Below are positions 1-64,000 of a stretch of DNA of 64,000 nucleotides, one piece after another (positions within the stretch are counted from its first letter, which is position 1; each line of letters begins with the position of its first letter). The DNA is taken from NCBI GenBank assembly GCA_023269615.1, contig JAHFSY010000007.1:62001-126000 (forward strand), given 5' to 3'. Made by a program: the position numbers and the translations under genes. Under the pieces are notes generated by a model. That model was not told where the DNA came from. It did not search any database and worked only from the letters and a program-made list of their open reading frames with translations. The stretch is from Verrucomicrobiota bacterium. GTDB lineage: Bacteria > Verrucomicrobiota > Verrucomicrobiia > JABWAM01.

Positions 1-1
1 T

Positions 2-2107
2 TTCATCTACGGGCGGAGCTATGCCAACTCCTTCATGAAGCGCACCCTCACCGTGCCAGTTCCGGATCGTGGGCACTACAATCTCAAGATCAATCTTCTG
101 CAGGGTGACACGCTCATCACCAGCCGTGAAACCACGTTCGCCTTACTTGCGCCCGATACGCGAAAACATCGTGACGAATCGCCGTTTGGAACGTGGGATT
201 TTGGAGGTGTGCATTTCACGCCGAACGACCCCGACCTGCTCGGGCCTCTCTACGTGAAGGCGGGGCTGCGATACGGAATGGCCTCGTCCATCCTGCCCGA
301 ATGGGGACGCAAAAAATACGGCGTGCTCACCGGGCAGGACGATCGTGTGCGCGGCACGAATGAGGTGGCGGCCATCAAGGCCGCGATGACCAAGGACCCG
401 GAGATGATGCCGCCCGCGCGATTCCTCACCTTCCACGAAGGCGCGATCTCCGGCCCGCATCTCACCCGCACGCCGGACGTGTTCACCGGCAAGACGTACA
501 AGATGGATGAAGCCGAGGAGAAGCAGTTCAAGGCGATGCAGCAGGAGGCGGAGGAAAGTTTCCGCGCCGGCAAAGAGGCATTCCCCAACGTCGAGATCAT
601 GTTTGGCAACACGGTTCCCCACGTGCTGGAGGAATTTCTCCGCCACAAATTCCCACGCAAGCTGCTCGACAAGATCGGCAACGAGAGCGGCAGCTTCATG
701 CGCATCCCCGAGGGGCAGCCACTTGATTACGTGGACAACAACGCGGGACTCTGGATGATGCGCCAGATCGCCGACCATTATGGCTACAAGGATCTCGAAC
801 TGCGCCAATGCCTCGAGATCTGCTACCCCGGCAGCAACCCGGGAAACCACTCCGAGCAAACCCAGGCCGCTTATCTCGTGCGCCACGCCATGCATTCCCT
901 CGCATGGAAGATTCCAGTCTTCCGTCCGCTCTGCATCACGGACATGGGGAACTCTTATTACTACAGCAATTGGGGCTCCACGGGAATGTGTCACGCCTGG
1001 CCCAATGTCTCCCCAAAGGAGGCCTATGTTTCGTATGCCACGATGACGCAGATGTTGGACGGCGCAAAATTCGAGCGCATCGTTCCCACGGGTTCTCCCG
1101 TGGTCTATGCGGTGGAATTTCGACGCAAAGATGACAAGCTCGTCACCTGCCTTTGGACAGTCCGCGGCTCACGCGAGCTCGCCTTGGAAGTCCCCATCCG
1201 CGAGGAAGACCGTCTCGTGAACATGATGGGGCGCGAACGCAAATTGAAGGAGGAGGACGACAAGGTGAAGATCGAAATTTCCACGGATCCCGTGTACCTC
1301 GTCACGCGCCGGCCGATCGAAAAAATCATACCCGGCGCGGTTGTGCAGGAGGATCGCCCGACTGGAAAGACGTTTGTGATCTCGCCCCTCGACAAGCTGG
1401 CAGATTGGACGATTGAAAAGGAACCCAGCTCGGAGCTTGAGGTGTACAATTTCCTCAACCCGCGGCGTAAAGGCGACTTCACGTATCGTGAAGCAGCCTC
1501 GTTCGATGGAAAGAAGGATGCGATCGAGGTGAAACCAAAACTTCCCGTGCCCGGCCCCGTTTATCTCCAGATGTACTCGGTGATGAATCTGAACAAGCCC
1601 GTGGAAATCCCGGGCGAGCCGACCGAGATCGGTCTCATGGTCAATGGAAACGGCGGATGGGGACGGCTCATCTTCGAACTGGAGGACGCGGGCGGGCAGC
1701 GCTGGGTTTCCATCGGCGCGGAGCAGGCCGGGCCGCCCAACTCGTGGATGGCCGACTGGTTCTCCGCCGAGGATTTCAAGAAGCTGAAAAGCTCCAACCT
1801 CAGCGACTGGAACTCGGACGACCCATGGGCGCGCAGTTTCATCAATTTCGAGGGATGGCGTTACCTGAAATTCCCGCTGCCGGGCCAGTATCCCGGCGAT
1901 GGATACCACTGGCCATGCAACAGCCAGTGGCGCTTCAGCGGCGACGGCGTGGTGAAGTACCCGCTCAAGTTCAAAAAACTCACCGTCACCATGCCGGAGA
2001 AAGTGTTGTACATGACCCGCTACGAACCCGTCCCGCGCCAGGAAATCTATCTAAAGGACCTGATGGTCAGCTATGAGCCGGCAGAGAAAGCGTTTGTGGG
2101 GGAGTAG
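2..2107 (+). CDS. glycoside-hydrolase-like protein, 5' end outside window
   Basis: The frame is already open at base 2, so the start lies upstream; about 701 codons are visible. The protein looks like a large carbohydrate-active protein. After about 45 residues of beta-rich sequence comes a TIM-barrel-like region that opens with FGTWDFGGVHF, followed from about residue 450 by a beta-sandwich-like C-terminal part rich in Trp and Gly. I infer a glycoside hydrolase of the large clan-A type, but I recognise no exact family and cannot name the catalytic pair with confidence. No signal peptide can be judged because the N-terminus is missing. The gene ends just before a REP-like palindrome. The downstream sugar-acid dehydratase would fit a role in sugar use, but 700 bases separate them. 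Confidence 0.75.
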   Translation, partial: FIYGRSYANSFMKRTLTVPVPDRGHYNLKINLLQGDTLITSRETTFALLAPDTRKHRDESPFGTWDFGGVHFTPNDPDLLGPLYVKAGLRYGMASSILPEWGRKKYGVLTGQDDRVRGTNEVAAIKAAMTKDPEMMPPARFLTFHEGAISGPHLTRTPDVFTGKTYKMDEAEEKQFKAMQQEAEESFRAGKEAFPNVEIMFGNTVPHVLEEFLRHKFPRKLLDKIGNESGSFMRIPEGQPLDYVDNNAGLWMMRQIADHYGYKDLELRQCLEICYPGSNPGNHSEQTQAAYLVRHAMHSLAWKIPVFRPLCITDMGNSYYYSNWGSTGMCHAWPNVSPKEAYVSYATMTQMLDGAKFERIVPTGSPVVYAVEFRRKDDKLVTCLWTVRGSRELALEVPIREEDRLVNMMGRERKLKEEDDKVKIEISTDPVYLVTRRPIEKIIPGAVVQEDRPTGKTFVISPLDKLADWTIEKEPSSELEVYNFLNPRRKGDFTYREAASFDGKKDAIEVKPKLPVPGPVYLQMYSVMNLNKPVEIPGEPTEIGLMVNGNGGWGRLIFELEDAGGQRWVSIGAEQAGPPNSWMADWFSAEDFKKLKSSNLSDWNSDDPWARSFINFEGWRYLKFPLPGQYPGDGYHWPCNSQWRFSGDGVVKYPLKFKKLTVTMPEKVLYMTRYEPVPRQEIYLKDLMVSYEPAEKAFVGE

Positions 2108-2156
2108 GATTGTGCCCCAGCCAGCTCGTGAGACAATGCTGGACGCACAGCAACGA

Positions 2157-2244
2157 TGTAGGAGCCGATGCCATCGGCGACCGGGAATCAGGGTACCGTG
2201 CATCTTTCCCTCGGCCCCGGTCGCGGTTGGCAACCGCTCCTACA
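2157..2244. repeat. REP-like palindrome, copy 1
   Basis: The element begins TGTAGGAGCCGATGCC and ends with the inverted form GCAACCGCTCCTACA, with a GGCGACCGGG-type inner segment. Related copies lie at 11038-11111, 22043-22071 and 49946-50020. It resembles the REP/BIME palindromes of other Gram-negative bacteria. Confidence 0.85.
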
Positions 2245-2273
2245 ATCGGAAAAAATGCGGCTCGGACAACGGA

Positions 2274-2342
2274 CTAGACCAATGCCAGGCGGACCTTCTG
2301 CGTAATGCCAAAATCCACCTGCCACACTTCGCCACGCTCAGA
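2274..2342 (-). pseudogene. MazF/PemK-type toxin remnant
   Basis: In this frame the minus strand reads SERGEVWQVDFGITQKVRLALV and then a TAG stop. This matches the N-terminus typical of MazF/PemK endoribonucleases, which open with a (K/R)RGEVWLVD-type strand and an RPALV strand. The frame overlaps the last codon of the antitoxin-like gene just upstream, the usual order for such pairs. No start codon exists in frame before it and the frame stops after 22 residues, so about 90 residues of toxin are missing. The recognisable part is short but specific. Confidence 0.7.
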
Positions 2343-2544
2343 AGCGGCGGGCGTTCTCCTCCTCGTCAAGCGCATGAAACGATGCCGCCGCCAGCGCCGC
2401 ATAATCGTCATCCGTCAGATCTCCGGACATGGGTACACGCTCAACGATGGCACGTCGAAGCTCTCGGCGCTCAGCTTCCGAGAGGTGCTCGAATGCACCG
2501 AGAATATGTGCAACGGCTTGCGTCGTGAATGAAAGATACCGCAC
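2338..2544 (-). CDS. antitoxin-like small protein paired with a dead toxin
   Basis: The predicted 68-residue protein contains a helix of the form HLSEAERRELRRAIVERV and an acidic tail with LTDDDYAALAAASFHALDEEE. This is the pattern of short addiction-module proteins encoded directly before MazF-type toxins in cyanobacteria and PVC bacteria. I chose a GTG start at 2544 because the upstream extension to an ATG at 2613 is poor in helix signal and Cys/Phe rich; no ribosome site supports either choice. The partner toxin at 2274-2342 is a fragment, so this gene is an orphan and may itself be decaying. Confidence 0.5.
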   Translation of the reverse strand: MRYLSFTTQAVAHILGAFEHLSEAERRELRRAIVERVPMSGDLTDDDYAALAAASFHALDEEENARRF

Positions 2545-2629
2545 GAACCAAAACCGGCAAGCACACAAAAAGCTGGGTGAACAATCGGCTGTCAATGCAC
2601 CGACATCAAACACCCGTCCAAGGCATACG

Positions 2630-2657
2630 ACCTTTTATCGCATATGCGATAAAAGGT
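2630..2657. promoter_or_regulatory. perfect 28-bp palindrome, possible operator
   Basis: The left arm ACCTTTTATCGCAT is followed with no spacer by its exact reverse complement. The site lies 86 bases upstream of the antitoxin-like GTG and 163 bases upstream of the sugar-acid dehydratase. A gapless 14+14 palindrome suggests a dimeric regulator site; which gene it serves is unknown. Confidence 0.55.
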
Positions 2658-2713
2658 TGCATGCCACGGTTGGGTCGGAGAGAGCTCGATCTCTTTCATC
2701 TGCATAGAATCGT

Positions 2714-2741
2714 CCGGTCGCCGATGTCATCGGTTCCTGCC
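2714..2741. repeat. half REP-like element
   Basis: The segment GGTCGCCGATGTCATCGGTT followed by CCTGC is a slightly degraded copy of the right half of the GTAGGAGCC palindromes. No matching left half is visible. The rest of 2614-2820 holds an ATCCGTG triplication near 2770 and no gene. Confidence 0.5.
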
Positions 2742-2820
2742 ACGTCGCGTGTGCGACGAGACCAAAATCCGTGCCCATCCGTGAAATCCGTGGTTAGATT
2801 CTGACGGGGTTGAGGGTTCA

Positions 2821-4593
2821 ATGACGAGATGTGTTTGTTCCGCGCTTGTCAAACCCCCTTGCACCGCTCAAATGTTCCCCATGAACAAACTTCGCAGCCA
2901 GGACTGGTTTGGCAAGACGGACAAGAATGGATTCATCCACCGCAGCTGGATGAAGAACCAGGGCATTCCCCAGCATGAATTTGACGGACGTCCCATCATC
3001 GGCATCTGCAACACCTGGTCGGAGCTCACCCCCTGCAACGCGCACTTCCGCCTGCTCGCCGAACGCGTGAAGCGCGGCGTTGCCGAGGCCGGTGGCTTCG
3101 CGCTCGAATTCCCCGTCATGTCGCTCGGCGAGGCGGTCATGAAACCGACCGCCATGCTTTTCCGCAACCTGCTGAGCATGGACGTCGAGGAATCCATCCG
3201 CGGCAACCCGCTCGACGGCGTGGTGCTTCTTTGCGGTTGCGACAAGACCACGCCCGGCCCGGTGATGGGCGCGGCCAGCGTGGACATTCCCACGATCGTC
3301 CTCTCCGGCGGCCCCATGCTCAACGGAAAATTCGAGGGACGTGACATCGGCTCGGGCACCGACCTCTGGAAATTCAGCGAGGACGTGCGGTCGGGAAAGA
3401 TGACCCTCGAGCAATTTTTCGGCGCGGAGGCGTGTGCCGCCCGCAGCAACGGCCATTGCATGACGATGGGCACGGCATCCACCATGGCTTCCATGGTCGA
3501 GGCCCTCGGGCTCACGCTGCCCGGCAACGCGGCCATCCCCGCCGTGGATTCGCGACGCTACGTGATGGCACACATGGCCGGACAACAGATCGTCGAGATG
3601 GTCAAGGCCAACCGGACGATCTCGAAAATCCTCACGCGGCAGGCGTTCGAAAACGCGATCAAGGTGAACGCCGCCATCGGCGGCTCGACCAACGCGGTGA
3701 TCCACCTTCTGGCATTCGCCGGGCGCCTTGGCATTCCTCTCTCTCTCGATGACTTTCACCGCCTCGTGCGCGGCATCCCCCTGCTCGCCAACCTGATGCC
3801 ATCGGGAAAATTTCTGATGGAGGATTTTTACTACGCGGGCGGACTGCCGGTCATCATCAAGGACCTCGGGAAGCAACTGCATCAGGACTGCCTGACGGTG
3901 AATGGCAAAACGCTGGGCGAGAACAACGCCGACGCGAAGTGTTACAACCGCGAGGTGATCCGCACGCTTGACAATCCCGTGATGGCGGACGCCGGCATCG
4001 CGGTAGTGAAGGGAAACCTTTGTCCGGATGGCGCGGTGGTGAAACCCTCCGCCGCCACGCCCGCCCTGATGAAGCATCGTGGACGCGCCGTGGTCTTCGA
4101 GAACATCGAGGATTACCACGCGCGCATTGACGCCCCCGAGCTTGAGGTGGACAAGGACAGCGTGCTCGTTCTGAAAATGGTGGGCCCTCGCGGATATCCC
4201 GGCATGGCCGAGGTCGGCAACATGGGAATGCCCAAGAAGCTGCTCGACCAGGGCGTGACGGACATGGTGCGGATTTCCGACGGGCGCATGAGCGGCACGG
4301 CGTTTGGAGCGGTCTTTCTCCACGTCTCCCCCGAGTCAGCCGTCGGCGGACCGCTGGCGCTGGTGAGGAGCGGCGACATGATCGAAGTGGACGCACATAA
4401 CGGCCGCCTTCATCTCGATGTGTCCGACGCGGAAATGGAAAAACGGCGCAAGGCGTGGAAGGCGCCCCAGCCGGTTGCGTCGCGCGGTTACGCGAGCCTG
4501 TATGTCCGTCATGTGATGCAGGCGCACGAGGGCGCAGACTTCGATTTCCTGCGCGGAAGCTCCGGCAGCACCGTCACCCGCGATTCACATTGA
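2821..4593 (+). CDS. IlvD/Edd family sugar-acid dehydratase (L-arabinonate dehydratase type)
   Basis: The 590-residue protein matches the IlvD/Edd family along its whole length. The opening LRSQDWFGKT with HRSWMKNQG, then GICNTWSELTPCN, CGCDKTTP and CMTMGTASTMAS, and the late RISDGRMSGT, follow the sugar-acid branch exemplified by Rhizobium L-arabinonate dehydratase rather than the amino-acid-pathway IlvD. The Cys in CNTW, CGCD and CMTMG fit the [2Fe-2S] cluster ligands. Members dehydrate an aldonic acid to a 2-keto-3-deoxy acid in the cytoplasm; which sugar acid is used here cannot be told. The ATG at 2821 has a good GAGGG five bases upstream. An ATG at 2881 begins exactly at the conserved part, so either may be the real start. 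No other sugar-pathway gene is adjacent. Confidence 0.9.
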   Translation: MTRCVCSALVKPPCTAQMFPMNKLRSQDWFGKTDKNGFIHRSWMKNQGIPQHEFDGRPIIGICNTWSELTPCNAHFRLLAERVKRGVAEAGGFALEFPVMSLGEAVMKPTAMLFRNLLSMDVEESIRGNPLDGVVLLCGCDKTTPGPVMGAASVDIPTIVLSGGPMLNGKFEGRDIGSGTDLWKFSEDVRSGKMTLEQFFGAEACAARSNGHCMTMGTASTMASMVEALGLTLPGNAAIPAVDSRRYVMAHMAGQQIVEMVKANRTISKILTRQAFENAIKVNAAIGGSTNAVIHLLAFAGRLGIPLSLDDFHRLVRGIPLLANLMPSGKFLMEDFYYAGGLPVIIKDLGKQLHQDCLTVNGKTLGENNADAKCYNREVIRTLDNPVMADAGIAVVKGNLCPDGAVVKPSAATPALMKHRGRAVVFENIEDYHARIDAPELEVDKDSVLVLKMVGPRGYPGMAEVGNMGMPKKLLDQGVTDMVRISDGRMSGTAFGAVFLHVSPESAVGGPLALVRSGDMIEVDAHNGRLHLDVSDAEMEKRRKAWKAPQPVASRGYASLYVRHVMQAHEGADFDFLRGSSGSTVTRDSH

Positions 4594-4613
4594 GGGAGAA
4601 GACGGACGGGCAG

Positions 4614-4754
4614 CAGGAACTTCCAACATCGAACGTCCAACGTCGAAGGCGGGGACTGACGCCAGGCACAAAATTCCTGATCGTACTCCGTCATTTTTCC
4701 GTCCGCTTCGTTGGACGTTCAAAGTTCGACGTTCGATGTTGGACGTTCCCGCCT
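4614..4754. repeat. AACnnnn heptad repeat, inverted pair (copy 1)
   Basis: The left end reads AACTTCC, AACATCG, AACGTCC, AACGTCG: four units of 7 bases. The right end carries the inverted form (TTGGACG, TTCAAAG, TTCGACG, TTCGATG, TTGGACG). About 80 bases lie between them. The block fills the gap between two convergent genes. Related single tracts are at 49360-49410 and 54346-54400. Confidence 0.8.
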
Positions 4755-4766
4755 TCTGCTTCTCTC

Positions 4767-5441
4767 TCACTCCCCGCCTTCCACCAAGATCACAAACTCG
4801 CCCCTGGGCACATGCGCCTGAAAATGGGCGAGCAGGGTGGCGGCGGTCCCCCTGCGAAATTCCTCGAATTTCTTGGTGAGCTCGCGCGCCGCAACCATGC
4901 GGCGGTCGGGGAAGATGGCGGCGATCCGTTCCAGTGTGCGCGCGATGCGGTAAGGTGATTCGTAAATGATCAGCGTGCCGGGAATGATTGAGAGTTCGCG
5001 CAGCCTTCGCTCGCAGGCGCCGGATTTCACGGGCAGGAAACCCACAAAATGGAATTCATCGGTGGCCAGTCCCGACGCGCTCAGCGCGGCAATGGCCGCA
5101 CAGGGGCCGGGGATTGCTTCGATTTCCAATCCCCTTTCCACGCAGGCGCGGACCACGCGGAAGCCGGGATCGGAAATTCCCGGCGTGCCGGCGTCGGACA
5201 CCAGCGCCACCCGTCCGCCTGCGGCCACACGGTCGGCGATCTCTGAGCTGCGCCTCGCCTCGCTGAAATCGTGGCATGACTGGAGCGGCTTGCGGATCTC
5301 ATGGTGCGTGAGAAGATTCGAGGTGTGGCGCGTGTCCTCCGCGAAAATCACATCCGCCTCGGAAAGCACGCGCAGGGCCCGCAAGGTGATGTCCTCCATG
5401 TTGCCGATGGGAGTCGCAACGAGTGAAAGTTTGCCGCTCAT
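4767..5441 (-). CDS. rsmI: 16S rRNA 2'-O-ribose C1402 methyltransferase RsmI
   Basis: The 224-residue protein starts MSGKLSLVATPIGN, the RsmI hallmark, followed by AEDTRHTSNLL, LVSDAGTPGISDPG and EAIPGPCA. All belong to the tetrapyrrole-methylase fold that binds S-adenosylmethionine and methylates C1402 of 16S rRNA. The frame is open for about 230 codons upstream, but that part covers another gene on the opposite strand, so the ATG at 5441 is chosen. Typical RsmI has about 280 residues; this copy ends shortly after the ARELTKKFEE motif and lacks the small C-terminal domain. No Shine-Dalgarno site precedes it. Confidence 0.93.
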   Translation of the reverse strand: MSGKLSLVATPIGNMEDITLRALRVLSEADVIFAEDTRHTSNLLTHHEIRKPLQSCHDFSEARRSSEIADRVAAGGRVALVSDAGTPGISDPGFRVVRACVERGLEIEAIPGPCAAIAALSASGLATDEFHFVGFLPVKSGACERRLRELSIIPGTLIIYESPYRIARTLERIAAIFPDRRMVAARELTKKFEEFRRGTAATLLAHFQAHVPRGEFVILVEGGE

Positions 5442-5516
5442 GGGAGGTGGGTAGCAGGTGGGGTGCAGAGTTGAAAGCGCAATCAGAAATGCACACGAAT
5501 ACGTAGATTTTCGGAG

Positions 5517-5585
5517 GTCTCTCGCAAAGACGCGAAGGCGCAAAGACAGAGTTTTCACGCAGCGCGGAGCGCTGCGTGAAAAGAC
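5517..5585. repeat. 8-base-period repeat with 14-bp hairpin
   Basis: CGCAAAGA/CGCGAAGG/CGCAAAGA units are followed by a perfect hairpin: TTTTCACGCAGCGC, a GGA loop, and the exact inverse (5552-5582). It is a partial relative of the larger composite elements near 23.3, 47.6 and 55.8 kb and fills the gap upstream of rsmI. Confidence 0.75.
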
Positions 5586-5621
5586 TTCGTTTTCTGAAAT
5601 CAAGTCTGCATCCTCCAGTCC

Positions 5622-6074
5622 ATGAGAGTTTTTGGCCTTTTGGGTATTCTGATGTTTTCGGCGCAGGTTTTGTCTGCAGAGCCATCTGGGGACGGAGAAA
5701 TTCGGACTAGAACGATGTTGCAAGAGGATGGAACCACGCAAGTTTCCCGAAAATCCAAAACATTCCTGGAGCTTACCATCCGGAATCCCGATGGGACGCA
5801 GCAAAAACGGACCTACTGGCATCTGGGTCCCAAAGGCGAATTTGATACCAGTGAGGTTTATGATCGTGCGGACAAACTGGTCTTTACGGAGAAATTTTTC
5901 TATCTGGCCTCGCAAAAGGTCGGCGAGATCAAGCGATTCCACCCCGATGGAACGCTCTGGATCAGGACGGTTTTCAATTACGATGAAAGTGGACAACCCA
6001 TGGGGATGAAAGTTATCGATCCCTCCGGGCGTGAAATTCCTCCGGACGAGTGGAAGAAGCTTGATCCGAAGTGA
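5622..6074 (+). CDS. secreted protein of unknown function
   Basis: The 150-residue protein begins with a clear signal peptide (MRVFGLLGILMFSAQVLSAEP). The mature part is rich in short beta-strand-like pieces with repeated NPDGTQQ/HPDGTLW/DPSGREI turns, resembling the strand-turn repeats of antitoxin-like or MORN-type surface proteins. I do not recognise a family. It is likely exported to the periplasm or beyond. The gene is divergent from rsmI, with a repeat between them. Confidence 0.7.
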   Translation: MRVFGLLGILMFSAQVLSAEPSGDGEIRTRTMLQEDGTTQVSRKSKTFLELTIRNPDGTQQKRTYWHLGPKGEFDTSEVYDRADKLVFTEKFFYLASQKVGEIKRFHPDGTLWIRTVFNYDESGQPMGMKVIDPSGREIPPDEWKKLDPK

Positions 6075-6173
6075 ACTCGACCCGTGCGTTGGAGTTGCGG
6101 GGGCGAGCGGGGAAGCTTGGCCGGCAACTTTCACCTTTCAACCCGGGCCATTTTGCCTTATAAGCCACGCCTT

Positions 6174-7010
6174 ATGGATGATTGGAAACCAGAGAACGCC
6201 AGCCTGTTGGAGTTCGACTTGAACGAATGCACGACGCGCGATTTCTGCGAGGTTTTTGCAATGCCTGCCAGGGATGCAAAAGGTCTTTTTGAATATCGGA
6301 CGGAATCCATGCACATTTTCAAGTTCGAACAGCTCTTCAAGTTGAAGGGTGTTGAGGAGGAAATGATCCAGAGCTGGACGCATCCACAGGCGGATCCGAA
6401 TTTCGACAAGGAACTGCAGAAGTCGCTGAATCTCTCCGCGGAAGCCCCCGAGCCTTTGACAAAATTATTGGAAGCCGTGTGCCAGGCCACCGGCGCTTCC
6501 GGATGTCTTCTGGCCTCACGGGACAGCAGCGTGCTGATCCACTCGTTGAAGGAGGGGGTTGAATTCGACAAGATCGCCCGCGAGCTTCCTGAATTTGTGC
6601 GTCCCATCCAGGATGACATGATCCAGATGAAGATCGGAATTTCCGAGGTGCAGGTGATCGGTTTTGAAACATGCGACCTGCTTTTCCTGCCCACCACCGC
6701 GTTCTATCTTGGCGCGTTGCAGCCGCGCGGCAGCATCAATCCCAAGACACTCACCCTGTGGCGTTCGCTGGCCGCGGAATTCCGCCGCCGCCTGCCGCCC
6801 AAAATCCTCATCAACAACCACACGAAGGTGCTCGAAAACGACATCGCGTTTGATTGTCCCAGTTGCAAGCTGCGGATCGTGGTGGACCGCGCGGCGGCGG
6901 GTTACGAATTCCCCTGTCCGCGCTGCAAGGTGCAGACCACGGTGCCGGCGGAAACAACATCTTTTTCCTCCTTTCTGGAACCCTCCGCCGCCGCACCTGC
7001 CGCAACGTGA
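6174..7010 (+). CDS. zinc-ribbon protein of unknown function
   Basis: The 278-residue protein is soluble and has no signal peptide. Near the C-terminus it carries two CxxC pairs (CPSCKLRIVVD and PCPRCKVQT, about 20 residues apart), a typical zinc ribbon. The middle part (about 100-210) has an alternating helix/strand pattern reminiscent of small-GTPase-regulator (roadblock-like) folds, but this is only an impression. The ATG at 6174 is preferred over one at 6084 because the upstream stretch is not protein-like. It overlaps the next gene by one base (TGATG), so the two are probably translated together. Confidence 0.7.
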   Translation: MDDWKPENASLLEFDLNECTTRDFCEVFAMPARDAKGLFEYRTESMHIFKFEQLFKLKGVEEEMIQSWTHPQADPNFDKELQKSLNLSAEAPEPLTKLLEAVCQATGASGCLLASRDSSVLIHSLKEGVEFDKIARELPEFVRPIQDDMIQMKIGISEVQVIGFETCDLLFLPTTAFYLGALQPRGSINPKTLTLWRSLAAEFRRRLPPKILINNHTKVLENDIAFDCPSCKLRIVVDRAAAGYEFPCPRCKVQTTVPAETTSFSSFLEPSAAAPAAT

Positions 7011-8446
7011 TGGATCCGCGTGGCAGGCTTCACGGGTTTCTTGCGGTGCTGCTGCTGGCAATCGGGGTGATTGCCGTCGTCCTTTGGGATCCCTTTCGCG
7101 CCTCGGCTCGCGCGGGAATCCAGACTCTCGCCCGTCCCATTCTGCGCCATGCCGGTGGTGGTGCGGAAGATGCCAGTGCCCCGACACCCCGGCAGAAATT
7201 TGCGACGCAGGCGCCGAGCATGGAGTTTCGCGTGCAGCAATTTCCAGCGGATCCCGTCCTGCTGAAATCCTGGTGTGCTGAGTGGCAATGCGGTCCGTCC
7301 CAGCAGCAGCTCCTGCTCTGCCTTCTCCTGCGCGAGCTTCCTGAAACCACGGCGAAAGACGTCTCGCTGACGCAAAAACAAAACCTATTCCAATCCATTC
7401 ACGACCTCGCGTCGGAGGGAAGGAAATCGCAGCCCGACAACGCTTTTTTCCAACTGGCGGAATCCCTCACCTATTTTTACTCGGCGCAGGAAACGTCATC
7501 CGCCATCGCCCTCAAGGAAGCCCTGCAATGCCCCCGCGTGAGCGCCGGCCTGAAGGAGCTGAACGAGTCGGAGTACGCGCTTTGGACCAGCGAGCGGAAG
7601 CCGTGGATGCTCCTGCCCGTGGCGCATCGCGACTGGAGCCTGCAACTCGAGCGGCCGTTTCACATGATGAGTCGCGGGCTTGCGCTCCAGCAGCGTTCCC
7701 TCTTGCAGAAGTACAATATCGAGAAAGCCGTTGAGCTCACGCTGCTGCATCTCGGGCTGGCCGCCCGGCTGGCTGAGGCCGGGTGGACGCCCTCCGACCA
7801 GGCCATGGCGCGGGCGATGTCGCTTCGTGCCATGGAGCCTTACTCCACGCAATCGGGTGTGGACCCGACTCCCGCGCAGATCGAATCCAATTTCCTCGGC
7901 TTCCTGGATGACCAGGGCGACAAGATTGCCATTGCGAAGGCCAACTCCTGGATTTCATCCCTCTCCTCCCAGGAAGGAACGATGAACTCCCGCCTCCCTC
8001 CCTGGCGACTCGCCCAGACGCTCGCGATGTGGAACGCATCCACGGTGCTCGCCAGTCTTTTTCTCCAGGCGGCGAGCCTGCTGCTGGTATGGGTGACCGT
8101 GACGTGGTTTTCTCGAAAAACGCCCCCGCCTTCGGCAAATGGTTTCACCAGGCGAAATGTGGCCGGCCTGGCCTTCGGGTTGTCACCCATTTACTGGACG
8201 ATCTCCGGCTGGCCCGCCGGCGGCACCTACATGCTGCTCGGTCTTTTCGGCGGCTGGCTGGTCTGGTGGGGAATCATGGGCATCAGCCACGAACGCGTTT
8301 CCATTCACGCGGTGCGTGACTCCGTCGCGCATTCACTGCTCACGATGCTCGTCGCGACGCTTCTCACGGCTGGCGCGGCCGCCGCGGCGCTGCAATTCCG
8401 ACAGCAACAATTTCAAGTCATCTCCGAGCACGGCTGGCTGCGGTGA
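7010..8446 (+). CDS. multi-pass membrane protein of unknown function
   Basis: The 478-residue protein has one N-terminal membrane segment (residues about 9-27) and a large middle domain rich in helices, Gln and Leu (residues 40-335). Three or four membrane segments lie near the C-terminus, around ASLFLQAASLLLVWVTV, LAFGLSPIYW/MLLGLFGGWLVWWGIMGI and LTMLVATLLTAGAAAAAL. I recognise no family. The start overlaps the stop of the zinc-ribbon gene, so the pair probably acts together. The helical domain should face one side of the membrane between the first and later segments. Confidence 0.7.
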   Translation: MDPRGRLHGFLAVLLLAIGVIAVVLWDPFRASARAGIQTLARPILRHAGGGAEDASAPTPRQKFATQAPSMEFRVQQFPADPVLLKSWCAEWQCGPSQQQLLLCLLLRELPETTAKDVSLTQKQNLFQSIHDLASEGRKSQPDNAFFQLAESLTYFYSAQETSSAIALKEALQCPRVSAGLKELNESEYALWTSERKPWMLLPVAHRDWSLQLERPFHMMSRGLALQQRSLLQKYNIEKAVELTLLHLGLAARLAEAGWTPSDQAMARAMSLRAMEPYSTQSGVDPTPAQIESNFLGFLDDQGDKIAIAKANSWISSLSSQEGTMNSRLPPWRLAQTLAMWNASTVLASLFLQAASLLLVWVTVTWFSRKTPPPSANGFTRRNVAGLAFGLSPIYWTISGWPAGGTYMLLGLFGGWLVWWGIMGISHERVSIHAVRDSVAHSLLTMLVATLLTAGAAAAALQFRQQQFQVISEHGWLR

Positions 8447-8926
8447 TCATCCCTCCGGCTTCTCCGGGGCGATGCGCGTGGGGTGTGCGTCAAACAGTTC
8501 GCCCACCTTGTCATCCACAAAAATATCGAGCAGGCGCCACTTGTCGCCGGGGCGGTAATACGTGAAGCGCCATCGCAGCGGAAAATCATCGGCCCAGCTC
8601 AGGCAGGTGATCTGCATGAGGCTCATGCCGACGCGTTTTTGCTCGATGATTTCAAAACCGAGAATCGGCCCATAGGTCGAGATGGCCTCCCGCGTTTGCT
8701 TCTTGAGTCGCTTGACCTCCTCCTCGCGCCCCTTGATCTTGGTGTTGGCCAGCACGATGTCGTAGGCCGCGTCCATTTTTTCCTCTTTCAGCAGGTTGAA
8801 AAACGTGGTGATCGTTTTCTGGATTTCCTCCGGCGGTGGAGGCGGAGCCGCCATCGCGCGGGAAATTCCGAGACACAGAAGACAGGACAGGAGAATGGCG
8901 GCTGATGGAGGTCGAAATGATTTCAT
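8447..8926 (-). CDS. small secreted protein, NTF2-like fold suspected
   Basis: The 159-residue protein has a signal peptide (MKSFRPPSAAILLSCLLCLG, cleaved near AMA-AP). The mature part starts with a Pro run and EEIQKTITTFFNLLKEEKMDAAYD, followed by strands ending in RWRFTYYRPGDKWRLLDIFVD. This helix-then-curved-sheet pattern suggests an NTF2/SnoaL-like fold, as in several small exported proteins. The function is unknown. It starts four bases after the stop of the GHL10-type lipoprotein gene and is the last gene of a four-gene operon. Confidence 0.7.
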   Translation of the reverse strand: MKSFRPPSAAILLSCLLCLGISRAMAAPPPPPEEIQKTITTFFNLLKEEKMDAAYDIVLANTKIKGREEEVKRLKKQTREAISTYGPILGFEIIEQKRVGMSLMQITCLSWADDFPLRWRFTYYRPGDKWRLLDIFVDDKVGELFDAHPTRIAPEKPEG

Positions 8927-8930
8927 GAAG

Positions 8931-10022
8931 TCAGTTTGAAATGGTGGAAAAGAAATTCTTCTTCGCATTGTCGTCGTAGCTGTAGAGCACATAGCCGTCC
9001 ACGCCCTGGCGCCGGCAGATATCAATCTGGCGATGGAGCTGCTCGGGGCGGTTCAGCATGTAGGAGCCCAGCCCCGCGTAGAGCGGAATCTTGCCGCGTA
9101 CCAGCACCTTCTGGTTTTCGATCCACTCGGTGAGGCGCTCGTCCTTCGGGGTGTAATTCATGGGCACCACAAAATCGAGATAACCATCATGGACCCAGCT
9201 CACCCAGTCCTGCGCGTAATCGTTCATGGCAATGTCGGGGCTGTGCCACACGGCGGCAGAAACCCGCGCATGCGAATTGGCGGCGCGAATCGCCTGGCTG
9301 GCATCGCGAACGGTCGAGGAAATCAGGCTGACTCTCCACTGGTGATAGCGCTCCTTCAAGCGGCCATCCATCACGTCATGAGGCCAGCTTTTCACCTTGC
9401 CTCCCATCTCCTTCTCAAATGCCGCCCTCGACGTGGCGCTGTAATCCACGCTCGTGCTGAAATAGCGGATGTAATCAAACTGCACGCCGTCCAGCGGATA
9501 TTTTGTCACAAGCTCCACCATGGCGTCCCGCTCCAGAGCGCGGTTCGACGCGAGGGCAGGGGTGCGCACGGGCACGTTGTAGGTCGGACGCAGCGCCTTG
9601 CCCTTGGGGCTGCGCATCACCTCGCCCTGGCGGATCGCATCCTTCACGTCGCCCGCGGGGGCGTAATGCATCATGAAGCAGACATGCCAGGCATGAACTT
9701 CCACGCCGTACTTCCGCCCCGCATCGGCATAGGCCTGCGCGTAATCCATGCGAGTGCCAGGAGCCTGGGGCAGCACCTTGCTGGGATAATACGCCGCGCC
9801 CGCCGAGCTCAGGCGGACAAAGACCGCGTTGAAGCCGGCGTCCTTGAGATTTTTCACCACCGTGTCGGGATCAAATTCGCGCGGGTCATACACCCACGCA
9901 CCGCGAAATTCACCGGATGGGCCGCGTGATGAGTTCATTCCGGTGGAACGTGAACCCGTGGTTTCGCAACCCGCGATGAGCGCAAGAATGCCGAGGCCGA
10001 GAAGCAGGCGGAGTGTTTTCAT
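8931..10022 (-). CDS. lipoprotein, GHL10/YngK-like glycoside hydrolase-related
   Basis: The 363-residue protein begins with a lipoprotein signal (LGILALIAGC, Cys19). The mature part opens with FRGAWVYDP and continues with AGFNAVFVRLSS, KYGVEVHAWHV, YPLDGVQFDYIRY, VSAAVWHSP and FVVPMNYTP. This order is typical of the GHL10 (former DUF187) TIM-barrel family, which is related to glycoside hydrolases. It is expected to be membrane-anchored outside the cytoplasm and to act on polysaccharide or peptidoglycan, though the true substrate is unknown. Its ATG overlaps the TGA of the MBL-fold gene (ATGA), so the two are coupled. Confidence 0.85.
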   Translation of the reverse strand: MKTLRLLLGLGILALIAGCETTGSRSTGMNSSRGPSGEFRGAWVYDPREFDPDTVVKNLKDAGFNAVFVRLSSAGAAYYPSKVLPQAPGTRMDYAQAYADAGRKYGVEVHAWHVCFMMHYAPAGDVKDAIRQGEVMRSPKGKALRPTYNVPVRTPALASNRALERDAMVELVTKYPLDGVQFDYIRYFSTSVDYSATSRAAFEKEMGGKVKSWPHDVMDGRLKERYHQWRVSLISSTVRDASQAIRAANSHARVSAAVWHSPDIAMNDYAQDWVSWVHDGYLDFVVPMNYTPKDERLTEWIENQKVLVRGKIPLYAGLGSYMLNRPEQLHRQIDICRRQGVDGYVLYSYDDNAKKNFFSTISN

Positions 10023-10645
10023 GATTGGAGCAATTCAGTTAACTGTTGTTTCGCGCCCGACATGATTGGCTCGCCATGCGCGAACGCCATCACATCGAAT
10101 TTCCTGTCCAGCAGGGATCGCAGGGACTTTCTGGATTGTTCCGGGTCCCTGCAATATTTGTCGGGCAAAAAGGTGAAGCCGGTTTTCTTCAGATGGATCA
10201 ACGCATCGCCCATCACCAGCGTCCCGCTGCGCTCGTCGCAAAAGCAGGTTTCGCCCTCGGTCGCCCCGGGAAGATGGATGACCCGCACGCCGCCTTTGAG
10301 AACCTCTCCGTCGCGAAAGAAAAAGTCCGGCTGAAGGTCCATCCGCCCGAGCGCAGCCTCGTGCGAGTGGATCGGGATGCCCAGCTCCTGCGAAAGCCCG
10401 GCCGCGTCGCGCTCGTGATTTTCATTCGTCAGGAGTATGCCCAGCAAGCGAAGGCCATCCCCCGTGAATTCGTCCAGCGCCCGACGCTCCACCGGCGCGG
10501 GATCCACGAGCCACCAGCCCATGTCGGTGCGCAGGATGGTGGACATCAAGTCCGTGCGAATGGCGGGATCATGCACCTTCCAGAAACCAAGCGACGACGA
10601 AACCTTATGAAGAGAGCGGGCGGGAGCGGGTTGCGTGGCGGTCAT
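10019..10645 (-). CDS. MBL-fold protein with altered metal site
   Basis: The 208-residue protein has the overall order of metallo-beta-lactamase-fold hydrolases: an early WWLVDP strand, the first metal-motif position, the IHLPGATEGETCF loop, the GDALIH aspartate and a late FAHGEPI. At the first metal motif the usual THxHxDH is replaced by TNENHERD, so most zinc ligands of that motif are missing. It may bind one metal or none. It overlaps the ferredoxin gene upstream and the lipoprotein gene downstream by ATGA junctions. The start at 10645 is fixed by the overlap and by the lack of homologous-looking sequence before it. Confidence 0.75.
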   Translation of the reverse strand: MTATQPAPARSLHKVSSSLGFWKVHDPAIRTDLMSTILRTDMGWWLVDPAPVERRALDEFTGDGLRLLGILLTNENHERDAAGLSQELGIPIHSHEAALGRMDLQPDFFFRDGEVLKGGVRVIHLPGATEGETCFCDERSGTLVMGDALIHLKKTGFTFLPDKYCRDPEQSRKSLRSLLDRKFDVMAFAHGEPIMSGAKQQLTELLQS

Positions 10646-10959
10646 TGACGGGATGGCTTGGGCGTGAAGTTGGTGACCACACACACATCCCCAAGCACTT
10701 CCGCCTGGCAGGAGAGGCGGGTGTTCGCGGGCCTGCCCTGGAGCTGGAAATTTTCGACCGCTGTCCTGGGACTCAGATTTTCCGCGCCCTCCACGATTTC
10801 CATGATGCACTTGCCGCAAAGGCCGTGTCCGCTGCAATTGGTGACGCGGTCCACGCCCACGTAAACCTCCAGCCCATTCTTGAGGGTTGCGCCGCGCAAA
10901 TTAGAATACTTGCCGACTTTGACCTTCTTGTTTTCGATCAGAAATTCGATGGTGGGCAT
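10642..10959 (-). CDS. [2Fe-2S] ferredoxin
   Basis: The 105-residue protein has the beta-grasp ferredoxin pattern: IEFLIENKKVKVGKYSNLR, then NCSGHGLCGKC (C-x5-C-x2-C) and a fourth Cys in TRLSCQAEV about 32 residues later. The C-x5-C spacing is that of the adrenodoxin type rather than the plant type. It should carry electrons in the cytoplasm, but the partner is unknown. It is the first gene of the operon and overlaps the MBL-fold gene by four bases, so an electron-transfer role connected with that protein is an inference from position. Confidence 0.88.
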   Translation of the reverse strand: MPTIEFLIENKKVKVGKYSNLRGATLKNGLEVYVGVDRVTNCSGHGLCGKCIMEIVEGAENLSPRTAVENFQLQGRPANTRLSCQAEVLGDVCVVTNFTPKPSRQ

Positions 10960-11037
10960 GGTGGTGAGTCCGTACCGCAACCTAATCAACCTTGAAGCCA
11001 AGAGCAACCCTGGAATTGAGATCGTGTTATTGATTTT

Positions 11038-11111
11038 TGTAGGAGCCGCTGTCAGCGGCGACCGGGCGACATGGGTCCGTGCGGAAATCGCCGATGGCAT
11101 CGGCTCCTACA
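11038..11111. repeat. REP-like palindrome, copy 2
   Basis: It starts TGTAGGAGCCGCTGTCAGCG and ends GCCGATGGCATCGGCTCCTACA, with a GGCGACCGGGCGAC inner part. It lies between the ferredoxin operon and the divergent lnt gene, and the promoters of both would have to sit beside it. Confidence 0.85.
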
Positions 11112-11179
11112 TTTCGGAAAAGCCCTGATCAATCCCGCTCGTCGCCGCGCCCGGATTCAGCTATGCGTTGTGTCATTCG

Positions 11180-12772
11180 ATGAAACAATTTGCGAAACGC
11201 ATTCTGCCTTGGGCCCTGGCAACTCTCTCCGGCGCACTCATGGCTGCGGGGTATGAGCCATGGAAGATGGCTTCGCTTGCATGGATCGCCTGGTTGCCGC
11301 TGATCAGCCAGTTGCTGCCCATCGAGCCTGATGCCTCCTGTGCGCGTCCGTTTCTGTATGGCTTTGTCGCCGGGCTCGTGTTCTGGCTCTGTACGATTTT
11401 CTGGCTCGTTCACGTTTCCTATCCCGCGATGCCCGCCCTGGCCGCCTACCTCGCCCTCTTCACAGGGGTGTGGGCGTGGTGGATGAGCTTGATCCGGCGA
11501 CGCTGGAAGGCCGTCGCCGGCGTGTCGCACATTCTTCTGGCAGCACTCGGCGCATGCGGTTGGGTCGCGCTGGAATGGTTGCGCGGCTGGCTGTTGGGTG
11601 GGTTTCCCTGGAACTTCGCCGCTGTCTCCCAATATCGAAACCTCGCCCTGATCCAGGTTGTCGAATGGACCGGGGTTCACGGGCTTTCGTTTGTGATTCT
11701 TTTTTTCAACATCTCGCTCTGGCTTACGTGGCGGCGTTTGAAGATCGAGCGTTTTTCGGCCCGATCGTGGCGCTATGAATTTTCCGCGGCCGTTTTTCTC
11801 GTCGCATTCTGCCTTTACGTGGGCATGCGATGCCTGGGGCAATTCCAACTGGCTGGCGCCCATGCGGAAAGAATGTGGAAGCCCGCCAGTTTTTCACTCA
11901 TCCAGCCAAACATCCCGCAGAATGCAAAGTACGAGGCGATGAAGCGCGACGACCAGCGCAGGATCCTCGAACAACTCACCCTCACTGCCGCTGCCACAAA
12001 GCCCGACCTCATCCTCTGGCCCGAAACAGCCCTGGTGGACGGCCCCCTGTACGACGTCGAAAGCCGGATGTGGCTGCAACAAATTGCCGCGCGCGCGAAA
12101 ATCCCAATCCTGCTTGGAACCCTGGATGCGACGAAGGAAAAAGCGACGGTCACGCGCGAGGACCGCTGGCGTGTGAGTTATTATAATGCCGCGATTCTCA
12201 TCCACCCCGACGGCACATTTGAACGTCCTTATCACAAGATCCACCTCGTGCCCTTCGGCGAATACGTTCCATTTGAAAAACAGATTCCATGGATGCGCAA
12301 GCTGACGCCGATTCCGGGGAGCTTCGATAGCGGCGGGGAACCCGTCCTGATTCAAGCCGCATCCAGAAAACTGGGCATTGTCATTTGCTTCGAGGACACG
12401 CTCCCATCCCTGTCGCGTGAGCTGGTACGGAAGGGGGCTGATGTGATCGTGAACCTCACCAACGATGCGTGGTTTCAGGATTCCCCGGCAGCGGCGCAGC
12501 ACCTGGCGAATTCGGTGTTCCGCACCATCGAAACCCGCCGTCCCCTCGTGCGCTGCACGAATAACGGCGTTACCGCAATGATTTCGACGATGGGAGAAAT
12601 CCAATACACCCAGTTGAAGCCATTCACGAGGGGGTTCTGGACCGCGCCCCTCGATTGCCGATGGAACTCGTCCCCCACGTGGTCGGTCCGTTTCGGCGAT
12701 TGGTTCCCGCGAATGTGCCTTGGGTTTTGCCTTCTTGCCTTCTTGAGCAGATGGACTCGATTCCGATCGTAG
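11180..12772 (+). CDS. lnt: apolipoprotein N-acyltransferase
   Basis: The 530-residue inner-membrane protein has about seven N-terminal hydrophobic segments, then a nitrilase-like domain with the catalytic Glu in ILWPETAL, the Lys in YHKIHLVPFGEYVP and the Cys in GIVICFEDT. A final membrane segment lies near the C-terminus. It transfers the third acyl chain to lipoproteins and so supports a Gram-negative envelope. The ATG at 11180 begins with MKQFAKRILPWALATLSG; an in-frame TTG lies 12 bases upstream. Its TAG stop is the first triplet of a repeat element that fills the gap to pgsA. Confidence 0.93.
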   Translation: MKQFAKRILPWALATLSGALMAAGYEPWKMASLAWIAWLPLISQLLPIEPDASCARPFLYGFVAGLVFWLCTIFWLVHVSYPAMPALAAYLALFTGVWAWWMSLIRRRWKAVAGVSHILLAALGACGWVALEWLRGWLLGGFPWNFAAVSQYRNLALIQVVEWTGVHGLSFVILFFNISLWLTWRRLKIERFSARSWRYEFSAAVFLVAFCLYVGMRCLGQFQLAGAHAERMWKPASFSLIQPNIPQNAKYEAMKRDDQRRILEQLTLTAAATKPDLILWPETALVDGPLYDVESRMWLQQIAARAKIPILLGTLDATKEKATVTREDRWRVSYYNAAILIHPDGTFERPYHKIHLVPFGEYVPFEKQIPWMRKLTPIPGSFDSGGEPVLIQAASRKLGIVICFEDTLPSLSRELVRKGADVIVNLTNDAWFQDSPAAAQHLANSVFRTIETRRPLVRCTNNGVTAMISTMGEIQYTQLKPFTRGFWTAPLDCRWNSSPTWSVRFGDWFPRMCLGFCLLAFLSRWTRFRS

Positions 12773-12846
12773 CCGAATTGGCCATTTGTAGCCGAACTCG
12801 CAAGAGTTTGGCCCCGGGGGTCCGCGTTCTGGCGAACACGGCTACG
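12767..12846. repeat. GTAGCCG inverted repeat between lnt and pgsA
   Basis: The left end CGTAGCCG and right end CGGCTACG are inverse copies, and an inner CCGAACTCGCAAGAGTTTGG is itself a near palindrome. The lnt stop codon is part of the left end. Similar short palindromes occur near 54.75 and 60.33 kb. Confidence 0.7.
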
Positions 12847-12884
12847 AGCTTTCATTTTGTCTTTTGTTGGGTTATATACCCGTC

Positions 12885-13451
12885 ATGACCCTGGCCAACA
12901 TCATCACCCTGATGCGGATCGCAATGATTCCGTTCTTTGTGATGGCGGCAGTGTATTACGCGCAGGGCGTGAAGGCTGGCGTCCCGCGTGAATGGCTGCA
13001 TTGGACGGCGGTGGGATTATTCGCGCTCACCGCGGGGACGGATGGAGTGGACGGCTTCGTCGCGCGCAGAATGAAGCAGGTGACGCGGCTGGGCAGTATT
13101 CTCGATCCGATCGCAGACAAGGCGCTGCTACTGAGCGCATTGCTGCTCCTCGGCTTGAATCCGGGCGAAGCATTCATGCCCATGCCACTCTGGTTTCCGA
13201 TCCTGGTGATCAGCCGCGACCTCATCGTGGTGCTTGGCGTCGCGGTGGTGTTCATGATGGGGCGCAGCTTTGAGATTCAGCCACACTGGACGGGCAAGGC
13301 GGCGAGCGCGCTGCAAATGATCACGGTCGGGCTGGTGTTGATGAACCTGTGGGATCTTTACTGGCTGCCGCCATTGGTGCTGGCGACCCTCTGCACGCTG
13401 GTCTCCGGCGGAATCTATGTGGTCCAGGGCGCTCGGAAGTTGAGCGCCTGA
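12885..13451 (+). CDS. pgsA: CDP-diacylglycerol-glycerol-3-phosphate phosphatidyltransferase
   Basis: The 188-residue inner-membrane enzyme makes phosphatidylglycerol phosphate. The CDP-alcohol phosphotransferase motif is complete: DGVDGFVARRMKQ, then G and two Asp in TRLGSILDPIADK. The opening LANIITLMRIAMIPFFV is typical of PgsA. It has four or more membrane segments. The ATG at 12885 is used; it follows a repeat that fills the gap after lnt. Placement after lnt fits an envelope-lipid theme. Confidence 0.92.
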   Translation: MTLANIITLMRIAMIPFFVMAAVYYAQGVKAGVPREWLHWTAVGLFALTAGTDGVDGFVARRMKQVTRLGSILDPIADKALLLSALLLLGLNPGEAFMPMPLWFPILVISRDLIVVLGVAVVFMMGRSFEIQPHWTGKAASALQMITVGLVLMNLWDLYWLPPLVLATLCTLVSGGIYVVQGARKLSA

Positions 13452-13514
13452 TCCTCGTTTTTGCTGGATCGGCCCGATGGTTTGGGGATCAATACCGGTT
13501 CAAGGTCGCGCGCC

Positions 13515-14354
13515 ATGTTTATTTCGAGATTACTCACCCTGTTGTACGTCCTGTACAAGATCGCGTTCAACATCCTCCTGGTCCCGTACTACCTGTTCAA
13601 AAACTCAAAGCTCTTCATCCATCATTATCTCCGCAATTTTGTGGATGGGGTGATCAATCTCCAGCTTTCCTACGGGCGCCACATTGAGTCCGTTGACCTG
13701 GTCGGCCTGCAGGCTCTTCTCGGAGGGCCGAACCCGCATCTCCATCTCCAGTTTGCCAATCAATTCGGAAACATCAATTTCCAGGAAGGCATCGCCATCG
13801 CCTACATCATCCAGGGATTCAAGCCGAAGGCGCTTTTCGAAATCGGCACCTTCGATGGTTTCTCCACGTATCACCTGGCGAAGAATTCGCCGCCCGATGC
13901 CATCGTGCACACCCTGAACCTGCCGGTGGATCATTCGCTCAGCGATTACGCCCACGTCTATTCGCTCGTGGAATATCATTCGGACACCGAGACGCATGAA
14001 CGGCTCAAGGAATCCGAGATCGGCAAACTGTACAAGGAATCCGACGCGGCCCACAAGGTGGTGCAGCATTTCGGCAACTCGCTGGAATTCGACTTCTCTC
14101 CCTTCCGCGGCAGGATCGAGTTTTGCTTCATTGACGGCGGCCATTCGTACCATCACCTGGAATCCGACACCCGCAATGCCATGGACATCCTGGCGGAGCG
14201 AGGGGTGATCGTCTGGCATGATTACAACGTGCAGCATCGCGACATCCGCCGTTTCCTGCGCGCTCTCTCCCTCAAGCACAAGCTGTACCACATCGAGGGA
14301 ACGCGGCTGGTGATTTATCTCAAGCCGGAGCGGACAGCGCCCGGTAAATCTTGA
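13515..14354 (+). CDS. membrane-anchored class I methyltransferase-like protein
   Basis: The 279-residue protein has an N-terminal hydrophobic anchor (FISRLLTLLYVLYKIAFNIL) followed by a Rossmann methyltransferase domain of the Methyltransf_24 type. The motif I region is ALFEIGTFDGFSTYHLA, and the later acidic motif is IEFCFIDGGHSYHHLESD. Such proteins often modify sugars or polyketides on the cytoplasmic side of the membrane; the substrate is unknown. The ATG at 13515 gives the anchor at the N-terminus. The gene runs almost into thrS. Confidence 0.8.
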   Translation: MFISRLLTLLYVLYKIAFNILLVPYYLFKNSKLFIHHYLRNFVDGVINLQLSYGRHIESVDLVGLQALLGGPNPHLHLQFANQFGNINFQEGIAIAYIIQGFKPKALFEIGTFDGFSTYHLAKNSPPDAIVHTLNLPVDHSLSDYAHVYSLVEYHSDTETHERLKESEIGKLYKESDAAHKVVQHFGNSLEFDFSPFRGRIEFCFIDGGHSYHHLESDTRNAMDILAERGVIVWHDYNVQHRDIRRFLRALSLKHKLYHIEGTRLVIYLKPERTAPGKS

Positions 14355-14377
14355 CCTGCCCATCCGCGTTGGAGAGG

Positions 14378-16459
14378 ATGACCGGCCCTGTGCAAGAAGA
14401 AACTCCAGATTCCGAGCGCAAAACGCCGGACCAGCGCGCCAAGATGAGCGACATCGAGCGCTTGCGCCATTCGTGCGCCCACGTGCTCGCCACCGCCATT
14501 GCAAAACTCTGGCCCGATGCGCAGTTTGCCGCGGGGCCGCCTGTTGAAAATGGTTTCTACTACGACGTAGACCTTGCCCATCGCATCAGCCCCGATGACT
14601 TCGCCAAGATCGAGGCGGAGATGAAGGTGGTCGTCAAGGCGAACCAGGTTTTTGAGAAGGTCGTTGTCACGCGCGACCAGGCGCTGGCCGACGCCCAGAA
14701 GGGCCGCCTCGCCGCGCTTGGCGACCGCGCCGTTCCGAGTAGATTCAAACTCGACATCGTCCAGGGCATTCCCGAGGGCGAATCGATTACGTATTTCAAG
14801 AACGGCGAGTTCATTGACCTCTGCGCCGGTCCGCACGTGATGCGCACCGGCAACATCGGTGCGTTCAAGCTCACGCACGTCGCCAGCGCCTACTACAAGG
14901 GCGACGAAAAAAATCCCCAGCTCCAGCGCATCTACGGGACGGCGTTCAAGAACAAGACCGAGATGGAGGCATACTTCACGATGATTGAGGAGAGTAAGAA
15001 GCGCGACCATCGAAAGCTCGGTGCCGAGATGGGCTTGTACGTGATGGACACCGAATACGTCGGCCCCGGCCTCCCACTCTGGCTGCCCAATGGTACCGCG
15101 ATCGTCGAGGAGTTGGAAAAACTGGCCAAAGAAACCGAATTCGCCGCCGGATATGTGCGGGTTCGCACGCCGCATATCGCGAAGGAGAAAATGTACAAGA
15201 CCAGCGGGCACCTACCGTATTATGCAGAGAGCATGTTTCCGCCAATGGAATTCGATGAAAATGAAAAACTTCGGTCTGAATTGGAAATTAAGACGGAAAG
15301 GTTATGGGCTCAAGTTTGCGAGCTAAGTCGTGCCGACGCTAAATTGCGTGGAGTAGACGAGGAAAACGCAATGACATACGTTGAAAAAGTGCTCTTAGGT
15401 GAGGAAGCGGCATTGGGGAAATTACCACCCAGGATCAGCGAGCTCTACACCGAGCATCGGAGCGCCAGTAAAGCGCTCAGGAATTTGCCTGATGCTGAAT
15501 TTTATTTCCTCAAAGCCATGAACTGCCCGCATCACCACCGCATCTTTGCGGCGGAACCGCGCAGTTATCGTGATCTTCCCCTCCGTCTTGCCGAATACGG
15601 TTGCTGCTATCGTTATGAACAATCGGGCGAACTCCTCGGCCTCATGCGCGTGCGCTCGCTCAACATGAATGACGCGCACATCTATTGCACCACAGAACAG
15701 TTTGCCACCGAGTTCAACGCGGTGAACGAGATGTACCTGAAGTACTTCAAGATCTTCGGACTCGAAAAATACCAGATGCGTTTCAGCACCCACAGCAAGG
15801 AGGGGCTTGGCAAGAAGTACGTGGATGAGCCGGAGCTTTGGATCCAGACTGAGACCATGGTGCGTGACGTCCTCAAAAACAGCGGCATCAATTTCGTCGA
15901 GGTTTCGAACGAGGCGGCGTTCTATGGACCGAAGATTGACGTCCAGGTGTGGAGTGCGATCGGACGCGAGTTCACCATCGCCACCAACCAGGTGGACTTC
16001 GCCGTGCCCAAACGTTTCGGACTCGTGTACAAGGATCGCGACAATTCTGAGAAGACGCCGCTCTGCATCCATCGCGCGCCACTCGGCACGCATGAGCGCT
16101 TCATTGCCTTCCTCATCGAGCACTACGCCGGCAACTTCCCGCTCTGGCTTGCACCCGAGCAGGTCCGCGTGCTCACGATCGGCGACGATGATGCCCTTGT
16201 GAATTACGCAAGGGAAATCGTGACCGAGCTCCGCGCCAGCATGGTTCGCGCTGAGGGCGACTTTGGCACCGACAAGATCAACGGCAAGGTTCAGCGCGCC
16301 GAGCAGGCCAAGGTCCACACCATGCTCGTGATCGGGCCGCGCGACATGGCCGCCAGCGCCGTCAGCATTCGCGTTCACGGCAAGGGCAATGTGGGGGTGA
16401 AGCCGCGCGCTGAAGCGGTCTCGGACATCCTTGCCGCAATCAAGGCACGAACAGCTTGA
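14378..16459 (+). CDS. thrS: threonyl-tRNA synthetase without TGS domain and with an insertion
   Basis: The 693-residue enzyme charges tRNA-Thr. The editing domain begins at once (RLRHSCAHVLATAIAKLWP), so the usual N-terminal TGS domain of about 60 residues is absent. The catalytic core has ESMFPPME, MNCPHH (a zinc ligand Cys), motif 2 around YRYEQSGELLGLMRVR and motif 3 in CIHRAPLGTHERF, then an anticodon-binding domain. Between FPPME and the MNCP strand sits an extra helical segment of about 80 residues (about 15255-15490), AT-richer than the rest. The ATG at 14378 follows GGAGAGG directly; a TTG at 14351 that overlaps the previous stop is an alternative. Confidence 0.92.
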   Translation: MTGPVQEETPDSERKTPDQRAKMSDIERLRHSCAHVLATAIAKLWPDAQFAAGPPVENGFYYDVDLAHRISPDDFAKIEAEMKVVVKANQVFEKVVVTRDQALADAQKGRLAALGDRAVPSRFKLDIVQGIPEGESITYFKNGEFIDLCAGPHVMRTGNIGAFKLTHVASAYYKGDEKNPQLQRIYGTAFKNKTEMEAYFTMIEESKKRDHRKLGAEMGLYVMDTEYVGPGLPLWLPNGTAIVEELEKLAKETEFAAGYVRVRTPHIAKEKMYKTSGHLPYYAESMFPPMEFDENEKLRSELEIKTERLWAQVCELSRADAKLRGVDEENAMTYVEKVLLGEEAALGKLPPRISELYTEHRSASKALRNLPDAEFYFLKAMNCPHHHRIFAAEPRSYRDLPLRLAEYGCCYRYEQSGELLGLMRVRSLNMNDAHIYCTTEQFATEFNAVNEMYLKYFKIFGLEKYQMRFSTHSKEGLGKKYVDEPELWIQTETMVRDVLKNSGINFVEVSNEAAFYGPKIDVQVWSAIGREFTIATNQVDFAVPKRFGLVYKDRDNSEKTPLCIHRAPLGTHERFIAFLIEHYAGNFPLWLAPEQVRVLTIGDDDALVNYAREIVTELRASMVRAEGDFGTDKINGKVQRAEQAKVHTMLVIGPRDMAASAVSIRVHGKGNVGVKPRAEAVSDILAAIKARTA

Positions 16460-16757
16460 TCGGAAAGAATTCGCGTGACAGCGCTTCAGGAAAATGAGAG
16501 GATATCCGCCAGTATTCGGAATGCCCAACTCTCTCAAAATCATTGTTTGCCCGCGGTTCACGCTCACGAAGCGTTCAGCCGCCCAGTCGCAGTGCGCAGC
16601 CGCGCAGGGCAGGATGAGGGCGCAGTGGATGTGCTTGTGAAACGCATTTCGCTGGAAGCCGGCTCCCGCCAGTAAGCTGCATGCAGCCCCTTCTTCCCAT
16701 GGTTTGTCCGCGTCTTCCCGTTGCTGCGCCCCAGATTGGAAACAGCCGGAGAGTCGC

Positions 16758-17426
16758 ATGATTTCACGCATGAATCCGTACAAGAACCAGATTCGCGTCA
16801 ACCATCGCATCCGCGCCACGGAAGTGCGCGTGATTTCGGAAACCGGAACCCAGATCGGCGTCATGCCCACCAGCAACGCGCTCAAGCTCGCCTCGGAGCG
16901 CGGCCTCGATCTCGTGGAGATCTCGCCCGAGGCCAAGCCCCCCGTCTGCCGCATCGTGGATTTCGGAAAATTCCGCTACGAGCAGGCCAAGAAACACAAA
17001 GGCGAGGCACGCAATACGCACGCCTCCAAGCTCAAGGAATTGAAATTCCACGTCAATATCAGCGACAACGACTACAATATCAAAGTCCGCCACGGGATCG
17101 AATTCCTTCAGAAAAGCATGCGCGTAAAAATGTCGCTCTATTTTCGAGGACGTGAAATGCAACATCAGGAATACGGCCTCAAGCTGATGCAACGCATCCA
17201 GGAGGATGTCGCCGCCTATGGGCACACGGACACCCAGCCCCGCCTTCTCGGAAAAAATCTCCACGTCATCCTCGTGCCCGGCAAAGCCAAGCCAAAAATC
17301 GCCTCCCCCGAGACCCAGAATCATCCCGCTCACCCCGGTGCGCCCGCCCATGCCCCATCCGAGGCGCCCAAGCCCTTCGGCAATACCCTCAAGATTGAAC
17401 TTCAGCCCCCCGGTAAACCGTCCTGA
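16758..17426 (+). CDS. infC: translation initiation factor IF-3
   Basis: The 222-residue protein contains the IF3 N-domain (NPYKNQIRVNHRIRA, RGLDLVEISPEAKPPVCRI, DFGKFRYEQ) and the C-domain (KELKFHVNISDNDYNIKV, LYFRGREMQHQE). A Pro/Ala-rich tail of about 45 residues beyond the usual end is of unknown use. The ATG at 16758 has GGAG six bases upstream; MNPYKNQ at 16770 is an alternative. The order thrS-infC is common, but rpmI and rplT, which usually follow, are missing and purA is next. The 298 bases between thrS and infC hold no gene or clear signal that I can support. Confidence 0.95.
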   Translation: MISRMNPYKNQIRVNHRIRATEVRVISETGTQIGVMPTSNALKLASERGLDLVEISPEAKPPVCRIVDFGKFRYEQAKKHKGEARNTHASKLKELKFHVNISDNDYNIKVRHGIEFLQKSMRVKMSLYFRGREMQHQEYGLKLMQRIQEDVAAYGHTDTQPRLLGKNLHVILVPGKAKPKIASPETQNHPAHPGAPAHAPSEAPKPFGNTLKIELQPPGKPS

Positions 17427-17462
17427 TCGGGTTTGTCCCTCGTTTCCGTCACACGTTTGGAA

Positions 17463-17491
17463 TTGATTTTTCCGGACAAGCTCCATAGTGT
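17463..17491 (+). promoter_or_regulatory. possible purA promoter
   Basis: TTGATT and TAGTGT are separated by 17 bases. If used, the transcript would start near 17498 and run straight into the hairpin at 17510. The match to consensus is moderate. Confidence 0.35.
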
Positions 17492-17509
17492 CTCTCGGTA
17501 ATTTCAGAC

Positions 17510-17556
17510 CCGGAATTACTTCCGCGAACTCGCGGGAATAATTTCGGTTTTTTTTT
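17510..17556 (+). terminator. intrinsic terminator-like hairpin just before purA
   Basis: The arms CCGGAATTACTTCCGCG and CGCGGGAATAATTTCGG pair over 17 positions with one mismatch and two G-U pairs around an AACT loop, and nine T follow. Only GCTT separates the T-run from the purA ATG. It could end the infC transcript or control purA by attenuation. Confidence 0.75.
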
Positions 17557-17560
17557 GCTT

Positions 17561-18838
17561 ATGAACACAATTCTCGTTGGCGGACAGTGGGGTGACGAAG
17601 GCAAGGGGCGGATTATCGACCTTTTGACCGAGCGATCCGACTTCGTCGTGCGGTACCAGGGCGGGAGCAACGCGGGCCATGAGGTGCACATCGAAAAAAA
17701 TGTGTACGTGCTGCACCTCATTCCGTCGGGCATCCTGCACCGGAGCAAGGTATGCCTGATCGGCAACGGCGTGGTGGTGGATCCCGTGGCACTGGTAAAG
17801 GAAATCCGGGGCCTGCGACGCCAGGGAATCCGCGTGACGCCCAAAAACCTCGTTGTCTCGGAAATCGCCCACCTTGTGCTTCCGGGCCACAAGTTGCTCG
17901 ACGAGTTGCGTGAGCATCGCAAAGGCAAAGACAGGATTGGCACCACCAAGCGCGGCATCGGTCCCGCGTATGGCGACAAGGCCGCGCGCACCGGGCTGCG
18001 CGCCCTCGACATGCTCCAGCCCGTCCGCTTCCGCGAAAAACTCAGGGCGAAGGTGACCGAACACAATGCCATCGTGCGCTCGTTCGGGATCAAGCCGCTG
18101 CGCTTCGACAACGTCTGGTCCGAATATCTCAGCGCCGCGCGTTTTCTGCGCCCCTTCATCCGCGACGGCGTTGCGCTGCTGCACGACGCGATGGCGCAGA
18201 AAAAGAAGATCCTCTTCGAGGGCGCACAAGGAACGCTGCTCGATATTGATTTCGGAACCTATCCGTACGTGACTTCGTCCCACCCGACTGCGGGCGGCGC
18301 ATGTGTCGGCAGCGGCGTGCCGCCCACGCGCATTGACCGCGTGGTGGGCGTGATGAAAGCCTACACCACGCGCGTTGGCGAGGGGCCGTTCCCCACGCAG
18401 TACGACCCAAAGCTGGGCTCGGAGATCCAGAAAATTGGCGACGAGTTCGGCCGCACCACGGGGCGCGGACGGCGGTGCGGGTGGTTTGATTCCGTGGTGA
18501 CGCGTTACGCCCAGCGCATCAACGGCATCAATCACATCGCGGTGACGAAGCTCGACGTGCTCGACCACATGTCCGAGCTGAAAATTTGCGTGGCCTACAA
18601 GGATGGAGCGAGGCGTTACAACACCGTGCCGATGGACCTCGACACATTGCGCCGATGCAAGCCTGTGTACCAGACCTACAAAGGCTGGCAGACCTCGACG
18701 AAGCACATCCGCCGGTTCCGCGATCTTCCCAAAAACGCGCGAATTTATCTGAACGCCATCAGCCGCCACACCGGCGCCCCCATCTCAATCGTGTCCGTGG
18801 GCCCGCGGAGGGATGAGACGATTTTTGTCAAAAATTGA
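17561..18838 (+). CDS. purA: adenylosuccinate synthetase
   Basis: The 425-residue enzyme joins IMP and aspartate with GTP in AMP synthesis. It has the phosphate loop GGQWGDEGKGR, RYQGGSNAGHEVH, GTTKRGIGPAYGDK, LFEGAQGTLLDIDFGTYPYVTSS and TRVGEGPFPTQ. The usual NNAGHT is SNAGHE here; the catalytic His is kept. The ATG at 17561 begins exactly at the conserved MNTILVGGQWGDEGKG. A terminator-like hairpin lies immediately before it, and the TGA stop is the first part of a 7-base repeat tract. Confidence 0.95.
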   Translation: MNTILVGGQWGDEGKGRIIDLLTERSDFVVRYQGGSNAGHEVHIEKNVYVLHLIPSGILHRSKVCLIGNGVVVDPVALVKEIRGLRRQGIRVTPKNLVVSEIAHLVLPGHKLLDELREHRKGKDRIGTTKRGIGPAYGDKAARTGLRALDMLQPVRFREKLRAKVTEHNAIVRSFGIKPLRFDNVWSEYLSAARFLRPFIRDGVALLHDAMAQKKKILFEGAQGTLLDIDFGTYPYVTSSHPTAGGACVGSGVPPTRIDRVVGVMKAYTTRVGEGPFPTQYDPKLGSEIQKIGDEFGRTTGRGRRCGWFDSVVTRYAQRINGINHIAVTKLDVLDHMSELKICVAYKDGARRYNTVPMDLDTLRRCKPVYQTYKGWQTSTKHIRRFRDLPKNARIYLNAISRHTGAPISIVSVGPRRDETIFVKN

Positions 18839-18926
18839 GAATTAAGAATGAAGAATTGAGAATTTGATCATAAATCCAAGGGATGCTCCGCATTCTTAAT
18901 TCTTTATTTTTCATTCTTAATTTCTT
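18838..18926. repeat. GAATnnn heptad tract, inverted pair, purA-uppS gap
   Basis: Units GAATTAA, GAATGAA, GAATTGA, GAATTTG start at the purA stop. The inverted set ATTCTTA, ATTCTTT, ATTTTTC, ATTCTTA, ATTTCTT ends at the base before the uppS GTG. The outer 13-base arms are exact inverses (18838-18850 and 18891-18903). Confidence 0.85.
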
Positions 18927-19673
18927 GTGAAGTCCTACCCAAACACACACGGCCTCGGCAGCGTCCCCCGCCACATTGCGGTGATCATGGATGGCAACGG
19001 CCGCTGGGCGAAGGGTCGCATGTTGGCGCGTATCCGCGGCCACCGGCGTGGTGTGGAATCCGTCCGCACCGTCGTGCGCACCGCGGGGGAGATCGGTGTC
19101 CAATATCTCACTCTCTATGCCTTTTCACAGGAGAACTGGAGTCGTCCCAAGTCGGAAGTGGAGGCGCTGATGCGGTTGCTGGAGGATTTTCTAAAAAATG
19201 AAATCGGCGAGCTCAACGAAAACAACGTGCAGCTCCACTCCATCGGCCAGATCGAGGACCTGCCGGTGCGCGTGCGCAAGCAGCTCGATCTCACCCGCAA
19301 GGCCACAAGCGGAAACACCGGCTTGAAGCTTGTCCTTGCCCTCAGCTATGGCGCCCGGCGCGAGATCACGCTGGCCGCGCAGCAGATCGCGCGCGAGGTG
19401 GCGCGCGGGCTCATCTCGCCCGAGGATGTGAACGAGACGCTCCTCGCGAGCCATCTCTACACGCGGGATTATCCCGACCCCGACCTGATCATCCGGACCA
19501 GCGGCGAGCTGCGGTTGAGCAATTTTCTCCTCTGGCAGATTTCATACGCTGAATTCGTGGTGTCACCCGTGCTCTGGCCCGATTTCGGCAAGGAGCAATT
19601 CCTCGATGCGGTGCGCGAGTACGGCCAACGCCAGCGGCGTTTCGGGGGCGTGGCATCCCATGCCCACGGGTGA
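18927..19673 (+). CDS. uppS: undecaprenyl diphosphate synthase
   Basis: The 248-residue cis-prenyltransferase makes the C55 carrier lipid for cell-wall and LPS sugars. It has VIMDGNGRWAKGR with the catalytic Asp, RGHRRGVESVR, TLYAFSQENWSRP, SYGARREI and DLIIRTSGELRLSNFLLWQ. The start is a GTG directly after the heptad repeat tract, so the repeat forms its whole upstream region and no normal Shine-Dalgarno site exists. cdsA follows after 17 bases, a common order (uppS-cdsA) in bacteria. Confidence 0.95.
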   Translation: MKSYPNTHGLGSVPRHIAVIMDGNGRWAKGRMLARIRGHRRGVESVRTVVRTAGEIGVQYLTLYAFSQENWSRPKSEVEALMRLLEDFLKNEIGELNENNVQLHSIGQIEDLPVRVRKQLDLTRKATSGNTGLKLVLALSYGARREITLAAQQIAREVARGLISPEDVNETLLASHLYTRDYPDPDLIIRTSGELRLSNFLLWQISYAEFVVSPVLWPDFGKEQFLDAVREYGQRQRRFGGVASHAHG

Positions 19674-19690
19674 TTTGATAAAATCCTTCC

Positions 19691-20542
19691 ATGTTTGCAA
19701 AACGACTCATCAGTTCCATCGCGCTGTGGGCCATCCTGCTCTCGGTGATTTTTTATCTTCCGCCCCTGGCAGCCGCGCTCTTCTGCTGCCTGATCGCGAC
19801 GATTGCGCTCTGGGAGTTTTACGACATGCTGGAAAAAGGGGGGCAACGGTGTTCCCGCGCGTGGGGCCTCACCGGTGGCATCCTGCTTTCCGCCGGCATC
19901 TGGTGGTTCAGCGTGCAACGCCACGAACATGCCAATGTGTTTGAAGTCCTGCTGCTCGTCAGTCTTGTGCTTGGGCTTTTCATCCGGCAGCTGACGGACA
20001 AGCATAATCCCGCTGGCATTCAGACGATCGCAAACACGTTGTTGGGCGTGCTCTACATCCCGTGGCTCTTTGGATTCATCCCCAAGATCAAATTTCTTTA
20101 CGGCGGCCCCATCGAGCCCGTGTTTGTCTTCTATCTCGTGGTCGTGACCAAATTCTGCGACATCGGCGCCTACGGCACGGGGCGGCTGTTCGGACGTCAC
20201 AAGATGATCCCGCGCATCAGCCCCAACAAGACGTGGGAGGGATTCATTGGCGGGCTCGTCATCGCCCTCATCGCCAGCATCACCGCATTCAAATACCTGC
20301 AGCCCCGCGTGGAACCGCTCGGCTTCCACTACACCGACGCGATCATCCTGGGCGTGTTGCTTGGACTGATGGGCGTGGTGGGCGACCTCGCGGAATCCCT
20401 GTTGAAACGCGAAACGAACGTGAAAGACTCTGGCGGCGTGCTCCCCGGCATCGGCGGCGCCCTCGACCTGATTGACAGCCTCCTCTTCACCGCACCCGTC
20501 CTCTATGCCTACCTGATCCTCTTCGCTCCTCCCCGTCTCTAG
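19691..20542 (+). CDS. cdsA: phosphatidate cytidylyltransferase
   Basis: The 283-residue inner-membrane enzyme makes CDP-diacylglycerol, the substrate of PgsA encoded upstream in the window. It has about eight membrane segments and the CdsA signature GDLAESLLKRETNVKDSG followed by PGIGGALDLIDSLLF. The middle motif SPNKTWEGFIGG is also present. It is tightly linked to uppS. Confidence 0.95.
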   Translation: MFAKRLISSIALWAILLSVIFYLPPLAAALFCCLIATIALWEFYDMLEKGGQRCSRAWGLTGGILLSAGIWWFSVQRHEHANVFEVLLLVSLVLGLFIRQLTDKHNPAGIQTIANTLLGVLYIPWLFGFIPKIKFLYGGPIEPVFVFYLVVVTKFCDIGAYGTGRLFGRHKMIPRISPNKTWEGFIGGLVIALIASITAFKYLQPRVEPLGFHYTDAIILGVLLGLMGVVGDLAESLLKRETNVKDSGGVLPGIGGALDLIDSLLFTAPVLYAYLILFAPPRL

Positions 20543-20599
20543 ACTGACAAAAGATCGGGATGGATAAATCCGGGCAACCCGATACTGTCACAGTCATCC

Positions 20600-21664
20600 A
20601 TGGAATGGTCCATCATCGGCGTCCTGCTCATCATCAACGCGGCCCTGGGCGGGCAGCAACTTCTGCTGAGCCTCGCACGCAATCGCTCCGACCAGTCAGG
20701 GCAGCCAAAGGATGGATCGGGCAAACCTGCTGCCCCCACCCAGGGACTGCCCGAAATGACCACAGCCGTCGTCATCACCTGGTGGCGCGAACTTTTCAAA
20801 CTTTCCTGGGCTGTCGTTGCAGTCGCAGTCGAGGCGGTCAAGGGCCGCCCCTGGCGTGAATTCTGGCCGGGTGTTGCTGCCGTGCTCACCGTCTCCATCT
20901 GCTCCTTCACCGGTGTCATCGAAAACTTCGGTTTCGTCATCATCGCAAAATATTCTCCGCACCTGTGGGCCCCCAGCATCAACGTCTATCTTCTTCTTCT
21001 GCCGATCTTCACCGGGTTGATGTTCGGTTCCACCGTGACGAAGCAGCACTGGATCGGCACGGTGCTGGTCCTGATCGGGCTTGCAGTCCCTTACGTGCGC
21101 TTGGATTCGCTGGAGTGGCTGAGGCATGTGATCATGAGCAGCGGTGAGCCCAAGCACGGGCTGGACTCCCTCGACACGAAGGCCATCATCTGGATCATCG
21201 TCATCAACCTCTGCCTCTGTTCCCAGCAGGTCCTCAACAACAAGTCCGTGCAACTGGCCACGCGCAAGGTGAGCGCCAATGCGTTTGTGGTCTGGCGTGA
21301 AATCTTCAAGTTCGGTTACGCGTCGCTCGCGCTCGCCATCCTCGCATTCATCGCAAACGTCAACGTGAAGCAATACGTGACGGGTGACTGGATGGTGATC
21401 GTGTTCGCCCTGGGCGCGGGACTCACCGGGTACATCTACAGCTGGGGATTTTTCGTCCTCTCCAAATACCCCGTCCACACCTGGGTGCCCTACACGAACC
21501 TCTACGTCGTCTGCCTCCCCTTCCTGAGCGTCTGGCTTTTGCCCAACGTAAATGTCCGGATGGGCCACATCCTCGGAACCATCATCGTGGGCGTCGGAAT
21601 GGTGATCGGCATGTCCGGCTCCGCGAAACACAAGATCGAGCGCATCACCGACAAGCAGGGGTGA
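20600..21664 (+). CDS. multi-pass membrane protein, DMT/EamA-like transporter
   Basis: The 354-residue protein has about nine or ten membrane segments in two halves. Each half ends with a segment of the kind seen in drug/metabolite transporters (WIGTVLVLIGLAVPY and GHILGTIIVGVGMVIGMSG). A polar insertion rich in Gly and Gln (residues 27-52) follows the first segment. The substrate is unknown. The gene follows cdsA on the same strand after 57 bases and could share its transcript. Confidence 0.75.
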   Translation: MEWSIIGVLLIINAALGGQQLLLSLARNRSDQSGQPKDGSGKPAAPTQGLPEMTTAVVITWWRELFKLSWAVVAVAVEAVKGRPWREFWPGVAAVLTVSICSFTGVIENFGFVIIAKYSPHLWAPSINVYLLLLPIFTGLMFGSTVTKQHWIGTVLVLIGLAVPYVRLDSLEWLRHVIMSSGEPKHGLDSLDTKAIIWIIVINLCLCSQQVLNNKSVQLATRKVSANAFVVWREIFKFGYASLALAILAFIANVNVKQYVTGDWMVIVFALGAGLTGYIYSWGFFVLSKYPVHTWVPYTNLYVVCLPFLSVWLLPNVNVRMGHILGTIIVGVGMVIGMSGSAKHKIERITDKQG

Positions 21665-21702
21665 ACCTTATCCGATGGGCGATTTCGAAATCCGTAATCT
21701 CC

Positions 21703-22026
21703 TCACTCCATCCCCAGCTTCTTCCGTCCTGCTTCCGAGATCATGTTCTGAGTCCATGGCGGGTCCCAGACGATTTCGACGTGGGCTTTCTCGACTCCTT
21801 CCAGGCCAAGCACCTTTGCCTCGGCGTCGCGTGAAATGCTTGCGCCCATGCTGCAACCCTGCGTGGTGAGCGTCATCTTCACGTCCACGCGTCCGCCTTC
21901 CTTGATCTGCACGTCGTAGATCAGGCCGAGGTCCACGATGTTGACGGGCATCTCGGGGTCGTAACAGTTTTTGAGCGCGCCGTAGATTTTTTCCAGCGTG
22001 AGCTCGCTCTGGGGCGTGGCATTCAT
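21703..22026 (-). CDS. SufT-like MIP18/DUF59 Fe-S assembly protein
   Basis: The 107-residue protein has the DUF59 hallmarks NCYDPEMPVNIVDLGLIYDV, a DVKMTLTTQGCSMG loop with the conserved Cys, and the late VWDPPWTQNMISEAGRK. Family members (SufT, PaaD-like, MIP18) help mature iron-sulfur proteins. The ATG at 22026 sits next to a REP-like hairpin. It is the last gene of the Fe-S cluster on this strand and lies downstream of mrp, which itself has an N-terminal DUF59 domain. Confidence 0.9.
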   Translation of the reverse strand: MNATPQSELTLEKIYGALKNCYDPEMPVNIVDLGLIYDVQIKEGGRVDVKMTLTTQGCSMGASISRDAEAKVLGLEGVEKAHVEIVWDPPWTQNMISEAGRKKLGME

Positions 22027-22042
22027 GCTAACAGTATTTTCC

Positions 22043-22071
22043 TGTAGGAGCCGCTGCCAGCGGCTCCTACA
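22043..22071. repeat. REP-like palindrome, copy 3 (single hairpin)
   Basis: TGTAGGAGCCGCT, a GCC loop and the exact inverse AGCGGCTCCTACA give a 13-bp perfect stem. It is the minimal unit of the REP-like family and lies between mrp and the sufT-like gene. It could act as a processing or termination signal there. Confidence 0.85.
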
Positions 22072-22114
22072 AAAGAGAAAACATCCCGCAGAAAACGGAA
22101 TAGCCAATGACCGC

Positions 22115-23149
22115 TCATGGAAGTCGCTTGCGAAGATTTTCCGCCACTTGCAGGAACGCCTTCCCCGCCGTCGATTTTGCACCCGACACCATCAGCGGCA
22201 CGCCGGTGTCTCCACCCTGCCGCGCCGCAATCTCCAACGGGATCTGGCCGAACAGCGGCACGTTCAACCGTGTCGCCTCGCGCTGCCCGCCGCCTTCGCC
22301 GAAAATATCGTAACGCTTCTGGTCGCTCGGACACAAAAAGTAACTCATGTTTTCCACCACGCCAAGGATCGGCACGTTCACCTTGTGAAACATCGCCGCC
22401 GCCTTGCGGACATCAATGAGGGCCACCTCCTGCGGAGTGGTCACCATCACCGCGCCGGAAAGCGGGAGCGTCTGGCAGAGCGAAAGCTGGGCGTCACCGG
22501 TGCCGGGGGGAAGATCGATCACGAGATAATCGAGCTCGCCCCATTCCACGTTGTGGACGAATTGCTGGATCGTTCGCGTGATCATCGGTCCACGCCAGAT
22601 CACGGGCGCATCGGGGTCCATGAGAAATCCCATGCTCATGAGCTTGACGCCGTAACTTGTGATGGGAATGAGCTTGTCGTTTTCGGCGGTGGGCGGCGTC
22701 TTCACATTCATCATCAGCGGAATACTTGGCCCGTAAATGTCGCAATCCATGAGACCGACTCTCGCGCCTAGTTGCGAGAGGGCGATGGCGAGATTCACTG
22801 ACACCGTGGACTTGCCCACGCCGCCCTTGCCGCTGGCGACGGCGACGGCGTAACGGATGCCCTTCACCTGATTCTGCTGGAATGCGCCGCCCGCTGGCAC
22901 GGCGGCGTGCGCGTTGACGTTCACCACGATGCTCTCAAGCCCGTCGAGATCGCGTAAAACTTCCTCGCTCTCCTTGCGAATCTGGTCGGCGATCTTGGTG
23001 TCTCCCGTGGTGAGCGTCATGTTGACGGAGCAACGCTTGTCCTGGAGAACGATCTGCTGGACGATTCCAAACGAGACAATATCACGGCTGAAGCCGGGAT
23101 ATTTCACGCGCTTGAGCGCATCACGAACCTGGTCCTGGGTGAGTGGCAT
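22115..23149 (-). CDS. mrp: Mrp/ApbC-type Fe-S carrier ATPase
   Basis: The 344-residue protein has an N-terminal DUF59 domain (residues 1-85) and a P-loop ATPase with the deviant Walker A GKGGVGKST, MDCDIYGPSIP, LDYLVIDLPPGTGD and TTPQEVALIDV. It delivers Fe-S clusters in the cytoplasm. In the motif that usually reads YFxCPxC, where two Cys hold a cluster between subunits, this protein reads YFLCPSDQKRYDIFG: only one Cys remains. It lies downstream of the iscS-like gene, separated by a large repeat element. Confidence 0.93.
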   Translation of the reverse strand: MPLTQDQVRDALKRVKYPGFSRDIVSFGIVQQIVLQDKRCSVNMTLTTGDTKIADQIRKESEEVLRDLDGLESIVVNVNAHAAVPAGGAFQQNQVKGIRYAVAVASGKGGVGKSTVSVNLAIALSQLGARVGLMDCDIYGPSIPLMMNVKTPPTAENDKLIPITSYGVKLMSMGFLMDPDAPVIWRGPMITRTIQQFVHNVEWGELDYLVIDLPPGTGDAQLSLCQTLPLSGAVMVTTPQEVALIDVRKAAAMFHKVNVPILGVVENMSYFLCPSDQKRYDIFGEGGGQREATRLNVPLFGQIPLEIAARQGGDTGVPLMVSGAKSTAGKAFLQVAENLRKRLP

Positions 23150-23197
23150 GGCAAAGTGTGAAATGTCACATGTTTGGGCTGAGAGAACAAGGGCGGA

Positions 23198-23421
23198 GAG
23201 GTTTCGCGCAACCCGCGCTACGCCGTAGGCTTCGGCGAGGTGAGAGACGCCAAGGCGCAAAGGCCCTGATTCCCTGCCACGCCAATCCGATCGTCACAGT
23301 GGTGACGATCGGATTGGCGTGGCAGACGGCCATCTCGAAATCTGCGTCCATCGGCGGAATCTGCGGAGAAATGCGGGACAAAGGGCTTTGCGCCTTGGCG
23401 TCTTTGCGAGAGGCTCTCCGA
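23198..23421. repeat. composite repeat with 24-bp perfect hairpin (copy 1)
   Basis: Outer 8-base units (GACGCCAAGGCGCAAAGG at left, CTTTGCGCCTTGGCG at right) flank a hairpin with 24-bp perfect arms (23274-23297 and 23302-23325, loop AGTG) and a TCTGCG 10-base tract (23339-23370). The arm starts CTGCCACGCCAATCC. The same order is seen at 47508-47716 and 55769-55998, with different arm sequences. Confidence 0.85.
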
Positions 23422-23434
23422 AACGAAGAGGTTG

Positions 23435-24721
23435 TCACCGCGTGGTTGAGCGTTCCTCGCGATGGCCGGAGACGGCGGCGGCGTGCTCGGTGAATGACTT
23501 GCCGATGCCGCGCGGCGCGATGGTGGAATCTATTTTTCCCTGCTGAAATTCGTCCCACATCGGCGACATGGTCCGCAGTTTCTCCACGATCTTGGCCATG
23601 GTCTCAACCACGTAATCCATGTCGGACTCCGTGTTGTCCTTGCCGAGCGTCATGATGATCGAGCCCTGCGCGAGCGCGTGATCCAGCCCGATGGCGCTGA
23701 GCACGTGCGAAACCTTGAGTGATTTGGAGACGCAGCTTCCGCCGCTGGCGACGCAGACGCCATGGTGGTCGAGAAGGAGGAGCTGGCCTTCGCCCTCGAT
23801 GAATTCCGTGGCGAGCGAGACGTTGCTGGGCGAGCGATGCGGGCCGCAGGGCGGTCCGTTGATTTTCAAATAGGGAACCTTCGTGGAAAGGCCATCCATC
23901 AGGCGCTTCTGGAGTTTTTGAACGTGCTCGATGCGCTGGGGCATTTCCTTGCGGGCGAGCTCGGCGGCGAGTCCGCCGCCCACGATGGCAGGAACATTTT
24001 CGGTGCCGGCGCGACGACCGTTTTCCTGCACGCCGCCGTGAATGATTGAGACGAGGCGCGCCTTGCGGTTGCGGTAGAGGACGCCCACGCCTTTTGGCCC
24101 GTAGAAACGATGCGGCGCAAAACTCAACGCGTTCACGCCCATCGCGCGCACGTCAATCGGCACCCAGCCCGCGCTTGCGGTGGCGTCACTGAAAAACGCG
24201 ATGCCCTTTTCATTGGCAATCTTTCCGATCTCGGCGATGGGCTGGATCGAGCCGATGTCGTGGTTCACATGGTGAACTGCGATGAGAATGGTTTTGTCCG
24301 TGATCGCGTTGCGCACATCGTCGGGGTTCAATATGCCCAGTTTGTCCACTCGCACCTTGCTGTGTGTGAAGCCCTGTTTTTCGAGGAAGGCGATGGATTC
24401 GAGGATGCTGGGATGTTCCGTCTCGGCGATGATGATGTGATTGCCCTTGCGCTGGTTGGCGTAGGCGATGCCCTTGATCGCGAGGTTGTTGGCCTCGGTG
24501 CCGCCGCTTGTGAATAGGATTTCTTCAGGGCTTTCGGCGTTGATGAGGAAGGCGAATTGCTCGCGGGCCTTGCTGAGGGCGTCACGCACCTGGAGCCCGT
24601 AACGGTGGAGGCTTGACGGGTTGCCGAAGACCTCCGTGAAATAGGGCTTCATGGCGTCGAACACCCGTGGATCCACGGGTGTGGCCGAGAGGTGATCGAG
24701 AAATACAGTGCGGGAAGCCAT
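23435..24721 (-). CDS. iscS: IscS/NifS-like protein lacking the PLP lysine
   Basis: The 428-residue protein follows cysteine desulfurases along its length: FLDHLSATPVDPRVFDAM, LFTSGGTEANNLAIKG, TEHPSILES, a GGVQENGRRAGTENV loop and the catalytic Cys loop ASGGSCVSKSLKVSHVL. At the PLP site, where IscS reads SxHKxYGPKG, it reads FAPHRFYGPKG, so the Schiff-base Lys is Arg. The nearby DATQS is DATAS, losing the Gln that contacts PLP. The C-terminus is about 40 residues longer than usual. It lies in an iscR-iscU-iscS order. It may be a scaffold partner without desulfurase activity, or it may use a different chemistry. Confidence 0.88.
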   Translation of the reverse strand: MASRTVFLDHLSATPVDPRVFDAMKPYFTEVFGNPSSLHRYGLQVRDALSKAREQFAFLINAESPEEILFTSGGTEANNLAIKGIAYANQRKGNHIIIAETEHPSILESIAFLEKQGFTHSKVRVDKLGILNPDDVRNAITDKTILIAVHHVNHDIGSIQPIAEIGKIANEKGIAFFSDATASAGWVPIDVRAMGVNALSFAPHRFYGPKGVGVLYRNRKARLVSIIHGGVQENGRRAGTENVPAIVGGGLAAELARKEMPQRIEHVQKLQKRLMDGLSTKVPYLKINGPPCGPHRSPSNVSLATEFIEGEGQLLLLDHHGVCVASGGSCVSKSLKVSHVLSAIGLDHALAQGSIIMTLGKDNTESDMDYVVETMAKIVEKLRTMSPMWDEFQQGKIDSTIAPRGIGKSFTEHAAAVSGHREERSTTR

Positions 24722-24728
24722 GGGGGAG

Positions 24729-24756
24729 AATGAAGAATTAAAAATGAAGAATGCAG
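24729..24756. repeat. AATnnnn heptad tract upstream of iscS-like gene
   Basis: Four units AATGAAG, AATTAAA, AATGAAG, AATGCAG lie directly before the start of the iscS-like gene, in the 142-base gap after iscU. The remaining gap has no gene. Confidence 0.8.
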
Positions 24757-24863
24757 AATTTACCCTGCGCAGGCAAAAAAGGAAATCGCGCTACAGACAA
24801 GGCGGGAGGCACGGCCTTTTCGCAACCGTGTGGCTGCGCGCAATCTCCTGATTTCCAAAACTT

Positions 24864-25292
24864 TTACTTCGTTGCAGCTGTTTCTGCGTGTTCTACCGCC
24901 TCGGGATGTTTTTTAACATAGTCCTCGAGGGCGGCCTTGAGGGCTTCCTCTGCGAGCACAGAGCAATGGATTTTTACGGGCGGGAGGCCGCCGAGGGCGT
25001 CCACGACCTCCTGGTTCGAAAACTTCAACGCATCCTCGATGGTGCGTCCCTTGATGAGCTCGGTGGCCATGGAGCTGGATGCGATGGCCGAGCCGCAGCC
25101 GAAGGTCTTGAAGCGCGCATCCTGGATTTTGCCATCCTGGATCTTGAGCGAGATTTTCATGATGTCGCCGCAGGCAGCGGCACCCACTTCGCCCACGCCG
25201 TCGGCATCCTGGATGTCGCCCATGTTGCGTGGGTTCATGAAATGGTCCATGACCTTGTCGTTGTAGAGCGTGTATTCTTTCGTGTCAGACAT
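24864..25292 (-). CDS. iscU: Fe-S cluster scaffold IscU/NifU-N type
   Basis: The 142-residue scaffold keeps all three cluster Cys: GAAACGDIMKI (with the Asp that helps release clusters), FKTFGCGSAIASSS and PVKIHCSVLAEEAL. The opening YNDKVMDHFMNPRNMG is typical. It would build [2Fe-2S] clusters with sulfur from its IscS partner in the cytoplasm. It lies 21 bases after the iscR stop. The Ala- and Glu-rich tail is a little longer than usual. Confidence 0.95.
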   Translation of the reverse strand: MSDTKEYTLYNDKVMDHFMNPRNMGDIQDADGVGEVGAAACGDIMKISLKIQDGKIQDARFKTFGCGSAIASSSMATELIKGRTIEDALKFSNQEVVDALGGLPPVKIHCSVLAEEALKAALEDYVKKHPEAVEHAETAATK

Positions 25293-25313
25293 AATTCCTC
25301 CTGTTTTGATTGC

Positions 25314-25796
25314 CTAAATGGTTTGGAGCGCGCGGGCACGAGGGCCGTTGCCGTTGTGCAGATTGCCGCCCTGGATTCGTTTCATTACCTCGGCCTTGGG
25401 TCGCGTGAGATCAGCGAGCGTGGTGCTGCCCATGATTTCCCTCACGCGGTGTTGGGCTTCGGTAAAAAGGTCGCACAGCGTGCAGGCGTGCGTATCGTGG
25501 CAGCTGGCCGGCTCCTGCAGGCGTCGGTCGAAGGCGAGCTTGCCCTCGATGGCCTCGAGCACCTCGAGCACCGTGATTTCCGCGGAAGGGCGCGCCAGCG
25601 TGAAGCCGCCACGGATGCCGCGCTGGGAGCGCACGATGCCGGCCTTGGTCAGTGCCTGAAAAATTTTGGCGAGGAAACTCCGCGGAATGTGTTCCTCCTT
25701 GCAAACTTCATGAATCATGACCGCCTTTCCCAGACCACGGCGGGCAAGGCACGTTGCGCCCATGATGGCATATTCTCCTGCGCGTGTGATTTGCAT
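25314..25796 (-). CDS. iscR: Rrf2-family regulator, IscR-like
   Basis: The 160-residue protein has the Rrf2 winged-helix start MQITRAGEYAIMGATCLAR, the recognition region IPRSFLAKIFQALTKAGIVRSQRGIRGGF and three Cys in CHDTHACTLCDLF (C-x5-C-x2-C) that should bind a [2Fe-2S] cluster. It probably senses cluster status and controls this operon. An IscR-type palindrome lies in its own promoter at 25831-25843. The tail after residue 135 is low in structure. Confidence 0.93.
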   Translation of the reverse strand: MQITRAGEYAIMGATCLARRGLGKAVMIHEVCKEEHIPRSFLAKIFQALTKAGIVRSQRGIRGGFTLARPSAEITVLEVLEAIEGKLAFDRRLQEPASCHDTHACTLCDLFTEAQHRVREIMGSTTLADLTRPKAEVMKRIQGGNLHNGNGPRARALQTI

Positions 25797-25824
25797 GGTA
25801 AAATGGATTGTGGCGGAAAAAGGT

Positions 25825-25853
25825 AATTAAGACCTTTTTAGTCCTCTTTTCAA
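25825..25853 (-). promoter_or_regulatory. iscR promoter with IscR-type operator
   Basis: On the minus strand TTGAAA (25848-25853) is followed after 17 bases by TTAATT. The spacer holds GACTAAAAAGGTC (25831-25843), an inverted GAC/GTC site around an A-rich core like the IscR/Rrf2 sites of other bacteria. Binding there would block the promoter, which fits autorepression. The -10 match is weak. Confidence 0.6.
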
Positions 25854-25954
25854 GATAGCACCCTGAGAAACGGTGTCAACCCATGTGATGAAGATTTTGA
25901 AATAATCCTTGGCTTGTGATCAGCGCGTTGACTTCGACTGTTCCGTGACGATCA

Positions 25955-28615
25955 TCAATTCGGACCGGAGGCTTTCTTCTCCTTCTGATATCGCTTGAGT
26001 TGCGTTTCATAACCGCCATTGGAGCGATCAAGATCCACGGATTTGGTGATCGCAGTGAGGGCGGCGTCGCGCTCCCCCCGGCGGTGGCAAACTTCGGCCA
26101 GCGTCGCCCAGAATTCTGCCCGGTCCGGCTCCAGCTCCGTCGCCTTGCGCGCGTGGAGAAGAGCGTCGTCGAGTTTTCGTCCCGCATCGGCTTCGAGCGA
26201 AGCCAGGTCGTTGTGCGCCGTGGCAAATTTTGGGAAATCGGCACAGAGCTTGTCGAGAAACCCGGACACATCCTGGAAAAACCGGTCCGCCTCGCCGCGA
26301 CGGCCGCGGGCTTCCAGCGCGGGCAGGAGTTCGTGCGCGACGTGAATATCACCCGGGAGGAACGACTGACAGACGCGCGCTTCGCTCAAGGCGGAGTCCA
26401 TGTCTTCCTTCTGCAGAAAGCCCATCAGGCGCAGCCAATGAACATGTCTGGGCGCAAGCAGGCACTGTTCACTCGGATTGAAAAAGCCAACCTGATAATG
26501 GGGAATCGCACCCAATAGGCCGTTTTCATACATCGCCGCGCGGACAAAAAACCCCTCCGTTGGGGACTCGCGCCGATTGATTTCCCGGGACGGCACCTCA
26601 AACATCGCGGTGAACAACGGACGCGTCACCGCGCGGAAACGATCGAGAGCTGCCGCCTCCTGCGGCAGCCTCGCATCGTCCAGCTTGTCCGCCATTCCCA
26701 GATACCACTCTTCCGAGGCACCAGCGAGCAACTGAGCCTGTGACATCAGTTTTCTCCCCGACTCGGCGTCACCGCTTTTCGTGAGGACGACCCCTTGAAG
26801 ATACATCGCGGGGGCGTTATTCGCGTCCGCCTTGCGATAACCCGCCGCGGCTTCCGCCCATTTCGCACGACGGGCGAAGAGATTGCCCTCGAGCACAGAT
26901 CCATCGTGCCCCATCTGCTGATAGAGCTTGAGGGCCAGATCCTCGCGATGATCGTCTTCGCAGGCGCGTCCGACCAGTCTCCACACGGTTCGGCGCACCT
27001 CTTCGGGTATCCGCACGGATTTTTCGGACATGGCATTTACGAGGGCCGCCAATTCGGCGCCGGTCGGGCGCCGCTCCATCCACTTCCACGTCCTGCTTGC
27101 GGCCTCGTCTTTGTCAACCTTGTCATCCATGGATTGGTGAAAACGCCACCAGTCGCAAGCCCAGGCGGTTTCTTCGCCATCACCGTGCATGATGCGGGGA
27201 CGGGAGAGTTGACGGGCATGGAGGCCTCGAGCGAGAGCTTTGACATATTCGAGGTTGATGGATGCGTCCTGTTTCCAGGATCGCTTGAGCATTTCCAAGG
27301 CCATCTCCTTTTCGCGAGAGCGTCCGAGCACTCCAAGAAGGTCGCATTGAAAGGACATGTTGGTTCGCACGATGTCGGTGGCCATCAGGCGGGAGAACTC
27401 GCTGTGAGCGCGCTCAACCTCTCCTGTTTCCCGGAGAAGGCAGGCAGTCTGCAGTTCCGAGGCGAATCGTTCATCATCGGAACCGGCCCGTGACGGCTTC
27501 GACAGGGCGAACGCATCGTTGAAACGCCACTGACACTGGAGCAACTCGGATGCCCACGTTAGATACCCTTCTCGGACGTATGACAACGAAGCTTCGTCGG
27601 GCAGGTCGTTCACCGCAAAGTCCTGATGCGGCCAGAGGCTGTTTGTGCCCCGTTGCTGGAGGGCGATCATCTGCTGGATTGCCTTCTGAAAAGGTTCTGG
27701 CCGTCCCGCTTTGCGGTGCCAGACCGCAGTCATTCCCAGCCTGTCAATATCGTCCGAGAGATCCGTTGCTTCCGCGTATTTGTCGGACAAACGCGTCCAG
27801 TTTCCGGCGTTGGCGAGCATTCCATCCTCGAGATAATCGTCTCCCGACTGCGATGCGGCCGCAACCGCACCGACAGCGTCCCCCATGCCGCGGCATAAAT
27901 AGGCAAGGGCCCGGGTCGCGAGGGAATTCGGATCCCTCTTCGACATTTCCTCGATCTTCCGCCGGTGTTGCTCGCCCGTTCCGCTCACCAGGCAGTGGGC
28001 GACAAAATTGAGAATGTTCGAATCCAGAGACCGGACCTCGTAACTCTTTTCACTCGGGTCTTTCACACCCGCGACCTTGAGCCGCCAAACCATGTCGACC
28101 TCCCAATAACGCCCCTCCGTGAGTCGATCCACGGAGTCCTCCAACGTGGAGCCAAGCGCCTGGAGAACGTGCTTGTGATTCTCGTCACGCGCCGCCATCC
28201 CGGCCAGCTCCACCACGGTCCCGTGCGCCCGTTCCCCTTCGGAAACGAGGCGCGTCAGGGCAGCGCGCTGAGCCTCCTCATCTCCCTCCCAAAACTGGCG
28301 CAGGAGCGGCTCAAATTCCGGAGGGGTATCCGGATGAACATTCCATCGAAGTTTCTCAAGGAGTTTGCGGGCGCGGAAGGAGACTTCGGGATCACGGCTT
28401 TGAGCCGCATCCTGTAGCGCCGTTTCCGCCGCCTTGCCCGCTTCCCACAGGGACCGTGTCGCCTTCTCCCGCTGCTGAAACTCCGCTGCACCCAGGTCGT
28501 GGATCGAACGACGGATGTCCTCTGCAGCGAGTTCTCCTGTCAAACACCGGTGTGGTGGCAGAAAAACAGCGACGCACAACACCCATACCATCATCGTGTC
28601 GCAAGTTCTTTTCAT
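25955..28615 (-). CDS. secreted TPR-type repeat protein
   Basis: The 886-residue protein starts with a signal peptide (MMVWVLCVAVFLPPHRCLTG region) and is otherwise almost all helical. Tetratricopeptide-like repeats are clearest near the C-terminus (FATAHNDLASLEADAGRKLDDALLHARKATELEPDRAEFW written across two repeats) and around EGNLFARRAKWAEAAAGYRKA. The early EFQQREKATRSLWEAGKAA resembles HEAT-type helices. I infer a periplasmic or surface scaffold; no enzyme motif was seen. The ATG at 28615 is chosen because it puts the signal peptide at the N-terminus. leuC is divergent. Confidence 0.75.
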   Translation of the reverse strand: MKRTCDTMMVWVLCVAVFLPPHRCLTGELAAEDIRRSIHDLGAAEFQQREKATRSLWEAGKAAETALQDAAQSRDPEVSFRARKLLEKLRWNVHPDTPPEFEPLLRQFWEGDEEAQRAALTRLVSEGERAHGTVVELAGMAARDENHKHVLQALGSTLEDSVDRLTEGRYWEVDMVWRLKVAGVKDPSEKSYEVRSLDSNILNFVAHCLVSGTGEQHRRKIEEMSKRDPNSLATRALAYLCRGMGDAVGAVAAASQSGDDYLEDGMLANAGNWTRLSDKYAEATDLSDDIDRLGMTAVWHRKAGRPEPFQKAIQQMIALQQRGTNSLWPHQDFAVNDLPDEASLSYVREGYLTWASELLQCQWRFNDAFALSKPSRAGSDDERFASELQTACLLRETGEVERAHSEFSRLMATDIVRTNMSFQCDLLGVLGRSREKEMALEMLKRSWKQDASINLEYVKALARGLHARQLSRPRIMHGDGEETAWACDWWRFHQSMDDKVDKDEAASRTWKWMERRPTGAELAALVNAMSEKSVRIPEEVRRTVWRLVGRACEDDHREDLALKLYQQMGHDGSVLEGNLFARRAKWAEAAAGYRKADANNAPAMYLQGVVLTKSGDAESGRKLMSQAQLLAGASEEWYLGMADKLDDARLPQEAAALDRFRAVTRPLFTAMFEVPSREINRRESPTEGFFVRAAMYENGLLGAIPHYQVGFFNPSEQCLLAPRHVHWLRLMGFLQKEDMDSALSEARVCQSFLPGDIHVAHELLPALEARGRRGEADRFFQDVSGFLDKLCADFPKFATAHNDLASLEADAGRKLDDALLHARKATELEPDRAEFWATLAEVCHRRGERDAALTAITKSVDLDRSNGGYETQLKRYQKEKKASGPN

Positions 28616-28827
28616 CCGGATCGTCGTGTTGGAAGAAAGGCTCCCGGCCGGCCCGCGATGCATGGAGAAATTTGCATGGGAATGCGGCATCCACGAGGGT
28701 GATGCGACGATCCAACAATACCACGCGTGACTCTTGATGCCAAATCCAGTTTTGCCGGGAGAAGCATTTCTTTCCCCTCCCGGATAACGATTGAATTTCG
28801 GTTCTGTGCGAATTATGGTGAAGGGCT

Positions 28828-30198
28828 ATGACTTTGACTGAAAAGCTCTTTGCGCGCGCCAGCGGAAAATCCAATGTGAATCCGGGCGACAACGTCTGGG
28901 TGAAAGTGGATGTGCTGATGACCCATGACGTCTGCGGTCCTGGAACCATCGGCGTGTTCAAGCGCGAGTTTGGCAACAATGCGAAGGTGTGGGACCGCGA
29001 ACGCGTGGTGATCATCCCTGACCATTACATCTTCACCGCCGACTCGAAGTCCAACCGCAACGTGGACATTCTGCGCGACTTCGTCCGCGAACAGGGGATC
29101 AAGTATTTTTACGACGTAATTGACGACCCGAACGGCTCCTGGCATTTCGATCCCTCGAAGGGCCAGCTCAAGCGCCAGTTCGGATCCAACTTTGCCGGCG
29201 TCTGCCACACCGCATTGCCCGCGAAGGGACATACGCGTCCCGGCGAAATCCTTCTCGGCACCGATTCACACACTTGCATGGCGGGGGCGTTCAACCAATT
29301 CGCCACCGGCATCGGCAACACGGACGCGGGCTTCGTGCTTGGCACGGGCAAGCTCCTGCTCAAGGTCCCCGAGACGATGCGCTTTCACCTGGTGGGCGAG
29401 CTGCCCAAAGGCGTGATGGCCAAGGACGTGATCCTGCACGTGATCGGTGACATCGGTTTCGACGGTGCGACGTATCGCGCGATGCAGTTCGACGGCCCGG
29501 GCGCGCATGCGCTCAACATGGATGACCGCATGACGATCGCCAACATGGCCATCGAGGCCGGTGGCAAGAATGCGATTTTTGAATTTGATGAAACGACGCG
29601 TGCCTATGTGGACGAGCGGACGAAGCGGAACGGCACCCGCGCGCAATACGAGCCCGTGGAGCCCGATCGCGACCAGAAATTCATCTATGACAAGACCTTC
29701 GACCTTTCCAAGCTCGAGCCCACCGTGGCGAAGGATCCGGACCCGGGCCAGCGCGCCCTCGCGCGCGAGTGCGCGGACATCCAGCTCGACCGCGCGTACA
29801 TCGGGTCCTGCACCGGCGGAAAAACAAGCGACTTCCTCGCCTTCGCCCGGGTCGTGAACGGAAAGCGCGTGAAGATTGACACGTTCGGCGTGCCGGCCAC
29901 TCCCGACGTGGTCATCGAGCTGCAGACGACACTGTGGGAGGGAAAAAGCGTGTGGAGCATTCTTGAAAGCGCCGGCGTACTGATGACCGAGAATGCCTCA
30001 TGCGCCGCGTGCCTGGGCGGGCCCGCCGACACGTTCGGGCGCCTCAACCGCCCGATGAATTGCATCACCGCGACCAACCGCAATTTCCCGGGCCGCATGG
30101 GGCACAAGGAATCGAAGGTGTTTCTCGCCTCGCCCTACACCGTGGCCGCCTCCGCGCTCACGGGACACATCACCGACCCGCGCGAGTATCTTGGTTGA
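28828..30198 (+). CDS. leuC: 3-isopropylmalate dehydratase large subunit-like aconitase
   Basis: The 456-residue protein is an aconitase-family large subunit. It has LLGTDSHTCMAGAFNQFATGIG, the first cluster Cys in IGSCTGGKTSDF and the CxxC pair in ASCAACLGG. Its closest type is the LeuC/homoaconitase branch that isomerises 2-isopropylmalate in leucine synthesis. The small subunit leuD is not adjacent and must lie elsewhere. The Fe-S cluster it needs links it by function to the isc cluster 3 kb away. The 212-base divergent gap to the TPR gene holds a weak CCGGGAG/CTCCCGG hairpin and likely promoters. Confidence 0.88.
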   Translation: MTLTEKLFARASGKSNVNPGDNVWVKVDVLMTHDVCGPGTIGVFKREFGNNAKVWDRERVVIIPDHYIFTADSKSNRNVDILRDFVREQGIKYFYDVIDDPNGSWHFDPSKGQLKRQFGSNFAGVCHTALPAKGHTRPGEILLGTDSHTCMAGAFNQFATGIGNTDAGFVLGTGKLLLKVPETMRFHLVGELPKGVMAKDVILHVIGDIGFDGATYRAMQFDGPGAHALNMDDRMTIANMAIEAGGKNAIFEFDETTRAYVDERTKRNGTRAQYEPVEPDRDQKFIYDKTFDLSKLEPTVAKDPDPGQRALARECADIQLDRAYIGSCTGGKTSDFLAFARVVNGKRVKIDTFGVPATPDVVIELQTTLWEGKSVWSILESAGVLMTENASCAACLGGPADTFGRLNRPMNCITATNRNFPGRMGHKESKVFLASPYTVAASALTGHITDPREYLG

Positions 30199-30204
30199 GC
30201 GAAA

Positions 30205-32835
30205 GTGAGCGCGTCGTCCCCATCCGCCCTCGATCCTTCCCCGCGCGGACGCGACTGGGAATCCACGCGCACTGAAACAAATCCAAAACGGGGACCGTCC
30301 GGAAAAATCCGGGCGCACTCGAAGTTTTTCTTCGAGGGAGGCCGCAAGTTTTTCGTGAAGGGCGTCACGTACGGCCCTTTCAAGCCGGGCCCGCCCGAAC
30401 CGGGATGTCCCGATGGCGTCTTTCTCCCATCGCGTGCGACCGTGCGAAGCGACCTCGGCCACATGCGCCAGGCGGGCATTAATACGGTCCGCCTGTATCA
30501 CTCGCCGCCGCGCTGGTTTCTTGACGAGTGCGAGGCGGCGAAGATCCGGACGTTCATCACCATCCCGTGGGAACAGCATGTGAGTTTTCTCGACACGTCC
30601 CGCCAGCGCGCCGCGATCCGCAGGCGCGTGGAGGAGGCGGTGACGGTCAACCGCGATCATCCCGCGCTCTTCGCCTACTCGGTGGGAAACGAGATTCCCG
30701 CGGGCCTCGTGCGCTGGTACGGCGCGTACAAGATCGAGAGCTTCATCGAGAGCCTGGTGGACGTTGCGCGTGGCGTGGACTCGCGACCGCTGTACGCCTA
30801 CGCGAATTATCCCTCCACCGAGTACATCCTGCCGGGCTCGGTGGATTTTTATTGCTACAACGTCTATCTGCACCAGCAGGCGGATTTTCAACGCTATCTG
30901 GCCCGCCTTCAAAACCTGGCCGGTGAAAAACCGCTCATGCTCGGCGAATGTGGCATGGACACGATCCGCCACACACAGGAGGAGCAGGCTGAACTGTTCC
31001 GATGGCACATCCAGACCGTCGCGCGCATGGGACTGGCGGGGACGGTTCTGTTCGCATGGACGGATGAATGGTTCACGGGCGGGCATTTGATCGAAGATTG
31101 GAAATTCGGCCTGGTGGATGCGAAACGCCAGCCGAAGAAAGCCTTCTTCGAGGTGCAGCGCCTGTTCAAGGACACGCATCGCGTGGCGCTGAATCATTAT
31201 CCCAAGGTGTCGGTGGTGGTCTGCTCCTACAATGGCGGGCGCACGCTCGAGGCGTGCCTTACTTCGCTGCTGCAGATGGATTATCCCGATTACGAGGTGA
31301 TCCTGGTGGACGACGGTTCGACGGACAACACGCAGGACATCGCGAAGGATTTTCCGAAGGTGATCCACATCCGCCAGAAAAACATGGGGCTGAGCGTCGC
31401 GCGAAACGTTGGAATGAAGGCCGCGCGGGGCGAGCTGATCGCGTACACGGACTCCGACTGCATGGCGGACAAGGACTGGCTCTACTATCTTGTCGGCACT
31501 TTGACGCAGGGCGATTATGTAGCGGTGGGAGGCCCGAACATTTCGCCTCCTGCGCAGAGCTGGGCCCAGGCGTGCGTTTCGGCTTCACCGGGGCAACCGA
31601 GCCACGTGCTGATCGGTGACACCGAGGCGGAGCACATCCCCGGCTGCAACATGGCCTTCTACAAGTGGGCGCTCGAATCCATCAGCGGATTCGACCCCGA
31701 GTACCGCAAGGCGGGCGATGACGTGGATGTCTGCTGGCGCCTCATGGAGATGGGCCATCGCATCGGCTTCAGCCCGTCGGCGGTGGTATGGCATCACCGG
31801 CGTTTTACCATCCGCGCGTACTTCAAACAGCAGGAAGGTTACGGCGAAGCCGAGGCGCTGTTGCGCTTCAAGCATTTCGTTTATTTTGGCCCGACCGGAT
31901 CGGCCAAATGGCGCGGGCAGGTTTACGGCAGCACGCACTTCTCGTCCCTCTTCCAACGCCCCATCGTGTACCATGGCGTTTTTGGCATGGGACTTTTTCA
32001 GTGCATTTATCCAAGTCGCACGTCGGATTTTGTGCAGATCATGAGCAGCCTTGAGTGGAACATTCTCACGTTTATCACGTTACTCATTGCCCTCCAGACG
32101 CACTCGGCGTGGTACGTGCCCGCGTTCCTCTTTGCATGCACGGTATGCGTGGGGCTTTCCTACGGCCTGCGCGCGCGCGTCGAGCCTCCCTATCAAAATA
32201 CCTGGAGCAAACTTTTGGTTTCAACCCTCGCCATCTGGCAGCCCATCGCGCGCGGCTGGGCACGCTACTCCACGTGGATGAAGATGAAGCGCACGCCCGG
32301 CGAAGTCATCGAGCCCACCGCTGAAGGCCGCGCCATGAAGATCGTCTGGGACCGCCCGGCACTCCTCTCGTTCTGGAACGAGAAAAGCGCAGGACGGGAA
32401 CATTTTCTCAAGGCCTTCGAGGGGCGTCTCAATCGCGAGGGCTGGAAATATTCCGCCGACACGGGCTGGACCAATTGGGATTTTCAAGTCTATGGAAACC
32501 GCTTCTGGCAGATCCGCCTTCTCAGCGTCACCGAGGAACATGGCGACGGGAAAAGGCTCACGCGCGTGCGATTGCACCCAAGCCCCACCACGATGCTGCG
32601 GCTCATCGGCCTGGTGCTTCTTGTGATCAGCATCATGACCTTCCAGGCGTTTGAAAATCCGTCCCTCACCATGGCGCCCGAGGGATTCTACATCATCAGC
32701 GCATGGTTTTGCTTCGTCTCCTTCTTTCTCACCCTCATGGTCTGGATGAGCGCGCGACTGCGCAAACGTCTGGCCCAGCTCACGGAACTCGCCGCCAAGG
32801 ATTGCGGCCTCTCCCCCATCCACTCAACAAAATGA
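30205..32835 (+). CDS. glycoside hydrolase-glycosyltransferase family 2 fusion, membrane bound
   Basis: The 876-residue protein has two catalytic parts. Residues about 38-325 form a GH2/GH5-like TIM barrel (FFVKGVTYGPFKP, TVRLYHSPPRWFLDECE) with the likely acid/base Glu163 in SVGNEIP and nucleophile Glu248 in MLGECGMD. Residues about 330-600 form a GT2 domain (KVSVVVCSYNGGRTLEACL, VILVDDGSTDNTQ, YTDSDCMADKDW, KAGDDVDVCWRLMEMG). Three or four membrane segments and a soluble pocket follow. It may make and trim a polysaccharide at the inner membrane. The start is a GTG six bases after the leuC stop; phhB overlaps its end. Confidence 0.85.
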   Translation: MSASSPSALDPSPRGRDWESTRTETNPKRGPSGKIRAHSKFFFEGGRKFFVKGVTYGPFKPGPPEPGCPDGVFLPSRATVRSDLGHMRQAGINTVRLYHSPPRWFLDECEAAKIRTFITIPWEQHVSFLDTSRQRAAIRRRVEEAVTVNRDHPALFAYSVGNEIPAGLVRWYGAYKIESFIESLVDVARGVDSRPLYAYANYPSTEYILPGSVDFYCYNVYLHQQADFQRYLARLQNLAGEKPLMLGECGMDTIRHTQEEQAELFRWHIQTVARMGLAGTVLFAWTDEWFTGGHLIEDWKFGLVDAKRQPKKAFFEVQRLFKDTHRVALNHYPKVSVVVCSYNGGRTLEACLTSLLQMDYPDYEVILVDDGSTDNTQDIAKDFPKVIHIRQKNMGLSVARNVGMKAARGELIAYTDSDCMADKDWLYYLVGTLTQGDYVAVGGPNISPPAQSWAQACVSASPGQPSHVLIGDTEAEHIPGCNMAFYKWALESISGFDPEYRKAGDDVDVCWRLMEMGHRIGFSPSAVVWHHRRFTIRAYFKQQEGYGEAEALLRFKHFVYFGPTGSAKWRGQVYGSTHFSSLFQRPIVYHGVFGMGLFQCIYPSRTSDFVQIMSSLEWNILTFITLLIALQTHSAWYVPAFLFACTVCVGLSYGLRARVEPPYQNTWSKLLVSTLAIWQPIARGWARYSTWMKMKRTPGEVIEPTAEGRAMKIVWDRPALLSFWNEKSAGREHFLKAFEGRLNREGWKYSADTGWTNWDFQVYGNRFWQIRLLSVTEEHGDGKRLTRVRLHPSPTTMLRLIGLVLLVISIMTFQAFENPSLTMAPEGFYIISAWFCFVSFFLTLMVWMSARLRKRLAQLTELAAKDCGLSPIHSTK

Positions 32836-33161
32836 AAAAATGCAACCTTGCGGATATGAAATGTTTGCCTTGTACCGGTGTAACCCCACGCTTGAAAGGC
32901 GCGGCGCTCAAAAAACTTCAACGCCAGCTCAAGGACTGGAAGGTCATCAAGGGCCATCATCTTGCCAGAGAATATAAATTCCCCAACTTCGTGAAAGCCC
33001 TTGCCTTCGTGAACCGCATCGGAACGCTCGCCGAAAAAATCGGCCACCACCCCGACCTCGAACTCGGCTGGGGCCGGGTGGGCGTTGAAATCTGGACACA
33101 CAGCGTGAACGGCCTGACCCAAAACGATTTCATCTTCGCCGCGAAAGTGGATCGCCTGTAG
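32832..33161 (+). CDS. phhB: 4a-hydroxytetrahydrobiopterin dehydratase
   Basis: The 109-residue protein has the pterin-4a-carbinolamine dehydratase motif AEKIGHHPDLELGWGRVGVEIWTHSVNGLT followed by a late Asp; the GHHP pair is the active site. It recycles pterin cofactor for aromatic amino acid hydroxylases, or serves a related pterin role. Its ATG overlaps the TGA of the glycosyltransferase fusion (ATGA), an odd neighbour by function. The start MKKCNLADMKCLPC is fixed by this overlap. Confidence 0.92.
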   Translation: MKKCNLADMKCLPCTGVTPRLKGAALKKLQRQLKDWKVIKGHHLAREYKFPNFVKALAFVNRIGTLAEKIGHHPDLELGWGRVGVEIWTHSVNGLTQNDFIFAAKVDRL

Positions 33162-33217
33162 GTCATACGGCCCGCCTACCGTCTCCGAACAGAGCCTCGC
33201 GCAAGGTTTCCGCGGCA

Positions 33218-33252
33218 ATTTTTAACTTTTCATTTTGAATTTTTAATTTCTT
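33218..33252. repeat. A/T-rich heptad tract before mazG
   Basis: Five units of 7 bases (ATTTTTA, ACTTTTC, ATTTTGA, ATTTTTA, ATTTCTT) end six bases before the mazG GTG. The pattern mirrors the tract before uppS, so the upstream regions of both genes are repeat. Confidence 0.75.
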
Positions 33253-33258
33253 CCCCCT

Positions 33259-33681
33259 GTGTCCAAGCAAACCACACGCCTCCTGCGCATCATGACGCGC
33301 CTTCGTTCGCCGAAGGGTTGCCCGTGGGACCGCAAGCAGACGCACGAGTCCATCATCAAGTGCCTGCGTGACGAGACGGAAGAGGTCATTGATGCGATTC
33401 GAAAGAAAGACATGCACAATTTGCGCGAGGAACTCGGCGACCTCCTGCTTCACGTGGTCTTTCATTCACAGCTCGCCCGTGAAAAGGGACATTTCGATTT
33501 CGATGACGTGGTCCAGATGTTGAACCGCAAACTCATCCGCCGCCACCCCCACGTCTTCGGAAACCACAAAGCCCGCAACATCGGCGAAGTCTGGAAGAAA
33601 TGGAACGAGATCAAGGCAAAGGAAAAAACCGACCGACGCCACGCGAAAAATCGTGCCAGGTCAAAAAATGTTGGCCGCTGA
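33259..33681 (+). CDS. mazG: MazG-type nucleoside triphosphate pyrophosphohydrolase
   Basis: The 140-residue protein matches the N-terminal half of Maz[20 protein letters not shown], then the metal motif [11 protein letters not shown]...[12 protein letters not shown] (ExxE...ExxD), RRHPHVFG and [10 protein letters not shown]. It hydrolyses NTPs to NMP and PPi, as a house-cleaning enzyme. Full MazG has about 260 residues in two copies of the fold; this is a one-domain form with a Lys/Arg-rich tail. The start is a GTG after a heptad tract. Confidence 0.92.
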
Positions 33682-33701
33682 AATATACTATAGCCGAACC
33701 C

Positions 33702-35009
33702 TCACGCCGGATTGCGCCACACGACGTCGCTGTAGAGTCTCAGGACCGTGTCTTCCGTGAGTTCCTTGTCCTCGGGCATGCAGGAAACCGGGTTGGGGAG
33801 GGACGGATCGGAACGGGTTCCCTTGAGCCATTCGGGATCGAGCTTCACGTCGCGTCCCAGCACCAGGAACGGGCGGTTTTCGTAGCAGGCCTTGTCTCCC
33901 TCCACCCGGAAATAAAGCACGCGACGGTTGGGGCCTGAGAGCACCATGGCGCGTGAGGTCATGGTCCACTCCGCCTGCTTTGGATCGATTCCGGGATGAC
34001 AGGTTTCTCCCGCGATGCAGACGCGATCGGGGTAGGGCACGGCGTGGTCCGTGACGATGTGGACCATGTCCCAGATGGTCGCGCCGTTGCGGCTGGCATC
34101 GGCAACCAGTTTCAGCAGGCGATTGTAACGCGCCTCGCATCCCTTCCAATAATGCCAGTCCATCGAATGCTCATCCAATCCGCGAAGCTTCAATGACAGG
34201 CGATGACGTTCGTCGCGGAACGCCTTGATTTCCGGAATGACCACCGCGCAGGCGGTCACGGCGGAACTTCCGTCATTGGAATAGCGAAAACCCACGCGGC
34301 GGTTGAGCTTCTCGTACGCCACCGTGGAATTCTCCTCGTCCACAAGAATTCCATTGTGGGCCGCCCAGAAATCGGCGTACCGCTGCAAGTAAGGAACCAC
34401 ATCCTTGATGAGACGGCAGTCGTCCGGAATGATCTTGAACGGATTGAGCGGGTAGATTTCCTCGGGTTCCTCGTCGCAGAAAGTTCCTGACGACACGCCC
34501 TTGACGAAGAGACGCTGGATGTGGTCGGGGCCCTGCGTCGGCACGTCCATGAACTCGGGCAGCTTGTGGTGAGGCATGTCCCAGTTGCGTCCGAAAAGCG
34601 GCCCTCCCTCCTTGCTGTTGCGGATGAACACGGCGGTGCATTCGCCCTTGGGCACCCCGGTGCCGACGTACCGTGTGTTCATGCGGCACGACATGAAGTA
34701 AGCCCATGTGTAATAAAACGCGAGTTCCAGCGGTCCGCCCCCGCATCCTTCAAGAAAGCCTTTGCGTTCCGCAATGAGACGGTCGGGCCATCCTTTCGAC
34801 TCGGGAAAACGCGTCAGGCTGGGAACGCTCTCCATGCGCAACTGGTCAAGCTTCAACAGTTCCTGCGCGTAATCGAGATGCGCGCTTGCGGGAAAGGCCT
34901 TGCGGGTTGATTGAAACGCGGCCTCGATGGATTCGCGGAGTCCGGCTTTGGCCTCCGCTCCATTCTTGCGTCCGCGGGCATGAGCTTCCGAGGGTGTTAT
35001 TTTTTTCAT
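33702..35009 (-). CDS. C45 family (acyl-CoA:6-APA acyltransferase-like) Ntn hydrolase
   Basis: The 435-residue protein has GECTAVFIRNSKEGGPLFGRNWDMPHHK, the pattern of C45 proteins in which a Cys becomes the N-terminal nucleophile after self-cleavage (here near Cys124), followed by a GRNWD loop. A later VDEENSTVAYEK region and TMTSRAMVLSGPNRRVLYFR fit the four-layer Ntn fold. Substrates of bacterial C45 proteins are mostly unknown amides. No signal peptide is seen. The CBM9-like secreted gene lies 51 bases upstream on the same strand. Confidence 0.82.
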   Translation of the reverse strand: MKKITPSEAHARGRKNGAEAKAGLRESIEAAFQSTRKAFPASAHLDYAQELLKLDQLRMESVPSLTRFPESKGWPDRLIAERKGFLEGCGGGPLELAFYYTWAYFMSCRMNTRYVGTGVPKGECTAVFIRNSKEGGPLFGRNWDMPHHKLPEFMDVPTQGPDHIQRLFVKGVSSGTFCDEEPEEIYPLNPFKIIPDDCRLIKDVVPYLQRYADFWAAHNGILVDEENSTVAYEKLNRRVGFRYSNDGSSAVTACAVVIPEIKAFRDERHRLSLKLRGLDEHSMDWHYWKGCEARYNRLLKLVADASRNGATIWDMVHIVTDHAVPYPDRVCIAGETCHPGIDPKQAEWTMTSRAMVLSGPNRRVLYFRVEGDKACYENRPFLVLGRDVKLDPEWLKGTRSDPSLPNPVSCMPEDKELTEDTVLRLYSDVVWRNPA

Positions 35010-35060
35010 GGGATTATTTTGTTTATTCCGACGTTGAAAGCAATGTGTGAATGGGAGCGA

Positions 35061-35849
35061 TCATTTGCTGAATTTCAGGTATCCCCACTCCTGCTGGCGA
35101 TGAAAGCCGCGTTCCTGGTGCGGTGAGGTTGAGGAAAGGACGGGCTCCTTGTTTCCCGTCGTGAAATCATAGCGGCAGAATGAGAAGCGCCACTCGTCGC
35201 CGGGCTTGATTCCACCGGTCTCGTCGAGGAGTTTCGACGGAATTTCCGCAAGCACGAACCATTTCTGGCTCTTCTCATCCACCCGCGTGTACGTGGCGAT
35301 GACCTGCTTGCCCTCAATCACGCGCTTGCGGAGCTGGCGTCCTCCTTCCCGCACGTTGTCCATGTAATCCCCCGCGTACTTCCATCGCAGCTGCAGAATA
35401 TGGTTCTGTGGCGTGACATGAAACTCGAGGTAGTGTTCTTTCGTGGATTTGCGGAGGAAAATTTCAAATGCGTCGCCGCGCGTGCTCGAGAGCGGGTCGA
35501 ACCATTGATCCTCTTTGAGGTCTTTTGGAAAATCATAGACTTCATTCAGGCGCGTGGTGGGATTGGCGATCGAAACATCCTCCAGCTCCGCATAGACCCA
35601 GAGCGAGTCACCGTGCCAGCCGGTGCGAACAACGGCGGGCTTGAAACCCGCGTCCAATTCCTGCTGCCATGCCTCCTTCATCGAAACCGGAGTCGCGTCC
35701 TTGAACGCAAGCTCGACTGATTTCCAATCCGCGGGATCAAACGATGGCAGCGGCTTGCATTCCAGCGGGAGGGGCTCGGCCCCGGCAAGGCGGAGTGCAC
35801 CGGCCAACCACAGGCAAAGTGTCAGGCGTCGGATCATGCGAGCTGCCAT
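35061..35849 (-). CDS. secreted CBM9/DOMON-like carbohydrate-binding protein
   Basis: The 262-residue protein has a signal peptide (MIRRLTLCLWLAGALRLAGA). The mature part has the CBM9-like order seen in sugar-binding modules and sugar-linked enzymes: a FKDATPVS strand, TGWHGDSLWVYAELED, RGDAFEIFLRKSTKEHYLEFHVTPQN, a long middle strand region, and GDEWRFSFCRYDFTTGNKEPVLSSTSP. It probably binds sugars outside the cytoplasm. The sugar-isomerase-like gene at 35943 is divergent from it. Confidence 0.8.
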   Translation of the reverse strand: MAARMIRRLTLCLWLAGALRLAGAEPLPLECKPLPSFDPADWKSVELAFKDATPVSMKEAWQQELDAGFKPAVVRTGWHGDSLWVYAELEDVSIANPTTRLNEVYDFPKDLKEDQWFDPLSSTRGDAFEIFLRKSTKEHYLEFHVTPQNHILQLRWKYAGDYMDNVREGGRQLRKRVIEGKQVIATYTRVDEKSQKWFVLAEIPSKLLDETGGIKPGDEWRFSFCRYDFTTGNKEPVLSSTSPHQERGFHRQQEWGYLKFSK

Positions 35850-35942
35850 TGCAGAGGAAGTGATGGAACCCTGTCAACTCCGCAGATGTTTGAAATTCAT
35901 TTTTATTGAAACGTCCTCCCCGCCACCTACGATGTTCGATGG

Positions 35943-36755
35943 ATGAAGTTCGCGATCTGCAACGAGACGTTTGATGGCTGGGCGCACGAGGACGCGCTAT
36001 CTTGCGCCGCGGAGCTGGGCTACACGGGGATCGAGGTGGCCCCGTTCACCCTTCATCCCGACGTCCGTCAAATCACCCCCGAACGTCGCGCATGCTTTCG
36101 ACGTCTCGCTGAATCACACGGCCTTGAGATCCTTGGGCTGCACTGGCTGCTGGCGCGGACCGAGGGGCTGCACCTGACTTCACCCTCACCCGATGTTCGG
36201 GCCCGCACGGCGGAGTATGTAATCGAGCTCATCCGGTTCTGCTCCGACCTTGGCGGGCGGATCATGGTGTTTGGCTCACCCAAGCAACGCGACCTGCGGG
36301 AGGGCGCGACATTTGCGCAGGGACTTGATCGGGCGGCGGAAGTATTTCGGCGCGTGATGCCTGCCACGGAATCGGCCGGGGTGACAATCGCCTTCGAGCC
36401 GCTTGCGCGCACCGAAACCAATTTCATCAACACCGCCGCGCAGGGCGTGGCGCTGATCGAACGGGTGACGCATCCGAATTTCCGTCTCCACCTGGACGTG
36501 AAGGCGATGAGCGACGAGGGGCGGCCGGTGCCGGACATCATCCACGAATGCAAAAACCACATCGCTCATTTTCACGCGAACGATCCCAATGCGCGGGGTC
36601 CGGGAACCTCGGGCCTCGACCATGCCCCATTTGCGGCCGCGCTTCGGGAGATTGGATACAAGGGCTGGGTGTGCGTGGAGGTGTTTCACTACAAACCCGA
36701 TCCGCGCGAGATCGCGTCCGCTGCGATGGATTATTTGAAGCGCGTGTACGCCTGA
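35943..36755 (+). CDS. sugar phosphate isomerase/epimerase family protein
   Basis: The 270-residue protein is an AP-endonuclease-2-type TIM barrel: KFAICNETF, GYTGIEVAPFTLHP, GGRIMVFGSPKQRD, VTIAFEPLARTETNFINTA, RLHLDVKAM and KGWVCVEVFHYKPDP. These Glu, Asp and His positions fit a metal site as in hydroxypyruvate isomerase and tagatose epimerase. The exact substrate is unknown. It is convergent with kdsB, ten bases apart. Confidence 0.85.
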   Translation: MKFAICNETFDGWAHEDALSCAAELGYTGIEVAPFTLHPDVRQITPERRACFRRLAESHGLEILGLHWLLARTEGLHLTSPSPDVRARTAEYVIELIRFCSDLGGRIMVFGSPKQRDLREGATFAQGLDRAAEVFRRVMPATESAGVTIAFEPLARTETNFINTAAQGVALIERVTHPNFRLHLDVKAMSDEGRPVPDIIHECKNHIAHFHANDPNARGPGTSGLDHAPFAAALREIGYKGWVCVEVFHYKPDPREIASAAMDYLKRVYA

Positions 36756-36765
36756 TTTTTCACGA

Positions 36766-37506
36766 TCACCAACGCAGTAATTTTTCCACCTTGCGCATAT
36801 CCGATGGCGCATCCACGCCGATGGCATGATAGGTGGTTTTCAGCACGCGGATGGCCACACCATGTTCCAGCGCGCGCAACTGCTCCAGTTTTTCCGCGTG
36901 CTCAAGCGGCGATTGCCGCCAGCGGACGTATTGCAGGAGAAAGTCACGGCGATACGCATAGATCCCGATGTGACGAAGGAGAGCCGGCGATTTTCCGCCT
37001 CCCTGTTTTTCCCGCACATACGGAATCGGTGAGCGCGAAAAATAGAGCGCGTTGCCCTGTGCGTTGACGACCACCTTCACCACGTTGGGGTCCTTGCCGT
37101 CCCGTGCGTCGGTGATCGCATGGCACAGCGTGCCCATGCGGATGGAGGGATCGTGCCTCATCGTGTCCGCAAGTTTTCGGATCACACGAGGGTCAAGCAA
37201 CGGCTCGTCGCCCTGCACGTTGATGACGATCGGGCACGGATATTTTCGCGCAACCTCCGTCACCCGGTCGGTGCCGCTTGGGTGATCACGGCGGGTCATC
37301 ATCACGTTTCCGCCAAAACCTCGCACATGTTTTTCAATCCGACGGTCATCCGTGGCAACCACCACGAGCGAATCGCCACCCACTCCGCTGCACAGCCGAT
37401 GGACGCGCTCAATGAGTGAAACTCCCGCGATGAGAGCGAGCGGTTTTCCCGGAAAACGCGTGGAAGCGTAACGCGAGGGAATGACGATGAGGACGCGCGG
37501 TCGCAT
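36766..37506 (-). CDS. kdsB: 3-deoxy-manno-octulosonate cytidylyltransferase
   Basis: The 246-residue enzyme makes CMP-Kdo for the LPS core. It opens VLIVIPSRYASTRFPGKPLALI and has VVVATDDRRIEKHV, DHPSGTDRVTEV, VINVQGDEPLLDP, FSRSPIPY, LRHIGIYAYRR and a late YHAIGVDAPSD. It is good evidence for a Gram-negative outer membrane. It is the third gene of a minus-strand run with a tiny membrane protein and an NlpC/P60-like hydrolase. Confidence 0.96.
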   Translation of the reverse strand: MRPRVLIVIPSRYASTRFPGKPLALIAGVSLIERVHRLCSGVGGDSLVVVATDDRRIEKHVRGFGGNVMMTRRDHPSGTDRVTEVARKYPCPIVINVQGDEPLLDPRVIRKLADTMRHDPSIRMGTLCHAITDARDGKDPNVVKVVVNAQGNALYFSRSPIPYVREKQGGGKSPALLRHIGIYAYRRDFLLQYVRWRQSPLEHAEKLEQLRALEHGVAIRVLKTTYHAIGVDAPSDMRKVEKLLRW

Positions 37507-37523
37507 GGTGCGCCGTCAGGATC

Positions 37524-37700
37524 CTACTTGCCGCCACCACTGGCGTCGCGACCCGTGAGAAGCTTGATCTCGGCGGGCAGCGATGCAAACCCTTTCACGA
37601 AGCCGGATGGCCCATGCTCGAACAGGACAAAAAAGCACGAGTAACAAAGGTTGAAATACACATACCAAAGGAAGAACCAGAGATAGCGCAGATTTTTCAT
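37524..37700 (-). CDS. 58-residue single-membrane-segment protein
   Basis: This short gene lies 17 bases before kdsB. The protein begins MKNLRYLWFFLWYVYFNLCY, one long aromatic-rich hydrophobic stretch to about residue 27, and ends in a polar tail FVKGFASLPAEIKLLTG plus RDASGGGK. The codon pattern, its position inside a run of same-strand genes and its clean ATG and TAG support it as real. The function is unknown; it may anchor or regulate a neighbouring enzyme. Confidence 0.65.
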   Translation of the reverse strand: MKNLRYLWFFLWYVYFNLCYSCFFVLFEHGPSGFVKGFASLPAEIKLLTGRDASGGGK

Positions 37701-37761
37701 GGATTCGTCAAAGCGAACACCAGACGACTCGAGGTGTCAAGCCAAGCGGGAGGGTTCGGCG

Positions 37762-38472
37762 TTATCCACGCGGATCCTTGCCAATCCTGGCGCGGATGCG
37801 GCGGCGAAGGTTGCCAGCCATTTTTGCGATGCGGCCTGGCTCCACTTTCCGCTCCAGAACGTAGGTGACATGGGGCACGGGGGAGCGCGAAATGTCCTCG
37901 GGGGTGGAATTTTTTTCGTGCAGGTTGGGCGCGAGGTCCACGCCGATTTTTCGGAAAAGATATTGCACCATCGCCGAGCAATAGAGCGACTTGTCGCGCG
38001 ACAGCACGTTGCCCCGCCCGCGAAATTGCGGATGTCGCAAGGCGAAGAGCGCCCCCGCCAGTTCCCTCAGAGAGTAGCGCGTGCGACCGGCAACCAGGTC
38101 GAGCCCCTCACGCAAAAGGGCCGACACCTGTTCCTCCTCGAGCCCGAAATCCAGCACAGCCAGCCATGTGTAATACGAATCGTCGTGGTACTTTGAAATG
38201 CGGTTCTCCTGCACGCCGAGCGAGACGTGCTTGCGGATCACCTGCAGGTCGGACTCGATCACCCAGTGATGCCCATCCGCGCGCTGCCCTTGGAACAAAA
38301 ACACGTGGGACCATTTCCCCCAGCTCCCTTTCTCGTCCACATGCCGCTCCGCCATCTGGATCGCCCGGTCAATCAACGTGATGCCTCCGGAAAGCCCGAC
38401 CCTTCCCGGACGTGCATACTTCGCCAGAAATTCCTCGTTGGAGAGATTGGAGAGTGTGACGGTCTCGTTCAT
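37762..38472 (-). CDS. permuted NlpC/P60 (YiiX-like) hydrolase
   Basis: The 236-residue protein has WGKWSHVFLFQGQ with a likely active His, then a long helical part and SLYCSAMVQYLFRKIG with a likely active Cys after it. His before Cys is the order of circularly permuted papain-like YiiX/YebB proteins. Such proteins act on lipid-linked or peptide bonds. No signal peptide is seen. The ATG at 38472 starts MNETVTLSNLS; a longer frame upstream lacks support. Confidence 0.75.
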   Translation of the reverse strand: MNETVTLSNLSNEEFLAKYARPGRVGLSGGITLIDRAIQMAERHVDEKGSWGKWSHVFLFQGQRADGHHWVIESDLQVIRKHVSLGVQENRISKYHDDSYYTWLAVLDFGLEEEQVSALLREGLDLVAGRTRYSLRELAGALFALRHPQFRGRGNVLSRDKSLYCSAMVQYLFRKIGVDLAPNLHEKNSTPEDISRSPVPHVTYVLERKVEPGRIAKMAGNLRRRIRARIGKDPRG

Positions 38473-38573
38473 GTCTCCACAGGTTCTATCAGGTACAGGC
38501 CGCCATGCAAATCCTGAACGCCACAAAATTCCTTTTCTTCCAGCGATGAAATCCCCACAATGATTCCTTCTCC

Positions 38574-39515
38574 ATGAAAAAAAGCCCTGGATTGAAAAAG
38601 ATTCTTGTGACAGGCGGCGCCGGCTTCATCGGCTCCAACCTCATCCTCACCCTGCAGGAACGCCATCCCCAGGCATGGATCGTGGTGGTGGATGATTTTC
38701 GCTCAGGCCATTTCAAGAACCTCACCGGCTTCCGCGGTGACGTAGTGGCCGCCGACGTCGCGCGTCTCGACTGGAAGGCGCATTTCGGCAGGGAAAAGTT
38801 CGACGCGATTTTTCACGAAGCCAGCATCACCGACACCACCGAGCACAACCAGTTTCTGCAGACGCATGACAACGTGGAGGGTTTCCGTCGCGTGCTGGAG
38901 TTTGCGCGTCCGAACAAGACCCCCATCGTGTACGCCTCCTCCGCTGCGACGTATGGGATTGGGGGCGAGGCGGTGAATCTCGAAACCCAGCCGCCAAAGC
39001 CAGCCAACATCTACGCGTTCTCGAAGGTGATCCTCGACAATCTGGCGAGAGAATACTCAAAGAAGAATCCGAAATGGCGGATTGTGGGCGTGCGATATTT
39101 CAACGTGTTTGGCCCGCGCGAGGGGCACAAAGGCGCAGCCTCCAGCATGATTCTCCAGCTCGCCCAGCTGATCAAGGAAGGGAAACGTCCACGCGTATTC
39201 AAACACGGCGAGCAGATGCGCGATTTCGTTTATGTGAAGGACGTGGTGGAGGCGACGCTGCTCGGGCTTTCCGCGCCAAGCGGCGTGTACAATACCGGAA
39301 GTGGCGCTCCGCGCTCGTTCAACGACGTGATCGCCGCCGTCCAGTCACGCCTGGGCACCTGGCTCGAGACGGAATACTTTGACAACCCGTACCCGTTCTA
39401 CCAGCCCCACACCGAAGCCGACCTCACGCACTCGCGCAAGCTGCTCAAATACAACCCGCAGTTTACACTCGAAAAGGGCGTGGCCGATTATCACGCCAGT
39501 GGATTCCTTGTGTGA
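38574..39515 (+). CDS. hldD: ADP-L-glycero-D-manno-heptose 6-epimerase-like SDR
   Basis: The 313-residue short-chain dehydrogenase has the NAD site ILVTGGAGFIGSNL, VYASSAATYG, the catalytic YAFSK and RYFNVFGPREGHKGAASSM. The run ending GEQMRDFVYVKDVV and the AASSMILQL segment are typical of HldD/RfaD, which makes the heptose for the LPS inner core. Other sugar epimerases cannot be fully excluded. Nearby kdsB supports an LPS role. Confidence 0.85.
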   Translation: MKKSPGLKKILVTGGAGFIGSNLILTLQERHPQAWIVVVDDFRSGHFKNLTGFRGDVVAADVARLDWKAHFGREKFDAIFHEASITDTTEHNQFLQTHDNVEGFRRVLEFARPNKTPIVYASSAATYGIGGEAVNLETQPPKPANIYAFSKVILDNLAREYSKKNPKWRIVGVRYFNVFGPREGHKGAASSMILQLAQLIKEGKRPRVFKHGEQMRDFVYVKDVVEATLLGLSAPSGVYNTGSGAPRSFNDVIAAVQSRLGTWLETEYFDNPYPFYQPHTEADLTHSRKLLKYNPQFTLEKGVADYHASGFLV

Positions 39516-39655
39516 TTTTAAATGCAGGACGGGAAATCCAATCTCCATCGTGGCTGACATTTTCGGGGGACCCTATTCGTGATGCGGAACAAGTGGCGTT
39601 TGGAATACAGTCGAAGGGGTTGGTGATCAGCGATGTCTTCGTTGGTCCACCTTGC

Positions 39656-39692
39656 TTGACAAATATCTGGAATGTTGACATATTGTCCACAG
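39656..39692 (+). promoter_or_regulatory. higBA promoter and possible operator
   Basis: TTGACA at about 39655-39660 is followed after 19 bases by TATTGT, and an inverted GACA-tat-TGTC pair overlaps the second element just before the GTG of higB. A HigA dimer could bind there. The spacer is longer than ideal. Confidence 0.4.
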
Positions 39693-39694
39693 CT

Positions 39695-40003
39695 GTGCGA
39701 ATCATCAAGGAAACCCGGCTCAAGGAATACTGGCAGGAACATGAACGCGCCAAAAACCCGCTCGAACACTGGCGGGATGCGACACGGGAAGCCGAGTGGA
39801 AATCATTCCAAGATGTCAGGAAAACCTTTGGCAGCGCCGACAGCGTGCCGGTGGACGGTGGAAAAACGGCCATTATCTTTGATATCGGAGGGAACAAATG
39901 GCGGCTCATCACCACCATCCATTACAACACCCAAATCGTGTACGTGCGCCAGTTCTTGACTCACCCCGAATACGACAAGGGGCAGTGGAAAAACAATCTA
40001 TGA
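39695..40003 (+). CDS. higB: HigB-type mRNA interferase toxin
   Basis: The 102-residue protein matches the HigB_toxin family: IIKETRLKEYWQEHERAKNPLEHW, REAEWKSFQDVRKTFGSAD, GGKTAIIFDIGGNKWRLITTIHYNTQIVYVRQFLTHPEYDK. These RelE-fold toxins cut mRNA on the ribosome. The frame is open upstream to an ATG, but homology begins at the GTG at 39695, which gives the usual length. Its stop overlaps the antitoxin start (ATGA). The toxin looks intact, with the late KWRL and HPEYDK kept. Confidence 0.88.
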   Translation: MRIIKETRLKEYWQEHERAKNPLEHWRDATREAEWKSFQDVRKTFGSADSVPVDGGKTAIIFDIGGNKWRLITTIHYNTQIVYVRQFLTHPEYDKGQWKNNL

Positions 40004-40425
40004 ACAAGACCCAGAAAATCAGTTGCTCCATTGAAATCCCAAAAACCATCGAGGAATTGGTGAAGTGGCATGTGCCGCGCCCCATCCATGACGACGTGGC
40101 CCTGCGCAATACCACCGAAATTCTCGACATCATGTCCGGATATCAATTCAACGCCGATCAACAAGACTACTTTGAGCTTCTCTGCGATGCGGTTGAGAAA
40201 TATGAAAAAGAGCACCACCCCATGCCCAAAAGCAAACTCAAGGGGGTGGAAGCCCTGAAATTCCTCATGAGGGAAAACAACATGACCCCCGCCGATTTGT
40301 CGCGTCTCCTGGGATGCAACCGCACACTCGGTTACAAAATCCTCAAGGGTGAGCGTTCCTTGCTCCATCACCTTTCTGCCCTGACCGCGCGTTTCAAAGT
40401 CCGTGCCGACCTCTTTATCGAATAG
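40000..40425 (+). CDS. higA: HigA-type antitoxin
   Basis: The 141-residue protein has an N-terminal toxin-binding part (EELVKWHVPRPIHDD) and a C-terminal HTH of the Xre type (LKFLMRENNMTPADLSRLLGCNRTLGYKILKGERSL). Toxin before antitoxin is the higBA order. It should neutralise HigB and repress its own promoter. The pair sits alone between hldD and ruvC, as an inserted accessory cassette might. Confidence 0.88.
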   Translation: MNKTQKISCSIEIPKTIEELVKWHVPRPIHDDVALRNTTEILDIMSGYQFNADQQDYFELLCDAVEKYEKEHHPMPKSKLKGVEALKFLMRENNMTPADLSRLLGCNRTLGYKILKGERSLLHHLSALTARFKVRADLFIE

Positions 40426-40507
40426 GGGTTCGGAAAGTGTCAGGCTGGAATGGCACTTTTACTTTTCCACCCTCTCCATTCCGCAACCCGAACTCCGCAA
40501 TTCTTCC

Positions 40508-40999
40508 ATGATCATTCTCGGTATTGATCCTTCCTTGCGCGGCACGGGCTGGGGCATTCTCCAGGTGGAAGGCTCCCGCATCTCGTCCTCCGCGTGGGGC
40601 GTGATTCACAACGCTCCATCGGTGCGCCCATCCCGCTGCCTGGTGGAGATTCGGAAAACATTATCCGAGGTGATTGCGACGCATTCACCCGGCGTGGTGG
40701 CCATCGAGGCGCTTTATTTTGCACAGAACGTCCGGACGGCGCTCACGATGGGACAGGCGCGCGGGGCCGCGCTGCTGGCGGCGGCCGAGGCGGACCTGGA
40801 AATCTTCGAGTACGCGCCGCGCCGCGTGAAGCAAAGTGTGACGGGCGTGGGCGCAGCCGCAAAAAACCAGGTCGGATTCATGGTGCGGGCGCTGCTCGGA
40901 CTTTCTCAGACGCCGGAACCGGACGCGGCCGATGCACTGGCAGTCGCCCTCACGCACGCAAACACGCGCGGCACCGATAAGGAACGAAAAAGTTTGTAG
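40508..40999 (+). CDS. ruvC: Holliday junction resolvase RuvC
   Basis: The 163-residue endonuclease has the catalytic acids in ILGIDPSLRGTGWG, VVAIEALYFAQNVRTA and EPDAADALAVALTH. Other conserved parts are GQARGAALLAAAEAD and YAPRRVKQSVTGVGAAAKNQV. It resolves recombination junctions with RuvAB, which are not in the window. The ATG at 40508 is chosen because the conserved start MIILGIDPS follows. Confidence 0.93.
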   Translation: MIILGIDPSLRGTGWGILQVEGSRISSSAWGVIHNAPSVRPSRCLVEIRKTLSEVIATHSPGVVAIEALYFAQNVRTALTMGQARGAALLAAAEADLEIFEYAPRRVKQSVTGVGAAAKNQVGFMVRALLGLSQTPEPDAADALAVALTHANTRGTDKERKSL

Positions 41000-41049
41000 C
41001 TGCGTCCGCAAGGACGCGGCCCGGGGTCCGATTTTCCCGGCACAATATG

Positions 41050-42900
41050 TCACAGCGTGCCGTTGCGGATGGCGGAACTTAACGCGGCCGTGGCCTCGTA
41101 TCGGACCAGCGGAGTGATGAGATAAATGCCCTTGAAGTGAGCGAGCACTTCGCCAGCGAGCTCGCGTGAAATTTTCAAGCCCTCGGCCGCACCCGCCTCG
41201 CCATCCTTGCCGCGCATGCGCTCGCGCACAGCATCGGGGATGACGATGCCGGGAACTTCGTTGTGCAGAAATTCCGTGTTGCGGGTGTTCAAGAGTGGCA
41301 TCACGCCCACCAGCACGGGGATGTTGAACCCTGACACGGCTGCATGGGTTTTCTTCGCAAGCGTGCGATCAAAAATCGGCTGGGTCATCACAAATTGCGC
41401 GCCTGCCGCCACCTTGCGCTCCAGGCGTTTCACCTGTACGTCCAGGTTGTGCACATTTGGGTTGAAGGAGCAGCCCTTCACAAAACGCGTGGGGCGCCTG
41501 AGATCGCGACCACCAAACGTGCGCCCCGCGTTCATCGCGCAGATTCCCTCGAGCAGAGAAATTGAATTCAAATCGTACACGCTTGTCGCCCCCGGCGAAT
41601 CACCCACCTTCGAGGGATCTCCCGTGAGCGCCAGCACGTGGTCGAGCCCCAGCGCGTCCATGCCCATGAGCTCGGATTGCGTCCCGATCAAGTTGCGATC
41701 GCGACATGCGAGGTGGACGATCGTCCGCAGGCCGGTTTCCTTTTCCACAAGGTGCGAGGTCACGACGCTGCTCATGCGCAGGATGGCGAGAGAGTTGTCG
41801 GCCACGGTGAGAAAATCGGTGCCCGCCTCCTTCAACGCGCGCGCGGCGGCCATCATCTTGTCGAGCACCAGCGTTTTCGGCGAATCGAATTCCGTGACGA
41901 TCAGCGTGCGCTGGCGGATGATTTCAAGCAGGGTGGGGTGGGACGGCGGACGCGGCGCGGGGGCCTCGGGCGCGCGATCGCGCGGGGCCGTGATGGAAAC
42001 CGCGGCGGCCTGCGGCTGGAGATTGGCTGCGCGCAGAGCGTCGCGCAGTGCGGCGATGTGTTCCGGGCGCGTGCCGCAACAACCCCCGATCAGGCGCACA
42101 CCGTTGCGTGCAAGATCCACTCCCTGCGCTGCGAAATAATCGGGCGTCGTCAGGTAGAGATAACGTCCATCCATGAATTCCGGCCGTCCCGCGTTGGGAA
42201 ACGCCGAGTAGGGCGCGTGGGGCGGGGGAGGGGCCCTGCTGGTAAAGAGCGACGCGAGGGCGCGCGGACCAATGCAACAATTCGCGCCCACCACGGTGGC
42301 GCCGGCAGCCTGCAATTCGCGGAAGGCCGTTTCCATTCGCACGCCGCGATGCGTCACGCCATCCTCGGTGAAGGACATGGAGCAGACGACCGGACATTCT
42401 TCCCCCACCTCCTTCACCATTTGCAGCGCGATTTTCAATTCTTCAAGGTCGCTGAAAGTCTCGAGCTGGATGAAATCAGCCCCGCCATCGAGCAGGGCTC
42501 GGATTTGCTCGTGGAAAATCGCGGCGACATCGAGACCCTGCGAGCGGGCGTCGTCGAGCGGAATGGCCAGTGGCCCCACGGATCCGGCAACCAGCACGTC
42601 GCGATCCCTCGCCACCCGGGCCGCAAGGTGTGCGGCCTTCGAGTTGATTTCAGCGACGCGTGACTCGAGCCCGCGTCGTGCAAGTTTCAAGCGATTGGCC
42701 GAGAATGAATTGGTTTCGATCATGCCCGCGCCCGCCGCCACGTAATCCTCATGGACCCGGCGCACGAGATCCGGCTGGGTGAGGATCAGCTCCTCGCAAC
42801 AGCGGTCCAGCGGCAGCCCGCGCTCATACAGCAGCGTCCCCATCGCCCCATCGCCGATCAACACGCCGCCTTCCAATCGTTCCAAAAGATTCGACTTCAC
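41050..42900 (-). CDS. bifunctional homocysteine S-methyltransferase / methylenetetrahydrofolate reductase
   Basis: The 616-residue protein fuses two enzymes as in Bacillus YitJ. Residues about 1-305 are a homocysteine methyltransferase (LIGDGAMGTLLYERG, ETNSFSANRLKL) with the zinc Cys in GANCCIG and GGCCGTRPEHI. Residues about 335-616 are MetF-like (TLIVTEFDSPKT, HLACRDRNLIGTQSELMGMDALGLDHVLALTGDP, QFVMTQPIFD). It would pass methyl groups from folate to homocysteine in one chain. The start is a GTG at 42900, divergent from the MurK-MurQ gene 37 bases away. Confidence 0.93.
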   Translation of the reverse strand: MKSNLLERLEGGVLIGDGAMGTLLYERGLPLDRCCEELILTQPDLVRRVHEDYVAAGAGMIETNSFSANRLKLARRGLESRVAEINSKAAHLAARVARDRDVLVAGSVGPLAIPLDDARSQGLDVAAIFHEQIRALLDGGADFIQLETFSDLEELKIALQMVKEVGEECPVVCSMSFTEDGVTHRGVRMETAFRELQAAGATVVGANCCIGPRALASLFTSRAPPPPHAPYSAFPNAGRPEFMDGRYLYLTTPDYFAAQGVDLARNGVRLIGGCCGTRPEHIAALRDALRAANLQPQAAAVSITAPRDRAPEAPAPRPPSHPTLLEIIRQRTLIVTEFDSPKTLVLDKMMAAARALKEAGTDFLTVADNSLAILRMSSVVTSHLVEKETGLRTIVHLACRDRNLIGTQSELMGMDALGLDHVLALTGDPSKVGDSPGATSVYDLNSISLLEGICAMNAGRTFGGRDLRRPTRFVKGCSFNPNVHNLDVQVKRLERKVAAGAQFVMTQPIFDRTLAKKTHAAVSGFNIPVLVGVMPLLNTRNTEFLHNEVPGIVIPDAVRERMRGKDGEAGAAEGLKISRELAGEVLAHFKGIYLITPLVRYEATAALSSAIRNGTL

Positions 42901-42936
42901 GCCAATGAGCCTATATCGGTGGGAACGGATTTTGCG

Positions 42937-44736
42937 ATGAAAAACACTCCTCAACGCTCGTCCGTCCCGACCGTGATCGGAATCGAAGGCGGGGCCACGC
43001 ACACGACGATGGTTTTGACCAGCACGCGTGGCAACGTTCTCGGACGCGCGCGAGGCGGGCCTTGCAATCTGCGCCTCCTGCGCGATGCCGAGATTCTTCG
43101 GCTCTGGAAAGAACTCTTCGCACGCCTTGGAGACACCCCGCCCTCCGCCGCCGGCGCTTTTCTCGCGGGATGTCGCACGCGCACCGATGAAGCGCGTGTC
43201 AAAAGATTGTTAAAAAAAATCTGGCCACATGCCGCCTGTGCGGCGGGCAACGACATGCAGTCCGCACTTGCCGCCGCGTTCAGGGCGGGTGACGGCATCA
43301 TCCTGATTTGCGGCACCGGTTCCGCCATCCGCGCGCGGCATGGCAACCGCGAGGTTCACGTGGGCGGATGGGGGCATGTGGGAGGCGACGATGGAAGTGG
43401 TTATTGGATGGGACGCAAGCTGGTGCACCATATCTTTCAATCGTACGATGAACACGGCAAGGCTGACATCCTCGCGCAATCGGCGCTGGCCTTTCTGGGA
43501 TTGAACGTTGTGGAGGAACTGGTGCAGTGGTCGCTCGAGGCACCCAAGGATGAAATCGCGTCGCTCACTCGCGTGCTTTTCCGCCATCACCGGCACCCCG
43601 CCGCGCGTCACATCCTGCTCGAATCCGCGCTGCTGCTGGCCGATGAAGTGGCCCTCGCCGCGCGCAAGGCCGGGTTTCGACCGGGCCACAGGCGTCAACC
43701 CATCCAGGTGGCGGTCAACCCGGGACTCGCAAAACATCAACCTCAATTTCGAAAAATCCTCGCGTTGGCCATCCGCAAAAAGCTTCCGGGCGCAAGGGTG
43801 TTTGTGTGCGAGACCGAGGGCGCGGTCGGCGCGGCGAGGCTCGCCGCGCCATCTCAAATCTCAAATTTCAAATCTCAAATGGGCGTGGATCCAGGGTCCG
43901 CCGCAAGGGTCTCCGGCCGAGGTCTTTCCTCGGCCATGACCGAGCAACGCAACCCGCGCACGTTGGATCTGGACCGTCGCTCGATTCCGCGGCTGGTGCG
44001 CACGATGCTTGACGAGGAATCCCGCACGATCCCCGCGATCCGCACCCAGGCTAAGTCCATCTCGCGGGCGATCACCTGGATCGTGAACGCGTTGAAGCGG
44101 GGTGGCCGTTTGTTTTACATTGGCGCGGGCACGAGTGGTCGCGTGGGCGTGCTCGATGCGTCGGAATGTCCGCCCACGTTTGGATGTGACCCCGAAATGG
44201 TGCAAGGCATCATGGCCGGCGGCTGGCGCGCACTCTATCAATCCATGGAATCGAGCGAGGATGACGCTGATTACGGAAAACAATCCGTGCGCGACCGGGG
44301 CGTTGGCCGCAAGGACGTGCTGGTGGGCATCGCGGCCAGCGGTTCCACGCCGTTTGTATTGGGTGCGCTGGAGGAGGCGCACAGCAAGGGCACAAAAACG
44401 ATTCTGCTCACATTCAATCCAAATTCATCCTTCATCCTTCATCCTTCATCCTTTATCCGCATTGCGATCCCAACGGGGCCGGAAGTGGTGACGGGGTCCA
44501 CGCGGCTGAAGGCAGGCACGGCGACGAAGCTGGTGTTGAACATGTTCACGACAATTTCGATGATCCGTCTTGGAAAAGTGCGCGGCAATCTGATGGTGGA
44601 CCTGGATCCTTCATGCGAAAAATTGCACGATCGGGCCGCGCGGATTTATTCGGCATTGAAAGAGATTCCGCACGATGAGGCGTGGAAGCGGCTGGAGGAG
44701 GCGAAATGGAATCTGAAAAAACTTCTGGGCCGATGA
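42937..44736 (+). CDS. murQ: fused BadF-type amino-sugar kinase (MurK-like) and MurNAc-6-P etherase
   Basis: The 599-residue protein joins two peptidoglycan-recycling enzymes. Residues 1 to about 310 are a BadF/BadG kinase (VIGIEGGATHTT, LICGTGSAIRAR, GGWGHVGGDDGSGYWMGRKL) like Clostridium MurK, which phosphorylates MurNAc and GlcNAc. From Met334 (43936) follows MurQ (FYIGAGTSGRVGVLDASECPPTFG, VVTGSTRLKAGTATKLVLNM), which removes lactate from MurNAc-6-P. A CAAATCT-type heptad tract codes for the linker SQISNFKSQ, and a second tract lies inside MurQ. MurQ lacks its usual C-terminal tail. A hairpin GGCCGAGG-TCTTT-CCTCGGCC precedes Met334, so separate MurQ synthesis is possible. Confidence 0.9.
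   Translation: MKNTPQRSSVPTVIGIEGGATHTTMVLTSTRGNVLGRARGGPCNLRLLRDAEILRLWKELFARLGDTPPSAAGAFLAGCRTRTDEARVKRLLKKIWPHAACAAGNDMQSALAAAFRAGDGIILICGTGSAIRARHGNREVHVGGWGHVGGDDGSGYWMGRKLVHHIFQSYDEHGKADILAQSALAFLGLNVVEELVQWSLEAPKDEIASLTRVLFRHHRHPAARHILLESALLLADEVALAARKAGFRPGHRRQPIQVAVNPGLAKHQPQFRKILALAIRKKLPGARVFVCETEGAVGAARLAAPSQISNFKSQMGVDPGSAARVSGRGLSSAMTEQRNPRTLDLDRRSIPRLVRTMLDEESRTIPAIRTQAKSISRAITWIVNALKRGGRLFYIGAGTSGRVGVLDASECPPTFGCDPEMVQGIMAGGWRALYQSMESSEDDADYGKQSVRDRGVGRKDVLVGIAASGSTPFVLGALEEAHSKGTKTILLTFNPNSSFILHPSSFIRIAIPTGPEVVTGSTRLKAGTATKLVLNMFTTISMIRLGKVRGNLMVDLDPSCEKLHDRAARIYSALKEIPHDEAWKRLEEAKWNLKKLLGR
43851..43880. repeat. heptad tract at the kinase-etherase junction
   Basis: Four 7-base units (ATCTCAA and near copies) read in frame as PSQISNFKSQM. 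They sit at the linker between the two enzymes. Confidence 0.85.
44424..44458. repeat. TTCATCC heptad tract inside the MurQ part
   Basis: Four exact TTCATCC units and one TTTATCC are translated as NSSFILHPSSFI, in the loop after ILLTFNP where other MurQ proteins have a similar-length loop of unrelated sequence. Confidence 0.9.
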
Positions 44737-45299
44737 TCCGTATATTTGCACGGTCGGTCGGGCTTTTTTTGATCGTGATGGCGGCTCACGCCGGGGAGAA
44801 GCCGCCTGCCCCCGCCATCGGTGACGAGTTGGACCGCTATAAAGAGGTGCCGGTTTATTTCAACGGAAACGACATCGCCACCAGCCATGGCATGCATCTC
44901 TCGCAGAAAGGCTTTTATTACGGACAGAAATGGCAATGCGTGGAATTCGTGAAACGTTTTCTTCATGACGTCAAGGGTCACGTCATGCCTGACGGGTATG
45001 GGCATGCAAAGGATTATTTCGATGACTCTGTGCCCGATGGCGGATGGAACGAGGCGCGCGGGATGTTCCAGTATCGAAATGGCGGCAAGTACAAACCGCA
45101 ACCGGATGACTTGATTGTGTTTGATGGAAAATACGGCCACGTGGCCATCGTGACGGAAGTGAAGGCTGACACGATTGAAATCATCCAGCAGAATCGCAAA
45201 TTAAAAACCCGTGAGACGCATGCGCTCACGGAGAAGGACGCGCACTGGCGGGTTGGAGAAAAGACCGGGCCGCTCGGCTGGTTGCGCGTCAAGTCGTAA
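44733..45299 (+). CDS. secreted CHAP-domain amidase
   Basis: The 188-residue protein has a signal peptide (MIRIFARSVGLFLIVMAAHA) and a CHAP domain with the catalytic Cys in GQKWQCVEFVKRFL and the His in GKYGHVAIVTEV. CHAP enzymes cut peptide stems or cross-links of peptidoglycan, or glutathionylspermidine. Its ATG overlaps the TGA of the MurK-MurQ fusion, so an exported cell-wall amidase is translated together with a recycling enzyme. This supports a wall role. Confidence 0.88.
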   Translation: MIRIFARSVGLFLIVMAAHAGEKPPAPAIGDELDRYKEVPVYFNGNDIATSHGMHLSQKGFYYGQKWQCVEFVKRFLHDVKGHVMPDGYGHAKDYFDDSVPDGGWNEARGMFQYRNGGKYKPQPDDLIVFDGKYGHVAIVTEVKADTIEIIQQNRKLKTRETHALTEKDAHWRVGEKTGPLGWLRVKS

Positions 45300-45305
45300 G
45301 TGCCC

Positions 45306-46139
45306 TCACTTTTTGGGCAGGAGGGATCCGAACAACTTGAGTGAATTTTCGCGGAGGATCATGCGTTTTTCCCCGGCGCTGATTTCCGCATGGTCGATCC
45401 GCGCGCGCTGCATTGCCGCCACGTATAGCGGGGTGTCGGTGCCGTAAAGCAGGCGCTCGACACCGATTTCACTCACAGCCCACTCGATGAGTTTGGGCAG
45501 GATGCTCTGTGCACTCGAAGTGTCCACCCACACATTCCCGTGCTTGGAAGCCTGGATCGCCCGCACCTGATGGGTCGGGTCACCATCCCAGCCGCATCCC
45601 AGATGGGCGAGGATCAGGCGTGCACCGGGAAAGTCATTCGTGAACGGGATGAAATCTTCCGGCATGCTGTTCTCTTCGCCGCTGTGCGTCAGGACAATGG
45701 CCTTGTGTTTCTGAGCAAATTCAAACATCGCGCGTCCATGCTCCTTGACCGGGTAGCCGTGTTCCTCGGGATGAATTTTGATGCCCATGCAACGGGGATG
45801 CCGCAGCATCACTTCGGCCTGCTCATAGGTTTTGGGCTGAAGCGGGTTGATGACGACCCACTGGAGCAAACCATCCGTCTGCGGCACGACTCGCGCCGCC
45901 TCCTCGTTGCCCGCGACCGCGTCGGCCTTGAAGCGTGGCATCAGGGCCATGAGCGGTGACACAATGGTCCACTCGGTGTTGGAGCGGCGCGCGCGGTCAA
46001 CCACCGTGGCTGCGTCACCGGTCATGAAGGTGTTTTTCAACGGCAGAATTCTTACCTGGTAATAGATGCCGTAATGCCCGTGCACATCGATCGCCTGGAT
46101 TTGCGACACATCATCTGACTTGGAGGAACGCTTGGTCAT
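45306..46139 (-). CDS. amidohydrolase-2 family metal-dependent hydrolase
   Basis: The 277-residue TIM barrel has AIDVHGHYG (metal motif HxH), CMGIKIHPEEHGYPV, AIVLTHSGEENSM, LILAHLGCGWDG and LLYGTDTPLY with the late Asp. These are the metal-site positions of the amidohydrolase-2 family, which includes decarboxylases and lactonases. The substrate is unknown. It is convergent with the CHAP gene. Confidence 0.85.
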   Translation of the reverse strand: MTKRSSKSDDVSQIQAIDVHGHYGIYYQVRILPLKNTFMTGDAATVVDRARRSNTEWTIVSPLMALMPRFKADAVAGNEEAARVVPQTDGLLQWVVINPLQPKTYEQAEVMLRHPRCMGIKIHPEEHGYPVKEHGRAMFEFAQKHKAIVLTHSGEENSMPEDFIPFTNDFPGARLILAHLGCGWDGDPTHQVRAIQASKHGNVWVDTSSAQSILPKLIEWAVSEIGVERLLYGTDTPLYVAAMQRARIDHAEISAGEKRMILRENSLKLFGSLLPKK

Positions 46140-46199
46140 GTGGCGCGATGTAACCGAAGACGGTTGCCAGTGGCAAGCCGGAAGCGGAATTCCCGTCTT

Positions 46200-46994
46200 T
46201 CACTCCTCCCCGAGGTCGGTGGGCTTCTTGCGTGCGGTGCAGGAGCCGCGCTTGGAGTTGCGGATGAATTGCACCAGGTGGTGCACCTCGGCAGTCATGT
46301 CCGATTTCTCCAGGTCGGCGAGGGCTTGCGTCACATTCAGCCTGTTGAGGAAAAGGGTGGCGTAGGCTTCCTTGAGCTTGGAGCGTTGCGCCGCCGACAT
46401 GCCCGAGCGCTTGAGCCCGATCGAGTTGAGCCCCACCAGCTCGTTGTTTTCCACGGCCATGCAATAGGGCGGGACATCCTTGCTGATGCGCGCCAGCCCG
46501 CGAAGGATCGCCAGGGTGCCCACGCGACAGAACTGGTGCACCACCGCGCCGCCACCGAGAAACGCACGGTCCTCGATCTCGACGTAGCCGCCAAGAAGGA
46601 CACCGTTGACGACGATCACGTGGTTGCCGATGCGGCAATTGTGCGCCACGTGGGAATTCGCCATGAAATAATTGCCGTCACCGATTTCCGTGGCCGTGCC
46701 CTCGCGCGTACCGCGGTGGATGGTCACGTGTTCGCGAAAACGGTTTCCCTTGCCGATCACAAGCCGGGTCGCCGCGCCGTTGTAAGCAAGGTCCTGCGGC
46801 GAATCCCCAAGGACACACCCCGCGTGAACAATCGTGTCTGCTCCGAGCGTCGTGTTGCCCGTGATGTGACAGTGCGGGCCGATCCGACACCCCCCAGCCA
46901 TCTTCACACCCTCGTCCACCACCGTGTAAGGCCCGATCTTCACCGATGAATCCAGTTCGGTCTTGGGGTGGATGATGGCGGTGGGATGGATCAT
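46200..46994 (-). CDS. lpxA: UDP-N-acetylglucosamine acyltransferase
   Basis: The 264-residue left-handed beta-helix protein starts lipid A synthesis. It shows hexapeptide repeats from IHPTAIIHPKTEL on, SPQDLAYNGAATRLVIG, REHVTIHRGT, the catalytic His in MANSHVAHNC, GGGAVVHQFCRVG and VGLNSIGLKRSG. LpxD and FabZ partners are not adjacent. The tail is Lys/Arg-rich. The gene confirms an outer membrane with lipid A. Confidence 0.95.
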   Translation of the reverse strand: MIHPTAIIHPKTELDSSVKIGPYTVVDEGVKMAGGCRIGPHCHITGNTTLGADTIVHAGCVLGDSPQDLAYNGAATRLVIGKGNRFREHVTIHRGTREGTATEIGDGNYFMANSHVAHNCRIGNHVIVVNGVLLGGYVEIEDRAFLGGGAVVHQFCRVGTLAILRGLARISKDVPPYCMAVENNELVGLNSIGLKRSGMSAAQRSKLKEAYATLFLNRLNVTQALADLEKSDMTAEVHHLVQFIRNSKRGSCTARKKPTDLGEE

Positions 46995-47087
46995 GGGAAT
47001 GCGTCATTCAAGATGAAAACTTCGGAAATGAGAACCGAAAAGTTCTGGATGAGGAACGCGGTGAATTGTGATAGGCTGCACGACATC

Positions 47088-47501
47088 ATGGTTCACATTT
47101 CCATTGAATACACCGGCGATCTGCATTGCCAGGCGACACACGGCCCCTCCGGGAGAAAACTGGAGACAGATGCGCCGGTGGACAACAACGGGCGCGGTGA
47201 ATCGTTTTCGCCCACAGACCTCACCGCCACCTCCCTCGGCGCATGCATGGCCACAGTGATGGGAATCATGGCGCAACGGCATGGCATTGACTTGAAGGGG
47301 ATGAAGATTGAAGTGCGCAAGGAAATGACGAAGGATGCCCCCCGTCGGATCGCGCGTCTCGAAGTGGAAATCCATGTTCCCCTCCCGAAAACCCACGAAA
47401 AGCGGGACATGCTGGAACGCGCCGCGCTGACCTGCCCCGTCCACCACAGCCTGCACCCCGACATCGAAAAGCCCGTGAAGTTTATCTGGCTCGGGGAGTG
47501 A
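47088..47501 (+). CDS. OsmC-family peroxiredoxin
   Basis: The 137-residue protein has the OsmC/Ohr-type fold with two Cys that reduce hydroperoxides: SLGACMATVMGIMAQRHG and ALTCPVHHSLHPDIEK. ESFSPTDLTATSLG is also typical. It probably protects against peroxides in the cytoplasm. The ATG at 47088 is used; the gene is divergent from lpxA. Confidence 0.9.
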   Translation: MVHISIEYTGDLHCQATHGPSGRKLETDAPVDNNGRGESFSPTDLTATSLGACMATVMGIMAQRHGIDLKGMKIEVRKEMTKDAPRRIARLEVEIHVPLPKTHEKRDMLERAALTCPVHHSLHPDIEKPVKFIWLGE

Positions 47502-47507
47502 GGAAGA

Positions 47508-47716
47508 GGTTCACGCAAAGACGCCAAGTCGCAAAGTTTTAGCCACTGAGGGGAAACCCTTGATCCCAACCCCGCCATTTTCTTCGAAGGCTACCTTCGA
47601 AGAAAATGGTGGGGTTGAATGCGGTTCTAAAATCTGCGTCTGTCTGCGTTAATCTGTGGAGGAATCCCGGGACCGAGGGACCTTTGCGCCTTTGCGTCTT
47701 TGCGCGAAACTCTCCG
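47508..47716. repeat. composite repeat with long hairpin (copy 2)
   Basis: ACGCAAAG/ACGCCAAG/TCGCAAAG at left and CTTTGCGC/CTTTGCGT/CTTTGCGC at right flank a hairpin with 23-24-bp arms and one G-T pair (47567-47590 and 47594-47617, loop CTA), then a TCTGCGTCTG/TCTGCGTTAA/TCTGTGG tract (47632-47660). It fills the OsmC-isomerase gap. Confidence 0.85.
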
Positions 47717-47736
47717 CTTTCCGCCCTCCGGACTCA

Positions 47737-48588
47737 TCACCTCCACTGCTTCACGCGGCGATTCCAGATCTTTCGAATCTCCTTGGTCAATACCTGTGCA
47801 TCCTTCCACGGATCGGGAAATGTGGAGAGACAGTAGCCTCCGACGCGGGCGCCGACCTCGGACACCACAACCAGCTCGCGCCCCGGCTTCGAGCCTGTCA
47901 GCCACGCCTGGATCACCTTGTCGCAAAAGGGCAGCCAGTCCTTGAACTCAGGGCTCAGCTTCCCGCGTCCATCCGTGATCGGGATCTGGCAATGATGCCC
48001 GTTGAACGGGCGGAAATGAATCAGCTCGCCAAGACGCAACAAGTCGAGACGCACACCGAGACGCTCCCAGTAATTGCCGGGATTGAGGTGCTTGATGATG
48101 GCGGGATGGGAATGGTCGAAGTTCATCCGCAACTTTTTTCCGGTTTTTCTGTGATACGCGTCCGCAAGCGCAAACGTTTTCTCCGGCGTCTCCGTGCATG
48201 TGTCACGATGAACCTCGATGGCGGGCTTGATCCCGAGGCGCTCCCCGATCTCCATGATGCGGATCGCCACGGGCAGGGCCTTTTCCGTCGGCGTGTCGTG
48301 GTCGCAGATCTGGCAGTTGACGTGCATGATGCCCATCTCCTTGTACGCGCGGAGTTTCTGCGCCGCATCCTTCACGCCCGCAATATCATGCCCGCCCACG
48401 ATGTACACCCCCGCCTTGCGCGCAAAGGGAACGGTCGGGTGGAAGTAATGCGTGGCGATGCCATCGAAACAACCTGCCTTGCGAACCTCACGGATTTTTC
48501 GCTCAGGACTCCATTCATGCTTTGCATCCGGGTACTGGGTGAGAGTCCACATGGCGGCGGCGATTTTGATCGTAGGTTTGGTTTTCAT
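47737..48588 (-). CDS. xylose-isomerase-like TIM-barrel protein
   Basis: The 283-residue protein is in the sugar isomerase/endonuclease family: IKIAAAMWTLTQYP, GCFDGIATHYF, GVYIVGGHDIAG, KPAIEVHRDTCTETPEKTFALAD, RMNFDHSHPAIIKH and FNGHHCQIPITDG. Glu, Asp and His residues at these points suggest a metal site. The substrate is unknown. The ATG at 48588 is chosen; MKTKPTIKIAAAMW follows. A CACGGAT triplication lies just upstream (48648-48676). Confidence 0.82.
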   Translation of the reverse strand: MKTKPTIKIAAAMWTLTQYPDAKHEWSPERKIREVRKAGCFDGIATHYFHPTVPFARKAGVYIVGGHDIAGVKDAAQKLRAYKEMGIMHVNCQICDHDTPTEKALPVAIRIMEIGERLGIKPAIEVHRDTCTETPEKTFALADAYHRKTGKKLRMNFDHSHPAIIKHLNPGNYWERLGVRLDLLRLGELIHFRPFNGHHCQIPITDGRGKLSPEFKDWLPFCDKVIQAWLTGSKPGRELVVVSEVGARVGGYCLSTFPDPWKDAQVLTKEIRKIWNRRVKQWR

Positions 48589-48724
48589 GGTGGGAGAACG
48601 GGGGAGTTGAAGGTTGCGGAAAGACTTCAGCGGGGAGAATGAGCCACGGATGGACACGGATGAAACACGGATAAGCCAGCGTTTGGCACGACAAACGCTC
48701 TTCTCTCATGCTCGTGTGCGGAGT

Positions 48725-49291
48725 TCATTTCCAGTTTGTCGATGTGAAGGTGTGCGATGATCCGTCGAGGATGGCGGCGGGAGGAACTGCCGCGTTTTTG
48801 ATTTCGATGAGCGAAAGCGTTTCCGTTTGCTTCTTGGTTTTCTTGTCCACGCGGATCTTGTGATCCACGATCAATGCGAGGCGTCCGTTGAGGTCTTCCC
48901 TGGCAACGAGGAAGGAGATTAAAAGGTTGGAGCTTTCACCCGGTATAAACGTGACGGTTTCGCGAGAAACGGGGTTGTCCGATGTTTTCTGCCCCACGTC
49001 ACTGATCTTGAAAATGCCGGCGATGTCATGGATTTCGCGCGACGGACCGATACGCAACGTGAAGCGGCTCGGTGAAATCTGGTTGGTGAGCGTGGATTGG
49101 TTGGTCACGAGCAGCGAAACGGTGACGTTCACTTTTTCCCGCAACATCAAGCTGTCGGTCTGGACGACTTTCATCACAAACGGATTGAGAGGGATCGCAT
49201 CACCGTAGCGATAGGTGCGATTCATAAAATCGCCGCAACCCGCGAGCACGGCGAGGGCGGGCAGAATGAATAACCAGCACAAACGCTTCAT
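48725..49291 (-). CDS. lipoprotein of unknown function
   Basis: The 188-residue protein has a lipoprotein signal with lipobox LAVLAGC (Cys18). The mature part looks like an Ig-like beta-sandwich: FVMKVVQTDSLMLREKVNVTVSLLVTNQ, a TLTNQISPSRFTLRIG strand and FIPGESSNLLISFLVARED. It is similar in style to DUF4352-type domains, but I cannot assign it. It should be anchored at the outer or inner membrane. Confidence 0.72.
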   Translation of the reverse strand: MKRLCWLFILPALAVLAGCGDFMNRTYRYGDAIPLNPFVMKVVQTDSLMLREKVNVTVSLLVTNQSTLTNQISPSRFTLRIGPSREIHDIAGIFKISDVGQKTSDNPVSRETVTFIPGESSNLLISFLVAREDLNGRLALIVDHKIRVDKKTKKQTETLSLIEIKNAAVPPAAILDGSSHTFTSTNWK

Positions 49292-49359
49292 CCGCTCATA
49301 TAAACGGGAGCGGGAGAACTTGTCACCTTTGAAAGCTGATTGCTTCAAAGACAGTATCG

Positions 49360-49410
49360 GCAGGAACTTCCAACATCGAACTTTGAACGTTCAACGTCGA
49401 AGGTGGCGGA
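49360..49410. repeat. AACnnnn heptad tract (copy 2)
   Basis: AACTTCC, AACATCG, AACTTTG, AACGTTC, AACGTCG follow each other with a 7-base period. A CACGGAGG/CACGGAGA tract follows near 49421. Together they fill the lipoprotein-blaI gap of 265 bases. Confidence 0.8.
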
Positions 49411-49527
49411 AGGAGAAAACCACGGAGGCACGGAGAACGCGGAGGGGGGAGAGGTCAAAAGTTGAAGTGTTCAGGCTGTAGAGGCGCTTCTGCGAAGCAC
49501 CGTATTCCGAAAAGCGCTTGACGAAAC

Positions 49528-49541
49528 GCTACAACTGTAGC
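49528..49541 (+). promoter_or_regulatory. BlaI/MecI-type operator
   Basis: GCTACA-AC-TGTAGC is an inverted TACA/TGTA site of the kind bound by BlaI and MecI dimers. It lies 16 bases before the blaI ATG, beside a TTGACG at 49518, so it probably mediates autorepression of the blaI-blaR1 pair. Confidence 0.75.
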
Positions 49542-49556
49542 ACGTTGGCCAAAGCC

Positions 49557-49934
49557 ATGAGTGGGACGCCGAAAATATCCGACGCGGAATGGGAGGTCAT
49601 GAATGTGGTCTGGCAGCGTGCGCCCGTCTCCTCCTCGGATATCGTGGAAGCCCTTTCCGTCAGGCGTAAATGGACTTCCCGCACGATCCGCACACTGATG
49701 GATCGCCTGATCCGGAAAAAGGCGATCGGCCCCCATCCCGACGGCGGACGCCCCTCGCTCTACCGCGCGCTGGTGTCACGCGAGGACTGTGTCCGCCGCG
49801 AAAGCCGCTCCTTCATGGAACGCGTCTTCGGAGGCGATTCCGATCCCATGCTCGTCCACTTTGTTGAGAACACCCGCCTTTCGGCTGAAACCATTGCAAG
49901 ACTCAGGAAAATTCTAAATGGGCGAAAACCATGA
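49557..49934 (+). CDS. blaI: BlaI/MecI-family repressor
   Basis: The 125-residue winged-helix protein has ISDAEWEVMNVVWQRAPVSSSDIVEAL, then WTSRTIRTLMDRLIRKKAIGPHPDGGRPSLYRALV and a C-terminal dimer helix ending LRKILNGRKP. BlaI proteins bind TACA/TGTA sites and are cut by a BlaR1 peptidase; an ideal site lies 16 bases upstream. The partner peptidase gene starts 97 bases later, with a REP-like element between them. Confidence 0.92.
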   Translation: MSGTPKISDAEWEVMNVVWQRAPVSSSDIVEALSVRRKWTSRTIRTLMDRLIRKKAIGPHPDGGRPSLYRALVSREDCVRRESRSFMERVFGGDSDPMLVHFVENTRLSAETIARLRKILNGRKP

Positions 49935-49945
49935 ATGCATTTTCT

Positions 49946-50020
49946 TGTAGGAGCCGTTGCCAACGGCGATGCGGGCGGGGGGAACCGGGGACCCGGTCGC
50001 GGCTAGCAACCGCTCCTACA
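49946..50020. repeat. REP-like palindrome, copy 4, between blaI and blaR1
   Basis: It starts TGTAGGAGCCGTTGCCAACG and ends GCTAGCAACCGCTCCTACA. It fills most of the 97-base gap, and its hairpins could stabilise the upstream mRNA and lower expression of the peptidase. Confidence 0.85.
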
Positions 50021-50031
50021 AAAAACTTTTG

Positions 50032-53000
50032 ATGGAAATCTTCATCGTCAACCTGACCGCCTTCTTCTCTTGGCTAGTCACGACTTCGTGGCAGGCTTCC
50101 GTGCTGGTGCTTCTTGTATTGCTGATCCAATGGATATTCGGACGATGGCTGACCGCGCGATGGCGGTATGCGCTTTGGTTTCTGGTTCTCGGTCGTCTCA
50201 TGCTGCCTGCGCTGCCATCAAGCGGGCTCAGCGTTTTCAATCTCATCGAAAGAGAACCGGTTCGCGAGGCGGCGGTGTTTTGCTCGGATGCCATGGATGC
50301 CGCCTATACGGGAAGTTACGACCTTGGAGACGGGTTCGCATCACGTCAAACCTCGGAACAAAGCGTGAGCGTGCTGCCCGCGACCGGGTTGACGCCTTCC
50401 CACTTTCTGTATTGGAAAACGTGGCTGGCCCTGAGCTGGCTGCTGGGGTTTCTTCTGCTACTCGCAAGAACCATGGTGACCCACGGGCGAATGTGTGTGC
50501 GCGTGTCGAAATCCTCGCTGGTATCCGAAACTCGGATTATCGATCTGCTCGAATCCTGCAAACAAACCATGGGCGTCAAGATCCGCCTGCGCGTGAGGGA
50601 AACGGAACTTGTCACGGGTCCCTGTCTCCTGGGCGTTTTCCGTCCTCAACTGCTGCTTCCGCCCGGGATGATGCAAACCTTCAACGAGCGGGAGATGAGG
50701 TTTATTTTTCTCCACGAGCTGGCGCACATCCGTCGGCGCGACCCGTCCGTCAACTGGGTCCTTTCGCTTCTTCAATACCTGCACTGGCTGAATCCCGTGA
50801 TCTGGCTTGGGTTGGAGCGGATGAAGATGGATCGTGAGCCGGCATGCGATGCCATGGTGCTATCGCGCGCGGGAGAGAATGAGCACCAGGGATACGGCGA
50901 AACCATCCTGCATCTCCTCGAACGGGTGCAAAGCCCGCGGTCATTCCCGGGAATGGTTGGCATCGTGGAGGATGAAAAACAGATGACGCGCCGGATCACC
51001 CTGATCTCGCAATTCCGGCGCACATCGGTCTGGTTGTCCGCACTGGGAATCGCCTTGATCGTGGTGCTGTCCATCGTTGGGCTGACCCGTCGGGATTCCA
51101 GCCCGACGATTTCCGAAGAGCGCTCGTTTCCGGAGCCAAAGCCCCTGGTGATGGCGGCACGCCGAGGCCAGACCGACAAGGTGAGGAAGCTTCTTCAAGA
51201 AGGCGCGGATCCGGAAATGGGAATCGCAGCGCTCCGCGAAGCGGCGAAGAATGGCCATCTCGACACCGTGAATGCCCTGCTGGACCAGGGCATCAACATC
51301 AACGCCAAGGACAGCGGGGGCATGACCGCGCTGCATTATGCAGCCATGAACGATTATCCGTCTGTCGTGAAAATCCTCATTTCAAAGGGGGCGGATGTGA
51401 ACTTGAAGCTCAATGGCGGCGCCACCGCCCTGCATCTGGCCGCAGGCAGGGGAAATGTCGAAATCGTGGAGTATCTTCTGTCACATGGAGCGGAGGTCAA
51501 TACGAAGGATGATTCTGGTCGGACTCCCTTGCAGCAGGCTGCAGTAGGCGGGACGCGGGAAATTTGCTCAACCTTGATCACTCACGGTGCCGTCTATGAT
51601 GACGTGTTCACAGCGGCCGCCTTGAACGACACCAATAAAGTTGAGGCGTTGCTCGAAAAAGATTCGAAGCTGGTGAGCACAAAGGGGGCATACGATGAAA
51701 CTCCGCTTCACTGGGCTGCGATGGGCGGAGGACTGGACACCGCCGCACTCCTCCTCTCTCGCGGTGCCGAGGTGGACGCGCGAGCCAGGAGCAGGGAGAT
51801 GTCGCCGCTTTGCATGGCCGCCATGCATGGGCATCCGGAAGTCGCCCAACTTCTTCTGGACAAGGGGGCCGATCCGCAATTCAAATCCGTGCTCGGATAT
51901 ACGCCACTCTTCTGGGCGGTGACTTCGCGCAAGCAGGGGGCCGCGGAATTGCTCATCCTCCACGCGGCGCATGTCGCCCCCGAAAGCGCCGAGGGCCAGA
52001 TGATTCTGCACCGCACCGCAGAGGCCGGAAAAAAGGACCTGGTGCGGTTGATGATCTCGAACGGATGGAACTACGACATTTTCTGCGCGGCCGCGCTCGG
52101 CGACGTGGACCAGGCAACGCTCCTGCTCAAAAAGAACCCCGAATTGTTGCGCGCCACATGCGCATTGGGCGTTTTCTCCAGCTCGGATGCCAGGACCAGA
52201 AACTTGGAAACTCCATTGCACTGGGCTGTGTCGTGCAACCAAAAGGAGATGGTTAAATTCCTGCTGGATCGCGGTGCAGATCCCAACGCGAGAGGCTATT
52301 TCGGATGCACTCCGCTGCATTACGCCAGGACCAGGGAAATGGTGGAACTTTTGCTTCAGCGGAAATGGCTTGTCCGCAGGGTGAACATCAATGCGGCGGA
52401 TGACGACGGGCGCACCCCGCTCCATTGGGCGAAGGAAGGATACAATTCCGACCCGGAAGTGGTGGAGTTGTTAACGAAGGCCGGCGGAGTGGATTACGGC
52501 GAACCCACACCCGCTCCTCCCCCTTCCAAAACTGAACTACTGAATGCGGACCTGATCAATCTTGCCGGCTCGGGCGCGACGAACCAGGTGTTGAATCTCA
52601 TTGCACAAGGCGGTGACCTCAATGCGAGAGGCGACCAAGGACGGACCCTCCTCATGATTGCTGTGAACAAAAGGCAGGCCGGTATGGCCAGGTTCCTGAT
52701 CGGCAAGGGAGCGGATGTGAATGCAAAGGACAGCAATGGCATGACCGCGTTGCAACTCATGTTCGATTCGGATTGGGGCGAATCAGACGACAGCCTGGAA
52801 GTGATCAAGGCATTGATTGCGAAAAATGCCGACCTCAACGAAACGGATTCCAAGCATGGCAACCCGCTTCAAAACGCGGCATTTTTTGGCCTGAGCCAGG
52901 CTGAGCAGTCGCTCGTCACCGCCGGGGCACGTCCCCCTCAAACCTTGATTTATGCCGCCGCCAAGGGGGATCTGGGTTCCATGGAAAAATTATTGGCGGA

Positions 53001-54219
53001 GAAAAAAGATGTGAACGAAAAAGATTCCAGGGGACGCACTCCGCTGATCGCAGCATCACGCAACGGGCATTTGGAAGCGGTCAACCTGTTGTTGAGCCAT
53101 GGCGCAGATGTGAACGCGCAAGCGGAAGAAGCACACCGCAACTGGCTTGTGAAAACAGCGCTCGCCACCGCCATCCAGGCCCGACACATGGATGTGGCCA
53201 GCGCGCTGATCGCCAAGGGAGCCGACCTGGAACTCAAGAATCCAAACGGGGAGACACTCCTGTTCAACGCGGTCCTTTACAACCAGACGGACGTGGTGGA
53301 GTGCCTTCTTATCTGCGGAGCAAACGCCGATGCAAAAGGTCCCAAAGGCAGGACTGCGAAGGAGATCGGTTTGCGGAGTGGCAATTCCGAGATTGTGGAA
53401 ATGTTCAAGAGGGGTGTTCGGCCGGGATCAAAACCCCGCTACCAGCCGGGCACAAAAGCGGTGTTCAGCTCCAATCCGCTGGCTAGGAAACTGTACGAGG
53501 CCGCAAGCAAGGGGGATTTGAACGAGGTGAGAGCCTTGCTGACCCAGGGAGTGGACGTCAATGCCGGGTATCAAGGTGGCGGAACGGCGTTGTATGCGGC
53601 GGTCATATATAACAAAAAGGATGTCGTGGAATTTCTGATATCCAAGGGAGCCAACGTCAATTTTCAGGGCAACTTGAGAATGGCGTTGCGGTATGGCCAT
53701 ATGGATGCTGCCAAGGTCCTTCTCGCGCACGGCGCAACGGAGGACATCTTTTCCGCATCCGCCTTGAATGACACCGCGAGGCTGAAGGATTTTCTCGACG
53801 AATACAAAGACGCGGTGGATGTGCAGGACGGGGCTGGATGGACCCCGCTGTATTGGGCATTGTGGCTGGGCGCGAAGGACTCCTGCCAACTCTTGCTTCA
53901 TCGCGGCGCCAACGTGAATGCGCGAGAGAAGATCGAGGGTGCCACCCCGTTGATCATGGGCGTCCGCAGCCTTGGCGCCCAATTCATTCCCGCGCTGCTC
54001 GACAAGGGGGCAGACATCAATGCGCCGGACAACTATGGAATGGCCATGCTCCATTGGTCGTCGTTTATCGGCGACAGCGCAACCGTACAAGTGCTCCTAT
54101 CGAGAAAGGCGGACTTCAATTTGAAAACGAAGAAGAATGAAACCGCCCTCCAACTCGCCAAGGAAAAGAAACATCCCGAGATTGTTGAGTTGCTCAAGAA
54201 GGCCGGGGCGAAGGAGTGA
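50032..54219 (+). CDS. BlaR1-like M56 peptidase with very large ankyrin-repeat domain
   Basis: The 1395-residue protein starts with BlaR1-type membrane segments (FFSWLVTTSWQASVLVLLVLLIQW, WRYALWFLVLGRLMLP, a third near LALSWLLGFLLLL). Next come the M56 zinc peptidase with IFLHELAHIRRRDPSVNW and a final segment VWLSALGIALIVVLSIVGL near residue 355. The remaining thousand residues are about 25-30 ankyrin repeats (GADVNAKDSNGMTALQ, GRTPLIAASRNGHLEAVNLL and similar). In BlaR1 the part after the last segment is the outside sensor domain, so the ankyrin array is probably periplasmic. The ATG at 50032 follows a REP element. With BlaI upstream this is likely a signal-sensing repressor-cleaving pair with an unknown ligand. 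Confidence 0.9.
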   Translation: MEIFIVNLTAFFSWLVTTSWQASVLVLLVLLIQWIFGRWLTARWRYALWFLVLGRLMLPALPSSGLSVFNLIEREPVREAAVFCSDAMDAAYTGSYDLGDGFASRQTSEQSVSVLPATGLTPSHFLYWKTWLALSWLLGFLLLLARTMVTHGRMCVRVSKSSLVSETRIIDLLESCKQTMGVKIRLRVRETELVTGPCLLGVFRPQLLLPPGMMQTFNEREMRFIFLHELAHIRRRDPSVNWVLSLLQYLHWLNPVIWLGLERMKMDREPACDAMVLSRAGENEHQGYGETILHLLERVQSPRSFPGMVGIVEDEKQMTRRITLISQFRRTSVWLSALGIALIVVLSIVGLTRRDSSPTISEERSFPEPKPLVMAARRGQTDKVRKLLQEGADPEMGIAALREAAKNGHLDTVNALLDQGININAKDSGGMTALHYAAMNDYPSVVKILISKGADVNLKLNGGATALHLAAGRGNVEIVEYLLSHGAEVNTKDDSGRTPLQQAAVGGTREICSTLITHGAVYDDVFTAAALNDTNKVEALLEKDSKLVSTKGAYDETPLHWAAMGGGLDTAALLLSRGAEVDARARSREMSPLCMAAMHGHPEVAQLLLDKGADPQFKSVLGYTPLFWAVTSRKQGAAELLILHAAHVAPESAEGQMILHRTAEAGKKDLVRLMISNGWNYDIFCAAALGDVDQATLLLKKNPELLRATCALGVFSSSDARTRNLETPLHWAVSCNQKEMVKFLLDRGADPNARGYFGCTPLHYARTREMVELLLQRKWLVRRVNINAADDDGRTPLHWAKEGYNSDPEVVELLTKAGGVDYGEPTPAPPPSKTELLNADLINLAGSGATNQVLNLIAQGGDLNARGDQGRTLLMIAVNKRQAGMARFLIGKGADVNAKDSNGMTALQLMFDSDWGESDDSLEVIKALIAKNADLNETDSKHGNPLQNAAFFGLSQAEQSLVTAGARPPQTLIYAAAKGDLGSMEKLLAEKKDVNEKDSRGRTPLIAASRNGHLEAVNLLLSHGADVNAQAEEAHRNWLVKTALATAIQARHMDVASALIAKGADLELKNPNGETLLFNAVLYNQTDVVECLLICGANADAKGPKGRTAKEIGLRSGNSEIVEMFKRGVRPGSKPRYQPGTKAVFSSNPLARKLYEAASKGDLNEVRALLTQGVDVNAGYQGGGTALYAAVIYNKKDVVEFLISKGANVNFQGNLRMALRYGHMDAAKVLLAHGATEDIFSASALNDTARLKDFLDEYKDAVDVQDGAGWTPLYWALWLGAKDSCQLLLHRGANVNAREKIEGATPLIMGVRSLGAQFIPALLDKGADINAPDNYGMAMLHWSSFIGDSATVQVLLSRKADFNLKTKKNETALQLAKEKKHPEIVELLKKAGAKE

Positions 54220-54226
54220 GAGGGGC

Positions 54227-54254
54227 AAGGATGAAGGATGAGGGATGAGGGATG
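54227..54254. repeat. GGATGAn heptad tract after the ankyrin gene
   Basis: Units AAGGATG, AAGGATG, AGGGATG, AGGGATG begin eight bases after the stop codon. It is the reverse-strand form of the TTCATCC tract found inside MurQ. Confidence 0.85.
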
Positions 54255-54310
54255 AATGGGAGCGACTCGGATTGCGGAATTTGAAGAAAGAATCAGTGTT
54301 CGGAATCGGT

Positions 54311-54431
54311 GGCTGATGGCTGAAAGCAGATCGCTCCGCAGCGAGGCAGGAACTTCCAACATCGAACATTGAACGTTCAACTTTGAACACCGGACGGGAT
54401 CGGAATCTGAAAGCTGAAGGCTGAGAGCTGA
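54311..54431. repeat. mixed heptad tracts (CTGA and AACnnnn types)
   Basis: GGCTGAT/GGCTGAA/AGCAGAT is followed by AACTTCC/AACATCG/AACATTG/AACGTTC/AACTTTG (54346-54400) and AATCTGA/AAGCTGA/AGGCTGA/GAGCTGA (54404-54431). Together with the tract at 54227 these fill the 289-base gap, in which I see no gene. Confidence 0.8.
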
Positions 54432-54508
54432 TTGCTTTGCAAGGGCCAGAGCCCCTATAAAGGCGTAACAGCCTTGCAATAACCCTCTTCCAGAGGTACC
54501 TTGCACTA

Positions 54509-54706
54509 ATGACAGCGGCACAAGTTATCGAACAGATCAAGACCCTGCCTCCGCAGGAAAAAGCGGCTGTGGTGGATTTCGTTCAACATCTTGCCGGGAG
54601 CGATCTTGCTCAAGAGCGCACGCCCGCTGACCAGGCAAACTTGGAAGGCGCGTCGGACAAAATCTTCGACCGCTACGATAATCTCTTCCGTAAACTCGCC
54701 AAGTGA
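54509..54706 (+). CDS. orphan antitoxin-like small protein
   Basis: The 65-residue protein reads TAAQVIEQIKTLPPQEKAAVVDFVQHL and then an acidic and polar tail. This resembles short antitoxin-like proteins (DUF2281 type and relatives) with the IKxLPxxEK start. No toxin gene follows; the next 70 bases hold palindromes and then a gene on the other strand. It may be an orphan antitoxin or a domesticated regulator. The ATG at 54509 has AGAGG about 11 bases upstream. Confidence 0.65.
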   Translation: MTAAQVIEQIKTLPPQEKAAVVDFVQHLAGSDLAQERTPADQANLEGASDKIFDRYDNLFRKLAK

Positions 54707-54712
54707 GTTCGC

Positions 54713-54770
54713 CTGCCTTGCGACGCGACGAGTCGCGCGGTCCAAAGCGCCGAGAACTCGGCGCACTCCA
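54713..54770. repeat. short palindromes after the antitoxin-like gene
   Basis: GCGCCGAG-AA-CTCGGCGC (54746-54763) is perfect, and GCGACGCGAC/GAGTCGCGC lies beside it, with TGGAGTG on the reverse strand at one end. A relative with GCCGAC-AA-GTCGGC lies at 60324-60353. Confidence 0.7.
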
Positions 54771-54777
54771 TATTTCT

Positions 54778-55743
54778 TCAGACTGCGCTTTGCTTTTTTG
54801 CCAGTCGTCCCACGAAGTAGGAATCCACCACCAGCTGGCTGATGTGGTAGAGGACGCAGACGACCAATGCCATGCCGTAGCTTGAGAAGTAGGTGGTCTG
54901 AAGCCAGATTGCTTGCGGCAGGGTTTTTTGGATTCCCATGAAGAAGATGCTTTCGCGACGACCTTGTCCGCGTCCGAGCGCGCGCAGCGTGATCCACAGG
55001 ATAATGACGAGTGACAGGTGCAATGCGAGCACGAGGGCGAGGGCAACCACCACTTGATTGCCTTTGTCCATGATGCTTGCACGCCCGGCGCACAGGCCCA
55101 TGAAAATGAAAACGAGGATCATGCCTCGGGAAAGGACACTCGGGCGGAACGGGAGCGCCGCGAGCGTAGGGGCGAGTGGCTGTCGCAACGCCATGCCGGC
55201 CAGCAGCGGCAACACGATTAGCGCGCCGAGCTTCAAAGAAGTGGAAAGCCAGGGCAGTTCGACGTGCAACGCGTGCTGGCCGGTCAACCATTGGAGTTGT
55301 GCGGGGATGGTGAAGATGCAGACCATGTTCGAGAGGATGCTGATCAGGAGCGCGTGCGCGGCACTTCCGCCCGCCGCCCCGCTCATCACGATGCCGCTTG
55401 CCTGCGTCGTGGAAACCACGCCGATGATGCAAAGCCCGATCGCGATGCCTTGCGAAGGCGCCACGCGGGACAGTCCCCACGCCAGCAAGGGCGCGAGCAG
55501 GAATGTGGCCAGCATGGAGAGGCACACGCCGCGCCAGTCGCGCAGCGCGTCGAGAATGTGGCCCACATGCAGCTCAAGTCCGGAGAGGATGAAGATGAGG
55601 GCGAGACCCCATTCCTGTGCGTGAATGCGCTGCAGGAATGGACCGGCGTGGTCCACGAGGTGAGCCGGATTCCAAAGCGCGAGGGCTGTGACCAAGGCCA
55701 TCCCGATCAGAAACCATTGCTCGCGCAAATGACGAAAGTTCAT
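54778..55743 (-). CDS. bile acid:sodium symporter (SBF)-like membrane protein
   Basis: The 321-residue protein has about nine or ten membrane segments in an arrangement like SBF/BASS transporters: LALIFILSGLELHVGHILDALRD, GLCIIGVVSTTQASGIVMSGAAGGSAAHALL, a middle LSRGMILVFIFMGLCAG and MGIQKTLPQAIWLQTTYF. The crossing segment with SGAAGGS fits the ion site region. The transported solute is unknown; pyruvate and sterol-like acids are both known for the family. Confidence 0.82.
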   Translation of the reverse strand: MNFRHLREQWFLIGMALVTALALWNPAHLVDHAGPFLQRIHAQEWGLALIFILSGLELHVGHILDALRDWRGVCLSMLATFLLAPLLAWGLSRVAPSQGIAIGLCIIGVVSTTQASGIVMSGAAGGSAAHALLISILSNMVCIFTIPAQLQWLTGQHALHVELPWLSTSLKLGALIVLPLLAGMALRQPLAPTLAALPFRPSVLSRGMILVFIFMGLCAGRASIMDKGNQVVVALALVLALHLSLVIILWITLRALGRGQGRRESIFFMGIQKTLPQAIWLQTTYFSSYGMALVVCVLYHISQLVVDSYFVGRLAKKQSAV

Positions 55744-55768
55744 GACGCGAGGCGGTGGCAGCGGCGGA

Positions 55769-55998
55769 GAGTCTCACGCAAAGACGCAAAGACGCAAAGA
55801 CTGCCCTTGATCCCAACCGCGCCATTTTGGTTGAAAGCATGGCTTTCAATCAAAATGGCGCGGTTAGATGCCGTTCTGAAATCTGCGTCTGTCTGCGTTA
55901 ATCTGCGGAGAAAATCCGACGGGTGACAGGGCTTGGCGCCTTTGCGTCTCTCGCCTCGCCAAAGCCTACGGCGTAGCGCGGGTTGCGTGAAACTCTCC
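55769..55998. repeat. composite repeat with long hairpin (copy 3)
   Basis: ACGCAAAG units at left (55777-55800) and GCGCCTTTGCGTCTC at right flank a hairpin with 24-bp arms and one G-T pair (55815-55838 and 55842-55865, loop ATG), then TCTGCGTCTG/TCTGCGTTAA/TCTGCGGAGA (55882-55911). It fills the gap between two minus-strand genes. Confidence 0.85.
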
Positions 55999-56011
55999 GA
56001 AAATCCGTGCT

Positions 56012-56749
56012 TCATGCTTTTGCCTCGTCTCCTTCGCCGGTCAACACGAGGAAGGTTCTTTCCAGGGCGCCATCTTTGCCGCTCTGGGTACGCAATTCGG
56101 ACACGGTGCCGCAGGCCACGAGTTTGCCGTGGGAAAGAATGCCGACGCGGTCGGACAGTTCCTCGGCGACGCTCAGCGTGTGCGTGGAAAGAAAAACGGT
56201 GCCGCCTTTTTTTGTGAAATCCTTCAACGCATCCTTCACCAGGCGCGCGTGTTTCGGGTCGAGCCCCACCATCGGCTCGTCCACCACGAGGATTTTGGGC
56301 GAGTGCATGAAGGCGGTGGCGAAGACCACGCGCTGGCGCGTCCCGTGCGATAGGTTTTCGCTCAGCTCGTGGCGGAATTCGCCCAGGTCAAGATAGTCGA
56401 ACCATCGGTCGCGTTCGCGCTCGACGTCACGCCGGTCCATCCCGAACAGCTCGCCCACCATGAGCAGGATTTCCTGGGGCGAAAGCTTGTCGTAGAGAAA
56501 CGGAAAGTCGGGAATATAGGCGAGCAGCTTTCGCGCCTCGACCGGCGATCCCTGAATGTCGTGGCCATCGAGGGTCGCGCGCCCGGAAGTCGGCTTGAGC
56601 AATCCCACGGTCATCTTGATGGTCGTGGTCTTGCCCGCGGCATTGGGGCCGAGAAAGGCGAAAAATTCACCACCGTGGACATCGAGCGAGAGATCGTTGA
56701 CGGCGGTGAGGCTGCCGAAGCGTTTGACCAGGTGTTCGAGGTGGATCAT
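56012..56749 (-). CDS. ABC transporter ATP-binding protein
   Basis: The 245-residue ATPase has Walker A GPNAAGKTTTIK, the signature LSHGTRQRVVFA (LSxGxxQR, with H in place of the common G/Q), Walker B ILVVDEPMVGLDP and the switch His in LSTHTLSVAEEL. It resembles ATPases of ABC-2 type exporters. No permease is adjacent; an ABC-2 permease lies at 62127 on the other strand and might be its partner, which is speculation. Confidence 0.92.
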   Translation of the reverse strand: MIHLEHLVKRFGSLTAVNDLSLDVHGGEFFAFLGPNAAGKTTTIKMTVGLLKPTSGRATLDGHDIQGSPVEARKLLAYIPDFPFLYDKLSPQEILLMVGELFGMDRRDVERERDRWFDYLDLGEFRHELSENLSHGTRQRVVFATAFMHSPKILVVDEPMVGLDPKHARLVKDALKDFTKKGGTVFLSTHTLSVAEELSDRVGILSHGKLVACGTVSELRTQSGKDGALERTFLVLTGEGDEAKA

Positions 56750-56763
56750 GGGAAGAGGGGGGG

Positions 56764-56812
56764 GACAGGAGACAGGGGTCAGGAGTCAGGAGTCAGAATC
56801 CAGAATGGAGAA
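56764..56812. repeat. GTCAGGA heptad tract at a gene end
   Basis: Seven units follow each other: GACAGGA, GACAGGG, GTCAGGA, GTCAGGA, GTCAGAA, TCCAGAA, TGGAGAA. The tract overlaps the last codons of the gene ending at 56779 and supplies its stop. Confidence 0.9.
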
Positions 56813-57675
56813 CAAGAAGGTTTTGATGGGAAGAGGACCGCTTCGAAAAATAGTTTGGAGGATGAACTTTGATTCCGGACTTCTGGTTTTTTCAGTTCGT
56901 TTTCCTTCGATTCGAGTCCCTCGAAGAAATCCTCGTTGATGGCGGTGAGGCCGAAGCTCGAATCGAGCTTGAGGATTTCGCCCGTGGGGCTCATCCAGAG
57001 TTTGACCCACGTATTGGCGTCAAGGCGTCCCTCGACCATGTAGGCGTCCATCCATTCGCCGAGGCGGTCGACGCGGGTGCTCATGGCATGGAGCTGGATG
57101 TTGTCCTGCATGGACTTTAGATTTTCCGGGGATTGAAGCGCGCCCTTCGGGATTTCTGGAAATTGCGAGAGCAGCGCCCGGCCTCCGTTTTCAGTGAGGT
57201 CACTCATTTTGAATTCCCGTTTCTCATCCACGCCGCCGCCCTGGGCATTGATCTGCACGCGATCGGATTCGGAGTCGGCCGTCACTTCAAAATTGACGCC
57301 CTCGACCGAGCCGTGCAGGCGAAGGCGCTGCAGGTCGTGGGTGGGCTTGAGGCGCGCATCCATTTCCATTTGAAACTTTGGACGTTTGCCGAGGATGGGG
57401 ATTTCCAGGCGGATGGAGGTGTTCAGCGCGGTGAAGGTGGTGGGTGTGACGCGAATGCTCACCGAGCCGATATCCTCCCCTTTCCAGACGACCTTGAGCG
57501 CGGAAGAGCTTTCGTGGTGAAGGAATCGTTCCCCGACGAAGCGTGGTGGCAGGCGGTGCAGGGGCGAGGATTCAGGAAAATACTCGCTGCGGACGAGCAG
57601 GAAGGTCATCAACGCGCAAAAAGAAACCAACGTGACCAAGACGCTGAGATCCTTTGAATTGCCATTCCGGGACAT
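56779..57675 (-). CDS. membrane-anchored protein of unknown function
   Basis: The 298-residue protein has one N-terminal membrane segment (LSVLVTLVSFCALMTFLLV) and then an exported beta-rich domain with no family that I recognise. It has many strands of the kind VSIRVTPTTFTALNTSIRLEI and LRLHGSVEGVNFEVTADSES. The last 11 residues (CSPFWILTPDS) and the stop are encoded by a 7-base repeat tract, so the original end may have been different. An ABC ATPase follows 29 bases later on the same strand and may be co-transcribed. Confidence 0.72.
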   Translation of the reverse strand: MSRNGNSKDLSVLVTLVSFCALMTFLLVRSEYFPESSPLHRLPPRFVGERFLHHESSSALKVVWKGEDIGSVSIRVTPTTFTALNTSIRLEIPILGKRPKFQMEMDARLKPTHDLQRLRLHGSVEGVNFEVTADSESDRVQINAQGGGVDEKREFKMSDLTENGGRALLSQFPEIPKGALQSPENLKSMQDNIQLHAMSTRVDRLGEWMDAYMVEGRLDANTWVKLWMSPTGEILKLDSSFGLTAINEDFFEGLESKENELKKPEVRNQSSSSKLFFEAVLFPSKPSCSPFWILTPDS

Positions 57676-57741
57676 GCCGCATGATTGCGCGGGATGGATG
57701 GGGCTTCAAGCCGGAAGCGGAGGGAACCCCCTGTCCCGGGA

Positions 57742-57879
57742 TTCTCCGCAGATTTCGCAGACAGACGCAGATTCCGAGGTAGGGAGCGCTCGCCGAGCGC
57801 GCCATCGTTCTCCATCGAAATCACACATTCACTTTCCACGAATCACCTTTACGGCGCGCTCGGCGATCGCGCCCTACCT
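57742..57879. repeat. 10-base tract and imperfect inverted repeat after glyA
   Basis: A reverse TCTGCG-type tract (57744-57775) is followed by AGGTAGGGAGCGCTCGCC at left and its inverse, GGCGATCGCGCCCTACCT, at right (arms 57778-57803 and 57853-57879). The right arm ends at the stop codon of the fused glyA gene, so it may serve as its terminator. Confidence 0.7.
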
Positions 57880-60081
57880 TTAATACGGGAGGGGGAAGCG
57901 ATTCGCCAGCACCTGGACGATCTGGCGGACTTCGGCCAGTTTCCTGGCGTCCTCGATGCTCACGAGCACGGTGGAGATGAGGTTGGCGATGGCGCGCATT
58001 TCGTTTTCCTTCATGCCTCTTGTCGTGACGGCTGGGGTGCCGACGCGGATGCCGCTGGTGACAAACGGTTTTTCTGGATCGTAGGGAATGAGGTTTTTGT
58101 TCACCGTGATGCCGGCCTTGTCGAGCGCGATCTGGGCTTCCTTGCCGTTTACTTTTTGCGAGCGCAGGTCCACGAGCATGAGGTGGTTGTCGGTGCCGCC
58201 GCTCACGATGCGGCTTCCATTTTTCTGCAGCGCCTCGGCCAGGGCCTGGGCATTGAGAACGATCTGCTTTTGGTAATCACGGAAGGAAGGCTGAAGCGCT
58301 TCCAGGAAGCAGACAGCCTTGGCAGCGATCACGTGCATGAGAGGCCCTCCCTGGATGCCGGGAAGCACCATCGAATCAATGTCCTTCGCGAAACGTTCGC
58401 GGCAGAGGATGAGCCCACCGCGCGGGCCGCGGAGCGTCTTGTGCGTGGTGGTGGTGACAAAATCCGCATGCGGCACGGGGCTGGGATGCACGCCCGCGGC
58501 CACGAGCCCGGCGATATGCGCCATGTCCACGAACAGCAGAGCGCCGACTGAATCGGCGATCTCGCGCATGCGCTTGAAATCAATCACGCGCGGATAGGCG
58601 CTTGCGCCGACGGTGATGAGCTTCGGCTTGTGTTCCAATGCAAGTTTCGCAGCCGTGTCGTAATCAATGCGCTCATCCTCCTTGCGCACGCCGTAATGGA
58701 CGACCTGGTAGAATTTGCCGGAAAAGTTTTTGCTGAATCCATGCGTGAGATGCCCTCCATGCGCCAGTTCCATCGTGAGAATTTTGTCACCCGGCTGCAG
58801 CACGCTGAAATAGACGGCCATGTTCGCCTGGCTGCCGGAATGCGGCTGCACGTTGGCATGGTCGGCGCCGAACAGTTTCTTTGCGCGCTCGATGGCGAGC
58901 GTTTCCGCAACGTCCACGAACTCGCATCCGCCGTAATAGCGTTTGCCCGGGTAACCCTCCGCGTACTTGTTGGTGAGCACGCTGCCCTGGGCCTCCAGCA
59001 CGGCGGGGCTCGTGAAATTTTCGCTCGCGATCAGCTCGAGGCCTTCCTGCTGGCGGCGCTTTTCGTCCTCGATCGCCTTGTAGATCGAAGGGTCCACCTT
59101 CGCCAGGCTGATGGCGGAATTCTTGTGGATCAAATGCTCCACCTCCTGTTCCACGGCGGGCCCGTCCATTTTCAGCACGCGACGCTCATGGCGTCCGCCT
59201 TCAAATGCCGTGGCGAGCCATGCATCCAGAATCTTTGCAGCATCCTGGGAATTGGTTTCCATCGCCCCGAAGCAGAGGACGTTCGCATTGTTGTGCTCGC
59301 GGCTGAGGCGGGCGGCCTCCTCGGTGTGGACGAGTGCGGCGCGCACACCCGGCACGCGGTTGGCCGTCATGCTCATGCCAATGCCGCTGTTGCAGACGAG
59401 GACGCCCATGTCGGCGCGTCCCTCGGCGACTTCGCGGGCCACGGCCTGGCCGTAATCCGGATAGTCCACCGAATCCTTCGTGAACGTCCCGAGGTCGGTG
59501 AACTTTAAATTCTTTTTTTCGAGATGGCTCTTGAGCGCGTTCTTGAGTTCCACCCCGGCGTGATCTGCGCCAATGACGAGGCGCGGCTGGGAGGTGGTGG
59601 TTGGACGATCGGTGATGGTGTCGGTCTGGTTTTTCATAAATTTGAGAACGCTGGAGAGCGCGGACTGGATCGTGTCGCGGCAGTCCAGGTAAGTGAAGTA
59701 CGATTGTCCGATGGGATCGGGCACATCGCGTTCGTAATCGGAGAGCCCCTCCTCGAATTCGCGGAGGAGAAAGGTTTTTGCGGCGGCGGAGGGATAGAGC
59801 GAAAGCATCGCGCGCTCGTGGCCGTGCGTCATGACGAAGATGGCGTCGGAGCGGCGGACGAGTTCGGGCGTGAGGTGTTGCGAGCGGAGACTGGAGATAT
59901 CAATGGAGAGTTCGCGCAGGGCCTTCACCGAATAATCGCTCGGGGGATGTCCATCGTCCGCGTTGAGCCCAGCCGAGATCGCGGTGAAATCCTTGCTGCC
60001 GCGCAGCATGTGCCGGAACAGTCCTTCCGCCATGGGGCTGCGGCAGATGTTGCCGGTGCAGACAAAAAGGATGGTCTTCAT
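57880..60081 (-). CDS. glyA: triple fusion: LMW protein-tyrosine phosphatase, RpiB, serine hydroxymethyltransferase
   Basis: The 733-residue protein joins three complete enzymes. Residues 1-150 are a low-molecular-weight PTP/arsenate-reductase-like domain ([15 protein letters not shown], with the Asp in DVPDPIGQS). Residues about 166-303 are RpiB ribose-5-phosphate isomerase ([13 protein letters not shown], Cys230 in [27 protein letters not shown]). Residues about 315-733 are GlyA ([30 protein letters not shown] Lys548 in [14 protein letters not shown]). The open frame has no stop at either junction. In Bacillus the order ywlE-rpiB-ywlG-glyA is known, so a gene cluster may have become one gene. 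Internal starts MKNQTDT and MDGPAVE are possible. Confidence 0.93.
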
Positions 60082-60127
60082 GGGGAACGATCAAACTATT
60101 CCCCCGCCACCCGCGCATCGCAAGGCG

Positions 60128-60353
60128 AATTTGGCGGCAGGGCGTACGCATTTAGTGTGAGGATGGAACTGTTGTTGGCAGCATTGTGCTTCTTGTGCCT
60201 CTTCGTGGCCATATTCCCATGTATCGGACTCAGAAATGGGCCGCTAAGAGGCACAAGAATGTCGAGCAGACATGCGTTGGCATAACCAAATGCGTAAGCG
60301 CTGAATTTGGCGGCGGTAGAATGTGGAGTGAGCCGACAAGTCGGCGCGCTCCA
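60128..60353. repeat. inverted-repeat block between glyA fusion and next gene
   Basis: TTCTTGTGCCTCTTCGTGGCC (60190-60210) and its near inverse (60239-60259) are nested inside TACGCATTT arms. The block is flanked by direct copies of AATTTGGCGGC (from about 60129 and 60304). A GCCGAC-AA-GTCGGC palindrome follows at 60332-60345. It looks like a small non-coding element. The 297-base gap holds no gene. Confidence 0.6.
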
Positions 60354-60378
60354 AAATAAAAGTGCCTTGCCAGGATTT

Positions 60379-61140
60379 CTATTTCTTGATTTTGATGATG
60401 ATCGGCTTTTCGTGCTCGGGAATGATATTCAGCTCATCAGATGCAGGCTTGGTGCGGTATTTCAAATCACTCTGGGGCTCCAGTTTCATCCCACCCTTGG
60501 TTCGCACGGTGATGCGGTAGTTTGCGGAATTCTTCCCAAGAGTCTCAGGGGAAATGTTCTTGAAGATGGGGCGATAGAACAGAATTTCCGAGTCACCTGC
60601 CTGGATCAACGGCTGCCGATAAGTTAGCATCAGCTTGGAACCTTCTTTTAGTTGCGACGCATCAATTAACACACGGAAGGTAAGGCAGAGGACCTCAGGA
60701 TATTTCTTCTCAGCAGGGACGTCCTTTCCTGTTTTCTTGTATGCGGCTACCCAAAATCCGTCATATGGGACACTTTTTCCAGCCGACTCAATCTTCAAGC
60801 CAATGACTTCCTCAAAAAGCGCTCGGATTTCACCTTCCAGGGGTTTCCATCTATCCAGACGAATTGCCGCGAGAAAATGGGCCAGCGCACCATTCTTGTC
60901 CGATGCAGTTTCGGGGATCCAAATCGGAATCTCCAATTCTACGGGCATGCTGGGTGTTTGATATTGGGGAAGGGGTTGGAATTCGAATTTTCCGGAAAAG
61001 GCGGCATCACCTCCCGGTTCAATTGAAATGGTGAGGTCCTCGGAATGCATGTAGGCTTCGCCATAGTCCACCATGGGATTTGCCATCGCCGCCGCGATGA
61101 ACATGACAAGCCAAGCGCCAACTAGAGCGGGAGATTTCAT
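60379..61140 (-). CDS. secreted protein of unknown function
   Basis: The 253-residue protein has a signal peptide (SPALVGAWLVMFIAAAMANP). The mature part has strands and acidic stretches such as MHSEDLTISIEPGGDAAFSGKFEF and VELEIPIWIPETASD, a middle helical segment (LFEEVIGLKIES) and a Lys-rich end. I recognise no family. Its ATG overlaps the TGA of dinD (ATGA), so the two are coupled though their likely cell locations differ. Confidence 0.72.
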   Translation of the reverse strand: MKSPALVGAWLVMFIAAAMANPMVDYGEAYMHSEDLTISIEPGGDAAFSGKFEFQPLPQYQTPSMPVELEIPIWIPETASDKNGALAHFLAAIRLDRWKPLEGEIRALFEEVIGLKIESAGKSVPYDGFWVAAYKKTGKDVPAEKKYPEVLCLTFRVLIDASQLKEGSKLMLTYRQPLIQAGDSEILFYRPIFKNISPETLGKNSANYRITVRTKGGMKLEPQSDLKYRTKPASDELNIIPEHEKPIIIKIKK

Positions 61141-61991
61141 TTGTTCTGTGCCTTGATCCGTTCCATCTTCAACCGTTTCCTCTCCCGACTTTCCACCTTC
61201 TTGATGTTTTCGGCGGTTGGCAGGTTTTCCGGCATGGTGCCATTCAGTTCCCGGATGGTCTGGCGCACTTTCCGACCCACTTCGCCATGAATCCGGTTGG
61301 CATCCTGCTTGGAATGCACATTTTCCCGCCGCAATTTATCCTCGGCTTGCGTGGTGCGGAACAGGTTTGCGGCCAGTTCCGTGCTGCCCATGTGATCGAG
61401 AATGTGTTCACTGCGTTTCAGCCCTTTGCGCCGGTGAACGTCCCGCGTTCCGAGACCGCCGTAAAGCCCACGATATCCATGATCCATGAAAACGGCGTAG
61501 TCCACCGGCTGGATGACACCTGCCTGTCTGGCTGTGCCGGCGAGGTTCTTGTTGTGCTTTTTCATCTCCTGGCGGAGCATGAGGCGCTTCTGGCCTTCGA
61601 CTTGAGCTTCGGATTCGGAGAGTTCCTGTTTCCGCGTCTGGACAGCGAAATAGGTCTGGCCGAGTGCGACGAGCGGTTTGGATGGGTCTGCGTTTTGAAT
61701 GACGAGGTAGCAGGCGTAGCGGGAGAGTGCCCAATCCTCAATTTCCCGCTGCGCGCCGGAGCCAATGCCGACCATATCGTCGATATCGACGAAATGGTCG
61801 GCAACCGAATGTCCGCTGTTCGAGCACGCCTCTCGTGCCTTGGCGAGGACCATTACAAAATTTCGGAAATTCGAGTATTCAAGCACTCGTGCAAGCTCGC
61901 GGGCGGACCAGAATTCGTTGCCTGTCTTGCCGGTGCGTTTGATGCGCTCAAAGGCGCTGTTGGCGGAGGGAACTGGCAGTTGATTGCTCAT
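61137..61991 (-). CDS. dinD: DinD-like DNA-damage-inducible protein
   Basis: The 284-residue protein matches E. coli DinD: NEFWSARELARVLEYSNFRNFVMVLAKAREAC written across one region, HFVDIDDMVGIGSGAQREIEDWALSRYACYLVIQNADPSKP in the next, then GQTYFAVQTRKQE and a Lys/Arg-rich tail. DinD belongs to the SOS response and is reported to inhibit RecA strand exchange in vitro. No clear LexA box was identified upstream. A Bro-N-like N-terminal fold suggests DNA binding. Confidence 0.88.
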   Translation of the reverse strand: MSNQLPVPSANSAFERIKRTGKTGNEFWSARELARVLEYSNFRNFVMVLAKAREACSNSGHSVADHFVDIDDMVGIGSGAQREIEDWALSRYACYLVIQNADPSKPLVALGQTYFAVQTRKQELSESEAQVEGQKRLMLRQEMKKHNKNLAGTARQAGVIQPVDYAVFMDHGYRGLYGGLGTRDVHRRKGLKRSEHILDHMGSTELAANLFRTTQAEDKLRRENVHSKQDANRIHGEVGRKVRQTIRELNGTMPENLPTAENIKKVESRERKRLKMERIKAQNK

Positions 61992-62126
61992 GAGATTCCT
62001 TTCGTTTTGGCGAGCTTGAAGAGGGAGGGCAAGGCGAAAGGATGAATAGGTTATATCGTTTCTGCCATTTTCAGGAATGTCTTCTGAATCATTTTATGGC
62101 TCCGAGTTACGCAACGGAAGGTGGCC

Positions 62127-62966
62127 ATGAAGATGAATTTGTGGTCTGCTGGCAGTCGCATGACGTCGAAATATCTGCACGTGATGGGGATCGGGTTTCA
62201 GAACACCTTTGTCTATCGCTGGAATTTTCTTCTTCGCGTGGTCTTCGGGTGCATTCCGCTCATGGGGACGTTTTATCTCTGGAACTCGGTTTATCGCGAC
62301 CCATCGGTGGAGATCGGGGGATATGGGCTTCATGCGATGATCTCCTATTTTCTCATGCTGGTGCTGCTCGACTCGTTGACGTCGCCGACGGAGGACGATT
62401 TCCAGATTGCGGCCGAGATCCGCGAGGGGTTGATCAACCAGTTCCTGTTGAAGCCGATGGATTACCTTGCGTATCGCTTCAGCCTTTTCTGTTCCTCGCG
62501 CCTGATTTACACGGCGATCACGATCCTGCCCGTGCTCGCGGTGCTGTGGTGGATGCGGCATTACCTGGTGCTGCCTGCGTCACCCGCCGCGTGGGCCTGC
62601 GCCGCGCTTGCCACCCTTCTCTCCGCAACGCTGCAATTTTTGATGGCGTATTGCTTCGCGCTGATGGCGTTCTGGATCCTGGATGTGTCGGCGCCCATTT
62701 TCATGGTGTATTCGATTGAGTATCTTGCGGGCGGGCATCTCTTCCCGCTGAAGCCGCTCCTGCCCGAGGGCGTGTACAACGCGCTCATGCTCACGCCGTT
62801 TCCCTACGAATACTGGTTTCCGCTGGGGATATTCCAGGAAAGCCTGTCGTCCCACGAGATCGCGATGGGCTTTGTGTTTCAAATCCTGTGGTGCGGAATC
62901 TTCTATGGCATCGCGCGCTGGACGTGGGCGCGAGGGATACGGCATTACACGGCGGTGGGAGGGTGA
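62127..62966 (+). CDS. ABC-2 type permease
   Basis: The 279-residue protein has six membrane segments in the ABC-2/DUF990 style: NFLLRVVFGCIPLMGTFYLW, ISYFLMLVLLDSLTS, IYTAITILPVLAVLWW, WACAALATLLSATLQFLMAYCFALMAFW and GFVFQILWCGIFYGIARW. The IREGLINQFLLKPMDY cytoplasmic loop is typical of the family. It probably works with an ATPase encoded elsewhere, perhaps the one at 56012. GGAAGG five bases before the ATG supports 62127; a GTG lies six bases upstream. Confidence 0.88.
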   Translation: MKMNLWSAGSRMTSKYLHVMGIGFQNTFVYRWNFLLRVVFGCIPLMGTFYLWNSVYRDPSVEIGGYGLHAMISYFLMLVLLDSLTSPTEDDFQIAAEIREGLINQFLLKPMDYLAYRFSLFCSSRLIYTAITILPVLAVLWWMRHYLVLPASPAAWACAALATLLSATLQFLMAYCFALMAFWILDVSAPIFMVYSIEYLAGGHLFPLKPLLPEGVYNALMLTPFPYEYWFPLGIFQESLSSHEIAMGFVFQILWCGIFYGIARWTWARGIRHYTAVGG

Positions 62967-62971
62967 GAGGA

Positions 62972-63006
62972 AATGAAGAATGAAAAATGAAGAATGAGGA
63001 ATGCGG
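62972..63006. repeat. AATGAAG heptad tract before nadC
   Basis: Five units AATGAAG, AATGAAA, AATGAAG, AATGAGG, AATGCGG are followed by looser GCGGAATT pieces to about 63045. The gap of 132 bases before nadC is mostly repeat. Confidence 0.85.
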
Positions 63007-63098
63007 GACGAAATTGCGGAATTCGGATTGCGGAATGAAGCAAGCGTGGAGTTTCGGCTTTCAGCGGGTGGGCAGGTGACTTAGAGTTTCGGGTGGAG

Positions 63099-63971
63099 AT
63101 GAAATCAAATTTTTTCAAAGAAGTTCGGCATCTGGTTCGAGAGGCGTTGAGGGAGGATCTTGGGCTTTGCGGGGATGTGACTTCGCTGGCAACCGTTTCC
63201 GCCCGATCGCGCTCACTGGCGCGACTTGTTGCGAAGGAGGATGGCGTGCTTTGCGGGGTGACGGTTGCGGTGGAGGCTTTTCGACGGATGGATCGGAATT
63301 CGCGGATCAAGGTTTGTGTCCGCGATGGCGCGCGGGTGCGACGAGGCCAGACTGTTTTGGAGGTGAAGGGGTGCACGCGCGGGATTCTTGTGGCGGAACG
63401 GGTGGCGCTCAATTTTGTCCAGCGGCTGAGCGGGATCGCGACGTTGACCCGCGCGTTCGTCAAAAAATCTCAAATCTCAAATCTCAAATCTCAAATCCTC
63501 GACACGCGGAAGACGACTCCGTTGCTGCGGACGCTGGAAAAATATGCGGTAACTTGCGGCGGTGGGCGTAATCATCGCTCTGGGCTGCATGACATGGTGC
63601 TCATCAAGGACAACCATCTCGCGGCGCTGGCGACGACGACGCGTCATCCGGTTCGCGATGCCGTGCGTCGTGCGCGTGCGATGTGGCCCCGGCTTGTCAT
63701 TGAAGTGGAGTGCGACACGCTCGACCAGGTGCGCGAGGCTGCGGAGTCGGGGGCGTGCATCATCCTGCTCGACAACATGACGCCGGCGCAGTTGCGTCGC
63801 GCGGTGCGGATCGTGGACGGGCGGGCGAAGACGGAGGCATCGGGTGGCGTAAACTTGAAAACCGTGGCGGCCATCGCGCGCACGGGCGTGGATTTTATTT
63901 CGGTTGGAGCGCTCACGCATTCGGCGCGGGCGTTGGATTTTTCGCTGGAGATTGTGCATGAATCCCGATGA
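63099..63971 (+). CDS. nadC: nicotinate-nucleotide pyrophosphorylase (quinolinate phosphoribosyltransferase)
   Basis: The 290-residue enzyme makes nicotinate mononucleotide in NAD synthesis. It has REDLGLCGDVTS, KEDGVLCG, ERVALNFVQRLSGIATLT, ILDTRKTTPLLRTLEKYAVTCGGGRNHRSGLHDMVLIKDNH split over consecutive motifs, IEVECDTLDQ, ILLDNM and EASGGVNL. In the loop before ILDTRKT a CAAATCT heptad tract codes KKSQISNLKSQ in place of a loop of similar length. The ATG at 63099 is used; a GTG lies six bases upstream. The next gene overlaps its end by 14 bases. Confidence 0.94.
   Translation: MKSNFFKEVRHLVREALREDLGLCGDVTSLATVSARSRSLARLVAKEDGVLCGVTVAVEAFRRMDRNSRIKVCVRDGARVRRGQTVLEVKGCTRGILVAERVALNFVQRLSGIATLTRAFVKKSQISNLKSQILDTRKTTPLLRTLEKYAVTCGGGRNHRSGLHDMVLIKDNHLAALATTTRHPVRDAVRRARAMWPRLVIEVECDTLDQVREAAESGACIILLDNMTPAQLRRAVRIVDGRAKTEASGGVNLKTVAAIARTGVDFISVGALTHSARALDFSLEIVHESR
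63471..63498. repeat. CAAATCT heptad tract inside nadC
   Basis: CAAATCT occurs three times, then CAAATCC, preceded by a partial unit. It is read in frame as QISNLKSQI. A related tract with the same peptide is at 43851-43880. Confidence 0.9.
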
Positions 63972-64000
63972 GCAACTGCTCGGGGCGCTCTATGCGTCGG
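63958..64000 (+). CDS. start of next gene, 3' part outside window
   Basis: An ATG inside the end of nadC opens MNPDEQLLGALYAS and continues past the window edge. In many bacteria birA follows nadC, and its N-terminal helix looks similar, but 14 residues cannot prove it. Confidence 0.4.
   Translation, partial: MNPDEQLLGALYAS

What the first reader, a model, noticed from the sequence alone, without database searches (positions are those of the whole stretch)
4614..4754. Different-looking repeat families share a strict 7-base period
AACnnnn (4614, 49360, 54346), GAATnnn (18838, 24729, 62972), CAAATCT (43851, 63471), TTCATCC/GGATGAn (44424, 54227), GTCAGGA (56764), xxxCTGA (54311, 54404) and A/T-rich (33218) tracts all have units of 7 bases with three or four fixed positions. 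Cyanobacterial STRR sequences are the nearest known parallel. A shared copying mechanism or a protein with a 7-base footprint is possible.
Basis: partly seen in the sequence, partly recalled or inferred. Interest (0 to 1): 0.75.

Follow-up and report, generated by a model that had tools for sequence, protein, structure and literature searches.

The report
Seven-base repeats bracket small selfish genes
The scattered seven-base repeats in this bacterial genome are the two mirror-image ends of small, probably selfish DNA elements that carry a gene for a ring-forming 'S23' protein, or are leftovers of such elements, which gives a concrete and testable reason why seven-base repeats are so common in bacteria.

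Summary
In detail: period 7 dominates. In 843 kb of this genome, non-coding DNA holds 64 period-7 arrays, against 1 of period 6 and 9 of period 8. 'Different families, one period' now has an explanation. Genes for the 23S rRNA intervening-sequence protein (PF05635, S23, four-helix bundle) sit between inverted pairs of heptad arrays. A strict test finds this at 21 of 48 S23 genes in Verrucomicrobiota and 16 of 20 on plasmids of other phyla, against 0 of 470 other genes. Related S23 proteins tend to have related heptads. The window's 29-bp GGATGAA array is an exact copy of an arm of an S23 gene in this genome. Sister species show an S23 element present or absent at one site, cassettes swapped between heptad families, and unit changes of 14 and 21 bp. 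One S23 gene with inverted heptad arms lies inside a 23S rRNA gene, as in classical intervening sequences. So the tracts are ends of S23 elements and of ORF-less derivatives. That the S23 pentamer reads seven nucleotides per subunit is inferred, as is how the elements move. No RT or RAYT gene lies beside the arrays. I found no report of the S23 link beyond heptamers noted in one Coxiella IVS.

The parts
4617..4748 (.). Inverted heptad pair, SAACDTY family (AAC arm 4617-4647, GTT arm 4709-4748), between convergent ilvD-like and TP_methylase genes; read as an ORF-less S23-type element
   Evidence: RNA fold -66.4 kcal/mol, z -5.8; same arms flank S23 genes L243, L246, L249
18833..18922 (.). Inverted heptad pair, GAATKRA family (18833-18864, 18892-18922), overlapping the stop codon of the upstream gene
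   Evidence: nearest S23 arm is L245 of the same genome
24727..24759 (+). Single GAATGAA-family arm
   Evidence: match to S23 gene L245 arm, score above all 100 column-permuted controls
33217..33249 (.). A/T-rich period-7 tract, family uncertain
   Evidence: match to S23 arms no better than control
43851..43880 (+). CAAATCT-family array
   Evidence: no matching S23 gene found in this genome
44424..44458 (-). TTCATCC (GGATGAA family) array
   Evidence: one of 29 genome places of (GGATGAR)x4, control 0; same family as S23 gene L248
49364..49404 (+). SAACDTY array starting GGAACTTCCAACATCGAAC
54227..54255 (+). AAGGATGAAGGATGAGGGATGAGGGATGA array 7 bp after a stop codon
   Evidence: 29/29 identical to the upstream arm of S23 gene L248 (G000:C103) of the same genome
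54350..54388 (+). SAACDTY array
54404..54436 (+). GCTGANN-family array
   Evidence: nearest S23 arms are L266 and L270 in other Verrucomicrobiota, not above control
56761..56812 (+). GTCAGGA-family array
   Evidence: nearest S23 arm is L279 (AGGAGTC) in another Verrucomicrobiota genome, control p about 0.02
62972..63006 (+). GAATGAA-family array 5 bp after a stop codon
   Evidence: nearest S23 arm is L245, control p about 0.01
63465..63497 (+). CAAATCT array inside the nadC-like ORF, in frame (peptide KSQISNLKSQI)
   Evidence: host gene is QRPTase by Pfam

Best explanation
The 7-base tracts are the ends, and ORF-less remains, of a dispersed class of small IVS-like elements. A full element is about 400-600 bp: an array of about 4-5 heptads (about 30 nt), a gene for an S23 (PF05635) four-helix-bundle protein, then the same heptads inverted. 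Each S23 clade tends to have its own heptad family, so a genome with several S23 lineages carries several unrelated-looking families with one period. Transcribed, the inverted arms can form a long stem, as the ends of 23S rRNA intervening sequences do. Units are gained and lost in steps of 7, as slippage would give. Shown here: the S23 association and its specificity, inverted arms, presence/absence of an element at one site, cassette swapping, in-frame arrays in genes, an S23 gene with such arms inside a 23S rRNA gene. Inferred: that S23, a homopentamer by published structure, recognises the array as RNA or single-stranded DNA, about one heptad per subunit, which would fix the period at 7; that ORF-less copies spread in trans; and the chemistry of insertion, unknown because S23 has no known catalytic domain.
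For: Strict test (period-7 arrays on both sides plus an inverted match): 21/48 S23 genes against 0/470 other genes, after the 4 control hits proved to be S23 genes; Fisher p 1.7e-24. Periods on both sides of S23 genes: 7 in 25 (harmonic 14 in 20), 8 in 5, others at most 3. On plasmids of Cyanobacteriota, Chloroflexota, Bacteroidota, Spirochaetota, Gemmatimonadota and an alphaproteobacterium: 17/20 both sides, 16/20 strict, 0/400 shuffled. S23 divergence tracks heptad profile (Mantel r 0.20, 0/2000 permutations). Exact 29-bp copies of the L248 S23 arm at 54227 and elsewhere. S23 element of about 600 bp in G050 where G034 has 56 bp and G063 23 bp. Family swap in three slots between genes 88-98% identical. 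Arms paired as AAC..GTT 15 times against 2 reversed. S23 remnants between SAACDTY arms in Desulfobacterota (E 4e-10 and 0.001). Azospirillum S23 with inverted heptads inside 23S rRNA. Published: Coxiella IVS has heptamers before the S23 ORF, varying in number between strains, and a 28-bp terminal stem (PMC4990558). Median arm 5.0 heptads.
Against: No S23 gene with SAACDTY or CAAATCT arms was found in the window's own (94.8% complete) assembly; those families were linked to S23 only in other genomes, or, for CAAATCT, only loosely. About half of Verrucomicrobiota S23 genes miss the strict threshold; many of these show degenerate or period-8 inverted arrays by eye. Matching the window arrays to S23 arms by profile is often not better than column-permuted controls. 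No target-site duplication was resolved. Arm length varies (10-90% range 3.9-13.4 heptads), so the 'five heptads, five subunits' match is loose. Nothing shows that S23 binds the arrays or moves DNA. Some G034/G050 arrays are identical, so turnover is not fast everywhere.
Confidence: 0.8

Rival explanations
1. Plain simple-sequence repeats made in place by replication slippage, with a 7-nt preference set by polymerase contacts (the proposal of Mrazek et al. 2007, as summarised in PMC4679880).
For: Heptanucleotide excess is widespread in bacteria (PMC4679880); orthologous arrays differ by 14 and 21 bp; some taxa have long homogeneous arrays such as (AACATTG)n.
Against: The same few families recur at many unlinked loci, with exact 29-bp copies; arms are inverted pairs; the SAACDTY grammar and outer GAACRTC end recur across phyla; 0/470 ordinary genes are flanked this way against 21/48 S23 genes. 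Slippage probably adds and removes units but does not explain the rest.
Confidence: 0.1
2. Binding sites of a chromosomal regulator with a 7-bp footprint (nucleoid protein, cold-shock protein or translational regulator).
For: Paired inverted hepta- and octanucleotide sites in Geobacter metallireducens were read as global regulator sites (PMC2700814); TAACTGA repeats near start codons were read as translational sites (PMC4679880).
Against: Arrays lie in all gene contexts and in frame inside housekeeping genes; different families replace each other at one site in sister species; families track S23 clades.
Confidence: 0.06
3. Products of a reverse transcriptase or a REP/RAYT-type transposase.
For: One RT gene and two Y1_Tnp genes exist in the genome.
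Against: No array lies near any of them, and the linked gene is S23 instead.
Confidence: 0.03

Closest known systems
23S rRNA intervening sequences (IVS) encoding S23 protein, as in Coxiella
   Same: S23 (PF05635) ORF, terminal inverted repeats forming a stem; heptameric repeats next to the ORF that vary between strains; described as selfish (PMC4990558). An Azospirillum S23 gene with inverted heptads lies inside 23S rRNA.
   Different: Here the elements are dispersed between and inside protein genes, several heptad families coexist in a genome, and ORF-less copies far outnumber S23 genes.
Cyanobacterial STRR and GGGGATT heptamers, Xanthomonas GGGNATC heptamers
   Same: Dispersed heptanucleotide arrays, some inverted; S23 genes on cyanobacterial plasmids have inverted heptad flanks, in Planktothrix of AATCCCC type (PMC4692102).
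   Different: Those repeats were described without an S23 link; that they are S23 ends is only suggested here.
TAACTGA repeats of Beggiatoaceae, Cyanobacteria and Bacteroidetes
   Same: Seven-base direct repeats with patchy distribution across phyla (PMC4679880).
   Different: Reported mostly as single direct-repeat sets near start codons; S23 association not tested here.
Paired hepta- and octanucleotide sites of Geobacter metallireducens
   Same: Inverted pairs of tandem 7- or 8-mers at variable distance; a further tandem-heptamer family lies between and within genes (PMC2700814).
   Different: Interpreted as IHF/HU or regulatory RNA sites; S23 association not tested here.
REP/BIME elements with RAYT transposases
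   Same: Small dispersed palindromic elements, some in genes (PMC3733652).
   Different: No RAYT gene next to arrays, and the ends are heptad arrays rather than a GTAG-tagged hairpin.

Membership tests
S23 / IVS-type elements | ORF of the PF05635 four-helix-bundle family inside the element | tested here: met
   Pfam hits above cut-off. ORF-less arrays, including all in the window, lack it.
S23 / IVS-type elements | Complementary ends that can form a long stem | tested here: met
   Inverted heptad arms; window 4606-4760 folds with z -5.8.
S23 / IVS-type elements | Location inside an rRNA gene | tested here: not met
   Verrucomicrobiota copies examined lie between or inside protein genes; the Azospirillum copy is in 23S rRNA. 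Hence 'IVS-like', not IVS.
S23 / IVS-type elements | Excision of the element from the transcript by RNase III | not testable with these tools
   Needs RNA work.
MITE-like derivatives | ORF-less copies sharing ends with a coding element of the same genome | tested here: met
   L017 pair and window 54227 share 29-bp arms exactly with S23 gene L248; S23 remnants in L026 and L128.
MITE-like derivatives | Target-site duplication on insertion | tested here: inconclusive
   Empty site found, but flanks too diverged to define a duplication.
Slippage-born simple sequence repeats | Unit number changes by whole units | tested here: met
   14-bp and 21-bp differences.
Slippage-born simple sequence repeats | Independent local origin of each array | tested here: not met
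   Recurrent families and exact copies at unlinked loci.
REP/RAYT elements | Association with RAYT (Y1_Tnp) genes | tested here: not met
   Both Y1_Tnp genes lack arrays nearby.

The most novel reading that the evidence does not exclude
S23 proteins are pentameric rings that read a heptad array as RNA or single-stranded DNA, one heptad per subunit (comparable to TRAP and its repeats), and use it to recognise and spread both their own element and ORF-less copies. Much of the known heptanucleotide excess in bacteria (STRR, GGGNATC, TAACTGA, Geobacter paired sites) would then be ends of S23 elements, a class of mobile DNA with a repeat-counting end recognition not described before.
Probability: 0.35. 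Interest if true: 0.9.

Novelty: new variant of a known kind. Interest (0 to 1): 0.8.

Why it matters
The excess of 7-nt repeats in bacteria has been noted since 2007, with only a guess about polymerase contacts, and S23 proteins, found in 100 of 145 sampled Verrucomicrobiota genomes, have no known function. Linking them makes both questions testable: does S23 bind its own heptads, and do arrays appear and vanish with S23? It also offers a shared reading for several separately described repeat families and for unexplained in-frame inserts in conserved proteins such as PurL, UvrA, PriA and NadC.

Tried and rejected
RT and RAYT link: one RT and two Y1_Tnp genes, no arrays near. Terminator role: arrays occur in convergent, tandem and divergent gaps and inside genes. 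Arms copied from one another at each locus: arms of a pair resemble each other more than permuted arms in best register (0 of 1000), but only weakly from the outer end (74 of 1000), and shared lineage was not controlled. Rfam: nothing in the window. Phage carriage: one S23 query found nothing in 50,697 phage records. GxxExxY (PF13366) genes as carriers of period 7: 0 of 16; they tend to have inverted arrays of period 8-10 instead. Papers holding the repeat letters: none of six strings found. The whole genome was not available as a file, so fetched stretches were used.

Full report
What is there. The window is 64 kb of a 4.48 Mb, 131-contig assembly. In the window, period 7 gives 14 strong segments; no other period gives more than 2 apart from the harmonic 14, and shuffles give none for period 7. 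In 843 kb of the same genome, 64 period-7 segments lie in non-coding DNA and 29 in called genes; period 8 is second with 9 in non-coding DNA, period 6 has 1. Four other genomes of the class show the same peak.

Not independent repeats. The 93 arrays of the sample share a few heptads: AACATCG, AAGAATG, AAGGATG, AACTTCC and AAATCTC each recur in 12-14 arrays. (GGATGAR)x4 occurs at 29 places in the genome, the reversed control at none. The AAC family keeps AAC and T fixed and lets the other positions vary within limits. The same grammar with outer end GAACRTC recurs in Desulfobacterota, Lentisphaerota, Planctomycetota and Verrucomicrobiota. Arms pair as AAC..GTT 15 times against 2 in the reverse order in one genus. 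The pair at 4617-4748 folds as RNA with z -5.8.

The gene between the arms. Pairs with 390-490 bp between them enclose a small ORF. It belongs to PF05635, the 23S rRNA intervening-sequence (S23) four-helix-bundle family. Most S23 genes in five genomes then proved to lie between inverted heptad arrays, each with its own family. In this genome: GGATGAA (L248), GAATGAA (L245), CTAGCAG (L235), TAGGCTG (L240), CGCGGAA (L252). The first two match families in the window; 54227-54255 is identical over 29 bp to the upstream arm of L248.

Test and controls. Required: period-7 arrays on both sides within 220 bp and an inverted match. 21 of 48 S23 genes pass. Of 474 control genes 4 pass, and all 4 are S23 genes, so 0 of 470 others (Fisher p 1.7e-24). 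By period, both-sided arrays around S23 genes number 25 for 7, 20 for the harmonic 14, 5 for 8 and at most 3 otherwise. On plasmids of other phyla 17 of 20 S23 genes have arrays on both sides and 16 pass the strict test, shuffled flanks 0 of 400. GxxExxY nuclease genes, another small gene class found in the same kind of slot, show period 7 in 0 of 16. S23 divergence correlates with heptad profile (r 0.20, 0 of 2000 permutations).

Movement and turnover. An S23 element of about 600 bp in G050 faces 56 bp in G034 and 23 bp in G063 between the same two genes. Upstream of alaS, G050 has an S23 element where G034 has a GxxExxY gene. In three other slots between genes 88-98% identical, inverted heptad pairs of different families face each other. 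Orthologous arrays differ by 14 and 21 bp, others are identical. Arrays lie in frame inside conserved genes: purL, uvrA and alaS in the other genus, and here nadC and, by the look of their translations, ksgA, priA, uvrA and sucC. Desulfobacterota pairs without an ORF hold S23 remnants.

Relation to known elements. Classical S23 genes sit in rRNA intervening sequences. An Azospirillum S23 gene flanked by inverted heptads lies inside 23S rRNA by Rfam. The Coxiella IVS has heptamers before the S23 ORF, whose number differs between strains, and a 28-bp terminal stem; the same paper cites a homopentameric structure for Xanthomonas S23 (PMC4990558). A PDB relative of the S23 protein from this genome, 2rld, has five chains. 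Heptamer excess in bacteria was known and ascribed to polymerase slippage (PMC4679880); inverted hepta- and octamer pairs in Geobacter metallireducens were read as regulator sites (PMC2700814). I found no paper that ties dispersed heptads to S23 genes, but the library holds only open-licence papers.

Mechanism. Shown: the arrays are ends of S23 elements or copies of such ends, for the families that could be matched. Inferred: S23 reads heptads, about one per subunit; median arm length is 5.0 heptads but the spread is wide. Spread of ORF-less copies in trans, and how insertion happens, are open.

Limits. The SAACDTY and CAAATCT families have no S23 partner in this assembly. Gene calls come from a simple script. 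Many S23 genes fail the strict threshold; several of those show degenerate or 8-base arrays by eye. Profile matching of single window arrays to S23 arms is often weak.

Noticed in passing
window 47514-47705 and 55776-55907: Period-8 (ACGCAAAG/CCTTTGCG) and period-10 (AATCTGCGTC) arrays, partly inverted, around a shared hairpin (CCCTTGATCCCAACC..). Similar repeats flank GxxExxY (PF13366) nuclease genes in this genome (L320, L325), so GxxExxY genes may form a second element class with other periods.
   Followed up: partly
L283 (G034:C163:73346-73816) and L161:9075-9588: The same slot upstream of alaS holds a GxxExxY nuclease gene in one species and an S23 element in its sister.
   Followed up: partly
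window 63465-63497: The CAAATCT array seems to replace rather than simply lengthen a segment of the nadC product: 12 residues before LDTRKTTP against, from memory, about 10 in E. coli NadC.
   Followed up: no
L002:6572-6711 and L012:10075-10170: Composite stretches of about 100-140 bp in which several heptad families follow each other in almost one register.
   Followed up: no
L143 (G000:C115): A lone RT gene of about 317 aa of retron-like appearance, with no arrays nearby.
   Followed up: no
L301, L305, L308, L310, L315: On cyanobacterial plasmids S23 genes often sit between CRISPR genes (cas1/cas2, cas6/cas4, cas10/cmr3).
   Followed up: no

Follow-up and report, generated by a model that had tools for sequence, protein, structure and literature searches.

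Palindromic composite elements of a Verrucomicrobiota genome: candidate gene-less derivatives of a GxxExxY-associated mobile element

Three composite elements in the window

The window, a stretch of 64,000 nucleotides from a Verrucomicrobiota genome, contains three composite elements, all of them intergenic (Mrp-like ATPase/class-V aminotransferase, OsmC-like/unknown, and SBF-like/ABC transporter). The original prediction had described in them a common succession of 8-base units, leader, hairpin, TCTGCG tract and inverted 8-base units, and this order was found at all three places. Arms of 23-24 bp and loops of 3-4 bases had been announced, and the hairpins indeed contain 24, 23 and 23 Watson-Crick pairs in copies 1, 2 and 3, with a loop of 4 nt in copy 1 and of 3 nt in the two others. 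The hairpin of copy 1 is perfect, and the single G-T pair predicted for two of the copies is present in copies 2 and 3. No other hairpin in the window is as long, and in Markov-shuffled windows the maximum is 11-14 bp. As for the 8-base units, the CGCAAAGACGCAAAG unit was matched 12 times in the window with at most 2 mismatches, far above the 0.27 matches expected; the arms are nevertheless not all continuous, as a 34-bp GC-rich insert splits one CGCAAAG arm, on the left in copy 1 and on the right in copy 3. The 10-base TCTGCG tract is at its place in each copy, but it is degenerate in copy 1 (TCTGCGTCCATCGGCG). Past the TCTGCG tract lies GGGANCAAGGG, an inverted partner of the leader CCCTTGATCCC that the original prediction had not described, and the composite is therefore built of nested inverted repeats throughout.

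In copy 1, the outer left arm (23195..23262) consists of GGAGAGGTTTCGCGCAA, the 34-bp GC-rich insert (about 23211-23245) and then GACGCCAAGGCGCAAAG units. It is followed by the leader GCCCTGATTCCC, a variant of GCCCTTGATCCC (23263..23274), the 24-bp hairpin with loop AGTG (23274..23325), a T-module that reads as a degenerate AAATCTGCGTCNNTCTGCG...TCTGCGG (23338..23366), and the inverted partner of the leader, GCGGGACAAAGGGC (23373..23386), all on the + strand, and the outer right arm CTTTGCGCCTTGGCGTCTTTGCGAGAGGCTCTCC lies on the − strand (23386..23419). Copy 2 starts with an outer left arm of 8-bp CGCAAAGN units (47504..47536) and continues with the leader CCCTTGATCCC (47557..47567), the hairpin with its 23 Watson-Crick pairs, one G-T and loop CTA (47567..47617), the T-module AAATCTGCGTCTGTCTGCGTTAATCTGTGG (47629..47659) and the inverted partner CCCGGGACCGAGGGA (47667..47681), again on the + strand, before the outer right arm CTTTGCGCCTTTGCGTCTTTGCGCGAAACTCTCC on the − strand (47682..47715). 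In copy 3, the outer left arm GGAGAGTCTCACGCAAAGACGCAAAGACGCAAAG (55766..55799), the leader CCCTTGATCCC (55804..55814), the hairpin of 23 Watson-Crick pairs and one G-T with loop ATG (55815..55865) and the T-module AAATCTGCGTCTGTCTGCGTTAATCTGCGGAGA (55878..55910) occupy the + strand, and the outer right arm, split by the 34-bp CTCGCCTCGCCAAAGCCTACGGCGTAGCGCGGGT insert, the − strand (55932..55998).

The CTCGCCTCGCCAAAGCCTACGGCGTAGCGCGGGT insert is found in the window at 23211-23245 and 55949-55983. It interrupts one C-module arm in several copies, and a longer version with an additional insert is present at loci L004 and L012. A further element of the same system, in which CGCAAAG units precede another core hairpin (TTTTCACGCAGCGCG/CGCTGCGTGAAAA), was detected at 5523..5582 (+ strand), as well as a lone T-module, TCTGCGTCTGTCTGCG, at 57756..57771 (− strand). 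A separate 13-bp palindrome at 22043-22071 (TGTAGGAGCCGCTG/CAGCGGCTCCTACA) probably belongs to another repeat family.

A repeat family and its gene-bearing relative

Gathering all copies of the genome had been proposed as a check. A covariance model built on 42 copies retrieved about 63 distinct hairpins of this type (class A) from the 4.48 Mb, 131-contig assembly, and none from 27 relatives when 150 candidates were scored per genome. No exact pattern match was found among GTDB contigs. The T-module gave 62 matches at 3 mismatches or fewer, against 0 for the reversed control, and about 118 C-module arms, which form the outer arrays, were counted, with 0 control matches. When many copies were compared, the canonical order was GGAGAGTTTCGCGCAAAG(NCGCAAAG)n - GCCCTTGATCCC - AACCNCGCCATT hairpin AATGGCGNGGTT, followed by GAATGCCGTTCAG - AAATCTGCGTCNNTCTGCGTTAATCTGCGGAGAAA - NCGGGANCAAGGGC - (CTTTGCGN)nCTTTGCGCGAAACTCTCC. 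The element, of about 200 bp with tandem-unit terminal arrays, is thus a nest of outer arrays, leader with inverted partner, and hairpin, the T-module being placed between the hairpin and the inverted leader. A C-module was present upstream in 60 of the 63 copies and downstream in 45, the leader in 49 and the inverted leader in 33, while the start of the T-module was kept in 40. The same modules also enclose other cores (TTTTCACGCAGCGCG, GGTCGCTTCACGCATCGCAGC and others), and the CGCAAAGN arrays of 8-bp units on the outside behave as terminal repeats.

A linked gene had also been asked for, and one family, GxxExxY, was found to share its outer arrays with the hairpin elements. Seven GxxExxY genes are present in the genome. 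At C33:6702-7245, a 127-aa GxxExxY ORF lies directly within an inverted pair of C-modules, and the ends are the same as those of the window elements, which means that within one genome hairpin elements and a gene-bearing element have their terminal repeats in common. At C18:71031 (L118), inverted T-modules and CCCTTGATCCC leaders stand on both sides of another GxxExxY gene; immediately upstream of this gene there is one more inverted repeat, of about 29 bp, and downstream a short TCTGCG-containing palindrome. Arrays of CACGGAT, CACGGAG and ACAGGAT surround other GxxExxY genes of the genome.

Neither in profile score nor in motif does the partner gene stand out from the GxxExxY / PDDEXK_3 family (TIGR04256, PF13366): it passes the TIGR04256 / PF13366 cut-off, with PF13366 at about 1e-38 to 1e-41, and has the E, D, ExK and Q residues. 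All of 41 proteins have E27, D67, E77 and K79, and at least 90% have Q91. The PD-(D/E)XK nuclease signature of the C33 protein is complete. In the predicted model (pLDDT 95) the protein has the PD-(D/E)XK fold; its best structural match is the Cas4-like SSO0001 (Z 9.4), the Holliday-junction resolvase Hjc (Z 7.0) being among the others; such middling Z values establish the fold and say nothing of the function. A sequence search of solved structures returned no relative of the protein. In open-access papers, no text was found that links the GxxExxY family to terminal repeats or mobility; two mention GxxExxY, on other topics judging by their abstracts, where no repeats are reported. None contained the repeat sequences, shorter repeat strings gave unrelated titles among the matches listed, and no function was found there for GxxExxY or four-helix-bundle genes.

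Inverted arrays in other genomes and phyla

Among loci from 18 genomes, inverted arrays with a score of at least 14 flanked 23 of 28 GxxExxY genes and 18 of 30 genes for four-helix-bundle proteins (TIGR02436). As a control, flanks were mismatched within the pooled set of GxxExxY and four-helix-bundle loci, and 48 of the 3306 pairs reached the same score. A motif scan of GTDB contigs confirmed at least 562 GxxExxY relatives across bacteria. Relatives of the C33 protein, 48-75% identical among the matches listed, came from Desulfobacteraceae, Pirellula, Cyanobacteria, Flavobacterium, Acidobacteria, Chloroflexi, Sphingomonas and others, and the arrangement of gene and repeats recurs in Cyanobacteria, Bacteroidota, Planctomycetes, Sphingomonas and others. 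Across phyla, 55 of the 78 GxxExxY genes among the matches listed were enclosed by inverted arrays, often CGCAAAG-like. The corresponding control was inflated (10.8%) because arrays are alike between loci, and the 48/3306 control is the cleaner one. No GxxExxY relative was found in phages, and eight were found in plasmids.

The length of the repeated unit follows the gene. It was 7 bp for 16 of the 18 four-helix-bundle arrays with a measurable period; for GxxExxY arrays it was 8 bp in 33 cases, 9 bp in 14, 10-11 bp in a few, scored as 5 bp in two and never 7 bp, and 25 arrays had no clear period. This is as expected if each protein reads or shapes its own repeats. The four-helix-bundle arrangement is a parallel system with its own unit length. 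Its S23-like genes (L122-L151, for example G000:C124:16162) are placed in inverted arrays of 7-bp units such as TAGGCTGTAGGCTG, AACGCTCAACGCTC and AATGAAGAATGAAG. A large hairpin beside the arrays was considered as a possible general trait of GxxExxY elements and rejected, only 8 of 211 flanks having one. In two Nostocales, Dolichospermum (L231) and Nostoc (L234), GxxExxY elements occupy what seems to be the same chromosomal site; their arrays differ (CGCAGAG and CGCAAAG), yet left matches right in each.

Occupied and empty sites, whose comparison had also been proposed at the outset, were found in Sphingomonas, for a gene-bearing relative rather than for the hairpin copies. A GxxExxY element lies there between two genes which, from the flanks, we take to be fabD and fabG. 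It is present in about 25 of the 59 matching Sphingomonas genomes, while in the rest the short intergenic region is uninterrupted or is filled otherwise. One deletion derivative at this place (L371) has kept both arrays and lost most of the GxxExxY gene, which shows how a gene-less copy can arise. Over 17 orthologous sites, the mean difference between left and right arrays was 1.3 nt when both came from one site and 4.1 when they came from different sites, and 0 of 20,000 permutations reached the observed concordance, related species not being independent in this test. Left and right terminal arrays evolve in concert, like the hairpin arms. One Sphingomonas genome (G028) contains about 14 gene-less nested elements (L306-L320), typically with CGCGAAG arrays outside and CGCGGAG inside; the nesting order seems largely fixed. 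At one of these gene-less sites, some relatives retain the left array next to other content and others are without it, and an insertion polymorphism is suggested.

Pairing of the arms and candidate mobility

The pairing of the hairpins had been predicted to persist while their sequence changes, either as in a structural RNA or as in a cassette copied with a new arm, and a covariation test had been proposed. Over 42 copies, changes on both sides were found at 21 of the 23 pairs, and the arms covary massively: Watson-Crick cells amount to 97.9%, against 64.7% in shuffles where the 3' letters were redealt (shuffle maximum 67.8%). About 240 cells are double-changed, and single-side intermediates are very few. 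Entirely new arms, with leader and tail retained, were found at C77:18101, at C43:62583 and in window copy 1, which fits the copied cassette. Loop sequences vary, and sister copies often have them in opposite orientation, the clearest case being C57:56093 (TGGG) and C57:58563 (CCCA), whose arms are identical. Differing loops among near-identical arms were reverse complements in 8 cases, complements in 0 and reverses in 0 (shuffle mean 3.2, p 0.002, for pairs that are not independent); taken over all copies regardless of arm similarity, the effect was not significant (p 0.66), and loop inversion is supportive only.

In the reading that we prefer, and to which we give a probability of about 0.6, the composites are palindromic, non-autonomous derivatives of GxxExxY-associated mobile elements, a class so far undescribed. 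The data suggest a kind of mobile DNA that has not been described and that is spread over many bacterial phyla. Each composite would be a short gene-less mobile element, made of nested inverted repeats, a perfect hairpin and the TCTGCG module, and its outer arrays are the terminal repeats of a gene-bearing element whose sole gene encodes GxxExxY. The putative GxxExxY nuclease, which we infer to be the mobilising enzyme, may recognise the arrays or the folded hairpin and move the elements in trans. Arm pairing would persist if, as the DNA is synthesised, each new arm takes its partner as template, possibly by fold-back or by a switch of template between strands, whether the element is inserting or being replicated; such copying would also invert the loop.

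These properties recall MITEs, the non-autonomous DNA transposons, which are likewise short, gene-less and multi-copy, with terminal inverted repeats common to a gene-bearing element, and for which an origin by deletion would have its counterpart in L371. In contrast to MITEs, the termini here are arrays of 7-11-bp units, several nested layers surround a perfect hairpin, and the partner is a gene for a predicted PD-(D/E)XK nuclease, which belongs to no known transposase family. In addition, no target-site duplication was detected among 15 copies with both ends, where no excess over mismatched flank pairs was seen. For this reason the elements are said to work like MITEs and are not filed as classical MITEs.

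It may also be that the palindromes are immobile now, and are old duplicates whose arms are kept identical by template switching at replication and whose arrays are made uniform by recombination among the copies. A switch of template in DNA synthesis is described as leaving simultaneous arm changes and inverted loops, and can produce and preserve perfect hairpins (PMC8794818). Template switching could maintain the pairing alone, without mobility. Moreover, the fabD-fabG element is persistent across many species, with arrays changing in concert; a selfish element would be expected to turn over faster. Quasipalindrome correction by template switching (PMC8794818, PMC8604942), which shares the compensatory changes and the inverted loops, is nevertheless a mutation process at fixed loci, whereas we deal with a dispersed repeat family with terminal arrays. 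Neither the presence of about 63 copies at 63 places with conserved boundaries nor the pattern of occupied and empty sites is explained by immobile palindromes, and we find this alternative improbable.

A little less probable still is that another enzyme spread the palindromes, for example a Y1/RAYT transposase acting on REP-like single-stranded hairpins, the GxxExxY linkage being a by-product of shared insertion sites. Two Y1_Tnp genes are present in the genome; REPs, or BIMEs, associated with RAYT are likewise high-copy intergenic palindromes, and the 34-bp insert of some arms may be a REP-like repeat. According to PMC3733652, GTAG repeats are abundant in the verrucomicrobium O. terrae and REPs measure 20-40 bp. 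This size is well below that of the elements described here, which have longer perfect stems and outer arrays. A GTAG or CGTC tag was found near the stem base in just 1 of the 63 class-A copies, neither Y1 locus has a C-module, T-module, leader or strong hairpin, and the same arrays surround GxxExxY genes in many phyla. The REP/RAYT explanation was rejected on the tag count and the two Y1_Tnp loci.

Selection on a transcribed hairpin, structural or regulatory, would also produce strong arm covariation, and the predicted hairpin is stable and, in the window, intergenic. A selected RNA hairpin would be expected to admit G-U and to exclude A-C, in the sense orientation only. With every copy oriented by its leader and tail, internal non-Watson-Crick pairs comprised 9 G-T, 9 A-C and 3 transversion mispairs, so that wobble is not preferred. 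The equal numbers of G-T and A-C, the scarcity of intermediates and the inverted loops are consistent with a copying of the arms from each other at the DNA level, one arm being templated by the other, and not with selection as RNA. No Rfam family matched the window at gathering score, the sub-threshold matches being miRNA hairpins only, and the class-A hairpins are confined to 1 of the 28 genomes searched, at 150 candidates scored per genome. The structural RNA proposed in the original prediction was thus rejected, mainly on the symmetry of the mispairs and the Rfam result, and we judge it very unlikely.

That the GxxExxY and four-helix-bundle genes are cargo, the arrays being recognised by an unrelated host or phage enzyme, would suit an array architecture that holds two unrelated protein families without target-site duplication, and is the least credible alternative. 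Against it stands the dependence of unit length on the gene family, with 7 bp in the case of four-helix bundles and, in the case of GxxExxY, 8-9 bp in most arrays and a maximum of 11.

Returning to GxxExxY-associated mobility, the occurrence of four-helix-bundle genes in the same type of repeat means that the GxxExxY gene might be cargo or a regulator. Coxiella 23S rRNA intervening sequences have an S23 (four-helix-bundle) ORF between long-stem terminal inverted repeats and were proposed to be selfish; they sit in rRNA genes and are excised from the RNA by RNase III (PMC4990558). The small ORF within terminal inverted repeats has its parallel in the TIGR02436 genes between inverted arrays, whereas the elements described here lie between protein genes and their arms behave as DNA. 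On a broader and decidedly tentative reading, GxxExxY and, in parallel, four-helix-bundle (S23-like) proteins would define widespread minimal mobile elements, with one small gene between inverted arrays, the protein determining how long the units are (four-helix bundle 7 bp, GxxExxY 8-11 bp). These would move and be rewritten via a hairpin or fold-back DNA intermediate, their ends changing together, and would spin off gene-less hairpins with new arms.

The arms are a natural case of perfect covariation that apparently comes from DNA copying, and a warning for covariation-based RNA discovery. The tie between GxxExxY genes and arrays, with a unit length that follows the gene, gives these widespread genes a concrete and testable role and, if mobility were shown, they would belong to a class of mobile elements that does without a known transposase.

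Follow-up and report, generated by a model that had tools for sequence, protein, structure and literature searches.

The locus studied here raises the question of what an IscS-like protein without the lysine that binds pyridoxal phosphate (PLP) does beside a normal IscU scaffold. The window, that is, the whole stretch of 64,000 nucleotides that was analysed, has the gene order iscR-iscU-iscS*-apbC-sufT, where IscS* is our shorthand for the putatively desulfurase-dead IscS-like protein of the window (23435–24721, minus strand) and for its relatives. The genes are as follows:

25314–25796, minus strand: iscR, Rrf2-family regulator with three cysteines, upstream of iscS*
24864–25292, minus strand: iscU scaffold, cluster ligands and LPPVK all present; no other NifU_N gene was found in the genome
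23435–24721, minus strand: iscS*, predicted IscS/NifS-fold protein without the PLP lysine, 428 aa, ATG start, intact frame
22115–23149, minus strand: apbC/Mrp-type ATPase, probable ATG at 23149, CXXC motif reading CPSD, downstream of iscS*
21703–22026, minus strand: sufT-like gene for a DUF59 protein, probable start 22026, downstream of iscS*

The initial annotation described the neighbouring IscU and IscR as normal, and this was borne out, since both genes lie upstream on the same strand and the window IscU retains Tyr, Cys37, Asp39, Cys63, His105, Cys106 and LPPVK. Its description of an otherwise complete isc operon has to be withdrawn: none of hscA, hscB, fdx, iscA and iscX lies beside iscS*, and HscB is absent from the genome. 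A search for HscB gave no match in 18 genomes including that of the window, while the E. coli control was recovered by the same search. The order iscR-iscU-iscS*-apbC was found repeatedly across Verrucomicrobiota, and the IscUs adjoining IscS* retain Tyr3, Cys37, Asp39, Cys63, His105 and Cys106 wherever these are covered, and mostly LPPVK. Some IscS* loci are without an adjacent IscU, in genomes that bear SUF.

Several observations were made on the surroundings of iscS*. The CXXC motif is lost in the ApbC/Mrp proteins beside IscS*, reading CPSD in the window and TAPDGSR or similar elsewhere; among the IscS*-linked Verrucomicrobiota ApbCs, CPKC occurs only in genome G008 (L049/L021). Small MITE-like elements lie at window positions 23245–23403, 47522–47704 and 55777–55946, with inverted ends close to CGCCAAGGCGCAAAG, and ends of this kind gave 9 matches against 0.4 expected. 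Within the first element, which lies between iscS* and apbC, is a perfect 24-bp inverted repeat (23274–23325). Three very diverged IscS* without IscU (L046, L048 and L050) are all adjoined by a similar-looking probable membrane protein.

In IscS, Lys206 is the Schiff-base residue for PLP, as such a lysine is in class V aminotransferases in general; Gln183 bonds the PLP ring oxygen, and Arg354 binds the substrate carboxylate. With E. coli IscS as the alignment reference for residue numbering, the corresponding sites of the window protein, all on the minus strand, are the following:

24260–24262, minus strand: His154, replacing IscS Asn155
24173–24187, minus strand: DATAS, residues 179–183, with IscS Gln183 replaced by Ala182 and Asp180 retained as Asp179
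24107–24109, minus strand: CGT codon for Arg205, at the PLP-lysine site (E. coli IscS Lys206)
23732–23734, minus strand: Cys330, the flexible-loop cysteine (E. coli Cys328), retained in 146 of 146 aligned sequences
23654–23656, minus strand: Ile356, replacing the substrate-carboxylate Arg354

The translation, with its motifs TEHPS, DATAS, SFAPHRFYGPKGVG and SGGSCVSKS, together with the codon itself, confirmed what had been noticed earlier, namely Arg (CGT) at the PLP-lysine site, the change of DATQS to DATAS, and the retention of the Cys loop and of the TEHPS histidine. The earlier account of the active site was right on the losses of Lys and Gln and overlooked two more, Asn155 to His154 and Arg354 to Ile356. 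Retained residues in the alignment (IscS*/E. coli) are T75/T76, H103/H104, D179/D180, H204/H205, T240/T243 and C330/C328. A lysine supplied from a shifted nearby position was considered and rejected, as the motif alignment is gap-free and has no lysine in its place. In E. coli IscS, mutants of D180, Q183 and K206 are reported to lose activity or stall, and H104 mutants were also studied (PMC9978102). The best NCBIfam model for IscS* is NifS TIGR03402, at 450 bits against a curated cut-off of 530.75, and the IscS model TIGR02006 gives 379.8 bits, also below its cut-off (643.2).

IscS* is nevertheless predicted to keep the IscS/NifS fold. The AlphaFold2 model has a pLDDT of 90.3, with the Cys-loop residues 328–333 below 50, and among PDB entries it most closely matches human NFS1 in ISCU complexes, A. 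fulgidus IscS and E. coli IscS (TM 0.84–0.88 by query length and 0.93–0.97 by target length).

The replacement of the lysine is not peculiar to the window. In an alignment of 146 rows, in which some genomes are represented twice, all four residues (K206, Q183, R354 and N155) are present in 31 sequences; Q183 is absent in 115, among which K206 is also absent in 111 and R354 in 113. The four rows with Lys but without Q183 and R354 are three members of family f11 and one Nitrospirae record. Since the f11 members (L038, L134 and L135, from genomes G016, G243 and G248) have Lys at the site and are without N155, Q183 and R354, the lysine alone is not diagnostic of an active enzyme. Across the Verrucomicrobiota clade the site is mostly basic: Arg as a rule, Lys in f11 and His once (L151, from G219).

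A pseudogene or a sequencing error, the latter raised by the initial annotation for the CGT codon, might be suspected from the altered catalytic residue, and is hardly credible. Arg stands at the same site in orthologues of 55–83% identity from the same family, order and class and in named Verrucomicrobiota MAGs, so that the identical change recurs in many independent assemblies, and the frame is intact. Close IscS* pairs have a low dN/dS of about 0.03–0.14 (NG86) with dS near saturation, and a YN00 value was obtained for one pair only; judged from these ratios, the IscS* clade is under purifying selection.

A tree was inferred after masking of the active-site columns. The Verrucomicrobiota IscS* form a single clade (support 100/100), in agreement with an earlier quick tree, while A. 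fulgidus IscS and two Bathyarchaeota sequences form a separate clade (100/98) placed among normal enzymes. A third Lys-less set, weakly held together, comprises Aminicenantes/Acidobacteria, WOR-3, Endomicrobiia, Hydrogenothermaceae and other bins. In the best tree, the archaeal loss of Lys thus appears on a different branch from the Verrucomicrobiota loss. The AU test rejected a grouping of Verrucomicrobiota with archaea only marginally (p 0.039). With every Lys-less group joined into one, p was 0.098, so the loss may still have had a single origin.

The closest known system is A. fulgidus IscS (PDB 4eb5, 4eb7, 4hvk and 4r5f), and the comparison with Archaeoglobus made in the initial annotation was apt in that this protein also lacks the lysine, with the qualification that in the best tree its loss falls on another branch. 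Like IscS*, it has Lys replaced, Gln183 changed to Ala (DATAS), the loop Cys retained and IscU as partner, and the IscS* model aligns to it with a TM of 0.96–0.97 to target. The features that mark the A. fulgidus type, namely loss of Lys, Gln183 and Arg354, retention of Cys and a gene next to IscU, are all found in IscS*. The two differ in the replacements, which are K206D and R354L in A. fulgidus and Arg and Ile in IscS*, and in that the archaeal protein retains Asn155 whereas the bacterial one has His154. A. fulgidus IscS is reported to be without activity, and its Cys has been proposed as a cluster ligand (PMC7585200). By its description, IscS1 of Methanosarcina acetivorans is similar, being also without the catalytic Lys and paired with IscU1 (PMC7585200); unlike IscS*, it is archaeal and one of three IscSU pairs. 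With the canonical group I desulfurases E. coli IscS and human NFS1, IscS* has in common the fold, the IscU linkage, the loop Cys and, by homology, a dimer-type architecture; it differs from them in the loss of K206, Q183, R354 and N155 and in falling under the TIGR03402/TIGR02006 cut-offs. The SMS system of Methanocaldococcus jannaschii, for which sulfide is usable (PMC12192291), likewise assembles clusters without a dedicated active desulfurase partner, but is based on SufBC and not on IscU.

In the genome of the window (4.48 Mb, 131 contigs, 94.8% complete), the window's IscU is the single NifU_N gene, and SUFBD gave no match. The genome has two COX1-family genes and therefore probably respires oxygen. 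In a class sample of 286 MAG genomes, true (high-scoring) IscU occurs in 30, and all 30 have IscS*. SUFBD is missing in 29 of these 30 and in 11 of the 256 genomes without IscU (Fisher p about 1e-29, with genomes treated as independent despite their kinship). Judged by gene content, almost all IscU-bearing genomes of the class seem to have no cluster-assembly system besides IscU/IscS*. G088 is the only sample genome having both true IscU and SUFBD.

That loss of the lysine in itself means loss of SUF was also considered and is not supported by the comparison. SUFBD was found in none of 16 Lys-less genomes of other phyla and in none of three others, these genomes being possibly partial; among Lys-bearing IscS controls of other phyla, it was present in 6 of 20 and absent in 14. 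As these controls are mostly without SUFBD as well, SUF absence goes with ISC generally.

A second, normal desulfurase, which the initial annotation proposed to look for elsewhere in the genome, does exist: two further IscS/NifS proteins with intact Lys, Gln, Cys and Arg are encoded there. Unlinked desulfurases of the type of L002, the window genome's own copy, occur in all 30 IscU genomes, that copy being counted among the 30, with 60–100% identity to L002. All 30 retain intact K, Q and C motifs, and 29 an intact Arg motif, that of L210 being unreadable because the match ends at residue 328. The neighbourhood of L002 is not conserved among genomes and gave no clue to its role.

A further pointer to IscU comes from the C-terminus of IscS*, namely from this feature:

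23435–23560, minus strand: C-terminal tail past the MSP motif, long in loci with an adjacent IscU and short in those without

Among 58 loci with IscU, the tail after the SP motif has a median of 36 aa, compared with 9.5 aa among 24 loci that have no IscU; these counts leave out loci without IscU in which the SP motif was not found, most of which end soon after. In E. coli, the IscU docking site is near the IscS C-terminus (PMC2854127). The contrast in tail length, drawn between groups of related sequences, is suggestive.

Taken together, we consider it likely that IscS* is a retired IscS kept as an obligate partner of IscU, with Cys330 acting as ligand or relay and sulfur being supplied in trans. 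What the sequences contribute to this reading is the loss of four residues, the retained Cys, the linkage to an intact IscU and the absence of SUF, and from them we infer inactivity, IscU docking and the sulfur source. IscS* would no longer bind and cleave substrate cysteine via PLP and would dock on IscU in the manner of IscS, and Cys330 would ligate the nascent [2Fe-2S] cluster, as in A. fulgidus, or pass on persulfide. The most likely source of the sulfur would be the unlinked canonical L002-type desulfurase, acting in trans, with free sulfide as the alternative. Of the earlier proposal of a scaffold partner that takes sulfide from elsewhere, the scaffold partner and the outside sulfur fit; "sulfide" is better replaced by sulfur delivered by another protein, as each IscU genome examined encodes a desulfurase that looks intact. 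Sulfide is still a possible donor, since H2S can feed IscU in anoxic E. coli without IscS (PMC13015791).

The initial annotation also offered an enzyme with altered PLP chemistry, in which PLP would be held non-covalently and another amine or Arg205 would support slow desulfuration or another reaction. As T75, H103 and D179 are retained, PLP may still bind IscS*; H204 and T240 of the pocket are kept as well, and the mostly basic character of the site in Verrucomicrobiota fits this proposal. Against it, K206, Q183, R354 and N155 are gone jointly, the Lys-bearing f11 members are still without the other three residues, and E. coli IscS mutated at D180, Q183 or K206 is reported to be inactive or stalled (PMC9978102), so we regard it as improbable. 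To about the same degree, it is unlikely that IscS* is an adapter that heterodimerises with the L002-type desulfurase and brings an active site to IscU: the presence of that desulfurase in all IscU genomes and the dimeric nature of IscS, whose fold is retained in the model, speak for such an adapter, whereas IscS* and L002 are only about 39% identical and their genes are unlinked.

Because IscS* is present in SUF-bearing genomes without an adjacent IscU, it may have another role. That it chiefly serves ApbC, with the IscU linkage being secondary, would agree with the adjoining apbC at many iscU-less loci (e.g., L042, L043, L049, L165 and L171). This is less probable still, given the variable neighbours of distant IscS* members, the constancy of IscU as partner in SUF-less genomes and the retention of the IscU-side tail only with IscU.

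A few archaea are known to have a desulfurase-dead IscS, and these have other cluster routes. No published description of one in Verrucomicrobiota was found in the open literature and the few subscription papers that our search covered. Here, the apparently dead IscS partners the only IscU of a broad bacterial group that is mostly without SUF. With somewhat better than even confidence, we propose that in this group of Verrucomicrobiota, some with terminal oxidases, the sole Fe-S system consists of IscU and a non-working desulfurase, that sulfur release and assembly, which IscS unites in other organisms, are split between two proteins, and that bacteria and archaea have seen such a retirement on more than one occasion. 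If true, IscS would have a role in cluster assembly apart from sulfur release, strong enough to outlast catalysis, and these bacteria would offer a natural system for testing that role.

Follow-up and report, generated by a model that had tools for sequence, protein, structure and literature searches.

A BlaR1-type membrane protease with a long ankyrin tail, paired with a BlaI-type repressor in a member of Verrucomicrobiae

BlaR1 is familiar as a sensor of antibiotics; at the locus described here the same protease and repressor are joined to a probable protein-binding solenoid, and in relatives to a wide range of other extracytoplasmic domains. The locus lies in the window, by which we mean the whole 64,000-nucleotide stretch of DNA that was analysed, in the 4.48 Mb genome of a member of Verrucomicrobiae. 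The preliminary description of a peptidase-ankyrin gene with blaI upstream was confirmed by the intact reading frame, the Pfam domains and the operator. The peptidase-ankyrin frame starts with ATG at 50032, runs without an internal stop and encodes 1395 amino acids; blaI lies on the same strand, with 97 bp between the two genes. The features of the locus are as follows.

49528-49541, no strand: BlaI-type operator dyad, GCTACA-AC-TGTAGC (exact-match genome scan; dyads near related blaI genes)
49557-49934, plus strand: blaI-type repressor, 125 amino acids (Pfam PF03965; MecI/BlaI structure matches)
49946-50020, no strand: REP-like imperfect palindrome, GTAGGAGC...GCTCCTAC (half-site counts, RNA fold)
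50032-54219, plus strand: M56-ankyrin protein (reading of the frame, Pfam)
50074-51006, plus strand: M56 peptidase domain, residues 15-325, with TM1-TM3 (Pfam, AF2 model, match to BlaR1 8exs)
50713-50727, plus strand: HELAH zinc motif, residues 228-232 (conserved columns in alignments A1 and A2; BlaR1 residues from PMC9834060)
51028-51081, plus strand: TM4, residues 333-350 (hydropathy, models, charge bias)
51142-54210, plus strand: ankyrin array of about 28 repeats, residues 371-1393 (ankyrin HMM, Pfam, model match)

The overall GC content and the third-position GC are similar across blaI, the M56 part and the ankyrin part, and thus give no sign of a recent joining. The REP-like palindrome in the blaI-protease intergenic spacer belongs to a genome-wide repeat family, with about 100 half-sites in the genome versus 33 in the control, often as inverted pairs approximately 40-95 bp apart; its RNA fold has a z value of -3.5.

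The protease part is complete, as first described. Peptidase_M56 (PF05569) matches residues 15-325 at 201 bits, where the cut-off is 31, and covers positions 3-296 of the 296 in the profile. His228, Glu229, His232, Asp237, the Glu269-x3-Asp273 pair, Tyr288 and Arg321 correspond to the hallmarks of BlaR1, for which the catalytic and supporting residues of the Staphylococcus aureus enzyme were used in the comparison (PMC9834060). The spacing agrees too, with Asp237 five residues after His232, Tyr288 19 residues after Glu269 and Arg321 on the helix that precedes TM4. The catalytic-residue columns are invariant or almost so across 41-44 relatives (alignments A1 and A2), and BlaR1 cryo-EM entries are the sole PDB relatives found by sequence search (E value of 1e-10). 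Because a structure search with residues 1-620 was dominated by ankyrin matches, we modelled the M56 part separately (residues 1-366; AF2 monomer, pLDDT of 86.9). This model has the membrane helices and the re-entrant loop of the BlaR1 fold and superimposes on BlaR1 8exs over 260 residues (Z score of 21.0, 4.0 Å, model range 11-319), with Ste24p as the second-best match (Z score of 11.7). The TM4 helix at 333-350 is seen in the model, outside the range aligned to 8exs. By all sequence tests run, the M56 part looks like a working BlaR1-type protease.

The part after TM4 differs from that of BlaR1. A linker of about 20 residues leads from TM4 to the first repeat, and beyond residue 371 only ankyrin families were found by Pfam, with no penicillin-binding or class-D-like sensor, transpeptidase or beta-lactamase domain found in the protein. 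The replacement of the beta-lactam sensor by an ankyrin array, as proposed at the outset, is thus upheld. The NCBIfam model blaR1_generic scores 189 bits, under its cut-off of 400, which places the protein outside the strict BlaR1/MecR1 family of beta-lactam sensors. The Ank_2 match has an E value of 1.5e-140. With an HMM trained on the ankyrins of the same genome, 28 repeats score positively between residues 371 and 1393, a span of about 1020 residues. Two linkers interrupt the array near residues 820-840 and 1125-1150. The AF2 models are monomers and cover the tail up to residue 620; the modelled residues 365-620 match ankyrin-1 (7uzu) over 253 residues (Z score of 28.3, 1.8 Å), consistent with tandem 33-residue helix-turn-helix units.

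The upstream gene encodes a normal BlaI and is preceded by an operator, again as first described. Its BlaI domain (PF03965) scores 112 bits, and structure chains of MecI and BlaI are matched with E values of 3e-22 to 2e-18. In an alignment with S. aureus BlaI, His101-Phe102 falls on the scissile Asn101-Phe102, the site cut by BlaR1 (residues 101-102; PMC9834060), and Phe102 is kept in 44 of 56 BlaI sequences. The operator GCTACAACTGTAGC, of the TACAnnTGTA type, is separated from the downstream BlaI start by 15 bp. An upstream dyad with at most one mismatch is present in 52 of 56 blaI genes, that of the window included, versus 4.7% of random 300-bp pieces, and is therefore not due to chance. 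Two dyads 20-26 bp apart are present in 42 of the 56 upstream regions; a second dyad, which in most relatives lies at 22-24 bp from the first, is absent upstream of blaI in the window, which we count against reading the locus as a switch. The genome has another BlaI-like gene, which is truncated by a contig end.

The locus therefore shares with BlaR1-BlaI and MecR1-MecI of Staphylococcus and Bacillus the BlaI-family repressor, the TACAnnTGTA dyad and the cleavage Phe in BlaI; the M56 protease with HEXXH, EXXXD and the conserved Asp, Tyr and Arg; the four TM helices; and the sensor position after the last of them. It differs in carrying about 28 ankyrin repeats in place of a penicillin-binding sensor, and no beta-lactamase or PBP gene was recognised adjoining the pair. 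In our main reading, to which we assign a probability of roughly 0.7, the locus encodes a proteolytic switch of the BlaI/BlaR1 type, in which a long ankyrin solenoid has replaced the extracytoplasmic beta-lactam-binding domain. At rest, BlaI would sit on the dyad before its own start codon and repress the blaI-m56ank operon. The M56 protein would lie in the inner membrane with its N terminus outside, four TM helices, a cytoplasmic zinc site and a periplasmic ankyrin array. When the array binds or lets go of a protein partner in the periplasm, TM4 and the helix bearing Arg321 would shift, thereby activating the zinc site. The active protease would then cut BlaI before Phe102 and so relieve repression of the operon and of whatever else BlaI controls.

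This mechanism depends on where the tail lies. BlaR1 has both its N terminus and its C terminus outside (PMC9834060). The models give the window protein the helix set of BlaR1, and its zinc site is predicted to face the cytoplasm. The mean net charge around TM4 is +4.5 in the N-terminal flank and -0.3 in the C-terminal flank, and the former exceeds the latter in 59 of 61 proteins; the window protein itself has two Arg residues in the C-terminal flank. Tails borne on the same chassis within the class are of extracytoplasmic domain types: CarboxypepD_reg was found in 16 of 20 scanned, followed in several by thioredoxin-like folds, and one same-chassis relative among those scanned carries the periplasmic part of ExbD. 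In the genome of the window, a signal-peptide-like or anchor segment precedes the array in 24 of 39 other ankyrin frames and is seen in no control (0 of 55 and 0 of 195), by a strict home-made heuristic that is distinct from SignalP. Based on the BlaR1 topology, the charge bias, the tails of relatives and the exported ankyrins of this genome, among them the nearest paralog of the tail, a periplasmic array is the most likely arrangement, and the location originally suggested is the best-supported topology. With ankyrins that most likely face the periplasm in place of the penicillin-binding part, the pair probably senses a partner protein and not an antibiotic, although it is our guess that the ligand is a protein. 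The accompanying remark that ankyrins outside the cytoplasm are uncommon is not supported in this genome. AnkB of Pseudomonas aeruginosa is also described as periplasmic, in the title of a reference that PMC10294975 cites; on that description it shares ankyrin repeats outside the cytoplasm with the window protein, but it is a stand-alone protein linked to catalase, with neither protease nor repressor.

Many bacterial ankyrins and most eukaryotic ones are cytosolic. The ankyrin part could be placed in the cytoplasm, where it would bring the protease together with BlaI or with other proteins of the cytosol, and the two Arg residues after TM4 would fit such a placement. However, it requires a change of topology relative to BlaR1, whose helix set the model reproduces, and it runs against the charge bias, the extracytoplasmic tail types of relatives and the frequency of exported ankyrins in the genome. 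We consider it highly improbable.

The genome holds approximately 40 ankyrin genes, more than half of which have signal-peptide-like or anchor segments. The nearest ankyrin paralog of the tail among them is a 1211-aa frame (L125:2680-6312, G000:C28), 35% identical over 892 aa. By eye, its N-terminal part resembles a C39-type peptidase domain; ahead of a giant ankyrin array it has two TM helices and what appears to be a signal peptide, and it too looks exported. Elsewhere (L149, G000:C29:72000-82300), a pair of genes in opposite orientation, each about 1050 codons long, encodes several TM helices and C-terminal ankyrins, with N-terminal parts that have no Pfam match. In a search of plasmids, the best-scoring places listed were all ordinary ankyrin matches.

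A scan of genome contigs with the full protein returned no relative, and relatives were found by a contig search with the M56 alignment as the query. A relative of the M56 part is present in 97 of 384 genomes of the class. Among 60 class loci that were read, BlaI lies upstream in 55, and 11, from nine genomes and four other families, have the order BlaI-M56-ankyrin (L061, L064, L076, L079, L081, L092, L099, L104, L108, L111 and L113; eight of the 11 were checked with Pfam). Of 80 M56 loci sampled across GTDB, 77 are accompanied by BlaI, and only two have ankyrin tails, each on a contig already counted with the 11. The survey of C-terminal domains of BlaI-linked M56 proteins, suggested in the preliminary description, shows ankyrins recurring in at least nine other genomes of the class, alongside many other tails. 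Verrucomicrobiae proteins with CarboxypepD_reg, thioredoxin-like or ExbD tails share the chassis, the gene order and the operator type with the window protein and differ in the tail; no described function was found for them in the open papers searched. As its tail, the M56 protein of L115 (G340) has an ExbD periplasmic domain and that of L118 (G339) has PSCyt2.

The variety of tails also bears on whether the locus is a conventional responder to beta-lactams or wall damage that has lost its PBP domain and signals through another protein. The BlaI/M56 pairing common to bla systems would agree with such a role, but Pfam finds neither a transpeptidase nor a beta-lactamase domain, and the many unrelated tails of relatives argue against it; we regard it as very unlikely.

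The other BlaI-M56-ankyrin loci share the architecture, the gene pair and the operator type with that of the window, whereas their tails are only about 24-27% identical to its tail, lower than the identity to the paralog at L125. This closer resemblance to an ankyrin protein of the same genome fits a local origin of the tail. When ankyrin tails are mapped on a tree built from 60 M56 domains, seven changes are required, and well-supported branches impose at least six of these. The window domain sits among proteins with other tails (19-row set, 95/83). The sequences therefore suggest that ankyrins were probably added to the M56 chassis more than once, as separate fusions on several branches, although losses could explain some of the changes.

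We then consider what BlaI controls. The exact 14-mer operator has a single match in the genome, and the looser YTACANNTGTAR occurs twice, versus 30 occurrences of the reversed control pattern. The search for operator copies elsewhere, another point of the preliminary description, thus yielded one further YTACANNTGTAR site, and the exact 14-mer nowhere else. That site (L158:1501-1512, G000:C108:29930-29941) is an exact dyad that precedes an exbB-exbD-tonB operon by approximately 40 bp and adjoins a promoter-like pair, TTGACG / TATAAT. We rejected this operon as a conserved regulon member, because dyad-site loci in 12 related genomes have no homologous genes adjoining; six exact dyads away from M56 were also examined, of which most overlap long reading frames and none precedes such an operon. 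A predicted lipoprotein gene without a Pfam match (48725-49348, minus strand) is divergent from blaI and is a possible BlaI target, although some 180-240 bp, according to which start codon it uses, separate it from the operator.

Two copies of the exact dyad in the whole genome suggest a system that mainly regulates itself. Most simply, BlaI and the M56-ankyrin protein would form an autoregulated pair, and the latter may itself be the output. No gene lies closely downstream of the M56-ankyrin gene in the window, and a conserved downstream gene was sought among the relatives and not found. In one relative (L108:4613-5095, G169), the start of a small protein with an apparent signal peptide overlaps the stop of the M56-ankyrin gene, and it may be a partner or an output.

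The near confinement of the operator to its own operon, the lack of a close or conserved downstream gene and the large binding surface of the array would all suit a protein whose array does its work in the periplasm as a scaffold or effector, with BlaI and M56 merely setting its amount by autoregulation. Against this, the M56 catalytic residues and the BlaI Phe are kept, as expected of signal-dependent switching, and the ankyrin tail occupies the position of the sensor in BlaR1. We consider this account doubtful, and prefer the proteolytic switch.

Across 5.39 million open papers, we found no description of M56, BlaR1 or BlaI with ankyrins or in Verrucomicrobia; automatic annotation in databases may list the domain pair. 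The suggestion of a signalling system not yet described holds to that extent; the architecture is not unique and the chassis is known. The locus is a real, recurrent and apparently unreported variant of a known signalling chassis. The weight of the finding rests on the topology of the tail and the cleavage of BlaI, both of which we infer.

More tentatively, these loci may form a self-contained class of receptors, in which an autoregulated BlaI-M56 chassis has repeatedly, in lineages of Verrucomicrobiae, been given swappable extracytoplasmic modules, ankyrins included, that through transmembrane proteolysis report a periplasmic protein partner, with the receptor as the main induced product. How the outside domain controls the inside protease is an open question according to the BlaR1 structure paper (PMC9834060). 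If the proposal is true, the BlaR1 mechanism would be a general transmembrane switch, and the natural tail swaps would offer a route to ask how an outside domain governs an inside protease.
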